A stretch of 64,000 nucleotides of DNA. Source: Bacilli bacterium (GTDB lineage Bacteria > Bacillota_I > Bacilli_A > RF39 > UBA660). The notes beneath the pieces were generated by a model. The model saw only the letters and a list, made by a program, of their open reading frames with translations, did no database searches and was not told the origin of the DNA. Where the stretch lies: NCBI GenBank assembly GCA_017511805.1, contig JAFWJA010000011.1, positions 1-64,000 of the forward strand. The letters are read 5' to 3'. A program made the translations under genes and the position numbers. Positions 1-64,000 of this stretch are shown piece after piece. Each line of letters starts with the position of its first letter. Position 1 is the first letter of the stretch.

Positions 1-59
1 AATGAATCATCAAAGATATCATCAAACAAATCAAAATTTCTTCTTGGTACTAACATCAT
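1..59 (-). CDS. hsp20: Small heat shock protein Hsp20 (5' end only)
   Basis: Only the first 19 codons lie in the window; the gene runs off the left edge. The start reads MMLVPRRNFDLFDDIFDD, the usual opening of bacterial Hsp20/IbpA holdase chaperones, which bind unfolding proteins after stress. An AGGAAAGGAAG ribosome site lies just upstream. The CIRCE operator and sigma-A-type promoter at 166-206 fit a heat-shock gene repressed by HrcA. Identification rests on the N-terminus and the operator; the alpha-crystallin domain is outside the window. Confidence 0.75.
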   Translation of the reverse strand, partial: MMLVPRRNFDLFDDIFDDS

Positions 60-134
60 ATCTATCAACTTCCTTTCCTAAATGTGTTGAGCCATTTGAG
101 GTAAGCACATATCAAATATATAATTTTAATACCA

Positions 135-157
135 TAGTGAGTATCTTTTTCTCACTA
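135..157 (-). promoter_or_regulatory. Inverted repeat in the hsp20 leader
   Basis: TAGTGAG (135-141) and CTCACTA (151-157) form a perfect 7-bp inverted repeat with a 9-bp spacer, the same spacer length as CIRCE. It lies just downstream of the predicted hsp20 transcription start, so it could be a leader stem-loop or a second operator. No known regulator site was recognised. Confidence 0.4.
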
Positions 158-165
158 CAATTATA

Positions 166-193
166 ATTGTACTCAAAAATTAGCAGTTGTCAA
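166..193 (-). promoter_or_regulatory. Promoter of hsp20
   Basis: On the minus strand TTGACA (188-193) and TACAAT (166-171) are separated by 16 bp. The -35 box overlaps the CIRCE element, so repressor binding would block RNA polymerase directly. Confidence 0.7.
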
Positions 194-206
194 TACAGAG
201 TGCTAA
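180..206. promoter_or_regulatory. CIRCE operator (HrcA binding site)
   Basis: TTAGCAGTT-N9-GAGTGCTAA matches the CIRCE consensus TTAGCACTC-N9-GAGTGCTAA; one arm is perfect and the other has two changes. HrcA represses chaperone genes through this element in Firmicutes. Placement over the -35 box of hsp20 supports function. The hrcA gene itself is not in this window. Confidence 0.85.
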
Positions 207-335
207 TTTTTATTCTTTTGGATATAGATTTAGAAATATTTAAATCCTAATATCTTAAAATTCAAAGCAATGAAAAAGGCCAAAATCTTCATTCTAATCT
301 TAACGGAATATTATTTATTTTGCGAACACACAAAT

Positions 336-968
336 CTATGGATTTTTAGAATCTATTGTTACTATTTTTGCACATTTTTCTGCCATCATTTTCTTTAATA
401 AATCTTCTGGATTCATTTTCTTAACATTTTGAATATCTAATTGAAGACCTAATTTTATAAATGCACTTTTCTTTGATAAATAATAACCATTTTTATATGT
501 CATTAATCTATCTATAAGTTCTTCATCAGTTAAAGGTGGTTCATCAAATTCTAATGATTTAATTATAAATTTTTCAACTTCATTTAAATGATCATAAGAC
601 ATTTTAACTCTTTTTAAAAGTATCATACACATTTCTATTGAACTATCATATTGTTCTCTATTTAAAGATAATACAGCCGTATCTTTATCTGATTCATAAG
701 AATAAGAATTTGCTAAATTATAAGTAATCATATAATCTTTTATATTTGAATCAATAAATATTTTAAATTCTAGATCTTCAGATACTTCATATTTTAATTT
801 TTCTTGATATAAGGCATGAACTAACTTATTTGTAGCCAAAATATCTACTACTTCTTCAAAATTATTTTTCATTTCAATATAATTATATTGGTTAATAATC
901 TTCTCAGGTAATGTACCTTTATTATCCAATAACTCTGCTTGTAATTTACCATCTTCTACTTTAATCAT
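336..968 (-). CDS. ArpU-like putative transcription regulator
   Basis: 210-residue protein of unknown role. I place the start at 968 because AGGGTGG lies 5-6 bases ahead of that ATG; the longer reading frame starts inside an upstream terminator. The last ~70 residues (EKFIIKSLEF...TDEELIDRLM...YYLSKKSAFIKLGLQL) resemble the sigma-region-4-like helix-turn-helix of the ArpU family, known as phage late-gene regulators. The N-terminal two thirds are not recognised. It lies downstream of an attenuator-like terminator and near an integrase, so a phage or mobile-element origin is plausible. The family assignment is by eye and uncertain. Confidence 0.45.
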   Translation of the reverse strand: MIKVEDGKLQAELLDNKGTLPEKIINQYNYIEMKNNFEEVVDILATNKLVHALYQEKLKYEVSEDLEFKIFIDSNIKDYMITYNLANSYSYESDKDTAVLSLNREQYDSSIEMCMILLKRVKMSYDHLNEVEKFIIKSLEFDEPPLTDEELIDRLMTYKNGYYLSKKSAFIKLGLQLDIQNVKKMNPEDLLKKMMAEKCAKIVTIDSKNP

Positions 969-995
969 TCTACCACCCTTACTTCTAAATACTAC

Positions 996-1042
996 AAAAA
1001 AAGGTGTCAATAGTATTAAAGTGTTTAAATACTACCGACACC
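996..1042 (-). terminator. Terminator/attenuator before the ArpU-like gene
   Basis: On the minus strand GGTGTC-GG-TAGTATT, a 10-base loop, AATACTA-TT-GACACC, then seven T. The stem swallows the last codons and stop of the 21-residue ORF at 1025-1090 and ends 27 bases before the start of the ArpU-like gene. With a promoter upstream of the short ORF, this is the layout of transcription attenuation. Confidence 0.75.
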
Positions 1043-1090
1043 TCTAAATAATTCAATATTAGATTTTATTAATTTCGATTGTTTTTTCAT
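1025..1090 (-). CDS. 21-residue leader-type peptide
   Basis: Short ORF starting MKKQSKLIKSNIELFRGV with a strong GGAGGT seven bases upstream. Its final codons lie inside the terminator stem at 996-1042. It may be a leader peptide whose translation affects the hairpin, or an independent small basic protein. No family recognised. An in-frame ATG 12 codons upstream is less likely because the ribosome site lies between the two. Confidence 0.5.
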   Translation of the reverse strand: MKKQSKLIKSNIELFRGVGSI

Positions 1091-1135
1091 AGCTGTACCT
1101 CCATTTCTAGAGAATACCTCTTTCATTGGTTATAT

Positions 1136-1163
1136 ATATTATCACTTTTAAAAAATTTGTCAA
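1136..1163 (-). promoter_or_regulatory. Promoter of the leader ORF / ArpU-like unit
   Basis: On the minus strand TTGACA (1158-1163), 16 bp, TAATAT (1136-1141). An imperfect inverted repeat ATTCC...GGAAT at 1163-1180 abuts the -35 box and may be an operator or the end signal of the integrase gene. Confidence 0.6.
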
Positions 1164-1182
1164 TTCCTTATTTAGGGAATGA

Positions 1183-2490
1183 TTAATCCTGATATTCTAT
1201 ATCTTGTACTGGTGGAATATCTAAAGTATTAGCATAATCTTCAAATTTACTTACTGTTTCAGTTTCCATTTTATTTGTTACTCTTACATAAATATTATAA
1301 GTAGTCATTATAGTTGAATGTCCTAATCTTTTAGATACTGCTTTAATATCAGCACCTTGTTCTATTAATCTAGTTGCATGTGTATCTCTAAAGTCATGGA
1401 ATCTACAGGGTATTCCTAATTCATAATTAATAACTTTAAATGCATGTCTAGGTGATTCAGTTCCTCTAAAATCTCCATTTGCTCTTACAAATACAAGTTT
1501 TGCTTCTGGTAGATCTACTTTTATTTCAGCTTTAGCATCTACTATTTTTATTTCAGGTCTATTTGTATATTCATTCATTATTCTTTTTTCATAATGTTTT
1601 AAATAAGATTCTCCATAGTATTCTCTATTTTCTTGTTGTAGTTTCTTATAATCTTTTAAAGCTTTAACTAATGTATCTCCTATATTAATTGTTCTTTGAC
1701 TTTGAGGATTCTTACAAGTTCCATAACTCCATACTTCTACAGAGTGTCCTTTAGTTATACAATATCTTTTAGGCAATCCATATTTATTTTTTTTAATAAT
1801 ATTCTTATTAACAGTTATAGTCTTTTTATCAAAATCAATATTATCCCAAGTTAAACCATATACTTCTGATACTCTCATTCCTGTGTAATATGCTGTTAAA
1901 AATGAATAATAGATATAAGGAACATCTTTAAATCTATCTAATATCTTTTCTATTTCTTCCTGAGTAAATATATGTGCTGGATCTCCACATACTACTTCAT
2001 ATCTAGGAATATGTACTTTTTCAGCTGGATTCTCATTAATAAAATTAACTGAATAACATGCATATCTTAATGAACCTTTAACTACTTTCATTATATTTTT
2101 TAAATACCATTTAGATAGACTTTTCTCTACATAGATTTTATTAATAAATTCTTGTAGCATTTGAGAATCAATTTGCCATAATGCATATCTGCCTAATCTT
2201 GGTTTTAAGTAAAGTTTAATAATATTAAGATATGTAATTATAGTTGAATATTTAAGATTAAAGTTGCAATAAGTATCAATCCAGTAATCTAAATAATCAG
2301 CATACGACATTTCTTTATTCTTTCTTACTCTTCCTATCCTATAATATTCATTGTAATCTAATGCACCTTGATTAAGTGCATCCTGTTTTGTTGGAAATCC
2401 AGATTTAGTAATCCATTTCCTTGTGCCATCAACTGAAGCTGTTTCAAATCGGTATTCATATACCTTTCCACGTTTTCTTACGCTTACCAT
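1183..2490 (-). CDS. int: Tyrosine recombinase (phage/ICE-type integrase)
   Basis: 435-residue site-specific integrase. The start at 2490 has AGGAGA seven bases upstream. The N-terminus (VRKRGKVYEYRFE...DGTRKW) looks like an AP2-like arm-site DNA-binding domain, then a SAM-like core-binding domain (~60-160) and a catalytic domain (~175-410). Catalytic residues visible: R206 in YTGMRVSE, H365-x-x-R368, H391 in RLGH, Y401. A ~50-residue region (~280-335) between the catalytic Arg and HxxR carries an insertion. It sits next to the 3' end of secA and reads away from it. Upstream are five TTGTCCAC repeats that could be its arm sites. No complete element, excisionase or att pair was identified. Confidence 0.92.
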   Translation of the reverse strand: MVSVRKRGKVYEYRFETASVDGTRKWITKSGFPTKQDALNQGALDYNEYYRIGRVRKNKEMSYADYLDYWIDTYCNFNLKYSTIITYLNIIKLYLKPRLGRYALWQIDSQMLQEFINKIYVEKSLSKWYLKNIMKVVKGSLRYACYSVNFINENPAEKVHIPRYEVVCGDPAHIFTQEEIEKILDRFKDVPYIYYSFLTAYYTGMRVSEVYGLTWDNIDFDKKTITVNKNIIKKNKYGLPKRYCITKGHSVEVWSYGTCKNPQSQRTINIGDTLVKALKDYKKLQQENREYYGESYLKHYEKRIMNEYTNRPEIKIVDAKAEIKVDLPEAKLVFVRANGDFRGTESPRHAFKVINYELGIPCRFHDFRDTHATRLIEQGADIKAVSKRLGHSTIMTTYNIYVRVTNKMETETVSKFEDYANTLDIPPVQDIEYQD

Positions 2491-2521
2491 TTTATACTCT
2501 CCTTTTCTAAAATTGGTAAAC

Positions 2522-2547
2522 AAAAAATGTCATCGCATGATGACATT
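2522..2547 (-). terminator. Terminator between secA and the integrase gene
   Basis: Perfect 9-bp stem AATGTCATC/GATGACATT with loop GCAT. In the leftward direction it is followed by TTTTTT. It ends only about 31 bases ahead of the integrase start codon, so integrase expression would need read-through or a promoter inside the stem region. Confidence 0.75.
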
Positions 2548-2559
2548 TATTTTTATAAA

Positions 2560-2678
2560 TTGTCCACAAAACGTGTACTAAATTTCACAACATTTTATGT
2601 CCTATTGTCCACAATTTTAAATTTACGTGGACAAAATGTGGACAAATGGCAATTTTCGGTCATTTTTCACGTGGACAA
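2560..2678. repeat. Five TTGTCCAC repeats (Int arm sites or DnaA-box-like)
   Basis: TTGTCCACA at 2560-2568 and 2605-2613 on the plus strand and 2637-2645 on the minus strand, plus TTGTCCACG at 2626-2634 and 2670-2678 (minus). They lie between secA and the integrase gene. TTGTCCACA also occurs in oriC (43972-43980) and differs by one base from the DnaA box TTATCCACA. Either integrase arm-type sites or a DnaA-binding cluster. Confidence 0.6.
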
Positions 2679-2705
2679 AATCCTCGCAAAACCTTATATT
2701 TCCTA

Positions 2706-5201
2706 CTACTTACCACAACATTGTTTGTATTTTTTCCCTGAGCCACATGGACATGGATCATTTCTACCTACTTTAGTTACTTTTCTAGGTTTCTTTGCTC
2801 CGCTTTTATCTTTACTATTATCAGCGATTGGTTTTTCAACTTGTTTTCTTTCTAAGTTTTGTTTAATTTCTGCTTTTAATAAGTAAATAGTAGTTTCTTT
2901 ATTAATCTTAGAAATCATTTGATCAAATAAATCAAATCCTTCTTTTGTATACGCTACTAACGGATTAGTTTGTGCATAACTTCTTAAACCAATACCTTCT
3001 TTTAAATGGTCCATAGTATTGATATGTTCCATCCAATGAGTATCTATTACTCTTAAAGCTATTACTTTTTCAAAGTCGTTAACTATTTCAATAGGAAGTT
3101 CACTAATCTTAGCTTCATATTCATCTATTACAGTTTTTTCCAAGAATTCAATTACTTCTTCAACTGGTCTATTAATTATTTCTGATACCTTAATTGAAGA
3201 CTTAGCAAGTAAGTTTTCATTCATGTATTCCATTATTTCACTACAATCTATTTCAGTTAATTCACTTTGATAAATTGTATGACCTGTTACTACTTCTTCA
3301 ATATGTTCCTTGATTAGTTTTATGATTGAGTCATGAATAGATTCTTTATCAAGAATTTCATTTCTTCTTTCATACATTATTTCTCTTTGTTTACCCATTA
3401 CATCATCATATTGTAATAAGTTCTTTCTTATATCGTAGTTATTTCCTTCTACTTTCTTTTGTGCAGATTCAACATTTCTAGTCATTGTCTTACTTCTTAA
3501 ATTTATAGTAGTACCTAAACCTGCGGCTTTTAATAATTCTCTGAATCTATCTGTGCCAAATCTTATCATTAAATCATCTTCAAAAGATACAAAGAATTGA
3601 GAATATCCTGGGTCTCCTTGACGACCAGCACGACCTCTTAACTGATTATCTATACGTCTTGATTCATGTCTTTCTGTACCTATTACACATAAACCACCTA
3701 GTTCTTTAACTCCTTCACCCAATTTAATATCTGTTCCACGACCAGCCATGTTAGTAGCAATTGTTACTGATCCTTTTTCACCAGCCTTAGCAATAATTTC
3801 TGCTTCTCTAGCATGGTTCTTAGCATTTAATACTTCGTGCTTTATCTTAGCTTTAGTAAGCATTTGACTAATTAATTCACTTGTTTCAATAGCTATAGTA
3901 CCAACTAGTATAGGTTGTCCTGTTTCATGTCTTTCTTTTATTTCATTTATTATTGCATTATATTTATCTTCTTTTGTTGCAAAAATAAGATCTGCCATAT
4001 CTTTTCTTATTACTGGTTTATTAGTAGGAATTTCTATAACATACATGTTATATATTTCTCTAAATTCCTCTTCTTCAGTCTTAGCAGTACCAGTCATACC
4101 TGCTAATTTCTTATACATTCTAAATAAGTTTTGGAATGTAATAGTAGCTAATGTCTTTGTTTCTTCATTTATTTTAACTCTTTCTTTAGCTTCAATTGCT
4201 TGATGTAAACCTTCTGAGAAAGCTCTACCATGCATTAAACGTCCAGTAAATTGGTCAACTATAACTACTGCACCATCTTGTACTACATAATCTACTTCAT
4301 TATGCATTATGAAATTAGCTCTTAAAGCTTGGTTAACATGGTGAACAAGTGCTGAATATTTAACATCATACATGTTATCTATTTTATAGAATTTTTCACA
4401 CTTTTTACTACCTTCATCAGTTAAACTAATACTTTGAGTTTTTTCATCTATATTAAAATCTTCATTTTCTTTTAAATTTTCAACAAACTTTTGAGCATCC
4501 ATATATTGATTTGATGTATGCATTGCACCACCAGAAATAATTAATGGAGTTCTAGCTTCATCAATAAGAACAGAGTCAACCTCGTCGACAATAGCAAAGT
4601 TTAGTTTTCTTTGAACTCTATCTTCTTTTCTAACAACCATGTTATCTCTTAGGTAATCGAAACCTATTTCGTTATTTGTTGAGTATAAGATATCACAATT
4701 ATATGCTTCTTGTTTTTCTTTTGGAGATAGTTCTCTAGCATTAACACCTACTGTTAAACCTAGGAATCTAAATATTTGTCCCATCCAGTTCGCATCACGA
4801 GATGCTAGGTATTCGTTAACAGTAACAATATGTACTCCATCACCACTTAAAGCATTTAAGTAAGCAGGCATAACTTCTGTTAATGTTTTACCTTCACCAG
4901 TTTTCATCTCAGCTATATTACCAAAATGAATAGCAATAGCTCCTAATAATTGAACATAATATGGAAATTCTCCAATTACTCTTTTAGATGCTTCTCTTGC
5001 AGTCGCATAAGCATCAACTAATATATCATCTAAGGTTTTCCCTTTTTCTAATTCTTTTTTTAATTCTTCTGTTTTCTTTTCTAACTGTTTATCAGTTAGT
5101 TTTTCATATTCTTCTTTTTTTTCTTCTATTTGATCCGCTAATAAAGTAAACTTTTTCATTTCTTTATATTGGTAATCAAACATTCTTTTGAATATTCCCA
5201 T
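2706..5201 (-). CDS. secA: Preprotein translocase ATPase SecA
   Basis: 831-residue ATPase driving protein export through SecYEG. Visible: Walker A MKTGEGKT (K105), DEVDSVLIDEARTPL (Walker B region), the helicase-like motif MAGRGTDIKLG with RRIDNQLRGRAGRQGD, a helical scaffold/wing region, a low-complexity linker, and the C-terminal zinc finger CPCGSGKKYKQCC that binds SecB or ribosomes. Length is normal. AAAGGTGATGATTAG precedes the ATG. In B. subtilis secA follows hpf and precedes prfB; here a four-gene operon separates hpf from secA and an integrase occupies the downstream side. Confidence 0.98.
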   Translation of the reverse strand: MGIFKRMFDYQYKEMKKFTLLADQIEEKKEEYEKLTDKQLEKKTEELKKELEKGKTLDDILVDAYATAREASKRVIGEFPYYVQLLGAIAIHFGNIAEMKTGEGKTLTEVMPAYLNALSGDGVHIVTVNEYLASRDANWMGQIFRFLGLTVGVNARELSPKEKQEAYNCDILYSTNNEIGFDYLRDNMVVRKEDRVQRKLNFAIVDEVDSVLIDEARTPLIISGGAMHTSNQYMDAQKFVENLKENEDFNIDEKTQSISLTDEGSKKCEKFYKIDNMYDVKYSALVHHVNQALRANFIMHNEVDYVVQDGAVVIVDQFTGRLMHGRAFSEGLHQAIEAKERVKINEETKTLATITFQNLFRMYKKLAGMTGTAKTEEEEFREIYNMYVIEIPTNKPVIRKDMADLIFATKEDKYNAIINEIKERHETGQPILVGTIAIETSELISQMLTKAKIKHEVLNAKNHAREAEIIAKAGEKGSVTIATNMAGRGTDIKLGEGVKELGGLCVIGTERHESRRIDNQLRGRAGRQGDPGYSQFFVSFEDDLMIRFGTDRFRELLKAAGLGTTINLRSKTMTRNVESAQKKVEGNNYDIRKNLLQYDDVMGKQREIMYERRNEILDKESIHDSIIKLIKEHIEEVVTGHTIYQSELTEIDCSEIMEYMNENLLAKSSIKVSEIINRPVEEVIEFLEKTVIDEYEAKISELPIEIVNDFEKVIALRVIDTHWMEHINTMDHLKEGIGLRSYAQTNPLVAYTKEGFDLFDQMISKINKETTIYLLKAEIKQNLERKQVEKPIADNSKDKSGAKKPRKVTKVGRNDPCPCGSGKKYKQCCGK

Positions 5202-5249
5202 CTAATCATCACCTTTTCTAATTATATCAAATCTATCAATATTAAACAA

Positions 5250-5277
5250 CAAAAAAACATTGAATAAACAATGTTTT
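5250..5277 (-). terminator. Terminator of the envelope operon
   Basis: AAAACATTG (5254-5262), 6-base loop, CAATGTTTT (5269-5277), with a T run in the leftward direction; begins 2 bases after the stop codon of the 5279-5932 lipoprotein gene. Confidence 0.75.
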
Positions 5278-5278
5278 A

Positions 5279-5932
5279 TTATATTTTTCTTGCTTTTCTA
5301 TAATTATTTAAAGCATAAACTGCAAATCCAATTACAATTAATAATATCAAAGCTATAACAATTATAGGTTTATATAAACTACTAACAGCAGATGTACCTA
5401 TAACTATATTTATACTTTTATGTGTATCTCCATTTTTTATAGTCCATGTATAAGTATTATCATTTTCTTCTTCTGCATTTATAGATTCTACTCTTAATGG
5501 AGTATTAAAGTTTATATTCAATAATTCTACATTAAACGAATTTACTACATTATCTCTTGCTTCATTATTTAAATCAAATACTGACTCTGCATTTATAGTA
5601 ATCTTTCTATCACTATTACTATATTTTATTTCTCCAAATAATTCAGGATATAATTTGCTATTAATAATATAGTCTTCTACTGACATAAATTTTTTTACAA
5701 ATTTAACTTGAACTATATTATCTTTGTCTTCAATTGAAAAATCTTCTTCATTAACATCATACTCTTTAATTAATTCCACAATTTTATCATATGTTTCTTC
5801 TTGCTTTTCAACAGATAAAACAACATCTTCAGTAACTGTTAAATCTTCATTAATAGTAACATTATAAACTCCTGAACAACCAGATAAAATTATAGTTAGT
5901 AAGAGTAAAATACATACCTTTATCTTTTTCAT
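5279..5932 (-). CDS. Lipoprotein with C-terminal membrane helix
   Basis: 217 residues. A lipoprotein signal peptide ends in LSGC (Cys19). A ~170-residue extracellular region follows, and a hydrophobic helix near 190-210 (PIIVIALILLIVIGFAVYAL) with a basic tail RKARKI. It would thus be held at both ends, by lipid and by membrane helix. The central region starts VYNVTINEDLTVTEDVVLSV and resembles the general pattern of lipoproteins with a membrane helix at the C-terminus found in Firmicutes, but I do not recognise a named family. Last gene of a four-gene leftward operon (8794 to 5279), two bases after the previous gene. Confidence 0.7.
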   Translation of the reverse strand: MKKIKVCILLLLTIILSGCSGVYNVTINEDLTVTEDVVLSVEKQEETYDKIVELIKEYDVNEEDFSIEDKDNIVQVKFVKKFMSVEDYIINSKLYPELFGEIKYSNSDRKITINAESVFDLNNEARDNVVNSFNVELLNINFNTPLRVESINAEEENDNTYTWTIKNGDTHKSINIVIGTSAVSSLYKPIIVIALILLIVIGFAVYALNNYRKARKI

Positions 5933-5934
5933 AG

Positions 5935-6816
5935 TTAATTCCTCACTATCTTAATGAATCTAGTACTTATAGAAAGTAATTCACCTAAATCCCAGTTAAT
6001 TGAATTAGTATCCGCTTTTATAACAGATAAATATCCTTCTGAATTAGCTGGACATATATAATCTTTTTTCATGTTATTTGGATTTAGAGCATGTAATTTA
6101 CCATTATAATCATAGTTATATACAACTAGATAACCAGTTGAACAAGTAACATTATTAGCTCCTGGAACATATTTAGTTTCAACTATTATAGGATTTCCAT
6201 TTTGTATTTCACTAACTAGTTCATTTTGTGATATATCATAATAACTAATATTGTAATGACTCTTAATTGCAGATAATACTTCATTTATACCTACACCAGT
6301 ATCACAATTAAACATATTACTTTCTAAAAGGTAGTTTAGTATTTTTATTGGATCAATATTAGTAGATAATGCTGAGGAAACTCCTATTGCTCCTGCAGTA
6401 ATTGCATTACCATAATTCTTCATATATACACTTTTATTATCACATATAATCTTTTTATTACTTAAAGGTAGTTCATTATTATTAAAATAATATACACTTC
6501 CACCTTTATTATTCATATAAATCTTGTTAGTTACTATTTCATTAACAGTGTCTGGATCATTATTTTCAGAAACATGTTCACTAGAACTATAAATTGAATT
6601 TGTTTTTAAACCACTTATATTTGAATTAGTAATACATGGATTATCCATAATTCTTAATACAATTAATAAAGTTATTAGTCCTAATTCTACATAAAACAAT
6701 ATATTTTTTTTATTTGAATCTATTCTTTTATTTACAATAATAATTATTGGAATAACTGCTAAAATAATAATTTTTAGAATTAGAATTAAACTTAATATGA
6801 CATTCTTTTCACACAT
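5935..6816 (-). CDS. Membrane-anchored C39-peptidase-like protein, catalytic triad lost
   Basis: 293 residues. Two membrane helices near the N-terminus (~5-28 and ~38-56), a linker, then a domain (~105-260) that follows the C39-like cysteine peptidase pattern: the segment around 134-150 corresponds to the Cys motif (usual aGCGp), 225-235 to the His motif (gHfvv), 243-247 to the nDP motif. All three expected residues are replaced: Cys by Ala143, His by Tyr229, Asp by Asn245. The fold may therefore serve in binding rather than proteolysis. Third gene of the 8794-5279 operon. Fold assignment is from motif spacing only. Confidence 0.55.
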   Translation of the reverse strand: MCEKNVILSLILILKIIILAVIPIIIIVNKRIDSNKKNILFYVELGLITLLIVLRIMDNPCITNSNISGLKTNSIYSSSEHVSENNDPDTVNEIVTNKIYMNNKGGSVYYFNNNELPLSNKKIICDNKSVYMKNYGNAITAGAIGVSSALSTNIDPIKILNYLLESNMFNCDTGVGINEVLSAIKSHYNISYYDISQNELVSEIQNGNPIIVETKYVPGANNVTCSTGYLVVYNYDYNGKLHALNPNNMKKDYICPANSEGYLSVIKADTNSINWDLGELLSISTRFIKIVRN

Positions 6817-6818
6817 AG

Positions 6819-7565
6819 TTATTCCTCCTCTATTATTGTAGCAATACCTTCACTATAACTATAAACATTATAATATGTAGGTTTGTTATCACCATTATTC
6901 TCTTTTATTACAAATTCATATACTCCATCAGAATCAAAATCTGCATATATATATAATAATATATTTTTATTTATTTCTTCTTCATCTTCTGAATTATATA
7001 TAACAGAATCTATAAGACTAATTGAGTCTCCAGATCTTAATAATAGTAGTGAAGAGTATTGTTCACCTATATTAATAGAATATATTTCCTCTTCTTTACC
7101 ATCTTTATCTAAATCAAATTTAGATTTAGAAGAGTATTTTATATTTGTATCATAACCATTATTTGAAAGAAAATTTGTAATTAAATCTTTATCTTCTTGT
7201 GATAATGACATAGTTGATGGTTTTTCAATTTCTATATCAACATTGGTAGTATACGCAATAATATCATCTAAGAAATCAATTATTTTTCCTTCTTCATTTC
7301 TTACTTCTAAATGAAATTCTGGATTATTAACTTCTCCAACACTTTTTAAATAACCTGATTTTGAAGTCGAATTAAAATAGTATTTAATTTTTTTGTTTGA
7401 TATAGTTTCACCCTTACTATTTATTTTTATACCATCATCTATATATACTTTGGTATAACTTCCTAGATAAACTGTTTTTCTATCGCTTTTTAAGAAACCA
7501 CAAACTATTGAAACAATTATATATATTAATACAAAAGCTATTAAAATAATATTTCTTCTTTTCAT
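6819..7565 (-). CDS. Membrane-anchored protein with FG-GAP/VCBS-like repeats
   Basis: 248 residues from the ATG at 7565, chosen because AGGAGGACTT precedes it; the longer frame would start inside the upstream gene. An N-terminal signal anchor (~4-24) precedes an extracellular domain. Two segments (SKFDLDKDGKEEEI and YADFDSDGVYEFVI) carry the D-x-D-x-D-G-x-x-E/D pattern of FG-GAP/VCBS calcium-binding beta-propeller blades. Two blades cannot close a propeller alone. Second gene of the envelope operon; function unknown. Confidence 0.6.
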   Translation of the reverse strand: MKRRNIILIAFVLIYIIVSIVCGFLKSDRKTVYLGSYTKVYIDDGIKINSKGETISNKKIKYYFNSTSKSGYLKSVGEVNNPEFHLEVRNEEGKIIDFLDDIIAYTTNVDIEIEKPSTMSLSQEDKDLITNFLSNNGYDTNIKYSSKSKFDLDKDGKEEEIYSINIGEQYSSLLLLRSGDSISLIDSVIYNSEDEEEINKNILLYIYADFDSDGVYEFVIKENNGDNKPTYYNVYSYSEGIATIIEEE

Positions 7566-7573
7566 AAGTCCTC

Positions 7574-8794
7574 CTAAGGCATTCTTAAACCTACACCAAA
7601 CCATCCTTTTCTATTTACTTTAATTGTTCCACCTGCTCTTATTGAATCAATAGAACCAGTGTCATACCATTCATCATTTCCAGCATATAAAGCTGTATGT
7701 TTAAACTCTAAATGAAGTCCATTAGCTCCAATAATATGTTTTGAGAACCAATCTTTACCTTTTCCTCCGTGAGAAGTAGATGTAGTTTTACCAAAGAATA
7801 CAACATCACCTGGTTGTAAATCTTCATAGTTAGTTATTTCTACCCATCCTTGTTCAATTAAGAAATGATATAATCCACAACATCCATTATATTTTGTAGA
7901 ATTAATTTCATCTGCTGTAAATATATTACCTAAGTATAATACTTGCGCTATTAAATCGGCACAAACTAATGTCTTATCAGGGCAATTAATAGAGTATTCA
8001 ATATTACTTCCTGAACAACCATTATATGACCAATTTTCTGCTTTAAATTTAATCATTAATTGTTTTGCAGCATCAAGCATTGCTTGAGTACCCTCTGAAT
8101 TAACAGTAATATTACTACTTCTACTAGCAGATTGTTTTTTAGTCTTTTGTACATATTTAATATCAAATGAACCAGTACTAAATATAAATGGTTTTTTACA
8201 AGTATATAAGTTAGAATCTAGTGCTAGATCATTAGGACTTATTTTTAATATTATATTAACTAAATAAGGTGTTAATAATAATAGTATTGTTGCTGCTAAT
8301 CTTTTAACAAAGTTTTTTCTATTCTTTTTAATATTTTCAGGATTAGGAGAAACAACTATTTTAGCAAAATCTAAAGAACCAAATATAATTAATAAAAATG
8401 GTGCTAAAATATAGAATATGTTCATTATTCTATCTGCTATATCTTTTAAAGATGATTCCAAAACTAAACTACAATCATCCTTATTTGCATCTACTACTTC
8501 AGTTAATCTAGCTGAAGGACATGTATTATTATCATTTTCTCTAAATAGAATTGATAAGTAATAAGATTTATTAATATATAAATTTTCACAAGTACTTAAT
8601 AATTCTGTATCATTAGAACCTTCTAATGTATCACCACATTGTAAATTTTCTATTTGGCTAACAATAGCATCATATTCATCTAACATATTATTAACTTTAT
8701 AACAATCACTTTCTTCAGTTGGTGCTGCTTTTACAATTGGTACTAAAAATAAAAAAAGTAATATAAATAAAAATAATTTGATTCCTCTTTTCAT
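7574..8794 (-). CDS. Secreted NlpC/P60-like protein with pilin-like membrane segment
   Basis: 406 residues. A signal peptide (~1-23, KAAP) and a Cys-containing segment are followed by two membrane helices (~122-144, ~166-186) whose spacing and charged loop recall TrbC/VirB2-type pilin subunits. The C-terminal ~170 residues look like an NlpC/P60-like amidase/endopeptidase: TLVCADLI (Cys278), LQPGDVVFF (~326-334) and His366 in FKHTALYAG. It probably cleaves peptidoglycan stem peptides at the membrane surface. The domain contains extra Cys (CCGLYH). First gene of the operon. The VirB2-like reading is tentative; the NlpC/P60 call is firmer. Confidence 0.7.
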   Translation of the reverse strand: MKRGIKLFLFILLFLFLVPIVKAAPTEESDCYKVNNMLDEYDAIVSQIENLQCGDTLEGSNDTELLSTCENLYINKSYYLSILFRENDNNTCPSARLTEVVDANKDDCSLVLESSLKDIADRIMNIFYILAPFLLIIFGSLDFAKIVVSPNPENIKKNRKNFVKRLAATILLLLTPYLVNIILKISPNDLALDSNLYTCKKPFIFSTGSFDIKYVQKTKKQSASRSSNITVNSEGTQAMLDAAKQLMIKFKAENWSYNGCSGSNIEYSINCPDKTLVCADLIAQVLYLGNIFTADEINSTKYNGCCGLYHFLIEQGWVEITNYEDLQPGDVVFFGKTTSTSHGGKGKDWFSKHIIGANGLHLEFKHTALYAGNDEWYDTGSIDSIRAGGTIKVNRKGWFGVGLRMP

Positions 8795-8842
8795 CCTATC
8801 AACCTCTAATAAAATTATATAATAATAAGACTTTTTTTACAA

Positions 8843-8869
8843 TAAAAAAAGTCTAATAATTAGACTTTT
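8843..8869 (-). terminator. Terminator of hpf
   Basis: AAAAGTCTAAT and ATTAGACTTTT (8847-8869) form a hairpin followed leftward by a long T run; the stem overlaps the hpf stop codon. A second AGACTTTTT copy lies just beyond at 8828-8837. Confidence 0.7.
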
Positions 8870-9383
8870 ATTTAGTTTCTATAATACCATAGTTACCATT
8901 TTTTCTTTTATATAATACACATATTTTATCTGTATCTACATCTCTATATACAAAGAATGAATGGCCTAGCATTTCCATTTCAATAATTGCTTCTTCTTCA
9001 TCAATTGGTTTTAATTCTATTTGTTTTCTCTTAACAATTATCTCATCTTCCTCAAATTCATCTTCTAGCATCATTTCAAAATCTGAGATAACCCTTTTAT
9101 TATTCTTTTTATTGATCTTATCTTTATTCTTTCTTATTTGTCTTTCTAACTTATCTACTACATTATCTATAGCAGCATATAAGTCTTCATTAGTTGCTTC
9201 ATTTCTTAAAGTAAAATTATCAGTAGGAATTGTAACTTCAATCTTTTGATTTCTACCTTCTTTTTTAGTTAATACAGTAGCTTCTAAATTATCAGATGTT
9301 AAATACTTTTCAAGTCTTTCTAACTTGCTTTCTATATATTCTTTAATAGCAGCTGTATTATCTCCTCTAATAATGAATTTCAT
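8868..9383 (-). CDS. hpf: Ribosome hibernation promoting factor, long form
   Basis: 171 residues. The N-terminal ~100 residues (MKFIIRGDNTAAIKEYIESK...) are the RaiA/YfiA ribosome-binding domain; after a charged linker, the C-terminal ~55 residues (IVKRKQIELKPIDEEEAIIEMEMLGHSFFVY) are the dimerisation domain of long HPF. The protein dimerises 70S ribosomes into inactive 100S particles in stationary phase. AAAGGAGATGG precedes the ATG. In B. subtilis it is the neighbour of secA, and it is near secA here too. Confidence 0.96.
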   Translation of the reverse strand: MKFIIRGDNTAAIKEYIESKLERLEKYLTSDNLEATVLTKKEGRNQKIEVTIPTDNFTLRNEATNEDLYAAIDNVVDKLERQIRKNKDKINKKNNKRVISDFEMMLEDEFEEDEIIVKRKQIELKPIDEEEAIIEMEMLGHSFFVYRDVDTDKICVLYKRKNGNYGIIETK

Positions 9384-9412
9384 AAAACCATCTCCTTTAC
9401 ATTATTATATAA

Positions 9413-9437
9413 TAAAAACTGCTAAAATGCAGCAGTT
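9413..9437 (-). terminator. Terminator of the cold-shock gene
   Basis: AACTGCT/AGCAGTT stem with a GCATTTT loop in the leftward transcript and a following T run; includes the csp stop codon. Confidence 0.7.
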
Positions 9438-9649
9438 AATTCACTTTGCTTTACAGGTATTACGTTAGTTGCCTGTAAACCTTTATCAGTTTTTATTAAA
9501 ACATACTCTACTTCTTGACCTTCTGATAGTGTTTTAAAACCAGATGTTTTAATCGAAGTATAATGAACAAATATATCTTCATCATCCTTCCCATTAATAA
9601 AACCATACCCCTTTTCATTATTAAACCATTTTATAATTCCTTTTGACAT
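9422..9649 (-). CDS. csp: Cold-shock protein (CspA family)
   Basis: 75-residue single cold-shock domain. RNP1 KGYGFI and RNP2 DIFVHYTSI are present, with the GIIKWFNNEKGYGF start. It binds single-stranded RNA/DNA and loosens mRNA structure. A strong AGGAGG precedes the ATG. Length is slightly above the usual 66-70 because of a C-terminal tail (VKQSELTAAF). No long cold-box leader: only 65 bases separate it from the neighbouring kinase gene. Confidence 0.95.
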   Translation of the reverse strand: MSKGIIKWFNNEKGYGFINGKDDEDIFVHYTSIKTSGFKTLSEGQEVEYVLIKTDKGLQATNVIPVKQSELTAAF

Positions 9650-9714
9650 TTTTTATTCCTCCTTCTTATGTCTAATAAAATAATAACTCAAATAATACCC
9701 ATTATTTTAACTAA

Positions 9715-10449
9715 TCAATCTAATTTTTCCGACATATGAAATAATAAATCTACAAGAACGGTCTGAACATACATATTTTCAACAATATCTGTTGTTACTT
9801 CTATACTTGGATTCTCTTTTAATATACCTTTTATAATTTTTAAACCATAACCATGTCTTAAGCCTTTTGTTGTGTAACCATTCTTACCTATTTTATTAAT
9901 ATCACTTTGTTTTCTAATACTATTAGATATATAAAATATTAGATAGTTTCTATCTTTTGTTATCTCAATATTTATCTTTTTTTCAATAGTATTTATTGCT
10001 TCATCTATTGAATTATCCATTAATATACCTAATATCTTAGTTAAACTTATATATTTTTTTAAATCAATTTTATTAATTAGTTCTACTGCTGAATCATATA
10101 TATTAAGGTTATAATTAATTTTTGATGATGCCATTTTTAAAATCTTGTTTACTAATAATTTTTTTATTCCTCCATTTGGTAATCTAGTTAGTTCTTTAAT
10201 TTCAATTTCTTTATTCATATTAAAATCATTTATTATTGTTTTTAGATAAGAATAGGTATCATCATATTTCTTACATTCTAAAAAACCACTTAAAACTATT
10301 AACTGATTATTATATTCATGATGAACCATTCTTTCTTCTTTAATAATCTCTTCATATTTATTTAAAAGAAATTTAGATTTTTGATTCTTATTTATTAATA
10401 TGAATATAATTACAAACAATGAACTAACTATAATTACAAATACTACCAT
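9715..10449 (-). CDS. AgrC-like sensor histidine kinase, short sensor region
   Basis: 244 residues from the ATG at 10449 (AGGAGG seven bases upstream; an ATG six bases earlier lies too close to it). One N-terminal membrane helix (~1-22) replaces the five to seven helices usual in AgrC. Then a dimerisation helix with the phospho-acceptor motif MVHHEYNNQL and a GHKL ATPase with N-box IGILMDNSIDEAI and G-box-like GKNGYTTKGLRHGYGLKII. No response regulator or autoinducer peptide gene is adjacent. The upstream gene encodes a membrane protein with a DNA-binding-like tail, but a terminator separates the two. Confidence 0.8.
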   Translation of the reverse strand: MVVFVIIVSSLFVIIFILINKNQKSKFLLNKYEEIIKEERMVHHEYNNQLIVLSGFLECKKYDDTYSYLKTIINDFNMNKEIEIKELTRLPNGGIKKLLVNKILKMASSKINYNLNIYDSAVELINKIDLKKYISLTKILGILMDNSIDEAINTIEKKINIEITKDRNYLIFYISNSIRKQSDINKIGKNGYTTKGLRHGYGLKIIKGILKENPSIEVTTDIVENMYVQTVLVDLLFHMSEKLD

Positions 10450-10510
10450 TATCATTCCTCCTAACCTAGATAATAATACAAATATAATATGCTACAAAAT
10501 AATACAAAAT

Positions 10511-10544
10511 AAAAAAGATTAAGAATTTAGTTTCTTAATCTTTT
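10511..10544 (-). terminator. Terminator after the membrane-HTH gene
   Basis: AAAAGATTAAGAA (10513-10525) and TTCTTAATCTTTT (10532-10544), followed leftward by T-rich sequence; overlaps the end of the 10519-11769 gene. Confidence 0.75.
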
Positions 10545-11769
10545 CATTTACTCTATCTCTTATCTTTCTAATACCCGCTACAGAATAGTTATATTTAAAA
10601 GATAGTGATACATCACTAATTTTATCTATATAAAACTCGTAACAAATATTATACTTAGTACTATTTTTATCAACAACATTTAGTATTGTTTCATCAAATT
10701 GTTCAATTGGCATACCTCTATATAAAGATTTATATGACTTCTTGACCAATTTAGAAGTAACATAAGATAAACCAACACCAAGTAATATTGGTATGAATAT
10801 ACTTATTCCTAATGGTGTAGTAATCTTATTTAATATAAAATATGTTACATTTGAAACTATAAAACATGTAATTACGCTTTCAAAGTGAAATGCCTTACCA
10901 AATACTGTTTTAGTGACCCAAAATGAGAAGCATATAAATATACATTCTATGATTGAGTCATTTATAAATGCTATAAAAAATACTAACAATAAAGTAAATA
11001 AGTTCCAAAATATTGATAAAACAATATATATTCTATCTGATATTTTTTCAGTTTTAGTTCTATTATCTTTTGCTTTCTTTTTATTATTCTTCTTATTTTG
11101 AGATCTTTTTAGCAATCTTGTCAGAGATTTTTTTAATGAAGTCAGTTTTTGCGAAGAAAATGAAACTACCATTTGGCATACACTATCACATCCTTTCTTA
11201 AAGTATAAATGGTGCATTATAAGCATCATTATAAAATAATCTAAATTATAAATAAAGTTAACAACAAAATTATTCATTAGTATTTCTACTTTACCATTTC
11301 TAAGCATAATACTTATTGCTTGTAATATTGTATTAATAACTATAAAGAATACTATATAATTAGATACATTTACCTTTTTCACTTTCTGTTTAGTTATTAA
11401 TAAATATATTACCGCAATTAGAAATAGGTAAGTAAAATCCATCAATACAAATATTAAACTACCTGTTTTAATAGATTGTAGAAAAATAATTATTGGTAAA
11501 AAAGCTAATACATATAACACTAATCTTTTTGAATTTTCATTAATCGTAATACCTATAATAATATAAGCATATACATATAAAGTAAATCCATACCAAATAT
11601 TTTCTAAATGATAATTTGTAATAAACTTATTCAAGTTTAGAAGTGCTGGATTATTTACATCCATACCAAAGTAATCTAATCCAACTATCTTAAGTATAAG
11701 CACTAAAAGTAATACAAAAGAATACACTTTTAAACTTGTCGACAAATATTTATCATAATCCTTAAACAT
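10519..11769 (-). CDS. Polytopic membrane protein with C-terminal HTH-like domain
   Basis: 416 residues; the start at 11769 is chosen by AGGAGG six bases upstream. About ten hydrophobic segments in two groups (~10-200 and ~245-340) are split by a very basic stretch (RSQNKKNNKKKAKDNRTK). The last ~60 residues (ILNVVDKNSTKYNICYEFYIDKISDVSLSFKYNYSVAGIRKIRDRV, shown discontinuously in the protein) resemble a sigma-region-4-type helix-turn-helix. It may be a membrane-tethered regulator, or a sensor half for the short kinase downstream. No family recognised. Confidence 0.55.
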   Translation of the reverse strand: MFKDYDKYLSTSLKVYSFVLLLVLILKIVGLDYFGMDVNNPALLNLNKFITNYHLENIWYGFTLYVYAYIIIGITINENSKRLVLYVLAFLPIIIFLQSIKTGSLIFVLMDFTYLFLIAVIYLLITKQKVKKVNVSNYIVFFIVINTILQAISIMLRNGKVEILMNNFVVNFIYNLDYFIMMLIMHHLYFKKGCDSVCQMVVSFSSQKLTSLKKSLTRLLKRSQNKKNNKKKAKDNRTKTEKISDRIYIVLSIFWNLFTLLLVFFIAFINDSIIECIFICFSFWVTKTVFGKAFHFESVITCFIVSNVTYFILNKITTPLGISIFIPILLGVGLSYVTSKLVKKSYKSLYRGMPIEQFDETILNVVDKNSTKYNICYEFYIDKISDVSLSFKYNYSVAGIRKIRDRVNEKIKKLNS

Positions 11770-11896
11770 TTTTATCCTCCTTTCCACAATAAAAAAAGAG
11801 AAGTTGTCCTATCCCTTTTCCTTTCCATTATATATAATATCTATTTTTGTCTTTTTATGTCAATAAACTTACCAGTTTTTTCCAGTCATATTTAAA

Positions 11897-11921
11897 GAAA
11901 AAAACAGATTTTATCTGTTTT
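11897..11921 (-). terminator. Terminator of tagO
   Basis: AAAACAGAT/ATCTGTTTT stem with a 3-base loop (11901-11921) and a T-rich run leftward; overlaps the tagO stop codon. Confidence 0.75.
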
Positions 11922-12990
11922 GTCGTTTTCTACTTAATAAACGTTTAATTTTAGTAACTAATTCTGTTCTATCAAACACAATATTAGTTCCAATTATCAA
12001 CCATAAAATTATTGCTAATATAATCGCATATAATACTTGACCAAAATTTGGATTTTGTAAAACATACACTATTGACGCTAATGAGAATAATATTTGTATC
12101 AAGTAAATAATTAAAACTGTCTTAGTTTGATTACCTGCTCTCTTTAATATTTGATGATGAAAATGTTCTTTATCTGCTTTAGCAAATGATTGACCTTTTA
12201 ATAATCTTCTTATAATAGCAAATAATGTATCTAATATTGGAATTGCTAAAATAAGAACTGGAACTATAAATGATGTTAGAGTTACATTCTTATATCCCAA
12301 TAAAGATATAACTGCTATCATATAGCCTAAGAACATTGATCCAGAATCACCCATAAATATCTTTGCTGGATGAAAATTATAAACTAAAAATCCTAATGTT
12401 GCTCCTAGCATAATTAATGTTAAAGATGCATCTAATCCATAATATACACCCATAATATTAGAAATAATTGATATAGTTATAAAGAATATTGAACATATTC
12501 CTCCAGCTAAACCATCTAATCCATCTATTAAATTAACACAATTAATAATTGCTACAATAAATAATATTGTTATAGGTTTTGCAAATATACCAAAATTTAT
12601 ATAAATACCATATGCAGATAAATCTTGTAATATAATATTTCCGTAATAGACTACTATTATCGCAGAAACTATTTGTCCACAAAACTTAACTAGTGGAGAC
12701 AAAGGATTAATATCATCTGCTATACCTACTATAATTAAAATAAAACTACCTATCAAAATTGAATTCATTTGAATTGTCTGTGTACAAAATAACATATATC
12801 CTAGTAAAAATCCTAAGAAAATCGCTACTCCACCCATTCTAGGCATAGGATGTTTATGTACTTTTCTTTCATTTGGCATATCTAATGCATTTACATGTTT
12901 AGCTAATTTCATAACAACAGGCATTATTATTGCCACAAATAAGAATACTGTTAAAACTATTTTTGAGTTTTCTAGTATATTATTAAACAT
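11911..12990 (-). CDS. tagO: Undecaprenyl-phosphate N-acetylglucosaminyl-1-phosphate transferase
   Basis: 359-residue polytopic enzyme of the WecA/TagO/MraY superfamily. It transfers GlcNAc-1-P from UDP-GlcNAc to undecaprenyl phosphate, the first step of teichoic-acid or other glycopolymer synthesis at the inner face of the membrane. Motifs: DMPNERKVHKHPMPRMGG, GIADDINPLSP, NCVNLIDGLDGLAGG, KIFMGDSGSMFLGY, and the basic loop DKEHFHHQILKRAG. AGGTGG precedes the ATG. Its presence implies a wall glycopolymer. Substrate could be a different UDP-HexNAc. Confidence 0.93.
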   Translation of the reverse strand: MFNNILENSKIVLTVFLFVAIIMPVVMKLAKHVNALDMPNERKVHKHPMPRMGGVAIFLGFLLGYMLFCTQTIQMNSILIGSFILIIVGIADDINPLSPLVKFCGQIVSAIIVVYYGNIILQDLSAYGIYINFGIFAKPITILFIVAIINCVNLIDGLDGLAGGICSIFFITISIISNIMGVYYGLDASLTLIMLGATLGFLVYNFHPAKIFMGDSGSMFLGYMIAVISLLGYKNVTLTSFIVPVLILAIPILDTLFAIIRRLLKGQSFAKADKEHFHHQILKRAGNQTKTVLIIYLIQILFSLASIVYVLQNPNFGQVLYAIILAIILWLIIGTNIVFDRTELVTKIKRLLSRKRQNR

Positions 12991-13023
12991 AGCACCACCT
13001 AAAAAAATTATAACATATTATAT

Positions 13024-13050
13024 AAAAAAAAATAAGTTAATTACTTATTT
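13024..13050 (-). terminator. Terminator of mbl
   Basis: AAATAAGT/ACTTATTT stem with a 5-base loop (13030-13050) followed leftward by nine T; begins inside the mbl stop codon. Confidence 0.7.
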
Positions 13051-14034
13051 TTCAATTAAGTTTATATTATTTAACATTATACCTGTACCATCTACAACAC
13101 ATGTTAATGGCGATTCAGCAATTGTTACTGGTATTTTTAATTCTCTATTTAATAGTTTATCTAAACCATCTAATAAAGCTCCTCCACCTGTTATTACTAC
13201 ACCATTTTCTACTATATCAGCAGATAATTCAGGTAATGTTGATTCTAATACTGATTTAGCGCCATCAATTATTTCATATAAACTTGTTTTTAATGCATTA
13301 TATATTTCATTTGAATAAATAGTTTTAGAACTAGGTAAACCTGTTTCTAAGTTTCTTCCTTTAATTACTTTTTTACCTTTTTTATCTTCTTCTAATGCTG
13401 TACCTATTTCTATTTTTATATCCTCTGCTGACCTTTCACCTATTAATAACTTATATTTTTCCTTTATATAATCAATTATTTTTTGATCAAAAGTATTTCC
13501 TGCTACTTTTAAAGATTTACTTGTTACAATTTCACCTAAAGACAAAATTGCAATATCTGTTGTTCCACCACCTATATCAATAACCATACTACCACTAGGC
13601 TTTGAAATATCTAGACCAGCCCCTACAGCTGCTACTTTTGGTTCTTCTTCTATATATACCTTTTTAGCACCTGCTGCTTCTGCTACATCTTTGATTGCTT
13701 CTTTTTCTACCTCAGTAATATTTGTAGGACAACAAATTAAGATAGTTGGTTTTGAAAAAGTAGTCTTTGCTTGAACTTTTTTAATAAAATAATTAATCAT
13801 TTCTACTGTTAATTCAAAATTTGCTATAACACCATCTTTTAAAGGCTTAACTGCTAGAACTTTTCCAGGTGTTCTACCTAACATTTTATATGCATCTGTA
13901 CCTACAGAAAGTACTTTTTTAGATTCAGATTCAACAGCTACTACACTAGGTTCATTTAATACTATTCCTTCTCCTTTAACATAAATTAATATATTCGCTG
14001 TTCCTAAATCAATTCCAATATCTTTTCCAAACAT
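13045..14034 (-). CDS. mbl: MreB/Mbl-family cell-shape actin
   Basis: 329-residue bacterial actin that organises lateral wall synthesis. Phosphate 1 motif IGIDLGTANILIYVKG, phosphate 2 motif MVIDIGGGTTDIAILS, adenosine motif GVVITGGGALLDGL. ICCPTNIT and the position after spoIID and spoIIQ match B. subtilis Mbl. Eleven bases separate it from the spoIIQ-like stop codon, so it is likely co-transcribed with that gene. The spoIIID gene that lies before mbl in B. subtilis is absent. Confidence 0.92.
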   Translation of the reverse strand: MFGKDIGIDLGTANILIYVKGEGIVLNEPSVVAVESESKKVLSVGTDAYKMLGRTPGKVLAVKPLKDGVIANFELTVEMINYFIKKVQAKTTFSKPTILICCPTNITEVEKEAIKDVAEAAGAKKVYIEEEPKVAAVGAGLDISKPSGSMVIDIGGGTTDIAILSLGEIVTSKSLKVAGNTFDQKIIDYIKEKYKLLIGERSAEDIKIEIGTALEEDKKGKKVIKGRNLETGLPSSKTIYSNEIYNALKTSLYEIIDGAKSVLESTLPELSADIVENGVVITGGGALLDGLDKLLNRELKIPVTIAESPLTCVVDGTGIMLNNINLIEK

Positions 14035-14045
14035 CTTACACCATC

Positions 14046-14657
14046 CTATAACTCTTTTACCTTTTTATCAAAATAATTATCTGGATTCTCATATTTTCCA
14101 TCCTTAATTATTTCAAAAAGTAATGCATTCTTAAGATTTACATCCAAAGTTATTTCTCCACTTTTTCCAATTATAGTTCCTTGTAAAACTTTGTCTCCTT
14201 TAGAAACATTCATACTTTTTAGTCCAGAATAAGAACTAATTAGACCATTAGAGTGCTTTATTTCAATAACATTACCCAGTATTTCATCAATTTTTACATC
14301 AATTACATCACCATCTAATATAGATACTACATCAAATTCATCTGTTGAATTATAGATTATACCTGAATTTTGAATATATGTTCCATTATAATATACAATT
14401 CCTTCTTCTTTATTATTTTCATCATAAAACTTTTTATAAATATCTATTTTATCAGTCCTATATGGCCTTATGACAACATCTTCTTCACTCATCACAGGTA
14501 AAGAATTATCTATTATTGAATCATTTACATAGGTGTAATTATTATCTACTTTATTATCTATATTCTCTTGTAACATAGCGATACACATAATCATTAATCC
14601 AAACACTAATCCTGAAAATAATGGAAATACAAATGGTTTTAATCTTTTTCTTTTCAA
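14046..14657 (-). CDS. spoIIQ: SpoIIQ-like protein with degenerate M23 domain
   Basis: 203 residues from a TTG at 14657, six bases after GAGGTG; a GTG at 14666 is inside that ribosome site and so less likely. A basic N-terminus and one membrane helix (~10-28) precede an extracytoplasmic region with a LytM/M23 fold (FDVVSILDGDVIDVKID, SNGLISSYSGL, VSKGDKVLQGTIIG, LLFEIIKDGKYENP). The metal-binding HLHFE is replaced by ALLFE and the Y-x-H-L His by Gly, so hydrolysis is unlikely. SpoIIQ links forespore and mother cell by binding SpoIIIAH. The assignment leans on synteny with spoIID and mbl. Confidence 0.75.
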   Translation of the reverse strand: MKRKRLKPFVFPLFSGLVFGLMIMCIAMLQENIDNKVDNNYTYVNDSIIDNSLPVMSEEDVVIRPYRTDKIDIYKKFYDENNKEEGIVYYNGTYIQNSGIIYNSTDEFDVVSILDGDVIDVKIDEILGNVIEIKHSNGLISSYSGLKSMNVSKGDKVLQGTIIGKSGEITLDVNLKNALLFEIIKDGKYENPDNYFDKKVKEL

Positions 14658-14709
14658 TTTATTCACCTCATTTTATTTTTGGCAAATAAATCTAATAATA
14701 TTCATTAAA

Positions 14710-15642
14710 TTATACTTTTTTTATTTCAGTACCTTGATAATAATACTTTAATATATCGATATATGACTTATTTTGTTTTGCTAAAGCATTTGCGCCATAT
14801 TGACTCATTCCAACTCCATGACCATATCCTTTTGTTGTTATTAAAATAGAATCTTCATTTTCAATAATTTCAAAATCATTTGATTTAAGTGAAAATAATT
14901 TTTGAAATTCTCTTCCTTTAAAAGGAATTCCATTTATTTCAAGATATAATACTCTATTTGAATCTGATCTTTTAATATTTGTTATTGATAAAATAACAGG
15001 TGTTATTTTAAGAGTATTAAAAAAATCTTCTTTACTAATCTTAATTTCTGATAAATAGTCTGTCTCTTCTAGATCAAAACTACTATCTACTGGTTTTAAA
15101 TAAGGTAAATCCGCTCCAAAAACATTAACATTATCTTCTGTCGAACCATTACTAGTTGAAAAAAAGAAAGCATAGATAATATCATCATTATAAGTTATAT
15201 ATTCCCCTTTTGTACTATCAACAATTTCTTTTATTCTATTATAATATTCGTCAAAATTATCTCCCCATCTCTCTTTTAAATCATCTATACTAGAATAAAC
15301 TTGTGACAATACGTTATCAGTTACATCATATTCTTGATTTTTATTGTTTTCCATCTGTTTTAATGCGTATGTTCTAGATGCGACTGCTTGCGCTTTTAAT
15401 GCTTCTTCTTCAAAAAAGACTGGAACTTCAGATGAAACAACACCTACTAAATAATCCTCTAAATTAATACTAATTATGCTATTATCAGACCTTAATACCC
15501 TTATATCTACATCTTTTTCTTTTTTTGGATTAGATATAGAGCCAGTTATTACATCTTTACTTATTTTATAAGAATAAAAAAAGTTAATAATCAAAACTGG
15601 AATACTAACTATTATTAGCATAAAAAAAAGTAACCTTTTCAT
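14710..15642 (-). CDS. spoIID: Stage II sporulation protein D
   Basis: 310 residues; the start at 15642 has AGGTGATATTA upstream. One N-terminal membrane helix, then the SpoIID domain: NLEDYLVGVVSSEVP, ALKAQAVASRTYAL (catalytic Glu lies in the SSEVP segment), FFFSTSNGSTEDN, and GYGHGVGMSQYGANALA. SpoIID is the lytic transglycosylase that, with SpoIIM and SpoIIP, thins septal peptidoglycan and drives engulfment. It follows murA at a short distance, with rpmE and rpiB inserted, and precedes the spoIIQ-like gene as in B. subtilis. Confidence 0.95.
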   Translation of the reverse strand: MKRLLFFMLIIVSIPVLIINFFYSYKISKDVITGSISNPKKEKDVDIRVLRSDNSIISINLEDYLVGVVSSEVPVFFEEEALKAQAVASRTYALKQMENNKNQEYDVTDNVLSQVYSSIDDLKERWGDNFDEYYNRIKEIVDSTKGEYITYNDDIIYAFFFSTSNGSTEDNVNVFGADLPYLKPVDSSFDLEETDYLSEIKISKEDFFNTLKITPVILSITNIKRSDSNRVLYLEINGIPFKGREFQKLFSLKSNDFEIIENEDSILITTKGYGHGVGMSQYGANALAKQNKSYIDILKYYYQGTEIKKV

Positions 15643-15669
15643 TAATATCACCTAAGATATTATATGTTA

Positions 15670-16104
15670 CTATTTTTCTATATATTCACTTACTGTTTTA
15701 TTTCTTCTATTATATCTATCTATATTAGAATAAGGTGTATTTATGAACTCCTCTATCATTCTAAGTACCCTATCAAAATTAATATCTGATGAAAATGCAA
15801 TTATATTAGCATTATTATCAGTTTTAGTAATTATTACATCCTTTATTGAAGTAACTCTAGCACATCTAACACCTTTAATCTTATTACAAGCTATAGACAT
15901 ACCTATTCCTGAGCCACATATTGCTATTCCAAGATCAACTTTTTTAGAAACAACTGCTTTTCCTAATTTAAAAGCAAATTCAGGATAATCGCACATATCT
16001 TTTGAATAACAACCAAGATCTTCAAAATTGATATCTTTTATCTTTTTTATTAGTTTTTTCTTTAATTCATAACCCCTATGATCTGATACAATACCTATTT
16101 TCAT
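15670..16104 (-). CDS. rpiB: Ribose-5-phosphate isomerase B family
   Basis: 144 residues, RpiB/LacA/LacB fold. GIVSDHRGYELK supplies the substrate Asp-His pair and AICGSGIGMSIACNK holds the catalytic Cys63. Interconverts ribulose-5-phosphate and ribose-5-phosphate in the pentose phosphate pathway. The segment TDNNANIIAF stands where many members have a His-Asn/Asp-Ala-Asn motif, so His is not present there; a LacAB-like or related substrate is possible. AGGTGATTAT precedes the ATG. Confidence 0.88.
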   Translation of the reverse strand: MKIGIVSDHRGYELKKKLIKKIKDINFEDLGCYSKDMCDYPEFAFKLGKAVVSKKVDLGIAICGSGIGMSIACNKIKGVRCARVTSIKDVIITKTDNNANIIAFSSDINFDRVLRMIEEFINTPYSNIDRYNRRNKTVSEYIEK

Positions 16105-16127
16105 ATAATCACCTATTTTTATTATAC

Positions 16128-16152
16128 AAAAAAATTAGACATAAGTCTAATT
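16128..16152 (-). terminator. Terminator of rpmE
   Basis: AATTAGAC/GTCTAATT with a 4-base loop (16133-16152) followed leftward by seven T; overlaps the rpmE stop. Confidence 0.75.
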
Positions 16153-16363
16153 ATTTTTCATCTTTATTTAAACCATATTTAGCTTTAAATTTTTCTACAT
16201 TTCCTGCTTTTGAAGTTCTAACTTGTTTTCCAGTATAGAATGGATGACATTCTGAACAAACTTCAATATGAATTTCATTTTTTGTAGATTTTGTATCAAA
16301 AGTTGCACCACAAGCACAAATTACTTTGCAATCTTGATAAATTTCTTTCTTTTCTTTTGCCAT
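16151..16363 (-). CDS. rpmE: 50S ribosomal protein L31
   Basis: 70 residues from the ATG at 16363 (AGGAGAGATTATA ahead); the longer frame is an unsupported extension. The sequence [11 protein letters not shown]...[14 protein letters not shown] is typical of the zinc-binding form of L31, with Cys pairs that hold Zn. L31 bridges the two ribosomal subunits at the central protuberance. Such C+ forms are replaced by a zinc-free paralogue under zinc limitation in other Bacilli. Confidence 0.96.
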
Positions 16364-16467
16364 TATAATCTCTCCTCTCGCCATAACAAATGTTATAGAA
16401 TTTTTCAAAAAAATCTCTTATATTATAACAACTTTATCTTTAAATATCAAGTAAAAGTTTAATTATT

Positions 16468-17718
16468 TTACACTAATTCGATATCTGCACCTAAAGATTT
16501 AAGTTTTTCTACTATATTTTCATATCCTCTAAGTATATAATCAGCATTATTGATTACTGTCTTACCTGGTGCAATTAAAGCTGCTACTACTAAACCTGCA
16601 CCTGCTCTTAAATCTGTAGCATTTACTTCAGTTCCTTTTAACTTTGCAGGACCTGTTATTGTAGCAGTATCTCCATTAATCTTAATTTTTGCTCCCATTT
16701 TCATTAATTCATATAAGTTTAGGAATCTATTTTCCCATATAGTTTCTTGTATTTCTGAATCTCCTTTAGCTATGGTCATTAATGAAGCTAAAACTTGTTG
16801 CAAATCTGTGGGAAAACCAGGATATACTTCTGTTTTTATCTTACATGATTTTAGTTCATCATAACTTTTTATTACTACTTTATCTTCTTTTATATCAAGA
16901 TTAATTCCCATTTCTACCAGTTTTTCATTTAATGATTCCACGTGTTCAGGTATTATATTCTTAATAGTTACTTTTTCACCCATAGCAGCCGCTATTATTT
17001 CATATGTACCTGTTTCTATTCTATCTGGTATAACTTCATGGAAACAAGAATGAAGATGTTTAACACCTTTAATCTTTATTGTTTTTGTTCCTGCTCCTGT
17101 TATTTTTGCTCCCATATTATTTAAATAAGTTGCAACATTTACTATTTCTGGTTCTTTTGCTGCATTTTCTATTATAGTTACACCTTCAGCTTTAACAGCA
17201 GCATACATTAAATTAATAGTTGCACCTACTGATGCGAAATCTAAATATATCTTTGTTCCTTTTAGTTCTTTAGCATCTATTATAAAATTATCTCCATCTT
17301 CTGTTACTTTAGCACCTAATTTTTTAAAACCTTTTAAATGAAGATCTATTGGTCTTGCTCCTATAGTACATCCACCTGGGAAACACATCTCAACATGTTT
17401 ATATTTTCCTAATAAAGCTCCCATAAAATAATATGATGCTCTTAATTTTTTTACTAAATTTTCATCTATTCTTTTATTTTCAATATTTTCTGATGAAATA
17501 AATAGTTCACCATTCTTTTTTCTTTTTATTTTAGCATTTAAGAATACTAACATTTCTTCTAAGGCATCTACATCAGATATATTAGGAACATTAGATAATG
17601 TTATACTTTCATCACATAAAATAGCACCTGGAATTAATGCAACTGCACTATTCTTTGCACCACTAATATTAATTGTACCATTTAATTTTTTTCCACCATG
17701 AATTATTATTTTGTGCAT
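16468..17718 (-). CDS. murA: UDP-N-acetylglucosamine 1-carboxyvinyltransferase
   Basis: 416 residues, full length. Adds enolpyruvate from PEP to UDP-GlcNAc, the first committed step of peptidoglycan synthesis. Catalytic Cys117 is in PGGCTIGARPIDLH, with K22 in SGAKNSAVALIP. Cys rather than Asp at this position predicts fosfomycin-sensitive type. GGGAGGTCTAAT precedes the ATG. Upstream of spoIID in the order of B. subtilis murAA-spoIID-spoIIQ, with rpmE and rpiB inserted between. Confidence 0.97.
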   Translation of the reverse strand: MHKIIIHGGKKLNGTINISGAKNSAVALIPGAILCDESITLSNVPNISDVDALEEMLVFLNAKIKRKKNGELFISSENIENKRIDENLVKKLRASYYFMGALLGKYKHVEMCFPGGCTIGARPIDLHLKGFKKLGAKVTEDGDNFIIDAKELKGTKIYLDFASVGATINLMYAAVKAEGVTIIENAAKEPEIVNVATYLNNMGAKITGAGTKTIKIKGVKHLHSCFHEVIPDRIETGTYEIIAAAMGEKVTIKNIIPEHVESLNEKLVEMGINLDIKEDKVVIKSYDELKSCKIKTEVYPGFPTDLQQVLASLMTIAKGDSEIQETIWENRFLNLYELMKMGAKIKINGDTATITGPAKLKGTEVNATDLRAGAGLVVAALIAPGKTVINNADYILRGYENIVEKLKSLGADIELV

Positions 17719-17798
17719 ATTAGACCTCCCAATATCTATTACATATTATGATTAATTAATCATTTAGTTCACTTTAATTTTATCATAATTAATTTCTA

Positions 17799-17825
17799 AA
17801 AAAAAGAGTATTTTTAAATACTCTT
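17799..17825 (-). terminator. Terminator of the surface-protein pair
   Basis: AAGAGTATTT/AAATACTCTT (17804-17825) followed leftward by eight T, just after the stop of the 17828-19042 gene. Confidence 0.75.
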
Positions 17826-17827
17826 AA

Positions 17828-19042
17828 TTATGCTGAGTAAAATAATTTTTTTGCCCCATTTAAAGAAGTTGTTTTACTTTCTATAGCTTGTTTTGCTTTA
17901 TGAATTTGTGTACAAGCAATATTATTCCATCCAGTTACTTCCATCTTCATAATATTTTTAGCATAAGCAATTAATAAATTACTATCATTTAATGAAATAT
18001 AATATTTATTTGAGAATTGTTTAGCCATTTCTTCATCAGTTAAGTTTAATTCTTCAGCTACTTCAACATAGCTAACTGCATTTTCATAGTTTTCTTCAGT
18101 AATTAAACCTTCTCTCATTAATGTTTCAACTGTAGCATTTAAATCTCTTTCATCTTGAGTAAAGTTAATTTTAACTGTTTCAATATTTCCATATACTTCA
18201 GCTTCTAAGTAAATAGTATGATTATTCATAGCAGCAGCCATTCTTAATCCATTTACATGTGTTAAAGCTGCAACATATTTTTGACCATTTTTTGCAAAAC
18301 TTCCGATATTATTTGAATCATAATTTATATCAGTAACTTCTTGTTTAATTACATAATCATAAATTGCATCTAAATCTGTTTCACCAGTTTTATTCATTAC
18401 ATCTATTTCATGATCTCTTACAGTTTCATATTCTTCAATTTCTTCAACTAATGCCTTTGATCCAGCTAAATTTAAATCAACATATTTAGTCAATGATGGA
18501 TGAGACATACATTCAAACTTATCTACATCAAATTCCTTAGTATTAACGTTATCAATTTTTTGTCTAAATGTGTCTGAATACATAACTGTATCTATAGCTG
18601 CTGATGCTTTATCTATTCTACCATTATCAATAATAACATTTCCGTCTTCATCAGTATATTTATCATTTATAACAAATATCATATCTCTAATTGTATCTTT
18701 ATCAATTGCATTCTTTTCATAAAATTCTTTATTGTCATTATAAATAGTATCAACTGTAGCTTCTATTGAAGCATTATCTTCAACATTTAATGAACCAACT
18801 AATTCTTTTTTTGTTTCAGATGTTGCTTCTGTTGTTTTTTCTGTTTCTTTTTCTGTAATAACTTCTTCTGGTTTTTCAGAAACTTTTGTTGAAGCATCTG
18901 CTACAACTTCAGTACCAGAATTATTAGTATTATTTTTACCACAAGCAGTAAAACCTGTAGCTAATGCTGTAACTAATGCTACTCTAAATATTAATTCTTT
19001 AATAGTTTTCTTATCAAATTTTTTATTACTAATCTTTCTCAT
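17828..19042 (-). CDS. Putative lipoprotein, Thr/Glu-rich N-terminus
   Basis: 404 residues. A basic N-terminal region, a hydrophobic segment ALVTALATGFTAC with a lipobox-like end (Cys34), then a Thr/Glu/Ser-rich linker (~40-75) and a mostly helical domain (~80-400) with no family I recognise. GGGGGATTAGAAT precedes the ATG. Thirteen bases after the 19055-20221 gene, so they form an operon and may act together at the cell surface. The linker resembles the Thr/Glu-rich part of the partner protein. Confidence 0.65.
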   Translation of the reverse strand: MRKISNKKFDKKTIKELIFRVALVTALATGFTACGKNNTNNSGTEVVADASTKVSEKPEEVITEKETEKTTEATSETKKELVGSLNVEDNASIEATVDTIYNDNKEFYEKNAIDKDTIRDMIFVINDKYTDEDGNVIIDNGRIDKASAAIDTVMYSDTFRQKIDNVNTKEFDVDKFECMSHPSLTKYVDLNLAGSKALVEEIEEYETVRDHEIDVMNKTGETDLDAIYDYVIKQEVTDINYDSNNIGSFAKNGQKYVAALTHVNGLRMAAAMNNHTIYLEAEVYGNIETVKINFTQDERDLNATVETLMREGLITEENYENAVSYVEVAEELNLTDEEMAKQFSNKYYISLNDSNLLIAYAKNIMKMEVTGWNNIACTQIHKAKQAIESKTTSLNGAKKLFYSA

Positions 19043-19054
19043 ATTCTAATCCCC

Positions 19055-20221
19055 CTATGCTAAAACTAATTTTTTAACCTTATTTACTTTTCCAGTAATG
19101 TCATATGTTATTTCATCTTCACCATCAACATTGTCTAATGATGGTAATGTTGTATTGTTGTTATTATCATCTTTATTATTGTCATTTTGTTTATTATTAT
19201 CTTTGTTATTATCTTTATTGTCATTAACGACAACTTCATCATTTCCTTCAACATTATCTATTGGAGGTAATGTTGGATCTGCAGGAACTATTGTAACAAT
19301 ATCTTTTACATCATCTTTTTGATTATCAATAATAACTGTAGATGGTTCTATATCTTGATAATTTTCGTCTTGCTTATTATCATCTTTATTGTTATCGTCT
19401 TGCTTATTATTATCTTTGTTATTGTCTTTATTATCGTCTTTATTATCGTCTTTGTTAGTATCTTTATTATTATCTTTATTATTATCTTTGTTATTATCAG
19501 ATGTTTTATTATCATCTGTTTTTGTATCTGTTTTAGAATCATCATTTACTTTTGTAGTATCATTTGATGTTTTTTTAGTATTATTTGATTTCTTATTATC
19601 TTGTCCAGATGGTTGTTTATTACTATCTTTTTTAGTTTCTGTTTTTAAATCGTCTTCTGTAATTATTTTATACTCGATTTTTTTGTCTTCTGTTGATTCA
19701 GTTGTATTTAATTCATTTTCATTCTTAGATAATTCAGTATTTTCTGTTTCAGTACCATCTTCTTTTAATTCTTCACTAGTAGATGTTTCTTCTTTTTGAA
19801 GATTATCTCTTTCGTTATTACCTACATAATTTAATAATAAAGTTAAACCACCAATTGCTAATACAGCACCAGCAGCTAAAGATGTACATAAAAAGATTTT
19901 TTTCTTTTTAGTTCTAGTACTTTCAATATTATCTAGATTTCCAGCTAGGATTTCATTAATCTCGTCTGCATTTTCACTATATACTTCTTTTTCATTCATC
20001 ATAGTTTCAATATATTTGTATTCGTTATCCCATGGATCAAATCTTTTTAATTTTTGAGAAAGTACATCTGTAGGATATTTATCTAAAAGTGCTTTTTGAT
20101 TTCTTAATATTAATATTTGCTTATCTAATTCATCAGCGTTATTATCCTTATCACTTAATAACCTACTAATTTCTTTTCTTATTTCTTTGTATGTTATAAA
20201 TCTTGATTTTTCTTTTTCCAT
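19055..20221 (-). CDS. Membrane-anchored protein with Asn/Asp/Lys-rich repeats
   Basis: 388 residues. A cytoplasmic N-terminal ~115 residues rich in charged helices, one membrane helix (KKKIFLCTSLAAGAVLAIGGLTLLLNYVG region, ~115-145), then an outside part dominated by NKDDNKDN-type low complexity (~195-300). Two copies of an LPxxDNVxGxDE motif flank a second Asn/Asp-rich tract. Topology (inside domain, helix, disordered outside stalk) recalls anti-sigma factors or wall-spanning receptors, but no domain was recognised. AGGGGGAATATTT precedes the ATG. Length of the repeat probably varies between strains. Confidence 0.65.
   Translation of the reverse strand: MEKEKSRFITYKEIRKEISRLLSDKDNNADELDKQILILRNQKALLDKYPTDVLSQKLKRFDPWDNEYKYIETMMNEKEVYSENADEINEILAGNLDNIESTRTKKKKIFLCTSLAAGAVLAIGGLTLLLNYVGNNERDNLQKEETSTSEELKEDGTETENTELSKNENELNTTESTEDKKIEYKIITEDDLKTETKKDSNKQPSGQDNKKSNNTKKTSNDTTKVNDDSKTDTKTDDNKTSDNNKDNNKDNNKDTNKDDNKDDNKDNNKDNNKQDDNNKDDNKQDENYQDIEPSTVIIDNQKDDVKDIVTIVPADPTLPPIDNVEGNDEVVVNDNKDNNKDNNKQNDNNKDDNNNNTTLPSLDNVDGEDEITYDITGKVNKVKKLVLA
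19369..19500. repeat. Low-complexity tandem repeat encoding N/D/K stalk
   Basis: Degenerate tandem units of the TTATTATCTTTG / TTATCGTCTTTA type, 9-18 bp, inside the 19055-20221 gene; a second shorter tract lies at about 19155-19225. Such repeats are prone to copy-number change by slipped-strand replication. Confidence 0.7.
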
Positions 20222-20299
20222 AAATATTCCCCCTCAAAATAACGTGATTTATATTAACACAAGTATCATTATTTGTCAAATAAAAAAGAAGATTATATA

Positions 20300-21100
20300 T
20301 TATAAGCTATTACTTATACTTATAAAATCTTCTATACTTAAACTTTCAGCACGAATTGTTAAATCTTTACCTATTTTTTTTAAAGATTCTTCAATTTTTT
20401 CTAAATCATATCCTTTTAAGTTGTTTTTTAGGTTTTTCCTTTTAAATTTAAAGGAATCACGTACTAATTTAAAGAATAATTCCTCGTTATTTGCTTTGTA
20501 TTTATTATTTCTTTTAAATTCTATAATTACACTATCTACATTTGGTTTAGGTACAAAACAATTTCTTGATACATCCATTAATTTTCTTATATCAAAATAA
20601 TAATTTAAAAAAATTGTTAATGAATTATATTCTTTTGAATTAGGTTTTGCATTAAATCTCTCACCAACTTCTTTTTGAACCATAACAACTATTTTTTCTA
20701 CTGGTATTTTATCATTTATTAATTTAGTAATTATAGGTGTTGTGATGTAATATGGTAGATTTGCTACTACATAAAGCTTTTTATAATCATATTTTTTTAT
20801 ATCTTCTATCGGATTTGCCTTTAAAAAGTCTTTAAAAACTATTTCAACGTTATCTGTTTCCTTTAATTGTTCACCAATTATTTTTTTTAGACTATCATCA
20901 ATCTCATATCCAATTACACTTTTAGCACTTTTTGAAAGATAATAAGTAAGATATGCTGCTCCTACTCCTATTTCAATAACTAAAGTATCTTTATCTACTT
21001 CTGATTTTTCCACAATATTTCTTAGAATGTTTTCATCTTTTAAAAAGTTTTGTCCAAATTTTTTCTTAAAATTATAATCTTTTACTAATTCTTGATTCAT
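20300..21100 (-). CDS. rsmA: 16S rRNA adenine-N6,N6 dimethyltransferase
   Basis: 266 residues. SAM-dependent Rossmann methyltransferase that dimethylates two adjacent adenines in helix 45 of 16S rRNA. FGQNFL, VIEIGVGAAYLTYYL (SAM site), YEID, and catalytic NLPYYITTPI are present. Its ATG overlaps the tatD stop as ATGA, so the two are translationally coupled. In B. subtilis yabD (tatD) and ksgA are also close, with rnmV between; rnmV is missing here. Confidence 0.97.
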   Translation of the reverse strand: MNQELVKDYNFKKKFGQNFLKDENILRNIVEKSEVDKDTLVIEIGVGAAYLTYYLSKSAKSVIGYEIDDSLKKIIGEQLKETDNVEIVFKDFLKANPIEDIKKYDYKKLYVVANLPYYITTPIITKLINDKIPVEKIVVMVQKEVGERFNAKPNSKEYNSLTIFLNYYFDIRKLMDVSRNCFVPKPNVDSVIIEFKRNNKYKANNEELFFKLVRDSFKFKRKNLKNNLKGYDLEKIEESLKKIGKDLTIRAESLSIEDFISISNSL

Positions 21101-21846
21101 ATTTTATATAACTCCTTAGCATTATTTGTTGTTATATTAACTACTTCTTCATACGATATTTCTTTTATTTCTGATATTTTTCTAGCAATATATTCTAGAT
21201 TTAATGGTGAATTTTGTTTTCCCCTATTTGGTTCTGGTGATAAATAAGGGCTATCAGTTTCAATTAATATATCTTTTAAATCTATATTTTTTATTATTTC
21301 TATGCCCTTTTTGTTGTTTTTATATGTAATCGGTCCATCAATTCCTATTTTAAAACCTAGTTTTATAAATTCTTTTGCCATTTCTAAACTTCCTGTGTAA
21401 CAATGCATAGATCCTTTAGATACACCAGATTCCTTTATAATATCATAAACATCTTGTATAGATTCTCTTGCATGAACTATGACTGGTAAATCATACTTTT
21501 TAGATAATTCTAATTGTGCTTTAAAGTATTCAATTTGCTTATCTTTATTATCTTTTGTCCAATAGTAATCTAAACCTATTTCACCTATAGCTACTATATC
21601 ATTATTTTTTATTAATTCTTCTAATTTTTTTAAATCATCTTTATTGAAAGTATCTATTTGATCATAATTTAAACCAATAGCTGCGTAAACATTATTATAT
21701 TTCTTTGATAATTCTATTATTTCTTTTGAAGTATTAATATCAATTGCATTATCTATAATAGAAATATCTTTTTTATTACATTCTTCAATGATTTCTTTAT
21801 AATTATCCATTTCTTCTTCATAAACATGACAATGTGTATCTATCAT
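21097..21846 (-). CDS. tatD: TatD-family metal-dependent deoxyribonuclease
   Basis: 249 residues from the ATG at 21846 (AGGTG six bases ahead). TIM-barrel amidohydrolase fold with MIDTHCHVYEEEMD (HxH metal site), GEIGLDYYW (Glu ligand), PVIVHAR, MHCYTG, and ETDSPYLSPEPNRGKQNSP. TatD enzymes remove 3' nucleotides from DNA and RNA. Overlaps rsmA by 4 bases. Confidence 0.95.
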   Translation of the reverse strand: MIDTHCHVYEEEMDNYKEIIEECNKKDISIIDNAIDINTSKEIIELSKKYNNVYAAIGLNYDQIDTFNKDDLKKLEELIKNNDIVAIGEIGLDYYWTKDNKDKQIEYFKAQLELSKKYDLPVIVHARESIQDVYDIIKESGVSKGSMHCYTGSLEMAKEFIKLGFKIGIDGPITYKNNKKGIEIIKNIDLKDILIETDSPYLSPEPNRGKQNSPLNLEYIARKISEIKEISYEEVVNITTNNAKELYKI

Positions 21847-21887
21847 TTCCATCACCTAAAAAGATTATACCATAATAAGTATAATCT

Positions 21888-22421
21888 TTATATTCTAATA
21901 TTTCTTTTAATACAAGTATTAATTAGATAGAATAAATCTTTATCAGATAAACTAATATTTTTTAAACATAATTGAGTTGCTAATCCATGAGTATATATAC
22001 CAACATCTCTAAGTGCTGCTTTTGCTCTTTCTTCACTTATTTTATATTCATCAACTACATGTTTAACAGCAAATTTATTTGTTTTTATTAATTTACTATC
22101 TGATAAATCACTTAAAAATAATGCTTTAAACATACTATTTTCTTTTTTTGCATACATAGCATATGCATAACTTGTTGTTAATAAATAGTTATTGTTATTA
22201 ACTATTTTGTCACTAAATTCATTATATTCTTCATTTAATTTCTTTTTTAAATCCTTTTTATAAAGATCCATATTACTATATAATCTAAATAATGGTTGAG
22301 TAGAACATCCAATATAATTAGACAATTCTCTAACACTTAGTGAATCAATACCTTTTTCCTTTATAAAATCTAGACTCTTATTAATAATATAATCCTTTTC
22401 AAAAACTGCTTTTCTTGCCAT
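21888..22421 (-). CDS. TetR-family transcription regulator
   Basis: 177 residues from the ATG at 22421 (GGGGG ahead). N-terminal TetR helix-turn-helix: IINKSLDFIKEKGIDSLSVRELSNYIGCSTQPLFRLY, with a C-terminal ligand/dimer domain of the WHG-like kind. A 26-bp palindrome sits on its own promoter, which suggests autorepression. No transporter or enzyme gene is divergent to it, so its other targets are not visible here. Confidence 0.88.
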   Translation of the reverse strand: MARKAVFEKDYIINKSLDFIKEKGIDSLSVRELSNYIGCSTQPLFRLYSNMDLYKKDLKKKLNEEYNEFSDKIVNNNNYLLTTSYAYAMYAKKENSMFKALFLSDLSDSKLIKTNKFAVKHVVDEYKISEERAKAALRDVGIYTHGLATQLCLKNISLSDKDLFYLINTCIKRNIRI

Positions 22422-22436
22422 AAATACCCCCAAAAA

Positions 22437-22462
22437 AATAAAATAACGAGTGTTATTTTATT
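22437..22462. promoter_or_regulatory. Palindromic operator of the TetR-type gene
   Basis: Arms AATAAAATAAC (22437-22447) and GTTATTTTATT (22452-22462) separated by GAGT, perfect over 11 bp. It covers the -10 region and lies just ahead of the TetR-family ribosome site, as expected for an autorepressor. Confidence 0.65.
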
Positions 22463-22484
22463 ATATTTGTTTATTTATGTCAAA
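22455..22484 (-). promoter_or_regulatory. Promoter of the TetR-type gene
   Basis: TTGACA (22479-22484), 18 bp, TAAAAT (22455-22460), read leftward; the -10 overlaps the palindrome. Confidence 0.55.
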
Positions 22485-22489
22485 TTTTT

Positions 22490-22963
22490 TTATTTATTTG
22501 TAGATCCAATACCGCCTTTTCTTGAAGAAGATATTTCTTCTTCATTATCTACAGTATTATAGTTTAAGAATATTCCTTGAGCTATTTTATCTCCTACTCC
22601 TACTTTATAAACTTTATCTCCTTCGTTTTGAAGAGCTACATAAATATGACCTTCATTAGCCTCATTATTATAGTAATCTGAATCAATTACTCCTACTTGG
22701 TTACAAAGTCTTATATTATATTTAAATCCCATGCTACTTCTTACTAAGATTGCTAAAAACTCATTAGCATTCATCTTAGCTTTAATTCCAGTAGGTACTT
22801 TTATTATTTCACCTGGTTCTAATTCAAATTCTATAGGACTTTTAAAGTCATAACCAGCTGAAAACTTAGTTGATCTACTAGGAAGAGTTATATCGGAATA
22901 CATACATTTTCCCTTTAAATCTTTCTCGTATTGTTCATAACTTATTATTTCAAACTTTCTCAT
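22490..22963 (-). CDS. dut: dUTP diphosphatase
   Basis: 157 residues from the ATG at 22963, preceded by GGGTGATAGA. Trimeric dUTPase motifs are visible in order: SAGYDF (I), VRSSMGFKYN (II), NQVGVIDSDYYN (III), and the C-terminal SRKGGIGSTNK (V) that closes over the substrate. Hydrolyses dUTP to dUMP and PPi, keeping uracil out of DNA and supplying dUMP. It follows spoVT, an order not typical of B. subtilis. Confidence 0.93.
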   Translation of the reverse strand: MRKFEIISYEQYEKDLKGKCMYSDITLPSRSTKFSAGYDFKSPIEFELEPGEIIKVPTGIKAKMNANEFLAILVRSSMGFKYNIRLCNQVGVIDSDYYNNEANEGHIYVALQNEGDKVYKVGVGDKIAQGIFLNYNTVDNEEEISSSRKGGIGSTNK

Positions 22964-23009
22964 TCTATCACCCATAATAATTATAACATAATCATATAGG
23001 TAATTCAAT

Positions 23010-23504
23010 TTATCTACTAAATAAACTTGAAATAATATCTATTATTCTTTTATCAGATTCTTCTATTTTTTCGTTAGAAAATAATATAATCATACCTGAT
23101 ATATTACTATCTATAATTATGTTTTTAGAATAATAAAATGATTTTATCTTAATATCAAAACAAATATCTAAATCATATTCATTATCTAGTCCTTTATTAC
23201 TCAATAATATACTTTTTAAAAAGGTACTTATTTCTTTCTTATTATAATCTTGATTAGAATATAAAATTTTATCTCTATTAGTAATAATGACATTTTTATT
23301 AGTTATTTTATTAATTAGCATTCCAAATAGTTTTATCTGATTTTCATATTCATCTAATACATTATATTTTTTTAACATTACTTTATTATCATATAAACTA
23401 ATTTCCATTGTTTCATTATTTTCAATCTTTAATATTCTTCTTATTTCTTTTGGAATTACTATTCTTCCTAAATCATCAATTCTCTTAATAAAACTTAAAT
23501 TCAT
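23010..23504 (-). CDS. spoVT: Stage V sporulation regulator SpoVT
   Basis: 164 residues. N-terminal AbrB-type swapped-hairpin DNA-binding domain (RIDDLGRIVIPKEIRRILKI...MEISLYDNKVMLKKY) and a C-terminal GAF-like domain (~55-160). Length and two-domain layout match SpoVT (178 residues in B. subtilis) rather than AbrB. SpoVT modulates sigma-G-dependent genes in the forespore. Position directly downstream of mfd matches B. subtilis mfd-spoVT. Confidence 0.9.
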   Translation of the reverse strand: MNLSFIKRIDDLGRIVIPKEIRRILKIENNETMEISLYDNKVMLKKYNVLDEYENQIKLFGMLINKITNKNVIITNRDKILYSNQDYNKKEISTFLKSILLSNKGLDNEYDLDICFDIKIKSFYYSKNIIIDSNISGMIILFSNEKIEESDKRIIDIISSLFSR

Positions 23505-23525
23505 TTACTTCACCATTTTTATTGT

Positions 23526-23556
23526 GGAAAAAAAGATAGTGTTTATACTATCTTTT
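23526..23556 (-). terminator. Terminator of mfd
   Basis: AAAAGATAGT/ACTATCTTTT with a 6-base loop (23531-23556) and a T run leftward; includes the mfd stop codon. spoVT begins ~20 bases later and thus may depend on read-through. Confidence 0.7.
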
Positions 23557-26500
23557 TAATATAATCTAATAAATCAGTTAAATAATATACAAAATGTTTA
23601 TCTAGACCTGATAGCAATAGTTTAATGAATAATCTATCACTTTTATAGTTAAATCTGAATTTTTCTGATAAATTTGATGCATAATAGAATAATTCTGATA
23701 CATCTAGTTTTTCCACAGTGTTTTTATCTAAAGAGAATTCTACATATAGATTATTTTGTACTACATCATTTATATTTAATGATTTAGCTTGTTTTTCAAA
23801 CCATTCACTATACATATAAACAATAACTTCTTCTGATAATTTACCAAATCTATCTTCTAATTCTTGTTTAACTGTTTCAATCTTATCTTTTGAATCTATT
23901 TCGTTAATTAATCTATGGATTTCAATCTTTAGAGAATCACTACTTACATATGAATTATCAATATGTGTTTCTACTTCGATTAATGGTTTTTCATTTTCAA
24001 TTATTTCTTCTTTTATTTCAAGACCTTTTAATCTAGCTACTTCATCATTAAGTATCTTAACATATAGATCATAACCAACTGAATCAATAAATCCTGCTTG
24101 CTCTGAACCAAGTATATCTCCCGCACCTCTTATAGATAAATCTCTCATTGCTATAGAGAATCCACTTCCTAATTCAGTAAATTCTTTAATAGCATTTAGT
24201 CTTTTAACAGCAGCTTCATTTAATACTTTACTCTTACTATGCATTAAATAAGCATATGCGATTTTATTACTTCTTCCTACTCTACCTCTTATTTGATATA
24301 GTTGTGATAAACCAAATCTTTCTGCATCATATATAATTAGTGTATTAACATTAGGTATATCAATACCTGTTTCTATTATTGTTGTACATAATAATATATC
24401 AAATTCGTTATTGATAAAGGCATTCATGGTGTCCTCTAGTTCTTCTTTTGACATTTGACCATGTGCAATTCTAATATCTGCTTCTGGTACTAATCTTTTT
24501 AATTCCATCATCTTTTCTTCAATAAATTCAACTCTGTTAAATAAAATAAATACCTGTCCTTTTCTAGACATTTCCTTATAAATAGCATCTTTTATTAATG
24601 CATTACTTTCTTCTACAACATAAGTTTGTACTGGATATCTAGATGCAGGTGGTGTTTCAATTAAAGCTAAATCTCTTATTCCTACTAATGACATTTGAAG
24701 AGTTCTAGGAATTGGAGTAGCACTAAGTGTTAAAACATCTACGTTTGCTTTATATTCCTTGATTTTTTCTTTATGTGTAACACCAAATCTTTGTTCCTCA
24801 TCTATTATAAGTAAACCTAAATCTTTAAATTTAATGTTATTATTTAATAATTTATGAGTACCAATCACTATATCTATCTTACCTTTTTCTAGTTTATCAT
24901 ATATTTCATTTACTCTTCTTGTACTTGTATATCTATTTAATAAAGCTATTTCTATACCAAAACTTTTAAATCTTTCTAGTGAATTAGCGTATTGTTGATT
25001 AGAAAGAATAGTTGTTGGACATAAATAAGCGACTTGTTTACCTGAATTAACTGCTTTAAACATTGCCCTAAAAGCAACTTCTGTCTTACCATAACCTACA
25101 TCACCACATAAAAGCATATCCATTGGTACATTTGATTCCATTGCTTTTTTAATTTTATCTATTGCAATAAATTGATCTTTTGTTAATGTGTAGCCAAACT
25201 CTGAATCAAAGTCTTTTTGAAGATCATCATCTTTTTTAAAGGCAAAGCCTTCTTTCATACTTCTTTCTGCGGATATTTTAATTAATTTATCTGCGATATC
25301 TTTTACCTTATTCTTGATTCTTAACTTTGTTTTTTGCCATTCAGTACTTCCTAATTTATTTAATTTAGGGGCAAATCCTTCTTTTGAAGAATATTTACTG
25401 ATTAAATCTATCTTTTCCACAGGAATAAATAATTTATCCTTACCTTGATAACTTATTTCTAGGTAATCTTTTTTATTTCCATTCTTAACAAGAGTCTTTA
25501 AACCATTATAAACTCCAATACCATGATTTATATGTACTACATAATCCCCAACTGTAAGATTATTAACATCTTTAATCTTAGTTCCTACTTTTAACTTGTT
25601 TTTATAGTTAACATTCTTTATTTTTTGACCAAATAACTCATTTTCTGTGATTAATATATATTTATCTAGTTCAAATCCTTCATCATAATCTTCTTTTACT
25701 ATATTTAATTCATTAATAAATAACTTATCAATTGTTGTTAGTTTTGGCTCTATTTTAAGGAATTTCTTAACATTTTCTATTTTTCTATCGCTGTTAACAG
25801 AAATAACAACTGTTTTTTTATGAAATAATGCTGTATTTATATATTCATTTATTAAATCTATATTAGATTTAAAATTATCTATATTTTTAGCACCAATATT
25901 ATATATTTTATCTAGTTTCTTATTCTTTAGAAGATTATCCACAGTTAAAAGATAAACTGTATCCTTAAACTTAATATCATCTATATTATACATATAATTA
26001 GTTTTACATCTTTCTTCTAAAGCAGAATCATATTCAAATATCTCATTTCTTAAACTAACATATGAATTATTTAATTGATCAAAGTCTTTAATTATAGTTA
26101 TTGGATTATCTAAATAATCAAATATTGAACTAGTATCACATACTAAAGGTAAGTTCTTTTGTCTATCTTCTATTTCAATACCTTTTTTATTGATAAACTC
26201 AGAATATGAATTAATTACAACCTCATTTATTTCTTTATTAGATCTTTGAGTATCAGGATCAAAATATCTTATAGAATCAATTTCATCTCCCCAAAACTCT
26301 ATTCTTATAGGTAAATCTTCTTTTATTGGATATAGATCTAAAATAAATCCTCTAGATGCCATTTCACCTGTATTAGTAACAGTTGTTTCTGATATATAAC
26401 CTAGAGACGCTAATTTACGAGTTAATTCATCTTTATCTATTGTATCTCCCTTTTTAAAAGTAATAACACTATCTTTCCATATTTCTTTAGTAGGAAGATA

Positions 26501-26833
26501 TCTAAGAAGACCCATTAAGTTAGTAATTACAATGTTTCCTGAAGTGTTAGATAGTTCATCTAAAGTATTTAATCTTATTGTTAATAAATCAGGAGAAGTC
26601 GCTAATGCTTCACTAGTTAAGAAATCATCCATCGGAAATAAATAACAGTTGTTATTTAATTTTGATAAAGAGCTATATATCATATTAGCTTCATATAAAG
26701 AATTAGTTACTAATATAATATCTCTATTAGTCTTTTTATATATATTTGAAACGCAAAAAGAAATTAACTCATTCGTTAACCCTGTAATTCCAATATTATC
26801 AAATTTGTTAATTTCTAATACTTTTTCAAACAT
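23543..26833 (-). CDS. mfd: Transcription-repair coupling factor Mfd
   Basis: 1096 residues. Displaces stalled RNA polymerase and recruits UvrA. UvrB-like N-terminal module, a CarD-type RNA-polymerase interaction domain (~440-500: LTVGDYVVHINHGIGVYNGL), RecG-like translocase with Walker A LLCGDVGYGKTEVAF, DEEQRFGVTHKEK, SATPIPRTLQMS, QIRGRVGRS, and a C-terminal TRCF domain. Full length. Next to pth and spoVT as in B. subtilis. Confidence 0.98.
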   Translation of the reverse strand: MFEKVLEINKFDNIGITGLTNELISFCVSNIYKKTNRDIILVTNSLYEANMIYSSLSKLNNNCYLFPMDDFLTSEALATSPDLLTIRLNTLDELSNTSGNIVITNLMGLLRYLPTKEIWKDSVITFKKGDTIDKDELTRKLASLGYISETTVTNTGEMASRGFILDLYPIKEDLPIRIEFWGDEIDSIRYFDPDTQRSNKEINEVVINSYSEFINKKGIEIEDRQKNLPLVCDTSSIFDYLDNPITIIKDFDQLNNSYVSLRNEIFEYDSALEERCKTNYMYNIDDIKFKDTVYLLTVDNLLKNKKLDKIYNIGAKNIDNFKSNIDLINEYINTALFHKKTVVISVNSDRKIENVKKFLKIEPKLTTIDKLFINELNIVKEDYDEGFELDKYILITENELFGQKIKNVNYKNKLKVGTKIKDVNNLTVGDYVVHINHGIGVYNGLKTLVKNGNKKDYLEISYQGKDKLFIPVEKIDLISKYSSKEGFAPKLNKLGSTEWQKTKLRIKNKVKDIADKLIKISAERSMKEGFAFKKDDDLQKDFDSEFGYTLTKDQFIAIDKIKKAMESNVPMDMLLCGDVGYGKTEVAFRAMFKAVNSGKQVAYLCPTTILSNQQYANSLERFKSFGIEIALLNRYTSTRRVNEIYDKLEKGKIDIVIGTHKLLNNNIKFKDLGLLIIDEEQRFGVTHKEKIKEYKANVDVLTLSATPIPRTLQMSLVGIRDLALIETPPASRYPVQTYVVEESNALIKDAIYKEMSRKGQVFILFNRVEFIEEKMMELKRLVPEADIRIAHGQMSKEELEDTMNAFINNEFDILLCTTIIETGIDIPNVNTLIIYDAERFGLSQLYQIRGRVGRSNKIAYAYLMHSKSKVLNEAAVKRLNAIKEFTELGSGFSIAMRDLSIRGAGDILGSEQAGFIDSVGYDLYVKILNDEVARLKGLEIKEEIIENEKPLIEVETHIDNSYVSSDSLKIEIHRLINEIDSKDKIETVKQELEDRFGKLSEEVIVYMYSEWFEKQAKSLNINDVVQNNLYVEFSLDKNTVEKLDVSELFYYASNLSEKFRFNYKSDRLFIKLLLSGLDKHFVYYLTDLLDYIKKIV

Positions 26834-26837
26834 AAAA

Positions 26838-27398
26838 TCATCTCTTATTATATTTTCCCATCAATAAATCAAAATTCATTATGAAAAAATCATCTATGAT
26901 ATTTAAACAAATTTCATATGTTTTTTCAAGTGTTTCTTTCTCTTCTTTTGATATTTTTCCTAAAACATAATCTTTTGTATCCATCATTTTATTATTAGAT
27001 ATACCTATTTTTAATCTTTTTATGTTATTTGTACCTAATTTTTCTTCAATATCCTTAATTCCATTATGACCACCAGAGCTAGAATTCTCTTTTAGTTTAA
27101 TCTTTCCTATCTCCATATCTAAATCATCTTGAATTATAAGTACTTCATCAGTCTTAATTTTATAAAAATCCATTATTTTTCTTACTGAATCACCACTTAA
27201 ATTCATATATGTTTGTGGTTCTAGAAATATAACATCTTCATTATTAATTGAAGTTTTAGTATATTTTCCATTAAATTTTTCTTTATCTAGTGTTAAATTG
27301 TTATTTCTTAAGTATTTATCTAATATGTTAAAACCTATATTATGTCTTGTATTTTCATATTCTTTTCCTGGATTACCTAATCCTACTATTAATTTCAT
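26838..27398 (-). CDS. pth: Peptidyl-tRNA hydrolase
   Basis: 186 residues from the ATG at 27398 (GGAGGTATAAC ahead). Recycles tRNA from peptidyl-tRNA dropped by ribosomes. KLIVGLGNPGKEYENTRHNIGF contains the catalytic His and Asn; MNLSGDSV, IQDDLDMEIGKI (Asp) and SSGGHNGIKDI complete the active site. In B. subtilis this gene is spoVC. The start of mfd follows after 4 bases. Confidence 0.97.
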   Translation of the reverse strand: MKLIVGLGNPGKEYENTRHNIGFNILDKYLRNNNLTLDKEKFNGKYTKTSINNEDVIFLEPQTYMNLSGDSVRKIMDFYKIKTDEVLIIQDDLDMEIGKIKLKENSSSGGHNGIKDIEEKLGTNNIKRLKIGISNNKMMDTKDYVLGKISKEEKETLEKTYEICLNIIDDFFIMNFDLLMGKYNKR

Positions 27399-27411
27399 GT
27401 TATACCTCCAT

Positions 27412-28251
27412 CTATTTTCTATCAATATATTGCTTATATACTTCGTTTTTAGGTAAATTATGAAGTTTAGCAACCTCTTTTATAGCATCTTTATCTCTCA
27501 TACCTGTTTTTACAAGCATATTTATATGATCTATAATATCTAGATCATCATAAGATTCTTTATCTTTATTTCCTTCTAATACTATTACAAATTCACCTTT
27601 TGGATCTTTTAATTCTTCTAAAACCTCAGAAATTGTACCTCTATATACCTCTTCATGCTTTTTACTAATCTCTCTAGAGATACTAATTTGTCTTTCACCC
27701 ATAATATCTTTAATTAACTGCAGTGTTTCTATAACTCTATATGGTGATTCATAGAAGATTATTGTGTATTCTAGCAGTTTTAAATCATCTAATTCCTTCT
27801 TTTTTTCTGTCTTCTTACTACTTAAGAAACCATAGAATAAAAATTTATTAGGATTTAGACCACTATTTACTATTGCTGGTGTAAAAGCTGTTGCGCCTGG
27901 TAAACATACCACATTAAAACCAGAATTAATTACTTTAAATACTGATACATAACCAGGATCACTTATTGATGGTGTACCTCTATCTGTGATTATTGAAACA
28001 TCAAAACCTTGATTTAAATAATCAAGTACTTTTAAATATACATCGTCTTCATTAAATTTATGACAAGGAATTAACTTTTTCTTTATATCAAAATAATCTA
28101 ATAACTTTTTAGATTCTCTTGTATCTTCAGAAAAGATTACTTCTGAATTCTTTAATATTTCAACCCCTCTATATGTCATATCACCCATATTACCTATTGG
28201 AGTTGGAACTAAATATAAAGTAGGTTTTCCATCATAACTCTTTTGACTCAC
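27412..28251 (-). CDS. rsmI: 16S rRNA 2'-O-ribose methyltransferase RsmI
   Basis: 279 residues, GTG start after GGTGGTGATTTT. Methylates C1402 ribose in the decoding centre. Tetrapyrrole-methylase fold: LVPTPIGNMGDMTYRG, FSEDTRESKKLL, TDRGTPSISDPG, VCLPGATAFTPAIVNSG, FYESPYRV. In B. subtilis it sits near yabB and ricT as here. Thirteen bases ahead of pth. Confidence 0.96.
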   Translation of the reverse strand: MSQKSYDGKPTLYLVPTPIGNMGDMTYRGVEILKNSEVIFSEDTRESKKLLDYFDIKKKLIPCHKFNEDDVYLKVLDYLNQGFDVSIITDRGTPSISDPGYVSVFKVINSGFNVVCLPGATAFTPAIVNSGLNPNKFLFYGFLSSKKTEKKKELDDLKLLEYTIIFYESPYRVIETLQLIKDIMGERQISISREISKKHEEVYRGTISEVLEELKDPKGEFVIVLEGNKDKESYDDLDIIDHINMLVKTGMRDKDAIKEVAKLHNLPKNEVYKQYIDRK

Positions 28252-28315
28252 AAAATCACCACCAAATTACAAGAATAATTATATCATAACAATTAAAAAA
28301 TAGACAAATCATTGC

Positions 28316-28666
28316 CTATTTTCTTTTATATTTAACATCTGATCCTACACTATCTTTAATTATTAACATATCATCTTCAATCACATATTCAAATTCATTT
28401 GGAATAGTTGTATTTTCATAACTAATTTTTACTTTATTACCTTTATCTTCATAAGTAAATTTCTTTTTATCGCTATAGAAAGTATAACTTCCTGTATTAT
28501 CACCATTAAATGTGTAGTAAATATCCTTATTTTCTTTTTTAGATGATTCATCGTAATAATTCCATTGACCTTCTAATCCTTTTGAAGATGATCCACATCC
28601 TGTCATTATAACAATTAAAAATGTAGATAAAAATAAAACCCCTAATCTTTTAATAGTTTTTCTCAT
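28316..28666 (-). CDS. Small lipoprotein (DUF5640-like lipocalin type)
   Basis: 116 residues. Signal peptide with lipobox MTGC (Cys24), then ~90 residues starting LEGQWNYYDESSK, the W-containing opening and alternating beta pattern (YTFNGDNTGSYTFYSDKKKFTYEDKGNKVKISYEN) of small lipocalin-like secreted domains. AAAGGATATAAAATT precedes the ATG. Role unknown. The single-membrane protein at 49507 has a comparable GTWVCDNNIQFEID domain, so the two may be related. Confidence 0.7.
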   Translation of the reverse strand: MRKTIKRLGVLFLSTFLIVIMTGCGSSSKGLEGQWNYYDESSKKENKDIYYTFNGDNTGSYTFYSDKKKFTYEDKGNKVKISYENTTIPNEFEYVIEDDMLIIKDSVGSDVKYKRK

Positions 28667-28698
28667 AATTTTATATCCTTTCTATTATTATTATAACA

Positions 28699-28727
28699 TA
28701 AAAAAAGAATATAAATACTTATATTCT
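28699..28727 (-). terminator. Terminator of yabB
   Basis: AGAATATAA/TTATATTCT with a 4-base loop (28706-28727), followed leftward by seven T; overlaps the yabB stop codon. Confidence 0.7.
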
Positions 28728-29435
28728 AAAAAAATCTTGTATTTCTTTTTTATATTCTCCATTTTCAGCATGTATTATAAGAGGTTCTAATACTTTTAAT
28801 GAATTATTCCCATTCTTAGTACCCTCAATTAATAACATGTTACTTTCTGTATTTTCTTTTGGATATATAAATTGTATTCTTTTTGGAGATATATTATTAT
28901 CAACCATAGTCTTTATTATATCACTTAATCTTTCAGGTCTATGTACAAGAACTAAACTACCATTATTCTTTAGTAATTTTCTAGATAGTTTAACTATATC
29001 TTCAATATTGATCATTATTTCATGTCTCGCAATTGATTTAATATCATTATTATTCTTTTTGGATTGCTCATTTACTTTAAAATATGGTGGATTACATGTA
29101 ATCAAGTCAAATGTATCAGTCTCAAACTTATTAGTAAGCTCTTTAGCATCCATATTTAATAATTCTATTTTATCTTCTAATCCATTAATTTTAATAGATT
29201 CTTTTCCCAATTCATATATTTCTTTTTGAATTTCAACCGCATATAATTTATTGTCCACTACTGTGGATAACATTAATGGAATAGGACAATTACCAGAACA
29301 AATATCTATTATTTTTTGATTCTTTCTAATATTTAAAAACTTAAATAGTAGAACTGAATCTAATGAATAATTAAAATAATCAGTATCTTGAACTATTTTT
29401 AAATTATATCCTAATAAATCATTTACTACTTTCAT
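28719..29435 (-). CDS. yabB: YabB/TrmN6-type N6-adenine methyltransferase
   Basis: 238 residues. SAM-binding IIDICSGNCPIPLML and catalytic NPPYF (DLITCNPPYF). Family members methylate A37 of tRNA1(Val). An unusual SGNCPIP stands where most have GSG/GTG-type glycine loops, but Firmicute YabB proteins share it. It overlaps ricT by 17 bases and has no clear ribosome site of its own, so it is probably translated by coupling. B. subtilis has ricT-yabA-yabB; yabA is missing here. Confidence 0.88.
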   Translation of the reverse strand: MKVVNDLLGYNLKIVQDTDYFNYSLDSVLLFKFLNIRKNQKIIDICSGNCPIPLMLSTVVDNKLYAVEIQKEIYELGKESIKINGLEDKIELLNMDAKELTNKFETDTFDLITCNPPYFKVNEQSKKNNNDIKSIARHEIMINIEDIVKLSRKLLKNNGSLVLVHRPERLSDIIKTMVDNNISPKRIQFIYPKENTESNMLLIEGTKNGNNSLKVLEPLIIHAENGEYKKEIQDFFRI

Positions 29436-30216
29436 CTAAGAATAATTCAATAACTTCTTTATCTTTAGTTTCAATCTTATATGATTTTCTAAAAATATCG
29501 ACTGAAGTTACTTTTCCTTTCTTACCATCTTTTTCAATTATTTGACCAATTGAAGGATATTTCTTCTTTTCTTCTAAATAATTTTCATCTTCATATTCTA
29601 AACAACATAATAATCTATTACATGCACCATTAATCTTAGTAGGATTTAATGAAATATTTTGATTTTTAGCCATATTTATAGTAATATTATTAAAACTATA
29701 TAAATATGAAGAACAACATAATGGTCTTCCGCAAGGACCTAATCCTCCTACTTCTTTTGCTTTATCTCTTGGTCCAATTTGTCTTAACTCTATTCTAACT
29801 TTATAAATACTTGCTAATTGTTTAGCTAATTCCCTAAAATCTACTCTATCATTAGATAAATAAGTAAAGTATAGTTGAGTTCTTTCAAAATTATATGAAG
29901 CATCTATTAATTTCATATCTAATACAGATTTTTCTATTAATTCCTTACATTTATTAAATGCACTTTTAGAATCCTTTATATTATTTAAATATTGGTTATA
30001 GTCTTTTTTTGTACTGATTCTAATTACTTTCTTTAAATTATCATTATATTCTTCTTTATCTATTTCTTTTAATTCTTCAACAGTTCCAAATTGTAATCCT
30101 CTTTCTGTTTCAACAATAACTGTTAATCCCTTTTTTAGGTTAAGATTATTTGAATCAAAGTAATAATTTCTTCCATTTTTAACAAATGATACACCTGCTA
30201 TTTTTATTTTATCCAT
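29419..30216 (-). CDS. ricT: RicT (YaaT), PSP1-domain protein
   Basis: 265 residues. PSP1 domain with FGTVEELKEID and the Cys cluster GPCGRPLCCSSYL ... GACNRLLCCLEYE that ligates an Fe-S cluster. In B. subtilis RicT, RicA and RicF form the Y-complex that directs RNase Y processing and supports competence and sporulation. Two bases after holB, as in the B. subtilis holB-ricT order. Confidence 0.93.
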   Translation of the reverse strand: MDKIKIAGVSFVKNGRNYYFDSNNLNLKKGLTVIVETERGLQFGTVEELKEIDKEEYNDNLKKVIRISTKKDYNQYLNNIKDSKSAFNKCKELIEKSVLDMKLIDASYNFERTQLYFTYLSNDRVDFRELAKQLASIYKVRIELRQIGPRDKAKEVGGLGPCGRPLCCSSYLYSFNNITINMAKNQNISLNPTKINGACNRLLCCLEYEDENYLEEKKKYPSIGQIIEKDGKKGKVTSVDIFRKSYKIETKDKEVIELFLDESSK

Positions 30217-30218
30217 TA

Positions 30219-31133
30219 TTACACCTCACTATATTTAATTATAAAATCATCTATTAATAATTTTAAATTCATGTTTGTATCTAATTTATTTAGTGTTTCC
30301 TCAATCAAATTCAATTTCTTTTGAATATCAATTAATTCATTATTATTAGCTATTTCTTTAACAATGTCAACATAATTAATTAAAGAATTAATTGATCTAT
30401 CAATTTTCATGTTTAAAACATCATAATAAAAGTATAACATAAATTCAAATAATAATTGAAAATCTTCTTTTGTTTTAAAGATATCAAATATATCAGATTT
30501 ATAATGACTAAATGTATTTATACCTATTTTTTCTATTAATTTGATAAAATTTATTATATTTTTAGACTCTTCATTAAAAGTATCCATTGAATATTCTTCA
30601 TCTTTATATATAGAATATTTAGTATAAAGTAAATCCAAATAATTATCAGTTATTTTATTGTTAAATAATAATACTTGGCATCTAGATTTAATAGTAGGAA
30701 GAACCTTTGGTAAATTATCAGTTAAAAGAATTGCAATTATATCATCATTTGGTTCTTCTAGAAACTTAAGTATAGTATTTGCTGACGATGAATTAAGTTT
30801 ATCTGCTCCATCTATTATATATATTAGTTTTTCTCCTAAAGTAGGTTTTACCATAAATTCTTTTTGTAATGCACTTAATTCTTCTTTTTTTATCAAATTA
30901 TTAGTTGGTTTAATAATTTTTAGTTCTGGATAATTATTATCATCAATATTTTTATTAATTTTTTCATTATTACCTGGATTTATTAATTTCTTTGCAAATG
31001 CTAAAGAAAACTGCATCAAAAAACTCTTATCATTTGAAACAAATAGATAAGCTTGAACTATTTTATTGTTATCAATACTATTTATTAACAATTTAGTAAT
31101 AATTGGTTGCTCTTTGATATAATCCTCTAACAT
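30219..31133 (-). CDS. holB: DNA polymerase III delta' subunit
   Basis: 304 residues from the ATG at 31133 (AGGTG six bases ahead; ATG at 31139 is another option). AAA+ clamp-loader subunit with sensor motif IIDGADKLNSSSANTILKFLEEP and LPTIKSRCQVLLF (the SRC motif), no functional Walker A, as normal for delta'. Works with DnaX and HolA to load DnaN. bofA stop overlaps the alternative ATG. Confidence 0.93.
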   Translation of the reverse strand: MLEDYIKEQPIITKLLINSIDNNKIVQAYLFVSNDKSFLMQFSLAFAKKLINPGNNEKINKNIDDNNYPELKIIKPTNNLIKKEELSALQKEFMVKPTLGEKLIYIIDGADKLNSSSANTILKFLEEPNDDIIAILLTDNLPKVLPTIKSRCQVLLFNNKITDNYLDLLYTKYSIYKDEEYSMDTFNEESKNIINFIKLIEKIGINTFSHYKSDIFDIFKTKEDFQLLFEFMLYFYYDVLNMKIDRSINSLINYVDIVKEIANNNELIDIQKKLNLIEETLNKLDTNMNLKLLIDDFIIKYSEV

Positions 31134-31138
31134 ATTCA

Positions 31139-31327
31139 TCACCTAAAATTTATTAAATAAAATATTATCAATCCTATAAAACCAGGAATACCTAATATAG
31201 ATGTAATTATAATAGTAATAATATTAATAGGTACTGGAAGATTATATTGATTCATAAATATATTATATGCATATAATATTCCTAAACTAACTACTGCTCT
31301 TCTAAATATCTTATACAATAGTTTCAA
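31139..31327 (-). CDS. bofA: BofA-like sigma-K processing inhibitor
   Basis: 62 residues with a TTG start (AGGTG seven bases ahead). Two hydrophobic segments; the C-terminal half LPVPINIITIIITSILGIPG matches the BofA signature (VPIN...GILGIPG). BofA holds the SpoIVFB protease inactive in the outer forespore membrane until sigma-K activation. Shorter than B. subtilis BofA (87) at the N-terminus. Its position after recR matches B. subtilis. Confidence 0.82.
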   Translation of the reverse strand: MKLLYKIFRRAVVSLGILYAYNIFMNQYNLPVPINIITIIITSILGIPGFIGLIIFYLINFR

Positions 31328-31366
31328 TTAATATCACCTATTAAACTATATTTATAAAATTTAAAT

Positions 31367-31969
31367 TTATGATAACTTATTTCTTCCTTCTAGAGCTCTT
31401 TGTATTGTTAAAGCATCTAGATATTCCATATCAGCTCCTACTGGTATACCTGCAGCTATTTTTGTAACAGATACATCAGTTCCTTCTAATAATTTAAGTA
31501 TATAAAGAGATGTTGTTTCTCCTTCCATACTTGTATTCAAAGCTAATATTACTTCTTTAATTTTTTCTTTTTTTATTCTATTAATTAATTCATTTATTTT
31601 AATATCTTCTGGATTTATTCCCTCTAGTGGTGAAATTAATCCTTCTAAAACATGATATTTTCCTTTATAGGCATTAGATTTTTCAAATAATATAAGATCT
31701 TTTGTACTTTCAACAACACATATTGTTGAAGAATCTCTTGTATCATCACTACAAATGGAACATATTTCACTATCTTCAGTTAAATTGTTACATATTGAGC
31801 ACTTAACTATTTTTGTTTTAACATTATTAATTGAATTAGAAAACTTTTCTGCATTTTCATCAGAAAACTTTAAAACTGCAAAACTTAATCGTTCTGCATT
31901 TTTTTCTCCAATACCTGGAAGCAATTTAAAACATTCAATTAATTCTTCTAAACTTTTTGGAAATTTCAT
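31367..31969 (-). CDS. recR: Recombination protein RecR
   Basis: 200 residues. Helix-hairpin-helix LPGIGEKNAERLSF, zinc finger CSICNNLTEDSEICSIC, and Toprim domain with ICVVESTKDLILFE. Acts with RecO (and RecF) to load RecA on SSB-coated gaps. Immediately after yaaK, as in most Firmicutes. Confidence 0.97.
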   Translation of the reverse strand: MKFPKSLEELIECFKLLPGIGEKNAERLSFAVLKFSDENAEKFSNSINNVKTKIVKCSICNNLTEDSEICSICSDDTRDSSTICVVESTKDLILFEKSNAYKGKYHVLEGLISPLEGINPEDIKINELINRIKKEKIKEVILALNTSMEGETTSLYILKLLEGTDVSVTKIAAGIPVGADMEYLDALTIQRALEGRNKLS

Positions 31970-31970
31970 A

Positions 31971-32264
31971 TTAGAATAATCCAGGCATCATACTAGAATA
32001 GCGGCCTAATTTACTTTCCATTGCTTTATCTGCTTGATTAATTACATCATTAACAGCAATTAAAATCATATCTTCTAATGCCTCTATATCATCTGATTCT
32101 ATATCTTTACTTATAACTATTTTAGTTATTTCTTTATTTCCTGTTCCTTCTACTTCAACTAAATCTTTTTTACAAGTAAAAGTCATAGCAGCTACTTCTT
32201 CTTGTGCTTTTTTCATATCCTTTTGCATTTTTTGTGCTTGTTGCATCAATTGATTCATATTCAT
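31971..32264 (-). CDS. yaaK: YbaB/EbfC nucleoid-associated protein
   Basis: 97 residues, MNQLMQQAQKMQKDMKKAQEEV start typical of YbaB/EbfC dimeric DNA-binding 'tweezers' proteins. AGGAG precedes the ATG by 8 bases. Between dnaX and recR, the conserved place for this family, with 3 bases to dnaX. Confidence 0.95.
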   Translation of the reverse strand: MNMNQLMQQAQKMQKDMKKAQEEVAAMTFTCKKDLVEVEGTGNKEITKIVISKDIESDDIEALEDMILIAVNDVINQADKAMESKLGRYSSMMPGLF

Positions 32265-32267
32265 ATT

Positions 32268-33926
32268 CTATTCTCCTATCTCTAATAAATCTTCAAATTC
32301 ACTTTTTTTCTCTGATTTATTTTCTTTTATTTTATTATAAAGATCATTTTCATCTAATATATCAATCTTTTCTTTATTTTTTATTTTATTTACATAGATA
32401 TTTCTTTTTTCTTCCCATAATTTTTCATCATAGAAGCATACTTTTATATCTTTTGATAATTTATTAATAAAGAAATTTTCTAAATTAAATAAATCTTCAA
32501 ATAATTCATTCAATATATTTATATTAGATGCAGTTATTATTATACCATCTTTTGAACCAGCTTTGATAGTACAATCAGATAATAAGTTAAAATATTTTCT
32601 ATCATCTAAATTATCTAATTGTTCCTCTAAATGATTCTTAAACTCTAAATATTCTTTTAATGACTCTTTATCAGCTTCTGCTAATATATTATTTAACCTT
32701 ATATCCATAAGTTCATTATAGATTTTGTATTTTTCATCAGGTTCTTTTTTTGTAATAGCATTTGTTTCTTTCTTTTCTTCAACTTCTATTTGTTTTTCCA
32801 CTTCTTTTTTATTCAAATCTAAAGAATTTTTATTTTTAATAACAACCTTTTCTACATTATCGACACGAACATTTGTTTTATTAACAATATCTAATATCCT
32901 TATTAATAATAAATCAAAATATATTTTTTTATTTTTTATATTTCTCATTTTATTGAGATAATCAGTTATTTCGAATGTAATATTAATTACATTATCTTTA
33001 CCTACTTTTTCAATTAGTTCATTATTTTTATTTATTTGATAGTTAATAAGATTATTTTTTAAATAATTAACTACATCTTCACAAATAAATGTATAATCTT
33101 TTCCTAATTCTTCAAATGAATCACTTATTTCAAAAACTTTATCCACATTATTATTGCATAAATTATCAAATAAATTTGTTATTTCATTATCACTAATTCT
33201 ACCATTTAAAAGTAATACATCATCTATCTTTATATCAGAGTTTGAATAAGAGTTTAATTGATCTAACAAACCAATTGCATCTCTTAATCCACCGGCAGAA
33301 TCAATACATATTTGATTAATTGCTTCATCTGTGATTTTAATATTTTCAGATTCACATATACTTTTAATTTTTTCAATCATTAATGGTTTAGGAATAGATT
33401 TAAACTCAAAATTTTGGCATCTAGATATAATAGTTAAAGGTACTTTTTGAATTTCTGTTGTTGCTAATATAAAAATTACATGTTTTGGAGGTTCTTCTAA
33501 TGTTTTTAATAAAGCATTGAATGCACCAGCTGATAACATATGAACCTCATCAATAATATAAATCTTATATTTAGAAAATGTAGGCATTAAAGAAATATGA
33601 TTCTTTATTTCTCTAATTTCATCTACTCCATTATTAGAAGCAGCATCCATTTCTATAATATCAACATTTTCATTATTATTACTCATTTTACAAATATCAC
33701 AATTTTCACAAGATATTCCATCTTTAACATTTTCACAGTTAATTGTTTTTGCAAAAATTTTAGCAATACTTGTTTTACCTGTACCTCTAGGACCTATAAA
33801 TAAATATGCATGTGTTAATTTATTATTCTTAATAGCATTTTTTAAAGTATTCACAACTATAGTTTGCCCACATACTTCATCAAAAGTTTTTGGTCTATAT
33901 TTTCTATATAATGCTTGGTATAACAT
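32268..33926 (-). CDS. dnaX: DNA polymerase III gamma/tau subunit
   Basis: 552 residues. Clamp-loader ATPase: LFIGPRGTGKTSIAKIFAK (Walker A), zinc module CENVKDGISCENCDIC, IIDEVHMLS (Walker B), LTIISRCQNFEF (SRC), then the collar domain and a charged C-terminal region that contacts the polymerase. AAAGGAAGATCAAC precedes the ATG. No obvious frameshift signal was found, so only tau is likely made. Confidence 0.97.
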   Translation of the reverse strand: MLYQALYRKYRPKTFDEVCGQTIVVNTLKNAIKNNKLTHAYLFIGPRGTGKTSIAKIFAKTINCENVKDGISCENCDICKMSNNNENVDIIEMDAASNNGVDEIREIKNHISLMPTFSKYKIYIIDEVHMLSAGAFNALLKTLEEPPKHVIFILATTEIQKVPLTIISRCQNFEFKSIPKPLMIEKIKSICESENIKITDEAINQICIDSAGGLRDAIGLLDQLNSYSNSDIKIDDVLLLNGRISDNEITNLFDNLCNNNVDKVFEISDSFEELGKDYTFICEDVVNYLKNNLINYQINKNNELIEKVGKDNVINITFEITDYLNKMRNIKNKKIYFDLLLIRILDIVNKTNVRVDNVEKVVIKNKNSLDLNKKEVEKQIEVEEKKETNAITKKEPDEKYKIYNELMDIRLNNILAEADKESLKEYLEFKNHLEEQLDNLDDRKYFNLLSDCTIKAGSKDGIIITASNINILNELFEDLFNLENFFINKLSKDIKVCFYDEKLWEEKRNIYVNKIKNKEKIDILDENDLYNKIKENKSEKKSEFEDLLEIGE

Positions 33927-34022
33927 GTTGATCTTCCTTTCAATATAATTATACCATATTTTCCTTTATTTATAATATAATTTAGATATATAAAACAAAA
34001 CATTTTTAATAAATCAAATTAA

Positions 34023-34076
34023 TGTTTCACGTGAAACATTGGTTAAAAAATATATCTATATGTTTCACGTGAAACA
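34023..34076. other. parS sites 1 and 2 (ParB binding)
   Basis: Perfect 16-bp palindromes TGTTTCACGTGAAACA at 34023-34038 and 34061-34076, 38 bp apart, in the dnaX-tadA gap. ParB loads at parS to form the partition complex that recruits SMC. Confidence 0.95.
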
Positions 34077-34086
34077 TAGAAAAATA

Positions 34087-34114
34087 AAAAAATATTTCCC
34101 GGGAAATATTTTTT
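34087..34114. other. Noc-binding site 1 in a 28-bp palindrome
   Basis: ATTTCCCGGGAAAT (34094-34107) is the Noc-binding consensus known from B. subtilis. The symmetry extends to A6/T6 on both sides, so the DNA also has the look of a bidirectional intrinsic terminator. A Noc-type gene lies at 52573. Confidence 0.9.
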
Positions 34115-34125
34115 GATTATTTTTC

Positions 34126-34165
34126 AAAAAAAATAATCAATGTTTCACGTGAAACATTGATTATT
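34126..34165. other. parS site 3 inside the tadA terminator
   Basis: parS at 34141-34156 is the centre of a perfect 34-bp inverted repeat (34132-34165). On the minus strand the stem begins at the tadA stop codon and is followed by eight T (34126-34133), so it is both a partition site and a rho-independent terminator. Confidence 0.85.
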
Positions 34166-34568
34166 ATCTTTTGTTTTTAAAAAAATTAGTTAGTACATCT
34201 GCAAAATTATCATTTTTTATATAATTATAATTAGGATTAGATTCTGTTTCTTCATTATTTTGTTTTATAAAATAATAAATGTTATTAATTCTCGCTTTTT
34301 TTATTATTTCTTTACACATAGAACAAGGTTCTAATGTAACATATAGAGCACAATTATTTAATCTCCAATTATTTAATTTCTTTGAAGCTTTTTTAATAAC
34401 GTCTATTTCAGCATGACCCAATACATTTTGTTTTTGTTCAGTTTTATTATAAGTTCTTGCAATAATTTTATTATTATAAACAATTAATGCAGCTATTGGT
34501 ACTTCATTATATCTTTGTGCTTTTAATACTAATTTATTTAATTCTTTTATTATTATTTCATTATTCAT
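34164..34568 (-). CDS. tadA: tRNA-specific adenosine deaminase
   Basis: 134 residues from the ATG at 34568, with GGAG seven bases ahead; the longer upstream frame runs through the SRP RNA gene. Deaminates A34 to inosine in tRNA-Arg(ACG). Zn site LGHAEIDVI and PCSMCKEII are present. Its ribosome site follows directly on the U run that ends the SRP RNA. B. subtilis has the same tadA-scr-dnaX neighbourhood with a different order of the RNA. Confidence 0.95.
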   Translation of the reverse strand: MNNEIIIKELNKLVLKAQRYNEVPIAALIVYNNKIIARTYNKTEQKQNVLGHAEIDVIKKASKKLNNWRLNNCALYVTLEPCSMCKEIIKKARINNIYYFIKQNNEETESNPNYNYIKNDNFADVLTNFFKNKR

Positions 34569-34581
34569 ATAAATTCTCCAT

Positions 34582-34660
34582 AAAAAAAAGCACACACGAA
34601 AATTAAATGTTAAGGCTGCTATATTTCTATCCTGACCTGGTTCCAAGTTTTTCGTTGTGC
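34582..34660 (-). ncRNA. ffs: Signal recognition particle RNA, small bacterial type
   Basis: Minus-strand RNA of about 71 nt plus U tail. It has the conserved SRP domain IV: ACCAGGTCAGGA on one side and AGCAGCC on the other around a loop. The ends GCACAACGAAAA and TTTTCGTGTGTGC pair to close the hairpin, followed by eight T as terminator. It binds Ffh to form SRP. The small type lacks the Alu domain of the long B. subtilis scRNA. The loop between AGGA and AGCAGCC (TAGAAATAT) departs from the common GGAA-type tetraloop context. Confidence 0.9.
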
Positions 34661-34666
34661 AAATAT

Positions 34667-34695
34667 AATATACTATGTTTTAATTTAAATGTCAA
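34667..34695 (-). promoter_or_regulatory. Promoter of the SRP RNA
   Basis: TTGACA (34690-34695), 17 bp, TATATT (34667-34672), read leftward, with the RNA 5' end predicted 7 bases further at 34660. Confidence 0.85.
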
Positions 34696-34709
34696 TTTTA
34701 TATTATATA

Positions 34710-34894
34710 TGTTTCACGTGAAACATTGATATTTACTTCTTATGTATGTTTCACGTGAAACATTGATATTTACTTCTTATGTATGTTTCACGTGAAACAT
34801 TGATATTTACTTCTTATGTATGTTTCACGTGAAACATTGGGTGTGAATATACTTTTATGTTTCACGTGAAACATTAATTTTTTTATGAATAATT
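34710..34894. repeat. parS sites 4-8 in a 37-bp tandem array
   Basis: parS copies at 34710, 34747, 34784, 34821 and 34858 are spaced by exactly 37 bp. The first three units are identical over the full 37 bp; units 4 and 5 keep parS but differ between sites. The array lies upstream of the SRP RNA promoter. Confidence 0.95.
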
Positions 34895-34907
34895 AATTTA
34901 AAGTAAT

Positions 34908-34937
34908 AAAAAAATATTTCCCGGGAAATATTTTTTT
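34908..34937. other. Noc-binding site 2 in a 30-bp palindrome (gyrA terminator)
   Basis: ATTTCCCGGGAAAT at 34916-34929 within a perfect 30-bp inverted repeat ending in T7 on both strands. It is the first terminator-like structure after the leftward gyrA stop codon (34979). Confidence 0.88.
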
Positions 34938-34952
34938 ATATTTTTTTTGATA

Positions 34953-34968
34953 TGTTTCACGTGAAACA
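34953..34968. other. parS site 9
   Basis: Perfect TGTTTCACGTGAAACA eleven bases beyond the gyrA stop codon. With the Noc site, tandem array and SRP promoter it fills the 34661-34978 gap; nothing else was seen in that stretch. Confidence 0.95.
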
Positions 34969-34978
34969 TTAGTTATTA

Positions 34979-37459
34979 TTATTCTTCAGATGTAGGCTCT
35001 TGTTGTTCTAGATTTTCAGTTTGCTCTGATTCCTCTTCTTTTTTAGAAATTGATACAGTTGCAACTTTTTGATTATCTTTTAGATTAATTAATCTTACCC
35101 CTTGTGTTACTCTACTCATTTTAGATACTTGTTCAAGTGGAATTCTTATTACTATACCACTATCAGTGATAATAATTAGATCAGAATCTTGTTCAACTTT
35201 ATTAATTGATACTAAATTACCGTTCTTTTCAGTAACATTTAATCCTTTAACACCTTTACTTCCTCTATGAGTAAGTCTATATTCACAAACATTTGTACGT
35301 TTTCCATAACCCTTCTCAGTTATTATAAGGATTTCATCTTCTTCTGATACTACCTCTGCACTTATACAATCAGTTTTATCATCTATATCAATACCTTTAA
35401 CACCAGATGCAGTTCTTCCAAGTACTCTTATTTCATTTTCATCAAACTTAACCATTCTACCATTTGATGCACCTATTAATACTTGATCATTACCACTTGT
35501 TAAGAATACAGTTAATAATTCATCATCTTCTTTTAATCCAATTGCTATTTTACCTGTTATTCTTATATTTTCAAACTCACTAATTGAAGTTCTCTTAACA
35601 AGGCCTCGTTTTGTTACGAATGTGATTAATTTATTTTCTATACCTTCTTCATTTCTTACAGGAAGTATAGCTTTAACTAATTCTTCTTTTTCTATTGGTA
35701 ATAAGTTAATTATTGGTAATCCTTTAGCTTGTCTACTAAATTCTGGTACTTTATAACCCTTGATTCTGTATACTTTTCCTTTATTTGTAAAGAATAATAC
35801 ATCATCATGAGTCTTTAATGTAACCATTTTTTCAACAAAGTCTTCTTCATTAGTTGTCATTCCTTTAATTCCAACTCCACCTTTATTTTGTACCTTATAA
35901 GTATCAATTGGTAAACGTTTAATATATCCTTTATTAGTTAAATTAATAATGATATCCTCAACTGGAATTAATGATTCATCTTCGATATAGTCGATTGCTG
36001 TCATATCTATAGTTGTTCTTCTATCATCTGAATATTTATTCTTAATTTCAATTAATTCTTCTTTAATTATAGCTAAAACCTTTTCTTCACTAGCTAGAAT
36101 TGATTTGTATTCTTCAATTTTCTTTAATAATTCAGCTAATTCTGATTCAATCTTATCCCTTTCTAATCCAGTTAATCTTCTTAACTTCATTTCTAGAATA
36201 GCATCAGATTGTATGCTAGTTAAAGCAAAATTACTCATTAATTTATCTTTTGCTTCTTGATCAGTCTTAGATCCTCTAATTATTTTAATTACTTCATCAA
36301 TATGATCTAACGCTATTTTTAAACCTTCTAAGATGTGTACTCTATCTTCTGCTTTCTTTAAGTCATATTGAGTTCTTCTAGTAATTATTTCTTTTTGATA
36401 ATCAACATATTTAGCTATTATTTCCTTTAAACCAAGTATTTTTGGTACCCCTTTATCAAGCATTAAGAAAATAATACCAAAATTTGTTTGAAAATCTGTA
36501 TGTTTATATAAATTATTTAAAATTACTTGTGGATTAGCATCTTTTTTAAGAGTAATTGTTATTTTTACTCCTTCTTTTAAGTCTGTATGGTAATCAGATA
36601 TGCCATCTATAACCTTATTATGTACTAATTCAGCAACTTTATTCTTTAATGTTTGTGTATTAACACCATATGGAACTTCATCAATAATAATATAATGTTT
36701 ACCATCTTTTTCTTCAATTGTTGCCCTACTTCTTATTGTTATTGATCCTCTACCTGTTTCATATGCATTTTTAATACCACTATTTCCTAGAATTATACCT
36801 CCTGTTGGAAAATCAGGACCTTTAACATAATTCATTAATCCTAATGTATCTATTTCAGGATTATCTATATATGCTACACAACCATCAATTACTTCTCCTA
36901 AGTTATGTGGTGGAATATTTGTTGCCATACCAACGGCAATACCCATAGTACCATTAACTAATATATTAGGAAATCTTGATGGTAAAACTGTTGGTTCTGT
37001 TTCAGATTCATCAAAGTTTGGTGTCATATCAACAGTTTCTTTTTGTATATCTCTTAATAATTCTAATGATATTTTTGAAAGTCTTGCTTCTGTATAACGC
37101 ATTGCTGCTGCTCCATAACCTTCAATATTACCAAAATTACCATGTCCATCTACTAAACAATTTCTATAACTGAAGTCTTGAGCCATGTGAACCATTGCTT
37201 CATATATAGAAGAATCTCCATGTGGATGGTATTTACCCATAACATCTCCGACAATTCTTGCCGATTTTCTATGAGGTTTGTCTGGTGTGTATCCTGATTC
37301 ATACATTGACCAAAGTATTCTTCTATGTACTGGTTTTAAACCATCTCTTAAATCAGGCAATGCACGAGCTACTATAACACTCATTGAATATTCTAGGAAT
37401 GATGTTTCAATTTCTTTAACTATGTTATTTTCTTGTAATCTATCTCTACTATGATCCAT
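34979..37459 (-). CDS. gyrA: DNA gyrase subunit A
   Basis: 826 residues. ATP-dependent negative supercoiling with Gyr[21 protein letters not shown], catalytic Tyr in [24 protein letters not shown] (quinolone region), then the beta-pinwheel C-terminal domain with GyrA-box-like QAKGLPI. An acidic tail ([14 protein letters not shown]) ends the protein. GGAGGTTAGAAT precedes the ATG. Downstream of gyrB by 11 bases. Confidence 0.98.
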
Positions 37460-37470
37460 ATTCTAACCTC

Positions 37471-39387
37471 CTAAAAATCCAAATTCTCTGCATATACAGC
37501 ATTTTCTTCTATAAATTGTCTTCTTGGACCTACATCCTCACCCATTAACTTAGCAAAGGCAGCATCTGCTGTTGCTAAATCATCAACAGTTATTTTTCTT
37601 AAAATTCTCTTATTAATATCCATTGTTGTTTCATTTAATTCTTCAGCATCCATTTCACCAAGTCCCTTCATACGAGCTATATCGTACTTAGTATTTGGGT
37701 TTAAAGAAGCTAGATATTCATCTCTTTCTTCTTCATTTAAAACATATTTTATAGTTTTACCATGTTTTATACAGAATAATGGTGGTTGAGCAGCATATAC
37801 ATGTCCTGCTTCCACTATTGGTCTAAAGAATCTATAGAATAATGTTAATAATAATACTCTAATATGTGATCCATCAACATCTGCATCGGTCATCATTATA
37901 ATTTTGTCATATCTTAACTTACTTAAATCAAATTCATCACCAATACCAGTACCAAATGCAGTTATAATTGTTCTTATTTCTTCATTTGATAATGCTTTAT
38001 CTAATCTTGCTTTTTCAACATTTAATATTTTACCTTTTAAAGGAAGTATTGCTTGAGTCATTGAATCTCTACCTTTAATAGCAGATCCACCTGCAGAATC
38101 TCCCTCGACTAGGAATATTTCACATACTGAAGGATCTTTTTCCTTACAATCAACTAGTTTTCCACCAAAATTAATTGGATCTAAATCACTTTTTCTTCTA
38201 GTTAATTCTCTTGCTCTTTTAGCAGCTACTCTTGCTCTTGCAGCAGTCATAGTTTTATCTATAATAACTCTTGCTTCTTCTGGATTTTCCATTAAGAATC
38301 TTTCAAATCCATCTGCAAATACGTTATCTGCTATTTTTCTAACTTCTGAGTTACCAAGTCTTCCTTTAGTTTGCCCTTCAAACTGTGGATTTGGATGTTT
38401 ACATGAAACAATCATTGTTAATCCTTCTTTAACATCCTCACCTGTAAGAGCTTCATCTTTTTCTTTTAATATATTATTCTTTCTAGCATAGTTGTTGATA
38501 ATTCTTGTTAAAGCTCTTCTAACTCCTTCTTCATGAGTTCCACCATCATGAGTATTAATATTGTTAACAAATGAGAATATACTATCTGTATAACCAGTAT
38601 TATATTGCATTGCTACTTCTAAGAATACTCCAGCTTCTTCTCCATCTAAATGAATTATTTCATCATGAATTGGAGTCTTTCCCTTATTTAAATACTTAAC
38701 ATATTCACTAATACCACCTTCATAAAGGAATGAATCTTGTTTTTGTTCTTCTCCTCTTTCATCAGTAAGTGTTAATCTTAAGTCTTTATTTAAGAAAGCT
38801 AACTCTCTAGTTCTTACTTTCAATGTATCATAATCATATATATCAGTATCAAATATATCAGGATCTGGTTTAAATGTAACTGTTGTTCCTGTTGTATCTG
38901 TATCACAAACACCTATTTCATGTAGTTTTTGAGTAGTTTTACCACCATTTTCAAACTTACATTCATATATTTTACCTTCTCTTTTTACTGTTACTTCAAC
39001 CCAAGAAGATAAGGCATTAACTACAGATGCACCAACACCATGTAATCCTCCAGATACTTTATATCCGCCTCCACCAAATTTACCACCTGCATGTAATACT
39101 GTATAAACAGTTTCTACTGTGGAAATTCCTGTTTTTGGATGTACTGCTACTGGAATACCTCTACCATCATCTACAACTGTAATAGAATTATCTTTATGAA
39201 TAGTAATTTCAATATGCTTACAGAATCCTGCTAAAGCTTCATCTATAGCATTATCAACAATTTCCCATACAAGATGATGTAATCCTTTAACATCAGTTGT
39301 ACCAATATACATACCCGGTCTTTTTCTAACTGCTTCTAATCCTTCTAAGACTTGAATATCGGAAGCATCATACTTATTTTCTGCCAT
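37471..39387 (-). CDS. gyrB: DNA gyrase subunit B
   Basis: 638 residues from the ATG at 39387 (GAGGTGAGTAAA ahead). GHKL ATPase ([35 protein letters not shown]), transducer, and Toprim with EGDSAGGSA and DADVDGSHI. Ends in the gyrase tail RRQFIEENA. One base separates it from recF, and recF/gyrB/gyrA form an operon read from a promoter at 40558. Confidence 0.98.
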
Positions 39388-39388
39388 T

Positions 39389-40489
39389 TTACTCACCTCT
39401 TGTAACCTTTCCATCTTCTATTTTAAATATATCTGCATTTTTTACTATTTTCTTACTTATATTATCTAAATCTGTTGATGTAATAAATACTTGTAATCCA
39501 TTTTCTATATATTTAATAATATTAGTTTTCTTAATTTTATCTAACTCACTAAATATATCATCTAATAATAATATTGGTTCTTTATTAAATTCATTCTTAT
39601 ATATTTCTATTTCTGCTAGTTTTAAACATAATATAGATACTCTATGTTGTCCTTGTGAACCATAATTATTTATTTTTACATCATCTATATAAATAGAAAA
39701 ATCATCTTTATGTACTCCTAACAAAGTTACTTTTTGAAATACTTCGTTATTAAATACACCTTCATACTTTCTTTGTAACTGGTAGAATAAATCTTCATCT
39801 GATTCTTCATTTTCTATAAAAGAATCATATTTAACTAATATACTTTCCTTGCCAGTTATATTTTTATAGATATCTTTTATATACTTATTTATTTTATTAA
39901 CAAAACTGTTTCTTTCCTTATATATATAAATATTTAATTTTATCAACTTATCAGTTAGAATATTAAAATAATCTAAATCAATTTTTTCTGTTGTTTTTAA
40001 ATATTCATTTCTAGTTTTTAGTACCTTATTATAATCACTTAAATATCTAACATAATCATTATTTAAACCAGATATTTCTACATTAAAAAATGACCTTCTA
40101 TTTAATGGTGTTCCTTTAATTATTTCTAAATCATCAGGACAAAACATAATTGCATTAATTCTAGATAAGTAAGAACTTACCTTTTTTAAAGGGTTACTAT
40201 TAACAGAAACTCGTTTTCCTTCATTATTAATAAGTACCTCGTAATTGGTTGTTTCATTATTATCTTCAACATCACCAATTACTTTAGTAAATAAAGAATT
40301 TTGTTTTATCAAATAAGTATCCTTAGATGTTCTATGTGATTTAGTTAAAGCTAATACATAGATACTTTCTAGTATATTAGTTTTACCTTGAGCATTGTTT
40401 CCAATGAATATGTTTATATTTTTATCAAAATTTAGTTCAAGATCATCATAATTTCTAAATTTTTTTAATGTTAATTTCTTTAAAAACAT
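39389..40489 (-). CDS. recF: DNA replication and repair protein RecF
   Basis: 366 residues. SMC-like ABC ATPase: Walker [16 protein letters not shown], signature GSQGQHR, Walker [13 protein letters not shown]. Loads RecA with RecO and RecR at gaps. The yaaA/rlbA (S4-domain) gene usual between dnaN and recF is absent; a comK homologue is there instead. Confidence 0.96.
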
Positions 40490-40512
40490 TTTAAACCTAT
40501 TTTTTTGACCAT
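40480..40512 (-). CDS. Possible 10-residue leader ORF overlapping recF
   Basis: [10 protein letters not shown], with TAGG eight bases ahead of its ATG and an AGGTGG further upstream, overlapping the recF start by 10 bases. It could couple translation into recF. Very short and unsupported by any family. Confidence 0.2.
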   Translation of the reverse strand: MVKKIGLKCF

Positions 40513-40557
40513 TTTATAAACCTACCACCTTAATAATGCTCCTACACATACAATACC

Positions 40558-40566
40558 ATTATACCA
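40558..40566 (-). promoter_or_regulatory. Extended -10 promoter of recF-gyrB-gyrA
   Basis: TGGTATAAT on the minus strand, a TGn extended -10 element with a poor -35. It lies about 69 bases ahead of recF and after the comK terminator. Confidence 0.5.
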
Positions 40567-40606
40567 CAAAATGAGGTATTTTTGTGTATATTTTTGATTT
40601 TTTTAT

Positions 40607-40634
40607 TAAAAAAATGCCACTTATTCAGTAGCAT
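40607..40634 (-). terminator. Terminator of comK
   Basis: ATGCTACT pairs with AGTGGCAT (one G-U) around a 5-base loop, followed leftward by seven T. Confidence 0.7.
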
Positions 40635-41073
40635 TTATTCTTTTTCTTAGAACGGACTCTAATTTAGTTGCTCTAAGATATTGGTTGTCGAAAGATCCAT
40701 ATGAAATTGGTAAGTTAATCTTCTTATTATTAGAGAATAATAATTCTGTTTTTCCATTGTTATTTTCATACTTTTTTATATTATTTAAAGCAATCCAACA
40801 ACACTTATCTAGTCTAGGACTACAAGTAGGAAAATAAATTAAATTACGTGATTCTTCAATTATAATTGGTGACTTATGTGAAATACCAATTAATTTCTTT
40901 GTTCCTTCATGTCTTCCAGTGTAGCTACTACCAAAGAATTCACAGCTATTTTCAATAATTTCCATAACTGGTTTCTTTACCAAATACATATTCTCCTTTT
41001 CCACAACCTTTGTTTCATTTTGTGATACTGGTAATAAAGCTAATGTATCACAATTAATCTCATAAGAAATCAT
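40621..41073 (-). CDS. comK: ComK-family competence transcription factor
   Basis: 150 residues from the ATG at 41073, seven bases after AGGGGG. Strong ComK signature: CEFFGSSYTGRHEGTKKLIG, ISHKSPIIIEESRNLIYFPT, WIAL, and NLPISYGSFDNQYLRA. ComK binds paired AT-rich boxes and activates DNA-uptake genes in Bacilli. B. subtilis ComK has 192 residues; the C-terminal ~35 that receive MecA/ClpC control are missing here. It stands between dnaN and recF, in the place of rlbA, flanked by terminators, so it is an independent unit. Confidence 0.9.
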   Translation of the reverse strand: MISYEINCDTLALLPVSQNETKVVEKENMYLVKKPVMEIIENSCEFFGSSYTGRHEGTKKLIGISHKSPIIIEESRNLIYFPTCSPRLDKCCWIALNNIKKYENNNGKTELLFSNNKKINLPISYGSFDNQYLRATKLESVLRKRINATE

Positions 41074-41187
41074 ATTCATTCCCCCTAACATTTTTGACTT
41101 CTTAATAATTATTTTCTCCGTAAAAAAAATAATTACCCTTTTTATACTCATATTTTTTTAAAAAATTGACGATAATAGTCGAAAACT

Positions 41188-41216
41188 AAAAAAAAGTACA
41201 ATTTTTTGTACTTTTT
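41188..41216 (-). terminator. Terminator of dnaN
   Basis: AAAAAGTACA/TGTACTTTTT with a 6-base loop (41191-41216), followed leftward by a T run; separates dnaN from comK. Confidence 0.75.
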
Positions 41217-41220
41217 CTTA

Positions 41221-42342
41221 TTAATAAGTCTTGATTGGCATTAATAATTGTAATAAATCATCGTTGTCGCCAGTATTTAAAATAATTGGACTAATTTCTG
41301 TATTTAGAAGGATTCTAACATCTTTACTATTAATAGTTCTTAATGCATCCATCATATGTTTAGCTGAGAATGCTATCTTAATATCTTCATTTTTATCTTT
41401 AGAAATAGGAAGTTTTTCTTCTACTCTACCTATTTCTGGTGTATTACTTGTTACTGTTAATATATTTCCATTAGTTTCAAACTTAATAACATTCTTTTCT
41501 TTTTCACTTGTTAATAATGATGCTCTATCAACAACATTAAATAATTCATTTAGATCTGCCTTAATTACTAATTTAAAATCATCTGGTATTAATCTATTTA
41601 TATTAGGAAATACATCATTTAATAATCTAGATTGGAATAATATGTTATCAAATTCAAATAATACTTTATTAGTAAATATATGAATATTAACTTTATCTTC
41701 TTCATCATCTATTATTTTAACTAGTTCTCCTATATTTTTTCCAGGTATAACTATATTAATTGGATTTTCCACAGTTTTATCTAATTTAACTGTTTTCTTA
41801 GATAATCTATATGAATCTGTTGCAATACATTCTAACTTATCAGTATCTATTTTAAAGTTTAATCCTGTTAATATTGGTCTTGATTCTTGTGTTGATGTAG
41901 CATATATAGTTTGATTTATCATTGTTTTTAATACTTTTTTATCTAAATTTATAGGTTTACTACTCTTTTCTATATTTAAATTAGGAAATTCATCTGGATC
42001 TATACCATTTAAATTAAAGTTAGATTTTAAATTATAGATCATAATTTTTAATCCATCTACTACTTCTATGTTGATAACTCCTTCATCAAGTTTTCTAACA
42101 ATATCTAGTAAGAATTTACCTTGTATAACAATAGATCCTTCTTTATCTATTTTATCTATAAACTTTTTATCTATAAATACCTTTATATCTACTTCATTAT
42201 CACTTGCTATTAAATATAAACCATCATTTGTTAAATCAAACTTTATTCCTGATAATACAGGTATGACATTCTTAGTTGATACTGCATGTGATACATAATT
42301 TAAATTTTCTAATAATATTTCTTTCTTTATACTAAATTTCAT
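41221..42342 (-). CDS. dnaN: DNA polymerase III beta subunit (sliding clamp)
   Basis: 373 residues, three-domain clamp. IVIQGKFLLDIVRKL, ATDSYRLSKKTV (domain 2 peptide-binding pocket) and the C-terminal LLMPIKTY are typical. AGGAGGGTTTTAAAA precedes the ATG. Follows dnaA after 170 bases. Confidence 0.98.
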   Translation of the reverse strand: MKFSIKKEILLENLNYVSHAVSTKNVIPVLSGIKFDLTNDGLYLIASDNEVDIKVFIDKKFIDKIDKEGSIVIQGKFLLDIVRKLDEGVINIEVVDGLKIMIYNLKSNFNLNGIDPDEFPNLNIEKSSKPINLDKKVLKTMINQTIYATSTQESRPILTGLNFKIDTDKLECIATDSYRLSKKTVKLDKTVENPINIVIPGKNIGELVKIIDDEEDKVNIHIFTNKVLFEFDNILFQSRLLNDVFPNINRLIPDDFKLVIKADLNELFNVVDRASLLTSEKEKNVIKFETNGNILTVTSNTPEIGRVEEKLPISKDKNEDIKIAFSAKHMMDALRTINSKDVRILLNTEISPIILNTGDNDDLLQLLMPIKTY

Positions 42343-42420
42343 TTTTAAAACCCTCCTACTTTTTCTTGTTGAATTTTTTCTTTATATTATTATTTTAATA
42401 CTTTTTTTATTATTATTAAA

Positions 42421-42509
42421 GTGGAAATTGTTAATAACTTAATAATTACTTTATTTTATAACGATTTTTACTGTTGATAAATTGTTAAAAGTTTTAAACA
42501 TAATCCACA
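42421..42509. other. Degenerate DnaA boxes between dnaA and dnaN
   Basis: TTATTAACA (42429-42437, minus), TTATCAACA (42472-42480, minus) and TAATCCACA (42501-42509, plus) each differ from TTATCCACA by one or two bases. They might be a weak second half of a bipartite origin, as B. subtilis has boxes on both sides of dnaA. Confidence 0.35.
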
Positions 42510-42512
42510 TTA

Positions 42513-43883
42513 TTATAGTTTTTTCTTAATTTCTTCTAAAATTTGTTCTAATTGTTTATTAGTTTTTAACTCATTTGTTATCCTATCACAGGAACTCATT
42601 ACTGTTGAATGATCTCTTCCACCAAATTCCATACCTATTCTTGGGAAAGATTCATCTGTTAGTTGTCTACATAGATATATTGCTATATGTCTAGGAAAAG
42701 CTATTGTAGATACCCTTTTCTTTGATTTTAAGTCTTCCACAGTAATATTATAGTAATCTGCGACTACTCTTTGAATCTTAATTATATCATTTGTTGTACT
42801 AGTTGCATTATGTACTGTACCTTTTAAAGCCTCTATTGCTAGATCTAATGTTATTTCTTCTTCAAAGAATATTGTGGAATAAGCACATACTCTTGTTAAA
42901 GCTCCTTCTAGATTTCTTACATCTGACTGGCATGTATTAGCTATAAAATCAATAACATCATCTGAGATATGCTGTGCAAAATTCATATTAGCTATTTTAT
43001 TTCTTAATATTTTCTTTCTTAATTCGTTATCTGGTGGAAAAATATTTACTTTTAATCCCCAGCTAAATCTAGTTTTTAACCTATCTTCTAGGTTTTTTAA
43101 GTCTTCTGGTGAATTATCACTTGAAATTATTATTTGTTTCTTACTATCAAATAATGTATTAAAGGTGTGGAAAAACTCTTCTTGAGACTTTGGAGCATTT
43201 CCTAAAAACTGTATATCATCTATTATTAATACATCTATATTTCTATATTTATCTTTAAATGCATCTGTTTTATCAAAGTTAGTACTTTCACTATTACGTC
43301 TATTTAATCCTAAGAAATCTGTTACAAATGTTTCTGATGTTACATAAAGTACTCTTTTATTTGAGTTTTGCACAATATAATTACCTATAGAATGCATCAA
43401 ATGTGTTTTACCTAATCCACTATTTCCATATATAAATAAAGGATTATACATTTTTCCAGGGTTTTCTGCTACTGCTAAAGCTGTTGCTTGTGCAAATCTA
43501 TTACTTTCCCCTACTATAAAATTTTCAAAGGTATAATCAGGATTTAAATTAGCTTTTTTATAACTATTATAAGGAACTCCTTCTTGTGTTTCTTCTTCAT
43601 TGATTACTATTTTTTCAGTCTTTTCTTGTTTTTCTATTTCGTTTTCTAATACAAATTTTAAATTGAAGTTTGTTCCAGTTACGTCATTTAATACTTCATC
43701 AATAAGATCTTTATAACTTTCAGCAAGGTGTTTTTTATGGGCAGCTGTAGGAACAATTATAATAGCCTCTTCATCTAATGAATAAAGATGAGTATCTTTA
43801 AACCACGTATCATAACCTAACGAAGATAATCTTTTCTTTATTAGACTAAGAAACTTATTCCATATTATTTCATTATTATCCAT
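42513..43883 (-). CDS. dnaA: Chromosomal replication initiator DnaA
   Basis: 456 residues from the ATG at 43883 (GGAGGTGTTAGTT ahead). Domain I (~1-80), short linker, AAA+ domain III with IYGNSGLGKTHLMHS and IDDIQFLGNA, and domain IV with the signature FPRHIAIYLCRQLTDESFPRIG and GGRDHSTVMSSCD that reads DnaA boxes. Leftward, next to oriC. Confidence 0.98.
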   Translation of the reverse strand: MDNNEIIWNKFLSLIKKRLSSLGYDTWFKDTHLYSLDEEAIIIVPTAAHKKHLAESYKDLIDEVLNDVTGTNFNLKFVLENEIEKQEKTEKIVINEEETQEGVPYNSYKKANLNPDYTFENFIVGESNRFAQATALAVAENPGKMYNPLFIYGNSGLGKTHLMHSIGNYIVQNSNKRVLYVTSETFVTDFLGLNRRNSESTNFDKTDAFKDKYRNIDVLIIDDIQFLGNAPKSQEEFFHTFNTLFDSKKQIIISSDNSPEDLKNLEDRLKTRFSWGLKVNIFPPDNELRKKILRNKIANMNFAQHISDDVIDFIANTCQSDVRNLEGALTRVCAYSTIFFEEEITLDLAIEALKGTVHNATSTTNDIIKIQRVVADYYNITVEDLKSKKRVSTIAFPRHIAIYLCRQLTDESFPRIGMEFGGRDHSTVMSSCDRITNELKTNKQLEQILEEIKKKL

Positions 43884-43923
43884 AACTAACACCTCCCCCT
43901 GTGTAGTTTAATTTATAAGTTAA

Positions 43924-43951
43924 TTATACCTTATTTCTCTTATATTTCAAC
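43924..43951 (-). promoter_or_regulatory. Promoter of dnaA
   Basis: TTGAAA (43946-43951), 16 bp, TATAAT (43924-43929), read leftward. DnaA boxes begin about 20 bases upstream, compatible with autoregulation by DnaA. Confidence 0.7.
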
Positions 43952-44253
43952 CTATTTTAGGTAAAAATAATTGTCCACAAAGAATCCACAATTCTTTTCC
44001 ACATATAAAATTGTTGTAATAAAAGGTATAAAATCACTTTTCCACTTTTTCCACAAATTTCATTATCCACTTTAAAATAATCCACATCAATGAATTATCC
44101 ACATATCTGTGGTCAATTGTTGAAAAATAATTTATCTATATATTATAAAGGAATCTGATAAAGTTTTCCACATTTTTTTGTTAAAAACTTATTTTTCTTT
44201 CCTTATTATATATATAGGTAAAAAATAAATAAACTAATAATTGATAAAAATAA
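43952..44253. other. oriC: Chromosomal replication origin oriC
   Basis: Gap between dnaA and rpmH. DnaA boxes on the plus strand: TTATCCACA (44095-44103, perfect), TTATCCACT (44063), TTGTCCACA (43972), GAATCCACA (43982), TTTTCCACA (43995, 44047, 44164), TAATCCACA (44078); on the minus strand TTGACCACA (44108-44116). Very AT-rich blocks at 44117-44160 and 44173-44253 are candidate unwinding elements. Gene direction switches here. Which AT block opens cannot be decided by eye. Confidence 0.92.
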
Positions 44254-44282
44254 TTGACTTTATTATAAAAAAATATTATAAT
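44254..44282 (+). promoter_or_regulatory. Promoter of rpmH
   Basis: TTGACT (44254-44259), 17 bp, TATAAT (44277-44282). Confidence 0.8.
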
Positions 44283-44313
44283 TTAACTTGTTTTATGGAC
44301 TTGGAGGTGTATT

Positions 44314-44436
44314 ATGAAAAGAACTTTTCAACCAAATAATAGAAATATGAAGAAAAAACATGGGTTTTTTTCAAGAGTTAAAGGTAAAGTATTAAATTCA
44401 AGAAGACAAAAAGGTCGTAAAAGACTTTCTAAATAA
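44314..44436 (+). CDS. rpmH: 50S ribosomal protein L34
   Basis: 40-residue highly basic protein starting [18 protein letters not shown] and ending in [12 protein letters not shown], slightly shorter than the usual 44. GGAGGTGTATT precedes the ATG. First rightward gene from oriC, the conserved rpmH-rnpA-yidC cluster. Sits at the exit of the peptide tunnel in the 50S subunit. Confidence 0.97.
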
Positions 44437-44439
44437 ATT

Positions 44440-44459
44440 CCACTATTGTGGTTTTTTTT
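44440..44459 (+). terminator. Weak terminator between rpmH and rnpA
   Basis: CCAC-TATT-GTGG then eight T. A short stem, so partial termination is likely, which would give more L34 than RnpA mRNA. Confidence 0.55.
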
Positions 44460-44472
44460 GTATGAGGTGTCT

Positions 44473-44817
44473 ATGAAAAAGTTAAATATAATAAAAAAAC
44501 AAGATGAAATTGATAATGTTATTAAAAATGGTAAGATGTTTAAGAATAGATTTTATTTTGTTTATAAGTTATATAATAATGATAATAAATATTATAGATT
44601 CTGTATTTGTGTTTCAAAAAAATTAGGAAATGCAGTAACTAGAAATAAAAATAAGAGACAAATTAAAGATATTATAGATAAAAGTAATTTAGTGTTTAAA
44701 AAAGAAAATGACTATGTTATAATATTAAGGAAAGAAATTAGTTTAGCCTCTTTTGAGGAAAAGAAAAAATATTTATTAGAAATATTATGTAAACTAGAAG
44801 GAGAAAAAAATGAATAA
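44473..44817 (+). CDS. rnpA: Ribonuclease P protein component
   Basis: 114 residues from the ATG at 44473 (GAGGTGTCT ahead). Basic protein cofactor of the RNase P ribozyme that matures tRNA 5' ends. The RNR motif appears as KLGNAVTRNKNKRQIKDI. Overlaps yidC by 8 bases. Confidence 0.94.
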   Translation: MKKLNIIKKQDEIDNVIKNGKMFKNRFYFVYKLYNNDNKYYRFCICVSKKLGNAVTRNKNKRQIKDIIDKSNLVFKKENDYVIILRKEISLASFEEKKKYLLEILCKLEGEKNE

Positions 44818-45769
44818 AAAAATAAAGAAAATATTATTACTATTTTTAGTAGTATTTGTACTAACTGGTTGTGCTACTGCACTTAAGGACAAAAAGAAGA
44901 ATCAAATAGTCTATTATGAAAATGATTCAGTAAAAATTCAATTAAACGAAAATATATTATGTCAACCTGAGGATAAAGGAGTTATTGATAAATATAATGA
45001 ATATAAGGATCAAATAGATATTAGTAAACTTCCTAAATGTAAGAATATGAGTTTATCTGATAGTAATTACGAAGGAATTTGGGAAAATGTTTTTGTTAAA
45101 CCACTTGCTTGGTTAATAATAAAGATTAATGGTCTTGTAGGTAATTATGGTCTTGCTATTATAATTTTAGGATTATTATTAAGATTAGTGTTAGCTCCAT
45201 TTACTCAAAAAACAGCTATGCAATCTGAAAATATGAAAGAAATGCAACCAGAATTAGAAAAGATAAATAAAAAATATGAAGGTAAAAAAGATCAAGAATC
45301 AGTTCAAAAGAAATCAATGGAAACAATGCAATTATATAAGAAATATGGTGTTAATCCATTCTCAAGTTGTTTATTCGCATTTATACAAATACCTTTATTA
45401 ATTGCTTTCTATGAAGCAGCTAATAGAGTTCCAGTTATTTTTGAAGGAAATTTATTTGGATTAGTTTTAGGAACAACTCCTTTAAAAGCAATAACTAGTG
45501 GTCATTATGAATATGCATTAATTGTTATATTAATAGTTGTTACTACAATAATATCTCAAAGATTAAACAAAACAGCATCAACTCCTCAATCTGGAGGATT
45601 AAATCCAAATGTAATGATGAATATAATGGTTGTTATGATAGCTATTATGTCAATTAACTTCTCTGTTGCTTTATCATTATATTGGATAGCATCAACAGTA
45701 TTTACTATTGGACAAAATTTATTAGCTAAATATTTGAAAAAGAGAAAAGCAGAGAAAGCTAATAATTAA
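44810..45769 (+). CDS. yidC: Membrane insertase YidC (SpoIIIJ type)
   Basis: 319 residues, Oxa1/YidC family. Lipoprotein signal with VLTGC (Cys20), then five membrane helices; the hydrophilic groove Arg is in LGLLLRLVLAPFTQKT. Inserts membrane proteins with or after SecYEG. Firmicute lipoprotein form, and in B. subtilis this locus paralogue is SpoIIIJ, required for SpoIIIAE function in sporulation. Basic tail KYLKKRKAEK binds ribosomes. Confidence 0.96.
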   Translation: MNKKIKKILLLFLVVFVLTGCATALKDKKKNQIVYYENDSVKIQLNENILCQPEDKGVIDKYNEYKDQIDISKLPKCKNMSLSDSNYEGIWENVFVKPLAWLIIKINGLVGNYGLAIIILGLLLRLVLAPFTQKTAMQSENMKEMQPELEKINKKYEGKKDQESVQKKSMETMQLYKKYGVNPFSSCLFAFIQIPLLIAFYEAANRVPVIFEGNLFGLVLGTTPLKAITSGHYEYALIVILIVVTTIISQRLNKTASTPQSGGLNPNVMMNIMVVMIAIMSINFSVALSLYWIASTVFTIGQNLLAKYLKKRKAEKANN

Positions 45770-45783
45770 CAGGAGGTTGTAGT

Positions 45784-46395
45784 ATGAAGACTTATAAATT
45801 TGAAGGAAAGAATGTAGAAGAATTAACTTTACAAGCATTAAAAGAATTAAATGTTAAAGAAGAAGAAATGATTACTTCTGTTACAGAGGAAACAGTTGGA
45901 TTATTAAAAAAGAAAAAATATACATTAAATGTTGTATTAAAATCAGATATATTAGAATTTGCTAAGGATTATGTAAAAAACTTAGTTGAAGGAATGGGTT
46001 TTGAAGATGTACAATTAGAAACTCAAAGAAAAGATAATTTTATAAAAATTACTATTCATACAGATAATAGTTCATTATTAATAGGAAAAGGTGGAAGAAC
46101 ACTTGCTTCAATTCAAAACTTATTAAGAGCAGTTCTTGCTAAAGAAACTCCTATATTTGTAAATGTACTAATAGATGTTGAAAATTATAAAGAAAAACAA
46201 CAAAAAAATATTGAAAGATTAGCTATTAAATTAGCTAAAGAAGTTAGAAAAACAAAAGAACCAATTTCTATGGATTCTATGAATTCATATGAAAGAAGAT
46301 TAGTTCATAGCGTACTTTCAGAATTCAAAGGAATTGAGACTGAAAGTGAAGGAGAAGAACCTAATAGAAGGGTTGTAATTAAACCAAAAGAGTAA
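45784..46395 (+). CDS. jag: RNA-binding protein Jag/KhpB
   Basis: 203 residues: Jag_N (~1-50), KH domain with LLIGKGGRTLASIQNLL, and R3H domain with MNSYERRLVHSVLSEF. Binds RNA and influences cell elongation; with KhpA in other Firmicutes. AGGAGGTTGTAGT precedes the ATG. Classical partner of spoIIIJ. Confidence 0.95.
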   Translation: MKTYKFEGKNVEELTLQALKELNVKEEEMITSVTEETVGLLKKKKYTLNVVLKSDILEFAKDYVKNLVEGMGFEDVQLETQRKDNFIKITIHTDNSSLLIGKGGRTLASIQNLLRAVLAKETPIFVNVLIDVENYKEKQQKNIERLAIKLAKEVRKTKEPISMDSMNSYERRLVHSVLSEFKGIETESEGEEPNRRVVIKPKE

Positions 46396-46423
46396 TATAA
46401 TAGTATTAGGAAAGGAGTTAGCT

Positions 46424-46783
46424 ATGAAAGAGAGAAATATTGCTACTTGCATCATATTAACAATTGTTACTTTAGGTATCTATGGTATCTACTGGATGGT
46501 TGTATTAAATGATGAAACAAAAGCAGCTGCAAAAGATACTCAATTTGTTACTGGTGGAGTTGCATTCTTATTAACTTTAGTAACATGTGGTATTTATGGT
46601 ATTTATTGGTGCTATAAAATGGCTGAATTATCTGCTAAAGCTCAAGAAAATGCAGGAGTAGCTGTAAAAGATAATAAAATCGTTTATTTATTACTAGCTT
46701 TATTTGGTTTATCAATCGTTGTTTATGCTTTAATGCAAAACGATTTAAACGAAATAGCAAGAAAAAATGGAAATGTAGCTTAA
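46424..46783 (+). CDS. DUF4234 membrane protein
   Basis: 119 residues with three hydrophobic helices. Two copies of the signature TLGIYGIYWMV / TCGIYGIYWCYKMAEL identify the DUF4234 family, whose role is unknown. GGAAAGGAGTTAGCT precedes the ATG. Confidence 0.85.
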   Translation: MKERNIATCIILTIVTLGIYGIYWMVVLNDETKAAAKDTQFVTGGVAFLLTLVTCGIYGIYWCYKMAELSAKAQENAGVAVKDNKIVYLLLALFGLSIVVYALMQNDLNEIARKNGNVA

Positions 46784-46795
46784 TGCTACTTTTTC
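46775..46795 (+). terminator. Terminator after the DUF4234 gene
   Basis: GTAGC-TTAAT-GCTAC then TTTTT, overlapping the stop codon. Confidence 0.65.
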
Positions 46796-46812
46796 TTTTG
46801 CAAAAAAAGTGT

Positions 46813-46818
46813 TATAAT
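46813..46818 (+). promoter_or_regulatory. -10 element of mnmE
   Basis: TATAAT within AAAAAAAGTGTTATAAT. Similar AAAAA-GTnTTA sequences occur before the sigma factor gene (about 48198) and the 49507 gene, so this may be a common local promoter form without a good -35. Confidence 0.5.
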
Positions 46819-46840
46819 CTTTCGTACTGAGGTGAAGTAT

Positions 46841-48178
46841 ATGAATGATACGATTGCAGCAATATCAACAGCGGTTGGAGTAGGTGCTATTTCAATTGTT
46901 AGGATATCTGGTGATGAAGCATTAAGTATTGTTAATAAAATATTTGATAGGGATGTTTATAGTTTCAAATCTAATACAATTAACTATGGACATATAATAG
47001 AAGATAATAAAGTTATAGATGAAGTTCTATTATCTGTTTTTCTTGCACCTAAAACATATACAAAAGAAGATATAATAGAAATCAACTCACATGGTGGAAT
47101 TTCAGTTACTAATAAAATACTAGAATTACTACTAACAAATGGCGCAAGACTTGCTGAACCAGGTGAATTTACAAAAAGAGCGTTTTTAAATGGAAGAATA
47201 GATTTAGTAGAAGCTGAATCAGTTATGGATCTAATAGATGCTAAAACAGAGAGTGCTAGAAAGATGGCCATTAATGGAGTATATGGTAAATTATCTGAAA
47301 AAATAAATAAACTAAGAAATAAAGCACTAGATATAGTATCAAATATAGAAGTTAATATAGATTATCCTGAATATGAAGACATAGAGGTAATGACTATTGA
47401 TGATATTAAGTCTTATTCAAAAGAATTAAGTAATGAAATAGAAGAATTATTAAAAACATCAAAAACAGGTAAATTAATTAAAGAAGGTATAAATACAGTT
47501 ATTCTAGGTAGACCTAATGTAGGAAAGAGTTCATTATTAAATAGATTACTAGATGAAGAAAAAGCAATAGTAACTGATATTCCTGGTACTACAAGAGATA
47601 TAGTTGAAGGTAGTATAAGATTAAACGGAGTATTAATAAACTTCCTTGATACTGCAGGTGTTAGAAAAACAACAAATACTGTGGAAAAAATTGGAGTAGA
47701 AAAGAGTTTATCATTATTAGATAAAGCTGACTTAGTACTATTAGTTCTAAATAATAATGAGGAATTAACAGATGAAGATAAAGAATTATTAGAGAAAACG
47801 AAAAATAAAAAGAGAATAATAGTTGTTAATAAAATAGATTTAGATAATAAATTACAATTAGATATTCCATATATAAAAGTAAGTGCGGAAAATAATGATA
47901 TTGATGCTTTACTTGATGAAATAAAGAACTTGTTTAATTTAGAAGAAATAAATAATGGGGATTTAACTTATATTTCAAATGCTAGAGAGATATCATTATT
48001 AAAACAAGCTAAAGAATCATTAAATAACTTATTAAAAGGTTTAGAAGAAGATATTCCAATAGATATGCTTGAAATAGATATTAGGAACATAATAGATTAC
48101 CTAGGACAAATAACTGGAGAAAGTTATGATAATGAATTAATAGATAAATTATTTAGTAACTTTTGTTTAGGTAAATAG
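46841..48178 (+). CDS. mnmE: tRNA-modifying GTPase MnmE
   Basis: 445 residues from the ATG at 46841, with GAGGTG eight bases ahead. With MnmG it puts carboxymethylaminomethyl on U34 of tRNAs. N-terminal tetrahydrofolate domain, helical domain, G domain with GRPNVGKSSLL, DIPGTTRD, DTAG, NKID, and the C-terminal catalytic FCLGK. Confidence 0.97.
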   Translation: MNDTIAAISTAVGVGAISIVRISGDEALSIVNKIFDRDVYSFKSNTINYGHIIEDNKVIDEVLLSVFLAPKTYTKEDIIEINSHGGISVTNKILELLLTNGARLAEPGEFTKRAFLNGRIDLVEAESVMDLIDAKTESARKMAINGVYGKLSEKINKLRNKALDIVSNIEVNIDYPEYEDIEVMTIDDIKSYSKELSNEIEELLKTSKTGKLIKEGINTVILGRPNVGKSSLLNRLLDEEKAIVTDIPGTTRDIVEGSIRLNGVLINFLDTAGVRKTTNTVEKIGVEKSLSLLDKADLVLLVLNNNEELTDEDKELLEKTKNKKRIIVVNKIDLDNKLQLDIPYIKVSAENNDIDALLDEIKNLFNLEEINNGDLTYISNAREISLLKQAKESLNNLLKGLEEDIPIDMLEIDIRNIIDYLGQITGESYDNELIDKLFSNFCLGK

Positions 48179-48240
48179 TATTTACATTTTAATAAAAAAG
48201 TGTTAGTATAAATCACAATTTAAAAAAAGAGGTTTGACAG

Positions 48241-49452
48241 ATGAACGTAGAAGAAAATATTAGAAAGATAGAATCAATATTAAGAAAAAGTTTACCTAAA
48301 AAAGATGGGGATTATGTAGTGGATGCTACATTAATGACTGAATTGCTTAAAAAAAGTGATAAATTATCTAAATTATTCAATGAAATAATATCAAAATATG
48401 TAGTAGATGGACAAATTGATGATGAAGATTATGAAAAACTAATGGATACTATAATATTTACTCCTTTAGAGGATTTTATAAATGTGTATTTAAATATAAA
48501 TAATATATCATTATCTGTTGAGAAAGAATTAGAAAATCCAGTTATTAATAAATCATATGATGATGATTATATAGCTCCAGTAAAGGATCAATTATCTGAT
48601 TATTTAAATGAAATTAGTAAGATTCCATTATTAACTCCTGAAGAAGAACTTGATTTATTTACTAGATATAAAAATGGTGATACTTCAGTTAAAAATAGAA
48701 TAATAGAATCAAACTTTAGATTAGTTGTATCAATCGCAAAACACTATACAAATAAAGGTGTTGAATTAATGGATTTAATTCAAGAAGGTAATATTGGTTT
48801 AATAACTGCTATAGATAAATTTGATGAAACTAAAGGATTTAAGTTTAGTACATATGCTACATGGTGGATAAAACAAGCTATAAGAAGAGCAATAGAAAAT
48901 ACAAGCAAAAGTATTAGAATTCCAGCTAGTTTATATCAAAAAATGAAAAAAATTCAATATACAACAAGCATATATATGACTAGTCATGATGGTGAAGTAC
49001 CTACTAATGAACAATTAGTAGAAATAACAGGATATTCTTTAAAAACTATAGAAGAAGTAAAAAGTTATATTATTACTGAAGTAAGTCTTCATTCTCCTGT
49101 TGGAGAAGCAGAGCATGGTGAACAAAGTGAATTAATTGACTTTATAGAAGATGAATCAGAAAATAATGATGTAGAGTATTCAGCAGTTCAAGGTGTATTA
49201 AAAGACGTAGTAAAAAAGGTATTAGATGAAATCTTTCCAACAAATACTCCAGATGATAAGAGAAATAGAGAAAATGCTAAAGAAAGAGCAATTATTGAAC
49301 TTAGATTTGGTTTAACAGGTAAAAAGATGAATCTAACTGCATTAGGTAAAGAATATAATGTTTCAAGAGAAAGAATTAGACAATTAGAAGTAAGAGCATT
49401 AAAAAAACTTAGATTAAGTAAATCAACATCAAAATTAAGAGATTTTTATTAA
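48241..49452 (+). CDS. RpoD-like sigma-70 factor
   Basis: 403 residues. Region 1.2/2: VKDQLSDYLNEISKIPLLT, NFRLVVSIAKHYTNKGVELM, DLIQEGNIGLITAIDKFDET, KGFKFSTYATWWIKQAIRRA. Regions 3 and 4: VSRERIRQLEVRALKKLR. Region 2.4 reads ENTSKSIRIPASL where primary factors have ADQARTIRIPVHM, so recognition may be shifted. About 35 extra residues precede region 4.2. It lies between mnmE and mnmG, away from dnaG, where rpoD usually sits. Either the housekeeping factor or a group 2 factor; I favour the latter. Confidence 0.85.
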   Translation: MNVEENIRKIESILRKSLPKKDGDYVVDATLMTELLKKSDKLSKLFNEIISKYVVDGQIDDEDYEKLMDTIIFTPLEDFINVYLNINNISLSVEKELENPVINKSYDDDYIAPVKDQLSDYLNEISKIPLLTPEEELDLFTRYKNGDTSVKNRIIESNFRLVVSIAKHYTNKGVELMDLIQEGNIGLITAIDKFDETKGFKFSTYATWWIKQAIRRAIENTSKSIRIPASLYQKMKKIQYTTSIYMTSHDGEVPTNEQLVEITGYSLKTIEEVKSYIITEVSLHSPVGEAEHGEQSELIDFIEDESENNDVEYSAVQGVLKDVVKKVLDEIFPTNTPDDKRNRENAKERAIIELRFGLTGKKMNLTALGKEYNVSRERIRQLEVRALKKLRLSKSTSKLRDFY

Positions 49453-49463
49453 TCTCTTTTTTT
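49437..49463 (+). terminator. Terminator of the sigma factor gene
   Basis: AAGAGATT/AATCTCTT with a 6-base loop, then a T run; overlaps the stop codon. Confidence 0.75.
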
Positions 49464-49506
49464 ATTTATAAAAAAGTATTATAATTAATAAAAATAGGAG
49501 GTATAT

Positions 49507-49893
49507 ATGAAAACAGAAGAACCTAAAATAAAAAGAACATCAAAAGGTGCAATCGCAGCTATTATAATAGGAACAGTATTATTCTTTATAGGAGTAATAG
49601 TAGGAATAATATTCTTAGTAATCTATTTAATTCCAAAGGATTATAAGGGTACATGGGTATGTGATAATAACATACAATTTGAAATAGATGATAATTTTGA
49701 AATGTATGTTAATAATTCTTTAGCGTCTTTAGATGATTATTCAGTTAAAAACATGGAAATAAAAAATGAAAGAAGAAATTATTTATTAGAAGTAGGTAAT
49801 AAAGAATACGATATTTCTATTAAAAATAAAGAAATGTATATGATAGAAACAAATAGTTATACAATATATAAGTGTACAAAAAGAGGAAACTAA
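49507..49893 (+). CDS. Single-pass membrane protein, unknown
   Basis: 128 residues. A short basic cytoplasmic N-terminus, one helix (~18-44, IIIGTVLFFIGVIVGIIFLV), and an outside ~80-residue domain opening GTWVCDNNIQFEIDDNFEM, a small beta-rich lipocalin-like pattern similar to the lipoprotein at 28316. AGGAGGTATAT precedes the ATG. No named family recognised. Confidence 0.6.
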   Translation: MKTEEPKIKRTSKGAIAAIIIGTVLFFIGVIVGIIFLVIYLIPKDYKGTWVCDNNIQFEIDDNFEMYVNNSLASLDDYSVKNMEIKNERRNYLLEVGNKEYDISIKNKEMYMIETNSYTIYKCTKRGN

Positions 49894-49914
49894 TACTTGA
49901 TATTAGTTTTTTTT
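49888..49914 (+). terminator. Terminator after the 49507 gene
   Basis: AACTAATA/TATTAGTT with a 5-base loop followed by eight T; overlaps the stop codon. Confidence 0.75.
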
Positions 49915-49973
49915 ATTGATTATTACTATTAATTATAGTATAATACATATGCCAAAAAAAGGGAGGTGAGTTT

Positions 49974-51797
49974 ATGAATTTTGATGCTATTGTAGTAGGT
50001 GGAGGACATGCTGGATGTGAAGCTACTCTTGCTTTAGCTAAAATGGGATTTAAAACACTATTAGTATCTGGTAATTTAGATAAAATAGCTATGATGCCTT
50101 GTAATCCACATATTGGTGGTTCTGCAAAAGGTATTGTTGTTAGAGAAATAGATGCACTTGGTGGAATGATGGGTAAAGTAGCGGATAAGACTTTACTTCA
50201 AATGAAAATGCTTAATTTTAGTAAAGGACCAGCTGTTAGATCATTAAGAGCACAAGGCGATAAGGTTACATATCCTAAAGAAATGCAAAGATTATTAAAA
50301 GAAGATAAGAATATTACACTAATTGAGGATATGGTTGAAGACCTAATAGTAGAGAATAATAAAATAACAGGTGTTATTTTATCCACAGGAGAAAAGATAT
50401 CAGCAACTTCAGTAATATTAACAACAGGAACGTATATGAAAGCTGATATTTTAGTAGGAAATACTAGAACAAGATCAGGACCTACTAATACAAGACCATC
50501 ATTATTCCTAAGTGAGAACCTAGAAAAGTTAGGTTTTAAAATACTCAGATTAAAAACAGGTACACCTCCTAGAATTCAAAGAGATACTATTGATTTTTCT
50601 AAGACAAAGATGGAACCGGGTGATGATAAGTACTATACTTTCAGTTTTGATGATAAACCATATTATAAAATTGAAGAACAAATGCCTTGTTATTTAACTT
50701 ATACAACAGAAAAAACTCATCAAATAATAAGAAATAACTTATCAAAATCAAGTATGTATGGTGGAATTAAAGAAAAACTTGGTACTGGACCTAGATATTG
50801 TCCATCGATAGAGGATAAAATAGTTAGATTCGCAGATAAAGAAAGACATCAATTATTCCTAGAACCAGAAAGTAAATACTTTGATGATATATATGTACAA
50901 GGTTTTTCAACAAGTATGCCTCATGATGTACAAGAAGAAATGGTTCATAGTTTACCAGGACTAGAAAATGCTAAAATACTAAGATATGCATATGCAATTG
51001 AGTATGATGCAATAGATTCAAAAGACTTATATCCTAGTTTAGAGACTAAATTAATAGAAAATCTTTATACAGCAGGTCAAATTAATGGTACATCTGGATA
51101 TGAAGAAGCTGCTTGCCAAGGTTTAATGGCAGGTATAAATGCAGGATTAAAGATGCAAGGTAAAGAACCACTAGTATTAAAAAGAGATGAAGCATATATT
51201 GGTGTTCTTATAGATGATTTAGTTACTAAAGGAGTTAGAGATCCATATAGATTACTTACATCAAGAGCGGAATATAGATTACTTTTAAGAAGTGATAATG
51301 CTGATTTAAGACTTAGAAAATATGGTTATGAAGTTGGTTTAATATCAAAAGAACAATATGATAGATTAATAGAAAAAGAAGATAATATTACTAGAATTAT
51401 CAATGAATTAAACGATATTTCTATTAAATCAGAAAAGAAAATGAACGGTATAGAGTTTGTTAAAAGAACTGAAAACAATATAAATGATATTAAAGATAAA
51501 CTAAGTAAAGAATATGATGAACTTGAATTAGAACAAGCAGAAATTCAAATTAAATATGAAGGTTATATTAAAAAAGCTAGAAAAGAAGCAGAAAAGATGA
51601 GAAAACTTGAAAATAAAAAGATTCCAGCGGATATAGATTATGATAAAGTTCCTAATCTAGCATCAGAAGCTAGAATTAAATTAAAAGAAGTTAGACCATT
51701 ATCATTTTCTCAAGCTAGTAGAATAAGTGGGGTTAATCCTAGTGATATAGCTATACTTTCTGTATATATGAAGAGGTATTTTGATGAATATAAATAG
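49974..51797 (+). CDS. mnmG: tRNA uridine-34 carboxymethylaminomethyl enzyme MnmG
   Basis: 607 residues. FAD-binding VVGGGHAGCEATLALAKMG, NPHIGGSAKGIVVREIDALGG and YEEAACQGLMAGINAG. Partner of MnmE in modifying wobble uridines. Its stop overlaps the rsmG start by 14 bases. GGGAGGTGAGTTT precedes the ATG. Confidence 0.98.
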   Translation: MNFDAIVVGGGHAGCEATLALAKMGFKTLLVSGNLDKIAMMPCNPHIGGSAKGIVVREIDALGGMMGKVADKTLLQMKMLNFSKGPAVRSLRAQGDKVTYPKEMQRLLKEDKNITLIEDMVEDLIVENNKITGVILSTGEKISATSVILTTGTYMKADILVGNTRTRSGPTNTRPSLFLSENLEKLGFKILRLKTGTPPRIQRDTIDFSKTKMEPGDDKYYTFSFDDKPYYKIEEQMPCYLTYTTEKTHQIIRNNLSKSSMYGGIKEKLGTGPRYCPSIEDKIVRFADKERHQLFLEPESKYFDDIYVQGFSTSMPHDVQEEMVHSLPGLENAKILRYAYAIEYDAIDSKDLYPSLETKLIENLYTAGQINGTSGYEEAACQGLMAGINAGLKMQGKEPLVLKRDEAYIGVLIDDLVTKGVRDPYRLLTSRAEYRLLLRSDNADLRLRKYGYEVGLISKEQYDRLIEKEDNITRIINELNDISIKSEKKMNGIEFVKRTENNINDIKDKLSKEYDELELEQAEIQIKYEGYIKKARKEAEKMRKLENKKIPADIDYDKVPNLASEARIKLKEVRPLSFSQASRISGVNPSDIAILSVYMKRYFDEYK

Positions 51798-52488
51798 TTT
51801 TTATGATGCAGTTAAAGAATTAGGTATTACTTTAACTAAAGATCAAATGAATAAGTTAGAAGAATACTATAATTTATTAGTAACTGAAAATGAAAAGATA
51901 AATTTAACTACAATAACTGAAAAAGAAGATGTATATTTAAAACACTTTTATGATAGTTTAACTCTTATAAAAGCATATAATTTAAGAAAAGAAGCAACAC
52001 TTTGTGACATAGGAACAGGTGCTGGATTTCCAGGAGTAGTTCTATCAATTTGCTTTCCAAATCTTAGAGTAACTGTTGTTGAAAGTATTAAAAAGAAAAT
52101 TAACTTTTTATTCCTAGTAAAAAATGAATTAGAATTAAAAAATCTATTCATTTGCAATGAAAGAGCGGAGATATTTGCTAGAAATAATGTGGAAAAGTAT
52201 GACATAGTAACAAGTAGAGCTATGGCTAGATTAAATATGCTTAATGAAATGTGTATTCCGCTTGTTAAAGTAAATGGATATTTTATACCTATGAAAGCTA
52301 ATTTAGATGAAGAATTAGAAGAAGCTAAAACTTCTATTGAAATAATGAACTCTAGATTAGAAGATGTTATTACTTTTAACTTACCAGTAGAAAATAGTGT
52401 TAGAAACCTAGTAGTTATAAAGAAATTAGGTAATAATAAAAAGAAATATCCAAGAGATTATAAACAAATTAAAAATATGCCTTTATAA
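51784..52488 (+). CDS. rsmG: 16S rRNA G527 N7-methyltransferase
   Basis: 234 residues from the ATG at 51784 (GAGG nine bases ahead). SAM site CDIGTGAGFPGVVLSI, ESIKKKINFL, and TSRAMARLNMLNEM. Methylates G527 in the 530 loop. mnmG-rsmG-noc order equals B. subtilis gidA-gidB-noc. Confidence 0.97.
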   Translation: MNINSFYDAVKELGITLTKDQMNKLEEYYNLLVTENEKINLTTITEKEDVYLKHFYDSLTLIKAYNLRKEATLCDIGTGAGFPGVVLSICFPNLRVTVVESIKKKINFLFLVKNELELKNLFICNERAEIFARNNVEKYDIVTSRAMARLNMLNEMCIPLVKVNGYFIPMKANLDEELEEAKTSIEIMNSRLEDVITFNLPVENSVRNLVVIKKLGNNKKKYPRDYKQIKNMPL

Positions 52489-52500
52489 AAAAAAATAAAA

Positions 52501-52526
52501 AAATCCATTGTAAAAAATGGATTTTT
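52501..52526 (+). terminator. Terminator of mnmG-rsmG
   Basis: AAATCCATT/AATGGATTT with a 6-base loop and a T run. Confidence 0.75.
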
Positions 52527-52572
52527 ATTATATTATATATATAGAATAAAAGAATAAGAAGTGAGTGATATT

Positions 52573-53571
52573 ATGAATAATAACAATATGGAAAAAGAAA
52601 TAGTATTTGTATCATTAGATGACATAATACCTAATAGATTTCAACCAAGATTATCTTTTGATGAAGAAGCATTAAATGAATTAGCTAAATCTATTAGACA
52701 ACATGGTATTATTCAACCTTTAGTACTTAGAAAAGTAGGTACTAAATATGAAATAATAGCTGGTGAAAGAAGATACAAAGCTTCATATATCGCAGGATTA
52801 ACTAAAGTACCTGCAGTTATAATTGATTTAAATGATAATGAATCAGCTGAAGTAGCTATTGTTGAAAACATACAAAGAAGAAACCTTTCTCCAATAGAAG
52901 AGGCTAAATCATATAAAAAATTACTAGATAGAGGATATCTTACTCAAGATGAACTTGCTTCACGTATGGGTAAAACTCAAGGTGCTATTTCTAATAAATT
53001 AAGATTATTAAATTTATCACAAGAAGTTCAAGATGCACTTCTTAATAATCAAATTAGTGAAAGACATGCTAGAAGTTTATTAAGACTTGAAAATGAAGAT
53101 GAACAACAAGAAGTGCTAAGTAAAATAATAAATGAAAGATTAAATGTAAGAGATACAGATAATTTAATAAATAGTTATGTTACTGGAGAAGAATATACAC
53201 CATTATCAAATAGTTCAAGTGTAGAACCTAATGATATGAGTTTTAATACATTCTTTGAAAACAAACCAGAAGAAGATGAAGAAGAAATATTAACAATTGA
53301 GGATAAAACTTTCCCAGCTATTGAGGATAAAGTATATCCTGCTATAGAAGATAAGACATATCCAGCAATTGAAGATAAAGTATTTACTCCAATTGAAAAT
53401 ACATCTAAATCATTATTAGGATCTAAAAAAGATTATAAAACAGTTTTAAATACTAAAGTAAGAAACTTTGTAGAAAGTCTTAAAGAAGAAGGAATAGAAG
53501 TAACTTACGATAGTTATGAATTTGATAAATTATTTGAATTTATAATAAAAATAAATAAAGATACTGATTAA
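52573..53571 (+). CDS. noc: Nucleoid occlusion protein Noc (ParB family)
   Basis: 332 residues (ATG at 52573; a GTG at 52561 is possible). CTP-binding ParB fold with GERR (64-67) and ENIQRRNL (~98-105), then the HTH region. Three residues that separate Noc from ParB specificity are of the Noc kind: Q136 in GKTQGAIS, K142 in NKLRLL, R164 in SERHAR. The N-terminal amphipathic membrane helix of B. subtilis Noc is absent. A linker holds about four octapeptide repeats (PAIEDKV/T-type, ~242-275) before the C-terminal dimer domain. No parA or second parB adjoins. Confidence 0.88.
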   Translation: MNNNNMEKEIVFVSLDDIIPNRFQPRLSFDEEALNELAKSIRQHGIIQPLVLRKVGTKYEIIAGERRYKASYIAGLTKVPAVIIDLNDNESAEVAIVENIQRRNLSPIEEAKSYKKLLDRGYLTQDELASRMGKTQGAISNKLRLLNLSQEVQDALLNNQISERHARSLLRLENEDEQQEVLSKIINERLNVRDTDNLINSYVTGEEYTPLSNSSSVEPNDMSFNTFFENKPEEDEEEILTIEDKTFPAIEDKVYPAIEDKTYPAIEDKVFTPIENTSKSLLGSKKDYKTVLNTKVRNFVESLKEEGIEVTYDSYEFDKLFEFIIKINKDTD

Positions 53572-53584
53572 TCAGTATCTTTTT
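53556..53584. terminator. Bidirectional terminator of noc and the PBP gene
   Basis: A near-perfect palindrome AAAGATACTGATT-AATCAGTATCTTT centred on TTAA (53568-53571). The TTAA supplies the TAA stop codons of both convergent genes. Confidence 0.85.
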
Positions 53585-55505
53585 CATTATCTATTTCTTT
53601 AGGTTCAGTTCCTTTTAAATAATATATAAACTTCTTTCTTTTAGAAGCATTAGTAGCTATCTTACCATTTAAAGGATTAACTAATACTGCAGTTACATTT
53701 TGAGGTTTTTCATACCAAGAATCTTCTTCATTTCTTAAATAGTTTTCTAATGTATCTGCCCATATATTCCTACTATATTTAGTATCTCCGGATATTAGTT
53801 TTCTATTATCATCATAACCAACCCATACACCCATAGTGTATTTTTTATTATAACCAACTATTAATGAATCAGTATCAGAACTACCTGTTTTAACCGCATA
53901 TGTTTTAGTTAGTTTTGGCCTTAAACTAAGACATGTAGGTTCATTATAATCTATTAGTGTAGCATCATAACAATTATTTAATAGATTACTCATAATAAAG
54001 GTAAGATTATTATCTAATACTTGTTTTTCATTATCTTGATGATTATATAGTTCATTATCATTATTATCCTTAACAGTTCTTATTAAATAACTATCATTTT
54101 TCTTTCCTTCATTAGCTAAAACTGAATATCCAGTAGTTAAATCTTTAATACTTATTTCACTAGTACCAAGTGGCAAAGATACATTATTTTCAATACTATT
54201 TATTCCAACTTTCTTCAGTGTATCAACAAAGACATTATCTCCTAAAAACATATTTGTTTTTAATGCATAGATATTATCTGAATATGCAAGTGCTAAAATC
54301 ATAGGTATTTTTCTATCAGGATAAATATCAGCGAAATTACTTGGATTATATAGCTCATTTCCTATATTAAAACTAGTATTTGTGGATAAAAATAATGACG
54401 AAGGAGTAAATCCATTTTCTAAAGCAGCATAATATAAAAATGGCTTTATTGTAGATCCAACTTGTCTTTTAGAACTAGTAACTCTATTAAATTGACTCTT
54501 TTCATAATCTTTTCCACCGGTTAACGCAATTATCTTACCAGAAGAGTTTTCTATTAAGACACTTGCAACTTGTATATCAGTGCCTTCTTCAATATTATTT
54601 TTAACGGCATTTTCTAATTGTTCTTGCGCTTTAATATCTAAATTGGTATATATCTTAATACTATTACTCTCTAAATAGTCTTTAGGAAGTATATCTAAAT
54701 CATATAGTTCATCCATAACCGCATCTTTATAATACATTAAAGTAGTCATATCAAGAGTTTCTTTTTTACCATAATAAACAAGTTCTTCGTTATAGGCTTC
54801 ATCAGCATCTTTCTTAGTTATATAATTGCAGCTAACCATATTATCAAGTATCTGTCTTTGTCTTTTTTTAGCACTTTCTATATTATTAATAGGAGAATAT
54901 TCCTGTGGATATTTAGGTATACCTGCGAGCATTGAACTTTCCGCAAGAGACAAGTTACTAGCACTCTTATTAAAATAATAATGAGCGGCATTTTCTATAC
55001 CAAAGACACCATTACCATAGTTAATTGTATTAAGGTATCCTTCTAGTATTTCATCTTTAGAATAATTAACTTCCATTCTTAAAGCTAAATATGCTTCTTT
55101 AAATTTTCTTTTATATGTTCTATCAAAAGTTAAATATAAGTTTCTAGCGTACTGCTGAGTAATAGTACTTGCACCTTCAACAATACCACCAGAACTTACA
55201 TTATTAAAAAATGATTTAATTATTCTTACATAATCAAATCCATTATGTCCATAGAACCTTTTATCCTCAGTTGCAATTGTGGCATTTATAAGATCTTTAT
55301 CTATATTCTTAAGACTAATCCATTCTTTATCTCCATTTCCTTTAAATATAACGTTGTCATCTTTATCATAAATAATTACATTATTAGCTTTCTTTAAATC
55401 AAGTTTAGGTGATAACTTTAAAAATAAATATAATAAAGAGAACAATAAACATATAAAAAAACACATAAAAACAAATATTTTTAATAAAATTTTTCTCTTT
55501 TTCAT
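53568..55505 (-). CDS. Class A penicillin-binding protein
   Basis: 645 residues. N-terminal membrane anchor (~5-32), GT51 transglycosylase with ATEDKRFYGHNGFDY, GASTITQQYARNLY and ILEGYLNTINYGNG, then transpeptidase with SxxK in RQVGSTIKPF, SxN in YSDNIYA, and KTGSS. Polymerises and crosslinks peptidoglycan outside the membrane. Length and domain order are as in PBP1/PBP2c-like enzymes; no C-terminal extension. It is the only right-arm gene facing the replication fork. Confidence 0.95.
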   Translation of the reverse strand: MKKRKILLKIFVFMCFFICLLFSLLYLFLKLSPKLDLKKANNVIIYDKDDNVIFKGNGDKEWISLKNIDKDLINATIATEDKRFYGHNGFDYVRIIKSFFNNVSSGGIVEGASTITQQYARNLYLTFDRTYKRKFKEAYLALRMEVNYSKDEILEGYLNTINYGNGVFGIENAAHYYFNKSASNLSLAESSMLAGIPKYPQEYSPINNIESAKKRQRQILDNMVSCNYITKKDADEAYNEELVYYGKKETLDMTTLMYYKDAVMDELYDLDILPKDYLESNSIKIYTNLDIKAQEQLENAVKNNIEEGTDIQVASVLIENSSGKIIALTGGKDYEKSQFNRVTSSKRQVGSTIKPFLYYAALENGFTPSSLFLSTNTSFNIGNELYNPSNFADIYPDRKIPMILALAYSDNIYALKTNMFLGDNVFVDTLKKVGINSIENNVSLPLGTSEISIKDLTTGYSVLANEGKKNDSYLIRTVKDNNDNELYNHQDNEKQVLDNNLTFIMSNLLNNCYDATLIDYNEPTCLSLRPKLTKTYAVKTGSSDTDSLIVGYNKKYTMGVWVGYDDNRKLISGDTKYSRNIWADTLENYLRNEEDSWYEKPQNVTAVLVNPLNGKIATNASKRKKFIYYLKGTEPKEIDNEKDTD

Positions 55506-55580
55506 AAAATATCACCTATAACTATTTTTATTATGTTAAAAATAGGGTAAAATATAAGTGATTTTTTTTAAAGTATATGT

Positions 55581-55586
55581 TATAAT
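55581..55586 (+). promoter_or_regulatory. -10 element of ywiB-argS
   Basis: TATAAT in GTTATAATGC; start of the ywiB-argS-rpoE-prfA run. The leader before the ribosome site would be only about 10 bases. Confidence 0.5.
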
Positions 55587-55612
55587 GCTTTTGTTAAAAA
55601 GAGGTGTTTCAT

Positions 55613-55969
55613 ATTAAATTAGATTTATATATTAAAAATAATGATGAAGAATTTAATTATAAAGATATAGATTTTAAGACTAAGAATAACAAGTATTTAT
55701 TTAGTATCGAGAACGATGAATATGAAATAGATTTAGACAAATTAGTTTTCCACAAGAAAAATAGTGAGTCAGAATTAGATTTCATATTTGATATAAAAAA
55801 TAAAACAACAGGAACATATTTAATAAAAGAATTAGAATTTTATATGGACGCAAAAGTAGAAACAACTAAAGTAGATAGAAGAGATAAAGATCTAGATATA
55901 GAGTATAAATTATGGCTTCAAGATGAATATGTTGGAGAATTTATATTTAGAATAAAAGTAAAGGAGTAG
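55613..55969 (+). CDS. ywiB: YwiB-like DUF1934 beta-barrel protein (possible ATT start)
   Basis: 118 residues from an ATT at 55613, 8 bases after AAGAGG; the only alternative in frame is a GTG at 55604 that lies inside the ribosome site. The sequence (beta-rich, LDIEYKLWLQDEYVGEFIFRIKV at the C-terminus) fits the DUF1934 calycin-like family, and the position before argS equals that of B. subtilis ywiB. Function unknown. Six bases from argS. Confidence 0.65.
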   Translation: MKLDLYIKNNDEEFNYKDIDFKTKNNKYLFSIENDEYEIDLDKLVFHKKNSESELDFIFDIKNKTTGTYLIKELEFYMDAKVETTKVDRRDKDLDIEYKLWLQDEYVGEFIFRIKVKE

Positions 55970-55974
55970 GTATT

Positions 55975-57669
55975 ATGGTTGATATTAAAAAAGAATTAAG
56001 TAATATTCTTAATAAAAAAGTTAGTATTGATACATATGATTTAATTAAGGAAATTAAAGAAAAAGATAAAGGTGATTATACTTTTCCTTGTTTCGCACTC
56101 GCAAAAGAGTTACATAAGGCACCTAATCAAATCGCTGATGAATTAAAAGACTCAATTAAATCAGATATTATAGAGAAAATTGAAAGTGTTAATGGTTATT
56201 TAAACTTCTATATAAATAAAGAATTCTTAATGAAAGAAGTTTTTAATGAATATGAATCTAAAAAAGAAGATTATGGTAAAGAAGAATCAAACGGTAAAAC
56301 AGTATGTATTGATTATTCTGCACCTAATATTGCAAAACCATTCCACGTTGGGCATTTAAGATCAACAGTTATTGGTCATGCACTTTATAACATATATAAA
56401 TATTTAGGATATAAAACAGTTGGTATTAATCATTTAGGAGATTATGGTACTCAATTTGGTAAATTAATCGAGGGTTATAAACTTTGGAGTAATGAATATG
56501 ATATAGAGAATAATCCTATAGATGAATTAGTAAAAATATATGTAAGAATAAATGCACTTGCAGAAGAAGATCCTGAAGTACTTGAAAGATGTAGAAATAA
56601 TTTTAAACTTTTAGAAGAAGGCGATGAATACTCAGTTGGTCTTTGGAAAAAGTTTAGTGAATTAAGTTTAAAAGAATTTGATAAAATTTACAATTTACTA
56701 GGAATAGAATTTGATAGTATAAAGGGTGAATCTTTCTATATAGATAAGATGCAAGAAGTAGTTGATATCTTAGAAAAAAATAAAAAGATTACTATTAGTG
56801 AAGGTGCTAAGATAGTAGATTTAACTGAAGATGGGATTAAAACACCTTGTATTATAATTAAAAGTGATGGAACAAGCATATATGCTACTCGTGATTTAGC
56901 AGCAATACTTTATAGATCAAGAACATATGATTATGATAAATCTCTATATGTAACATCTTATGAACAAGACTTACAATTTAAACAAACATTTGCGGTTGCT
57001 AAATATTTAGATTTAGATGAAAAATATGTTAAAGGATTAGAACATGTATCATTTGGTATGTATAGATTACCAGAAGGAAAGTTTTCCACAAGAAAAGGTA
57101 ACTTTATAAAACTAGAAGATATTTTAAATGATGCAATTGATAAAGCAAAAGCAAAGGTATCTGATAAAAATCCTGATCTAGAAGACATTGATGATGTTGC
57201 TAAAAAAGTTGGAGTTGGAGCAGTAGTATTTGGAGATCTATATAATTCAAGAATTAAAGATGAAGTATTTGATATTGATGAAATGTTAGAGTTCCAAGGA
57301 GAAACTTGTCCATATATTCAATATATGTATGTAAGAATTAAGAGTATTTTACGTAAACTTGATAAAGAAGTCTTGATTAATGACGTGAAATATGATAGAT
57401 TACATAATGATTTGTCTTATGAATTAGTTAAACAAATCTATAATTTTAATTCAGTTTTAAAAGATGTAACTGAAAAGAATGAACCATATATATTATCAAG
57501 ATATTTAATTAAACTTGCACAAACATATAGTGATTACTACAATACTTATAAAATATTAAGTGATGATATAGATGAAAGAAATTCAAGAATTTATTTAATT
57601 TCAATAGTTGCTAATATTTTAAAAACTGGATGTCATTTATTAGGTATAGAAATGCCTGAAAAAATGTAG
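55975..57669 (+). CDS. argS: Arginyl-tRNA synthetase
   Basis: 564 residues, class I synthetase. Arg-tRNA-specific N-terminal Add-1 domain, HVGH in NIAKPFHVGHLRSTVIG, NHLGDYGTQFGKLI, KMSKS replaced by FSTRKGN as is normal for ArgRS, and the anticodon-binding C-terminal domain ending in LLGIEMPEKM. GGAGTAGGTATT precedes the ATG. Confidence 0.97.
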   Translation: MVDIKKELSNILNKKVSIDTYDLIKEIKEKDKGDYTFPCFALAKELHKAPNQIADELKDSIKSDIIEKIESVNGYLNFYINKEFLMKEVFNEYESKKEDYGKEESNGKTVCIDYSAPNIAKPFHVGHLRSTVIGHALYNIYKYLGYKTVGINHLGDYGTQFGKLIEGYKLWSNEYDIENNPIDELVKIYVRINALAEEDPEVLERCRNNFKLLEEGDEYSVGLWKKFSELSLKEFDKIYNLLGIEFDSIKGESFYIDKMQEVVDILEKNKKITISEGAKIVDLTEDGIKTPCIIIKSDGTSIYATRDLAAILYRSRTYDYDKSLYVTSYEQDLQFKQTFAVAKYLDLDEKYVKGLEHVSFGMYRLPEGKFSTRKGNFIKLEDILNDAIDKAKAKVSDKNPDLEDIDDVAKKVGVGAVVFGDLYNSRIKDEVFDIDEMLEFQGETCPYIQYMYVRIKSILRKLDKEVLINDVKYDRLHNDLSYELVKQIYNFNSVLKDVTEKNEPYILSRYLIKLAQTYSDYYNTYKILSDDIDERNSRIYLISIVANILKTGCHLLGIEMPEKM

Positions 57670-57719
57670 AATAAAATAAGAAATCTCATATAAATAATAA
57701 TGGAAGGATGAATTTTAAA

Positions 57720-58157
57720 ATGAGTATTAGAAAAAAAGATTTATTAGATTTAGAATTAATGAGTTATACAGATATAGCTTATGAAATAATTAAGGAAGAT
57801 AAAAAGAAATATAATACACCTAAGTTATTTAAGGAAGTATGCAAATTATTACAACTAGGTGAAGAAGAAATGATGGAGAAAATAGGGGATTTCTTTACAG
57901 CATTAACTACTGATGGAAGATTTATATTAATAAATTCTACTAATTGGGATTTAAAAGAAAACCATGTAGTAAAAGTTGTTGTAGATGATGGAGACGAAGA
58001 AGAAGTAGAAGCAACTGAAGAAGATGATGAAATTACTGATGAAGAAAATCAAGATATTGAAGATGATTATTCTGATGAAGCAGTAGATGATTCAGCTGAT
58101 GATGAAGAAGATATGAAAGATTTAACTATAGTAGACGAAGAAGACTTAGCAGAATAG
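57720..58157 (+). CDS. rpoE: RNA polymerase delta subunit
   Basis: 145 residues from the ATG at 57720; a nearer ATG at 57708 overlaps the GGAAGG ribosome site. HARE-HTH domain at the N-terminus ([35 protein letters not shown]) and a long Asp/Glu tail (~90-145). Delta speeds recycling of RNA polymerase in Firmicutes. Between argS and prfA. Confidence 0.94.
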
Positions 58158-58167
58158 GAGGGCTCTT

Positions 58168-59223
58168 ATGATAGAGAGGTTAGAAACAACATTAAATAGA
58201 TATAATGAACTAAGTGAAGAACTATCTAAACCAGAAGTACTTAGTAATGTAGAGTTGATGACTGCTCTATCAAAAGAACAAGCATCAATATCTGAAATTG
58301 TTGAAAAGTATAAAGAATATAAAAAGATATTAAGTGATTTAGAAGAAGCTAAAGAATTACTTAATGATAAAGAAATGGCAGAACTAGCTAAAGAAGATTT
58401 TAGTAGTTTAACTGTGGAAAAAGAAAATGTAGAAAAAGAACTAGAAGTATTATTATTACCAAAAGATCCTAATGATGATAAGAATATCATTGTTGAAATA
58501 AGAGGAGCAGCTGGTGGTGATGAAGCTAATATCTTCGCTGGAGATTTATTTGAAATGTATTCTAGATATGCTGAAAGTAAGAACTGGAGAATTGAAATAA
58601 CAAATGCAGAACCAGGATCAGCAGGTGGATATTCACAAATAGAATTCATGGTTAAGGGTGAAAATGTTTACTCTAAATTAAAATATGAGTCTGGATCACA
58701 TAGAGTTCAAAGAGTTCCTGAGACAGAGTCACAAGGAAGAGTTCATACATCTACCGCTACAGTATTAGTAATGCCAGAAGTAGAAGATGTAAATATAGAT
58801 ATTAAAGAAACTGATCTTAGAATAGATGTATATAGATCAACAGGAGCAGGTGGACAAGGAGTTAATACAACAGATTCTGCTGTTAGAATAACTCATTTAC
58901 CTACTGGAATAGTAGTTACTTGCCAAGACGAAAGAAGTCAGTTAAAGAATAAAACAAAAGCTCTAGGTATATTAAAAGCTAGAATATATGATGAAATGCA
59001 AAGACAACAAGAAGCTGAGGTAGGAGCAGAAAGAAGAAGTAAAATAGGTACTGGTGATAGATCAGAAAAAATCAGAACTTATAACTATCCACAAAATAGA
59101 GTAACTGACCATAGAATAAATCTAACACTTATGCAATTAGATAGAATAATGCAAGGTAGATTAGATGAAATAATTGAAGCATTAATAAATGAAGACGTAA
59201 GAAGAAAATTAGCAGGAGAATAA
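58168..59223 (+). CDS. prfA: Peptide chain release factor 1
   Basis: 351 residues. Reads UAA/UAG by the tripeptide motif PET in [14 protein letters not shown] and triggers hydrolysis with GGQ in [22 protein letters not shown] precedes the ATG. Followed by prmC, which methylates this Gln. Confidence 0.98.
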
Positions 59224-59235
59224 TTTTCTTCTTTT
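59201..59235 (+). terminator. Terminator of prfA
   Basis: GAAGAAAATT/AATTTTCTTC (59201-59210, 59222-59231) then TTTT; stem includes the last codons of prfA, and prmC starts 18 bases later. Confidence 0.55.
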
Positions 59236-59252
59236 ATTAAAAAGAGGTTTTT

Positions 59253-59966
59253 ATGAAAGATATAGATTATTTAAAAAAATATTATAAAGGTGATATTACT
59301 GAAGCTACTAATAGATTAAATAATGGTGAACCAGTTCAATATATAGTAGGTAATGTAGATTTTTATAACTATAACTTTATAGTTAATAAAAATGTACTAA
59401 TTCCTAGGTTTGAAACAGAAGAGTTAGTTGACCAAACTATTAAGAAAACAAAAGAGCTTTTTAAAAATAAGGTTGATATACTAGATATTGGTACAGGATC
59501 AGGAGCAATTGCAATAACTTTAAAAAAAGAATTAGATTCAAACGTAACTGCTACTGATATTTCAAAAGAAGCACTTACTGTAGCTAAAGATAATGCACAA
59601 AAGAATAATGCAGAAATTAACTTTGTTAATACTGATATCTATAAAGGAATTAGTACTAAGTTTGATATAGTTATAAGCAATCCACCATATATTTCTTATG
59701 ATGAAGAAATAGAAGAAATAGTAAAAAATAATGAACCTAATCTAGCTTTATATGCAGATAATAATGGTCTATATTTTTATGAAGAAATACTTAAGAATAT
59801 TAAATCTATATTAAAAAAGAAATATCTTATATGTTTTGAAATTGGTGAAACTCAATTTCAAAGTATAAAAGAAGTTAAAGATAAATACCTACCTGAATCT
59901 AAAATTGAATTAAAAAAAGATATGCAAGGAAGAGATAGAATGGTATTTATTACAAATATTGAATAA
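59253..59966 (+). CDS. prmC: Release factor glutamine methyltransferase
   Basis: 237 residues, somewhat short at the N-terminus. LIPRFETEELVD, SAM site LDIGTGSGAIAITL and catalytic NPPYISYDEE. N5-methylates the GGQ Gln of RF1/RF2. prfA-prmC-spoIIR order is as in B. subtilis. Confidence 0.96.
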   Translation: MKDIDYLKKYYKGDITEATNRLNNGEPVQYIVGNVDFYNYNFIVNKNVLIPRFETEELVDQTIKKTKELFKNKVDILDIGTGSGAIAITLKKELDSNVTATDISKEALTVAKDNAQKNNAEINFVNTDIYKGISTKFDIVISNPPYISYDEEIEEIVKNNEPNLALYADNNGLYFYEEILKNIKSILKKKYLICFEIGETQFQSIKEVKDKYLPESKIELKKDMQGRDRMVFITNIE

Positions 59967-59975
59967 AAATAAATT

Positions 59976-60011
59976 AATCATCCATAACATATGTGAAGGG
60001 ATGATTTTTTT
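59976..60011 (+). terminator. Terminator hairpin overlapping the spoIIR ribosome site
   Basis: AATCATCC (59976-59983) pairs with GGATGATT (59999-60006), followed by T7 reaching the spoIIR ATG at 60012. The spoIIR Shine-Dalgarno GAAGGGATG lies in the descending stem, so long transcripts from prmC would stop and also hide the site. Confidence 0.7.
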
Positions 60012-60542
60012 ATGAAGAAATTTATATTATTATTAATAGCAGTTTTAGTTATATTTTTTGTTAGTAAAAATGCATCAGCAGAAGAAACAATAATACCAGA
60101 TACAGCAATTAGATTTAGAGTAATTGCAAACTCAAATACAGTATATGATCAGAATGTTAAGATTCAAGTTAGAAACCTTGTTCAAAATGAATTACTATCA
60201 CTTATAAAAGATAGTACATCTATTGAAAACACAAGAAATATCATATTAGAACACAAAGAAGAGTTATATGATAAAGTAAGTAATAAATTGCAAGAAATAA
60301 AATATGATAAAGATTTTAAAATAGACTATGGTTTTAATCATTTTCCTGATAAAAAATATAAAGGAGTAACCTATAAAGAAGGAGATTATGAGTCATTAGT
60401 CATTACTTTAGGTGATGGGAATGGAGATAATTTTTGGTGTGTTCTTTTTCCACCGTTATGCATGTTAGAAGAGAACGATAATACATCAGAAGTAGAGTAT
60501 AAATTCTTTATTACAGAATTAATAGACAAATTTTTTAATTAA
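60012..60542 (+). CDS. spoIIR: Stage II sporulation protein R
   Basis: 176 residues. Signal peptide (KNASA), AIRFRVIANSNTVYDQ (family pattern RLRVIANSD), and GDYESLVITLGDGNGDNFWCVLFPPLCM, the SpoIIR C-terminal signature. SpoIIR is made in the forespore, secreted to the intermembrane space and activates SpoIIGA to process pro-sigma-E. Position after prmC matches B. subtilis. Confidence 0.94.
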   Translation: MKKFILLLIAVLVIFFVSKNASAEETIIPDTAIRFRVIANSNTVYDQNVKIQVRNLVQNELLSLIKDSTSIENTRNIILEHKEELYDKVSNKLQEIKYDKDFKIDYGFNHFPDKKYKGVTYKEGDYESLVITLGDGNGDNFWCVLFPPLCMLEENDNTSEVEYKFFITELIDKFFN

Positions 60543-60590
60543 TATTTTATTTTTAATTTTTTTATGATAGAATTGACTTAGGGTGATAGT

Positions 60591-61199
60591 ATGGAAAATT
60601 TGATGCAAAGAATCAAAAAGATGAATATAACTTCAATGATATTTTCAGTTATATTTATAATTATTGGTTTCTTCTTAATTTTGAAACCAGAAGGAGCAAT
60701 TAATTTTGTTGCTTATGTACTAGGCGTAATGCTAATAATATGGGGAGTAGTTCAAATAGTTCAATTCTTTACTAGAAAAGATAAAACTGGTAACTTTATT
60801 GAAGTAAGTTTTATTGGTGGATTATTAGTATTTATATTAGGAATTGTTTTCTTAATTAAGCCAAAAACAATCGCATCTATAGTACCTTTATTATTAGGTG
60901 TATGGATGATCGCAGACGGAGTATTAAAATTCTGTTATGCATTAACAGTTAACAAGAGAGCTAAATCAATTGTACCTATTATTTTATCTGTATTAATAGT
61001 AATTGCTGGATTATTCTTAGTGTTTAATCCATTTGAAGGAGCTGAAATAATAACTCAAGTAATTGGTGTTGTTATGATAGTTTATTCTATCTTAGTAATT
61101 GTAGAATGTTTATTTGTTAAACAATTAGTTAATACATTTACATCAGATGAAACTGGAATTATTGAAGTAGAAATTGAAGAAAAGACTGACGAAAAATAG
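60591..61199 (+). CDS. DUF308/HdeD-family membrane protein
   Basis: 202 residues with six hydrophobic helices in pairs, each pair starting IIGFFLILKPEGAI / ILGIVFLIKPKTI / IAGLFLVFNPFEGA, the internal repeat of DUF308/HdeD proteins (acid-stress related in enterobacteria; role here unknown). GGGTGATAGT precedes the ATG. An acidic tail follows. Confidence 0.8.
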   Translation: MENLMQRIKKMNITSMIFSVIFIIIGFFLILKPEGAINFVAYVLGVMLIIWGVVQIVQFFTRKDKTGNFIEVSFIGGLLVFILGIVFLIKPKTIASIVPLLLGVWMIADGVLKFCYALTVNKRAKSIVPIILSVLIVIAGLFLVFNPFEGAEIITQVIGVVMIVYSILVIVECLFVKQLVNTFTSDETGIIEVEIEEKTDEK

Positions 61200-61285
61200 T
61201 GGTTTACACTCCTTATTAAAAATGACTTGTAATAAAAAAATAATTATATTATAATTAAGGTAACATTATACTAAGGAGGGATTAT

Positions 61286-61576
61286 ATGAAAGTTACATCA
61301 GTTAATGTTAAAAAAATCGAAAAAGATGAATCAAGAATGAAAGGAATCGCTTCTATTTTATTAGACGACTTAATCGCTATTCACGATATAAGAATTATTC
61401 AAGGTGATAACGGTTTATTTGTTGCTATGCCAAGTAGAAAAACTCCAACAGGTGGTTATAGAGATATAGTTCATCCAATAACTCCAGAGGGAAGAGAAAT
61501 GATTGAAACTGCTATTTTAGGTGAATACGAAAAAGCAGAAGATCCTAAGGAAGAAGAAACAAAAGAAGAAGAATAA
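61286..61576 (+). CDS. spoVG: RNA-binding regulator SpoVG
   Basis: 96 residues. MKVTSVNVKKIEKDESRMKG, ASILLDDLIAIHDIRIIQG, FVAMPSRKTPTGGYRDIVHP: SpoVG family. Site-specific DNA/RNA-binding protein affecting septation, sporulation and virulence in various Firmicutes. A promoter TTGTAA-17-TATAAT lies about 40 bases upstream. Confidence 0.96.
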   Translation: MKVTSVNVKKIEKDESRMKGIASILLDDLIAIHDIRIIQGDNGLFVAMPSRKTPTGGYRDIVHPITPEGREMIETAILGEYEKAEDPKEEETKEEE

Positions 61577-61589
61577 TTCTTCTTTTTTT
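61564..61589 (+). terminator. Terminator of spoVG
   Basis: AAGAAGAA/TTCTTCTT with a 3-base loop then seven T; overlaps the end of spoVG. Confidence 0.65.
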
Positions 61590-61635
61590 CATACTCTTTT
61601 TATTAATGCATATTATTAAATAAAAGGAGAATAAT

Positions 61636-61923
61636 ATGGATAAACTAAAAGAAATAAATACTAATTTAAGTCATTCGTTTTCAGTATCAGAAAGAAAAAA
61701 CATAATAATTACTGGTGTAGTAAAAATAGAAAGTTTTGATAAAGAAGAATTCTTGCTTGAAACAGTTCAAGGTATGATGAATATTAAAGGAGAAAACTTA
61801 GAAGTAATAAAACTAGATACATATCAAGGAAATGTTACAATTAAAGGAAAAATAGATGGCATTAATTATATAGAAGAAGTTAAAAATAAGGAATCTGGTT
61901 TATTCAATAGACTTTTTAAATGA
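61636..61923 (+). CDS. yabP: Sporulation protein YabP
   Basis: 95 residues of the YabP/YqfC family: NIIITGVVKIESFDKEEFLLETVQG, then GMMNIKGENLEVIKL. Spore-coat/cortex related in Bacilli. AAAAGGAGAATAAT precedes the ATG. Its stop overlaps yabQ by 4 bases. Confidence 0.85.
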   Translation: MDKLKEINTNLSHSFSVSERKNIIITGVVKIESFDKEEFLLETVQGMMNIKGENLEVIKLDTYQGNVTIKGKIDGINYIEEVKNKESGLFNRLFK

Positions 61924-62192
61924 GCTTAATCGTTCAAATTAAATCTATTTTTCTATGCTTCATATATGGTCTTTTTTTTACGTTTTCACTTTACATTAAT
62001 AAAAGATTTTTACTTAGTAAAAATTTCATTTTTAAACTAGTAATTAATTTTTTATTTATAATTGATCATATACTAATTTTATTTATTTTACTTAAGTTTA
62101 TTAACAATTTCGTACTTCATATTTATTATATTCCTCCGTTTGCTTTTGGTATATATTTCTACAAATTATACTTTACACATGTTAAAAAATGA
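61920..62192 (+). CDS. yabQ: Spore cortex protein YabQ
   Basis: 90 residues, about three membrane helices. Position immediately after yabP and before divIC equals B. subtilis yabP-yabQ-divIC-yabR. YabQ there is needed for cortex formation in the mother cell. Shorter than the B. subtilis protein (~210 residues). Start ATGA overlaps the yabP stop. Confidence 0.75.
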   Translation: MSLIVQIKSIFLCFIYGLFFTFSLYINKRFLLSKNFIFKLVINFLFIIDHILILFILLKFINNFVLHIYYIPPFAFGIYFYKLYFTHVKK

Positions 62193-62196
62193 AATT

Positions 62197-62226
62197 GACT
62201 ATAAAAGAAATAATTTGATATACTTA
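62197..62226 (+). promoter_or_regulatory. Promoter of divIC
   Basis: TTGACT, 18 bp, TATACT between yabQ and divIC. Confidence 0.55.
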
Positions 62227-62250
62227 AAGTAGTATGCATAGGAGGTTAGT

Positions 62251-62535
62251 ATGGAAAAAAATAAAATTAAAAAGAAAATATTTCTAACTGCCTTATTGTA
62301 TATTGGACTAGGTATATTATTACTACAAACTGTTGGTACAACTTCATATCAACTATATACTAAGTCTAAAGAAAAGAAACAGTTTGAAAAAGAACTGGCA
62401 GAATTAAAGGATAAAGAAGACGAATTAAAAGCTACTGTATCTAAATTACAAGACCCAGATTATGTAGCTAGATATGCTAGAGAAAAGTATCTTTATTCAA
62501 AAGATGGAGAGATAATTATAAGAATACCTGAATAA
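62251..62535 (+). CDS. divIC: Septum formation initiator DivIC/FtsB
   Basis: 94 residues: basic N-terminus, one membrane helix (~12-34), a coiled coil (~40-75), and a DPDYVARYAREKYLYSKDGE end, the DivIC/FtsB signature. Part of the FtsL-DivIB-DivIC complex that activates septal wall synthesis. GGAGGTTAGT precedes the ATG. Confidence 0.93.
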   Translation: MEKNKIKKKIFLTALLYIGLGILLLQTVGTTSYQLYTKSKEKKQFEKELAELKDKEDELKATVSKLQDPDYVARYAREKYLYSKDGEIIIRIPE

Positions 62536-62548
62536 GGTATTTTTTTTT
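62523..62548 (+). terminator. Terminator of divIC
   Basis: AATACC/GGTATT with a 7-base loop then eight T or more; overlaps the stop codon. Confidence 0.75.
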
Positions 62549-62568
62549 GCAGAAATTACGTAAAAAAA

Positions 62569-62597
62569 TTGAAAAAGCACTTGAAAAATGCTATAAT
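62569..62597 (+). promoter_or_regulatory. Promoter of the InlB-repeat protein
   Basis: TTGAAA (62569-62574), 17 bp ending TGC, TATAAT (62592-62597): an extended -10 promoter. Confidence 0.75.
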
Positions 62598-62618
62598 TTA
62601 TAATAGAGGTAAAATAAT

Positions 62619-64000
62619 ATGAATAGTGGTAATGATAAGAATAGAAATACTATTTTAAAGATTGCTTTTTCAGTTATAATTATTATCATTATAATCCTTC
62701 TTTTACTAAGAGGATGCAATAAAAAATGCGATAATCCAACTGGAATAAAGATTACTAATATCAATGAAAAAGTTGATAGTTTTAATGATGACACTATTTT
62801 TATTAAAGAACTTGATCAAGGAGAATATACATATAACGTAACTATTCATAACTATTTAGATGAAGATTATTATTTATACAAAGAAGAAATAAGTGATCCA
62901 AATGTTGCTTATGTAAAAATAATAGAATTATTACAAGCAGGAAAAGATACTAAGATTAAATTCAAAATTTCTCTAGCTCAAAAAGTAAAAGATTTTAATA
63001 TAAAATTCTACTATGGAAAACTAAAAGAAATAAAAATTGGAGATGAGGTAATCTCTAGTTATGGTGATGAAAAAATAAAAATACCAGTAACTGAAGAAAA
63101 AGAAGGATCTCATGTAATTGGTTATACTGATATTGAGGGATCGAAAGTAGTTAAATATACATTAACAGATGAATATAACTTAAAAGATGGAACTATATTA
63201 TATCCAATTTATGAAGAAGATAATCCTTCAACAGGTCCAAATGACAACAACAATAATAATTCTGGTAACAATAATGATGATAATAATAACACTGATGGTG
63301 ATACTGGATCTGATACTGATACAACACCATCACAGGAAGAAGCAAAGAAATATACAGTAACATTTAACTACAATAATGGTAACCCAAATACAACTAAAGT
63401 AGTAACAAATAAAGAAACTTATGGTGATTTACCAGGAGCAAGTAAAGAAGGATATACATTTGATGGATGGTATTTAGGAGATAAATTAATTACAAGTTCA
63501 TCAGTTGTTGATTTAACAAGTGATGTGACATTAGATGCTAGATATACAATTATCAAATATGGAATTAAATATAACTTAGATGGAGGAAGTGCATCTAATC
63601 CAAGTTATTACACAATTGAAACTGAAACAATTACTCTTGATAATCCTACTAAGGTAGGAAACACTTTTGTTGGATGGACAGGAAGTAATGGAGAAACTCC
63701 AGAAATGCTAGTTAAAATTGAGAAAGGAAGCAGGGGTTTTAAAGAGTATACTGCAAATTATTCTGAAAATGAAAAAGTAACTTATAAAGTTATTCATAGA
63801 AAACAAAAATTAGATGAATCATATGAAGATGGAGAAGTAGAAGAAAAAGAAGCTCCTTATGGGTCGCAAGTCACTCCAGGTGTTAAAACATATGAAGGGT
63901 TTGTAAGTCCAAATACTAAAACAGTTGAAGTAAAACAAGATGGAACAACAGAAGTTGAATATTTATACAATAGAAGAAATTATAATTTAGTATTACCAGA
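62619..64000 (+). CDS. InlB B-repeat surface protein (3' end outside the window)
   Basis: First 460 codons of a rightward frame that is open to the end of the window. GAGGTAAAATAAT precedes the ATG. A signal-anchor helix (~12-33) ends in LLRGC, a weak lipobox. A ~170-residue domain follows, then a disordered Asn/Asp/Gly stalk (~205-245), and InlB B-type (Listeria-Bacteroides) repeats: GYTFDGWYLGD, NTFVGWTGSNG, with Y-N-LDGG openings. The last part (KVTYKVIHRKQKLDESYEDG) looks MucBP-like. Probably an adhesin or host-glycan-facing protein. Confidence 0.85.
   Translation, partial: MNSGNDKNRNTILKIAFSVIIIIIIILLLLRGCNKKCDNPTGIKITNINEKVDSFNDDTIFIKELDQGEYTYNVTIHNYLDEDYYLYKEEISDPNVAYVKIIELLQAGKDTKIKFKISLAQKVKDFNIKFYYGKLKEIKIGDEVISSYGDEKIKIPVTEEKEGSHVIGYTDIEGSKVVKYTLTDEYNLKDGTILYPIYEEDNPSTGPNDNNNNNSGNNNDDNNNTDGDTGSDTDTTPSQEEAKKYTVTFNYNNGNPNTTKVVTNKETYGDLPGASKEGYTFDGWYLGDKLITSSSVVDLTSDVTLDARYTIIKYGIKYNLDGGSASNPSYYTIETETITLDNPTKVGNTFVGWTGSNGETPEMLVKIEKGSRGFKEYTANYSENEKVTYKVIHRKQKLDESYEDGEVEEKEAPYGSQVTPGVKTYEGFVSPNTKTVEVKQDGTTEVEYLYNRRNYNLVLP

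Follow-up and report, generated by a model that had tools for sequence, protein, structure and literature searches.

Rho-independent terminators that double as sites for another process have been described in Neisseria, where DNA uptake sequences act in this way (PMC2397512). This is the nearest precedent for the parS site discussed below: in both, a protein-recognised motif of genome maintenance forms the terminator stem after genes. The Neisseria stem is built from two inverted copies of the motif and occurs many times genome-wide, whereas a parS stem has a single self-palindrome as its core, and the sites are few and centromeric. Effects of parS or ParB on transcription reported in other organisms concern promoters or nearby expression, not termination (PMC7022226), and in the open-access literature we found no report of parS or of Noc-binding sites (NBS) as terminators. 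For the ParB paralogue Noc, NBS specificity depends on Q173, K179 and/or K184, and R201, one lysine being enough (PMC7383237); B. subtilis has scattered NBS and a Noc that requires its N-terminal amphipathic helix (PMC8429893).

The window, a stretch of 64,000 nucleotides, covers the origin region of a Bacilli MAG (genome 1.45 Mb, completeness 91%); among named genomes, the nearest relatives are Bacilli MAGs from the ruminant gut. On the minus strand, the order is dnaA, gyrB-gyrA (gyrB assigned by position), a site cluster of about 1 kb with nine parS and two NBS, a small SRP RNA gene, tadA and dnaX. The features of interest are:

42513-43892: dnaA
34979-37459, minus strand: gyrA
34953-34968: parS9, the first site after the gyrA stop
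34906-34939: NBS2, 34-bp palindrome with A7/T7, core 34916-34929; candidate hairpin after gyrA, -4.4 kcal/mol when trimmed
34710-34873: parS4 to parS8, five exact sites with a 37-bp period
34667-34695, minus strand: putative SRP RNA promoter, TTGACA-17-TATATT
34572-34671, minus strand: gene for the small SRP RNA, within the parS cluster (Rfam RF00169, 54.3 bits)
34164-34568, minus strand: tadA, read from an ATG at 34568 (listed ORF 34164-34646); match below the NCBIfam cut-off
34132-34165, minus strand: parS3, perfect 34-bp palindrome, core 34141-34156; hairpin with a T6-T8 tail after tadA
34126-34133, minus strand: T8 tract on the tadA strand, two T within the stem
34087-34114: NBS1, 28-bp palindrome with A/T flanks, core 34094-34107; second hairpin after tadA, weak at -7.1 kcal/mol
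34061-34076: parS2
34023-34038: parS1
32268-33926, minus strand: dnaX, the next gene beyond the tadA-end sites

As in chromosomal ParABS systems such as Spo0J/Soj of B. subtilis (parS TGTTNCACGTGAAACA), exact parS consensus sites lie near oriC and the genome encodes parA-parB (contig C12). The 16-bp palindrome of chromosomal parS, TGTTNCACGTGRAACA, is present in nine exact copies (TGTTTCACGTGAAACA, at 34023, 34061, 34141, 34710, 34747, 34784, 34821, 34858 and 34953), accompanied by two exact NBS (ATTTCCCGGGAAAT, at 34094 and 34916). All nine parS and both NBS fall between gyrA and dnaX; with up to two mismatches allowed, shuffling leads one to expect 0.01 parS and 0.18 NBS. What sets the locus apart from described ParABS systems is that parS sites here are found at gene ends, within extended covarying palindromes with U-tails. 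The exact 37-bp spacing of parS4 to parS8 corresponds to about 3.5 helical turns, and the array lies immediately upstream of the SRP RNA promoter.

That parS3 forms the core of a perfect 34-bp hairpin running from the tadA stop into T8, as the earlier note had claimed, was borne out with one refinement. The palindrome takes in two bases of the stop codon (34164-34166, minus strand), and two T of the T8 tract (34133-34126) are inside the stem, so that the free tail is T6. Folded on the minus strand with its flanks, the site reaches -21.1 kcal/mol (z -6.8), and none of the shuffled sequences folds as well. It thus has the form of an intrinsic terminator, a stable hairpin followed by a U-tract on the tadA strand, and in a terminator scan of positions 33000-36000 it was the sole terminator-like locus (two strand hits against 0.3 expected). 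Bidirectional intrinsic terminators are likewise made of A tract, hairpin and T tract; here the core of the hairpin is a predicted segregation-protein site. These features support parS3 as a bifunctional parS/terminator for tadA, for which both ParB binding and termination are predicted.

Relatives provide compensatory changes of the kind expected for terminator stems. For parS within 25 nt of a stop codon, flank pairing exceeds that of shuffles at positions 2-8 after gyrA and at positions 3-6 after tadA. The first flanking pair is nearly always A-T, and inner positions use three or four pair types (AT, TA, CG, GC). The strand is also informative: within 25 nt of the gyrA stop, the longest T run next to parS averages 3.58 on the sense strand vs 2.68 on the antisense strand (p=0.005), and this bias is absent for parS more than 40 nt from the gyrA stop. 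With a more permissive T-tail rule the sense bias is absent and the antisense strand even seems favoured, since symmetric A/T flanks satisfy such a rule on either strand and counts are inflated by repeated arrays; longest T runs and calls based on folding were used instead. Five relatives (L181, L184, L185, L186 and L057) have a T-tailed parS at the tadA stop, with stems that differ among them. Weaker covarying extended palindromes are also found at parS far from gene ends; termination is therefore not the sole cause of extension.

In other Bacilli families, a few terminator-like parS hairpins follow genes read as dacA and recR. At eight loci in these families (L261, L262, L269, L274, L278, L280, L284 and L287), the distance between parS and the stop of a gene read by eye as serS, dacA or recR is at most 20 nt, and the hairpins of L261, L262 and L269 are T-tailed.

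We then asked how often such sites occur at gyrA ends and whether ordinary terminators accompany them. The sample comprised 106 downstream regions (nearly all one per genus) and 80 from named genomes, and terminators were called by folding at 164 non-redundant gyrA ends in four groups. Of 100 genomes with enough sequence, 74 have the start of a parS or NBS no more than 80 nt from the gyrA stop. With a caller that is heuristic and has false positives (ordinary hits on the antisense strand in 24 of 100 at -5 kcal/mol), an ordinary terminator was present at 3 of 24 ends carrying a U-tailed parS hairpin, compared with 48 of 63 with untailed parS, 15 of 19 with NBS only and 52 of 58 without a site. 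Thus ordinary terminators tend to be missing at ends with a U-tailed parS hairpin and not at ends with an NBS. Uncorrected for the tree, Fisher tests gave p=2e-11 for U-tailed parS against no site and p=7e-8 against untailed parS; among 100 genomes, almost every one from a different genus, the replacement test gave p=2.4e-7. At least 11 changes of the trait are placed on the GyrA tree, and about six of ten independent pairs go in opposite directions and none the same way; the median p of about 0.03, with a range over pairings (0.008-0.125) that crosses 0.05, is marginal to modest and is to be read beside the uncorrected tests. The untailed parS control showed no such effect on the GyrA tree (p=0.5). 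At gyrA ends of relatives, then, parS hairpins appear to stand in for other terminators. The corresponding counts at tadA ends (0 with both, 23 with an ordinary terminator, 13 with a site, 81 with none) were not significant (p=0.07). The ordinary gyrA terminators of many relatives (L122, L119 and L159 among them) overlap the stop codon, their 5' arm seemingly lying in Glu/Lys-rich last codons.

The clade formed by the window and five relatives (L181, L182, L183, L184 and L242), as defined by tree and alignment, shows reciprocal loss. In L181 to L184, gyrA is followed by stem, parS, stem and T, the stems being AAGTTAA, AAGTATA, AAACAA and GAACAA, respectively. L242 has kept a long hairpin and T6 after gyrA and has lost CACGTG, TTAT replacing ACGT at the core. 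In the window, the reverse is seen: parS9 is kept and its hairpin arms and tail are lost, making it a non-terminator here with T-tailed hairpin counterparts in L181 to L184. On the most parsimonious reading, the ancestor of the clade would have been bifunctional and each function would have been lost once, other orders being possible. These sister-genome losses represent ready-made single-function variants. Outside the clade, altered-core parS-like hairpins with T tails at the gyrA end of L065 (TGTTCCGTGTGGAACA) and at the tadA end of L145 (TGTTTCACATGAAACA) are possible further cases of parS lost and hairpin kept.

The NBS palindromes present a different picture. The description of both as 28-30-bp palindromes with A/T runs holds for NBS1 (28 bp); NBS2 turned out to span 34 bp. 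On the minus strand with flanks, NBS1 folds at -7.7 kcal/mol (z -1.6) and NBS2 at -10.9 kcal/mol (z -3.2), the latter dropping to -4.4 kcal/mol without the U-tract in the stem. In NBS RNA, the GC-rich centre becomes the loop, and the stem without U-tract amounts to only -2.6 to -4.4 kcal/mol; neither NBS passes the terminator scan of 33000-36000. The family-wide flank is usually AAATT/AATTT, and its conservation is mostly that of a sequence consensus, AAATT/AATTT or AAAAT/ATTTT. As for the proposed check on flank conservation, T runs are kept near the clade of the window and are not kept across the family; no sense-strand bias of NBS T runs was found across relatives, and the A/T flanks persist in relatives beside a strong parS terminator. 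With an ordinary terminator still present at most NBS-only gyrA ends, NBS as a general terminator was rejected. To judge by these sequences, the NBS palindromes serve mainly as Noc-type binding sites whose consensus extends into the AT flanks, and any terminator role would be secondary and weak. In many relatives (G110, G095, G049, G009, G068), parS and NBS form pairs about 20-40 bp apart, comparable to 34061/34094 and 34916/34953 in the window, and in L166 NBS alternate with parS-like units in an array whose period is about 79 bp.

We propose that parS3 acts in two forms, DNA and RNA. In the DNA duplex, its 16-bp palindrome would let ParB load at the origin-proximal centromere; in the transcript, the palindrome and its complementary flanks would fold into a long hairpin followed by U, the intrinsic terminator of tadA. 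In this Bacilli family, parS sites beside gene ends would have been recruited repeatedly to replace ordinary terminators, with gyrA ends as the clearest case, and parS terminators probably insulate the ParB-loading cluster from transcription. The structure, where it lies and on which strand, the covarying flanks, the substitution for ordinary terminators and the reciprocal losses are all seen in the sequences and their comparison; from them we infer actual termination, ParB binding and insulation. We regard this explanation, with parS recruited at gene ends and NBS serving primarily as Noc-type sites, as likely. The earlier idea of one DNA element serving both as transcription stop and as segregation or Noc site is supported for parS, by location, U-tail strand, covariation, replacement and reciprocal loss, and is not supported for NBS as a general role.

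The palindromes might instead be a by-product of replication, lengthened with no selection for termination when cores fold back and a template switch turns one flank into a copy of the other. Such switching is reported to create perfect stems in one step (PMC8794818), and it would account for covarying extensions both in other Bacilli families and at array sites remote from gene ends; extensions of at least 4 are also rarer for parS inside coding sequence (2 of 19 vs 156 of 423). However, it does not predict that sense T bias is restricted to stop-adjacent sites, that the ordinary terminator is missing only where the hairpin is tailed, or that the L242 hairpin survives loss of the parS core. 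We consider it unlikely as a full replacement for the dual-form explanation, but as the source of the stems, alongside a terminator role, template-switch mutation is plausible. Chance has a simpler claim, since palindromes between A and T runs are common in DNA of 25% GC; weak hairpins are indeed frequent in A/T-rich DNA, and the z of NBS1 is unexceptional. It is hardly credible for parS3, with its z of -6.8 and no shuffle as good, or in view of covariation repeated in relatives.

It is improbable that the segregation machinery accounts for the extended palindrome as a feature of the DNA (a longer ParB or Noc contact, or a cruciform), with its likeness to a terminator being incidental. The consensus followed by NBS flanks and the nearly invariant A-T pair next to parS fit such a feature, yet parS flanks past the first pair vary while remaining complementary, which points to structure rather than base contacts, and the pattern of ordinary terminators and the sense bias would be left unexplained. 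A more local question is whether NBS2 is the working gyrA terminator in the window, having taken over once parS9 lost its arms. The earlier note had called it the first terminator after gyrA; parS9 in fact lies between gyrA and NBS2, and what is left of that claim is a weak default candidate. NBS2 has in its favour A7/T7, a 34-bp palindrome and the fact that no other hairpin between gyrA and the SRP promoter has a T tract. Against it are the weak stem without U-tract, the like A/T flanks in relatives whose parS already resembles a gyrA terminator, and the retention of ordinary terminators at 15 of 19 NBS-only ends. On balance we find this takeover rather doubtful.

The protein side concerns one further gene of the window:

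52561-53571, plus strand: Noc-like ParB paralogue, specificity residues Q, K, N and R from an aligned motif read

As in B. subtilis, the NBS consensus is present, the protein has Noc-type specificity residues (Q, K, N, R), and noc is directly 3' of rsmG. Unlike in B. subtilis, there are only two NBS, both in the parS cluster (a genome search with up to one mismatch found none beyond them), and no N-terminal amphipathic membrane helix was seen by eye in the window Noc or in most of 29 relatives. These proteins mostly begin about 10-20 residues ahead of the PNRFQPR motif, almost at the ParB domain. NBS per genome in the family mostly number 0-6; the 53 that share a contig with gyrA all lie no more than 17 kb from it, 17 more are on other contigs, and NBS are often about 20-40 bp from parS. 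The spread over the chromosome typical of nucleoid occlusion is therefore not seen, and the few NBS near gyrA, together with a Noc without the B. subtilis membrane helix, make nucleoid occlusion, as suggested earlier, doubtful as a genome-wide role. A centromere-linked role of Noc is more likely, although a membrane anchor elsewhere in the protein is possible. The Noc-like proteins of relatives (L075-L104) often have long variable C-terminal extensions, with open frames of about 340-630 aa in those read.

More broadly, and tentatively, since we put it somewhat short of an even chance, centromere sites may be a recurrent source of terminators, one palindrome being selected for both ParB loading and RNA polymerase release, so that the centromere insulates itself; Noc/NBS would then be a centromere accessory rather than an occlusion system in this Bacilli family. 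If true, a single shared DNA element couples chromosome segregation to transcription, mutual help or hindrance between ParB loading and RNA polymerase termination becomes testable, and mutating parS palindromes could also alter termination.

Genome-wide, one parS, the tenth, lies outside the cluster, on an 18.3-kb phage-like contig, C13 (L014:1501-1516). It is directly 3' of the stop of a lower-collar/adaptor gene, and the same contig encodes an upper collar connector (PHROGs). A literature search for a link between phi29 and parS found nothing. The contig may represent a podovirus-like phage that borrows host ParB.
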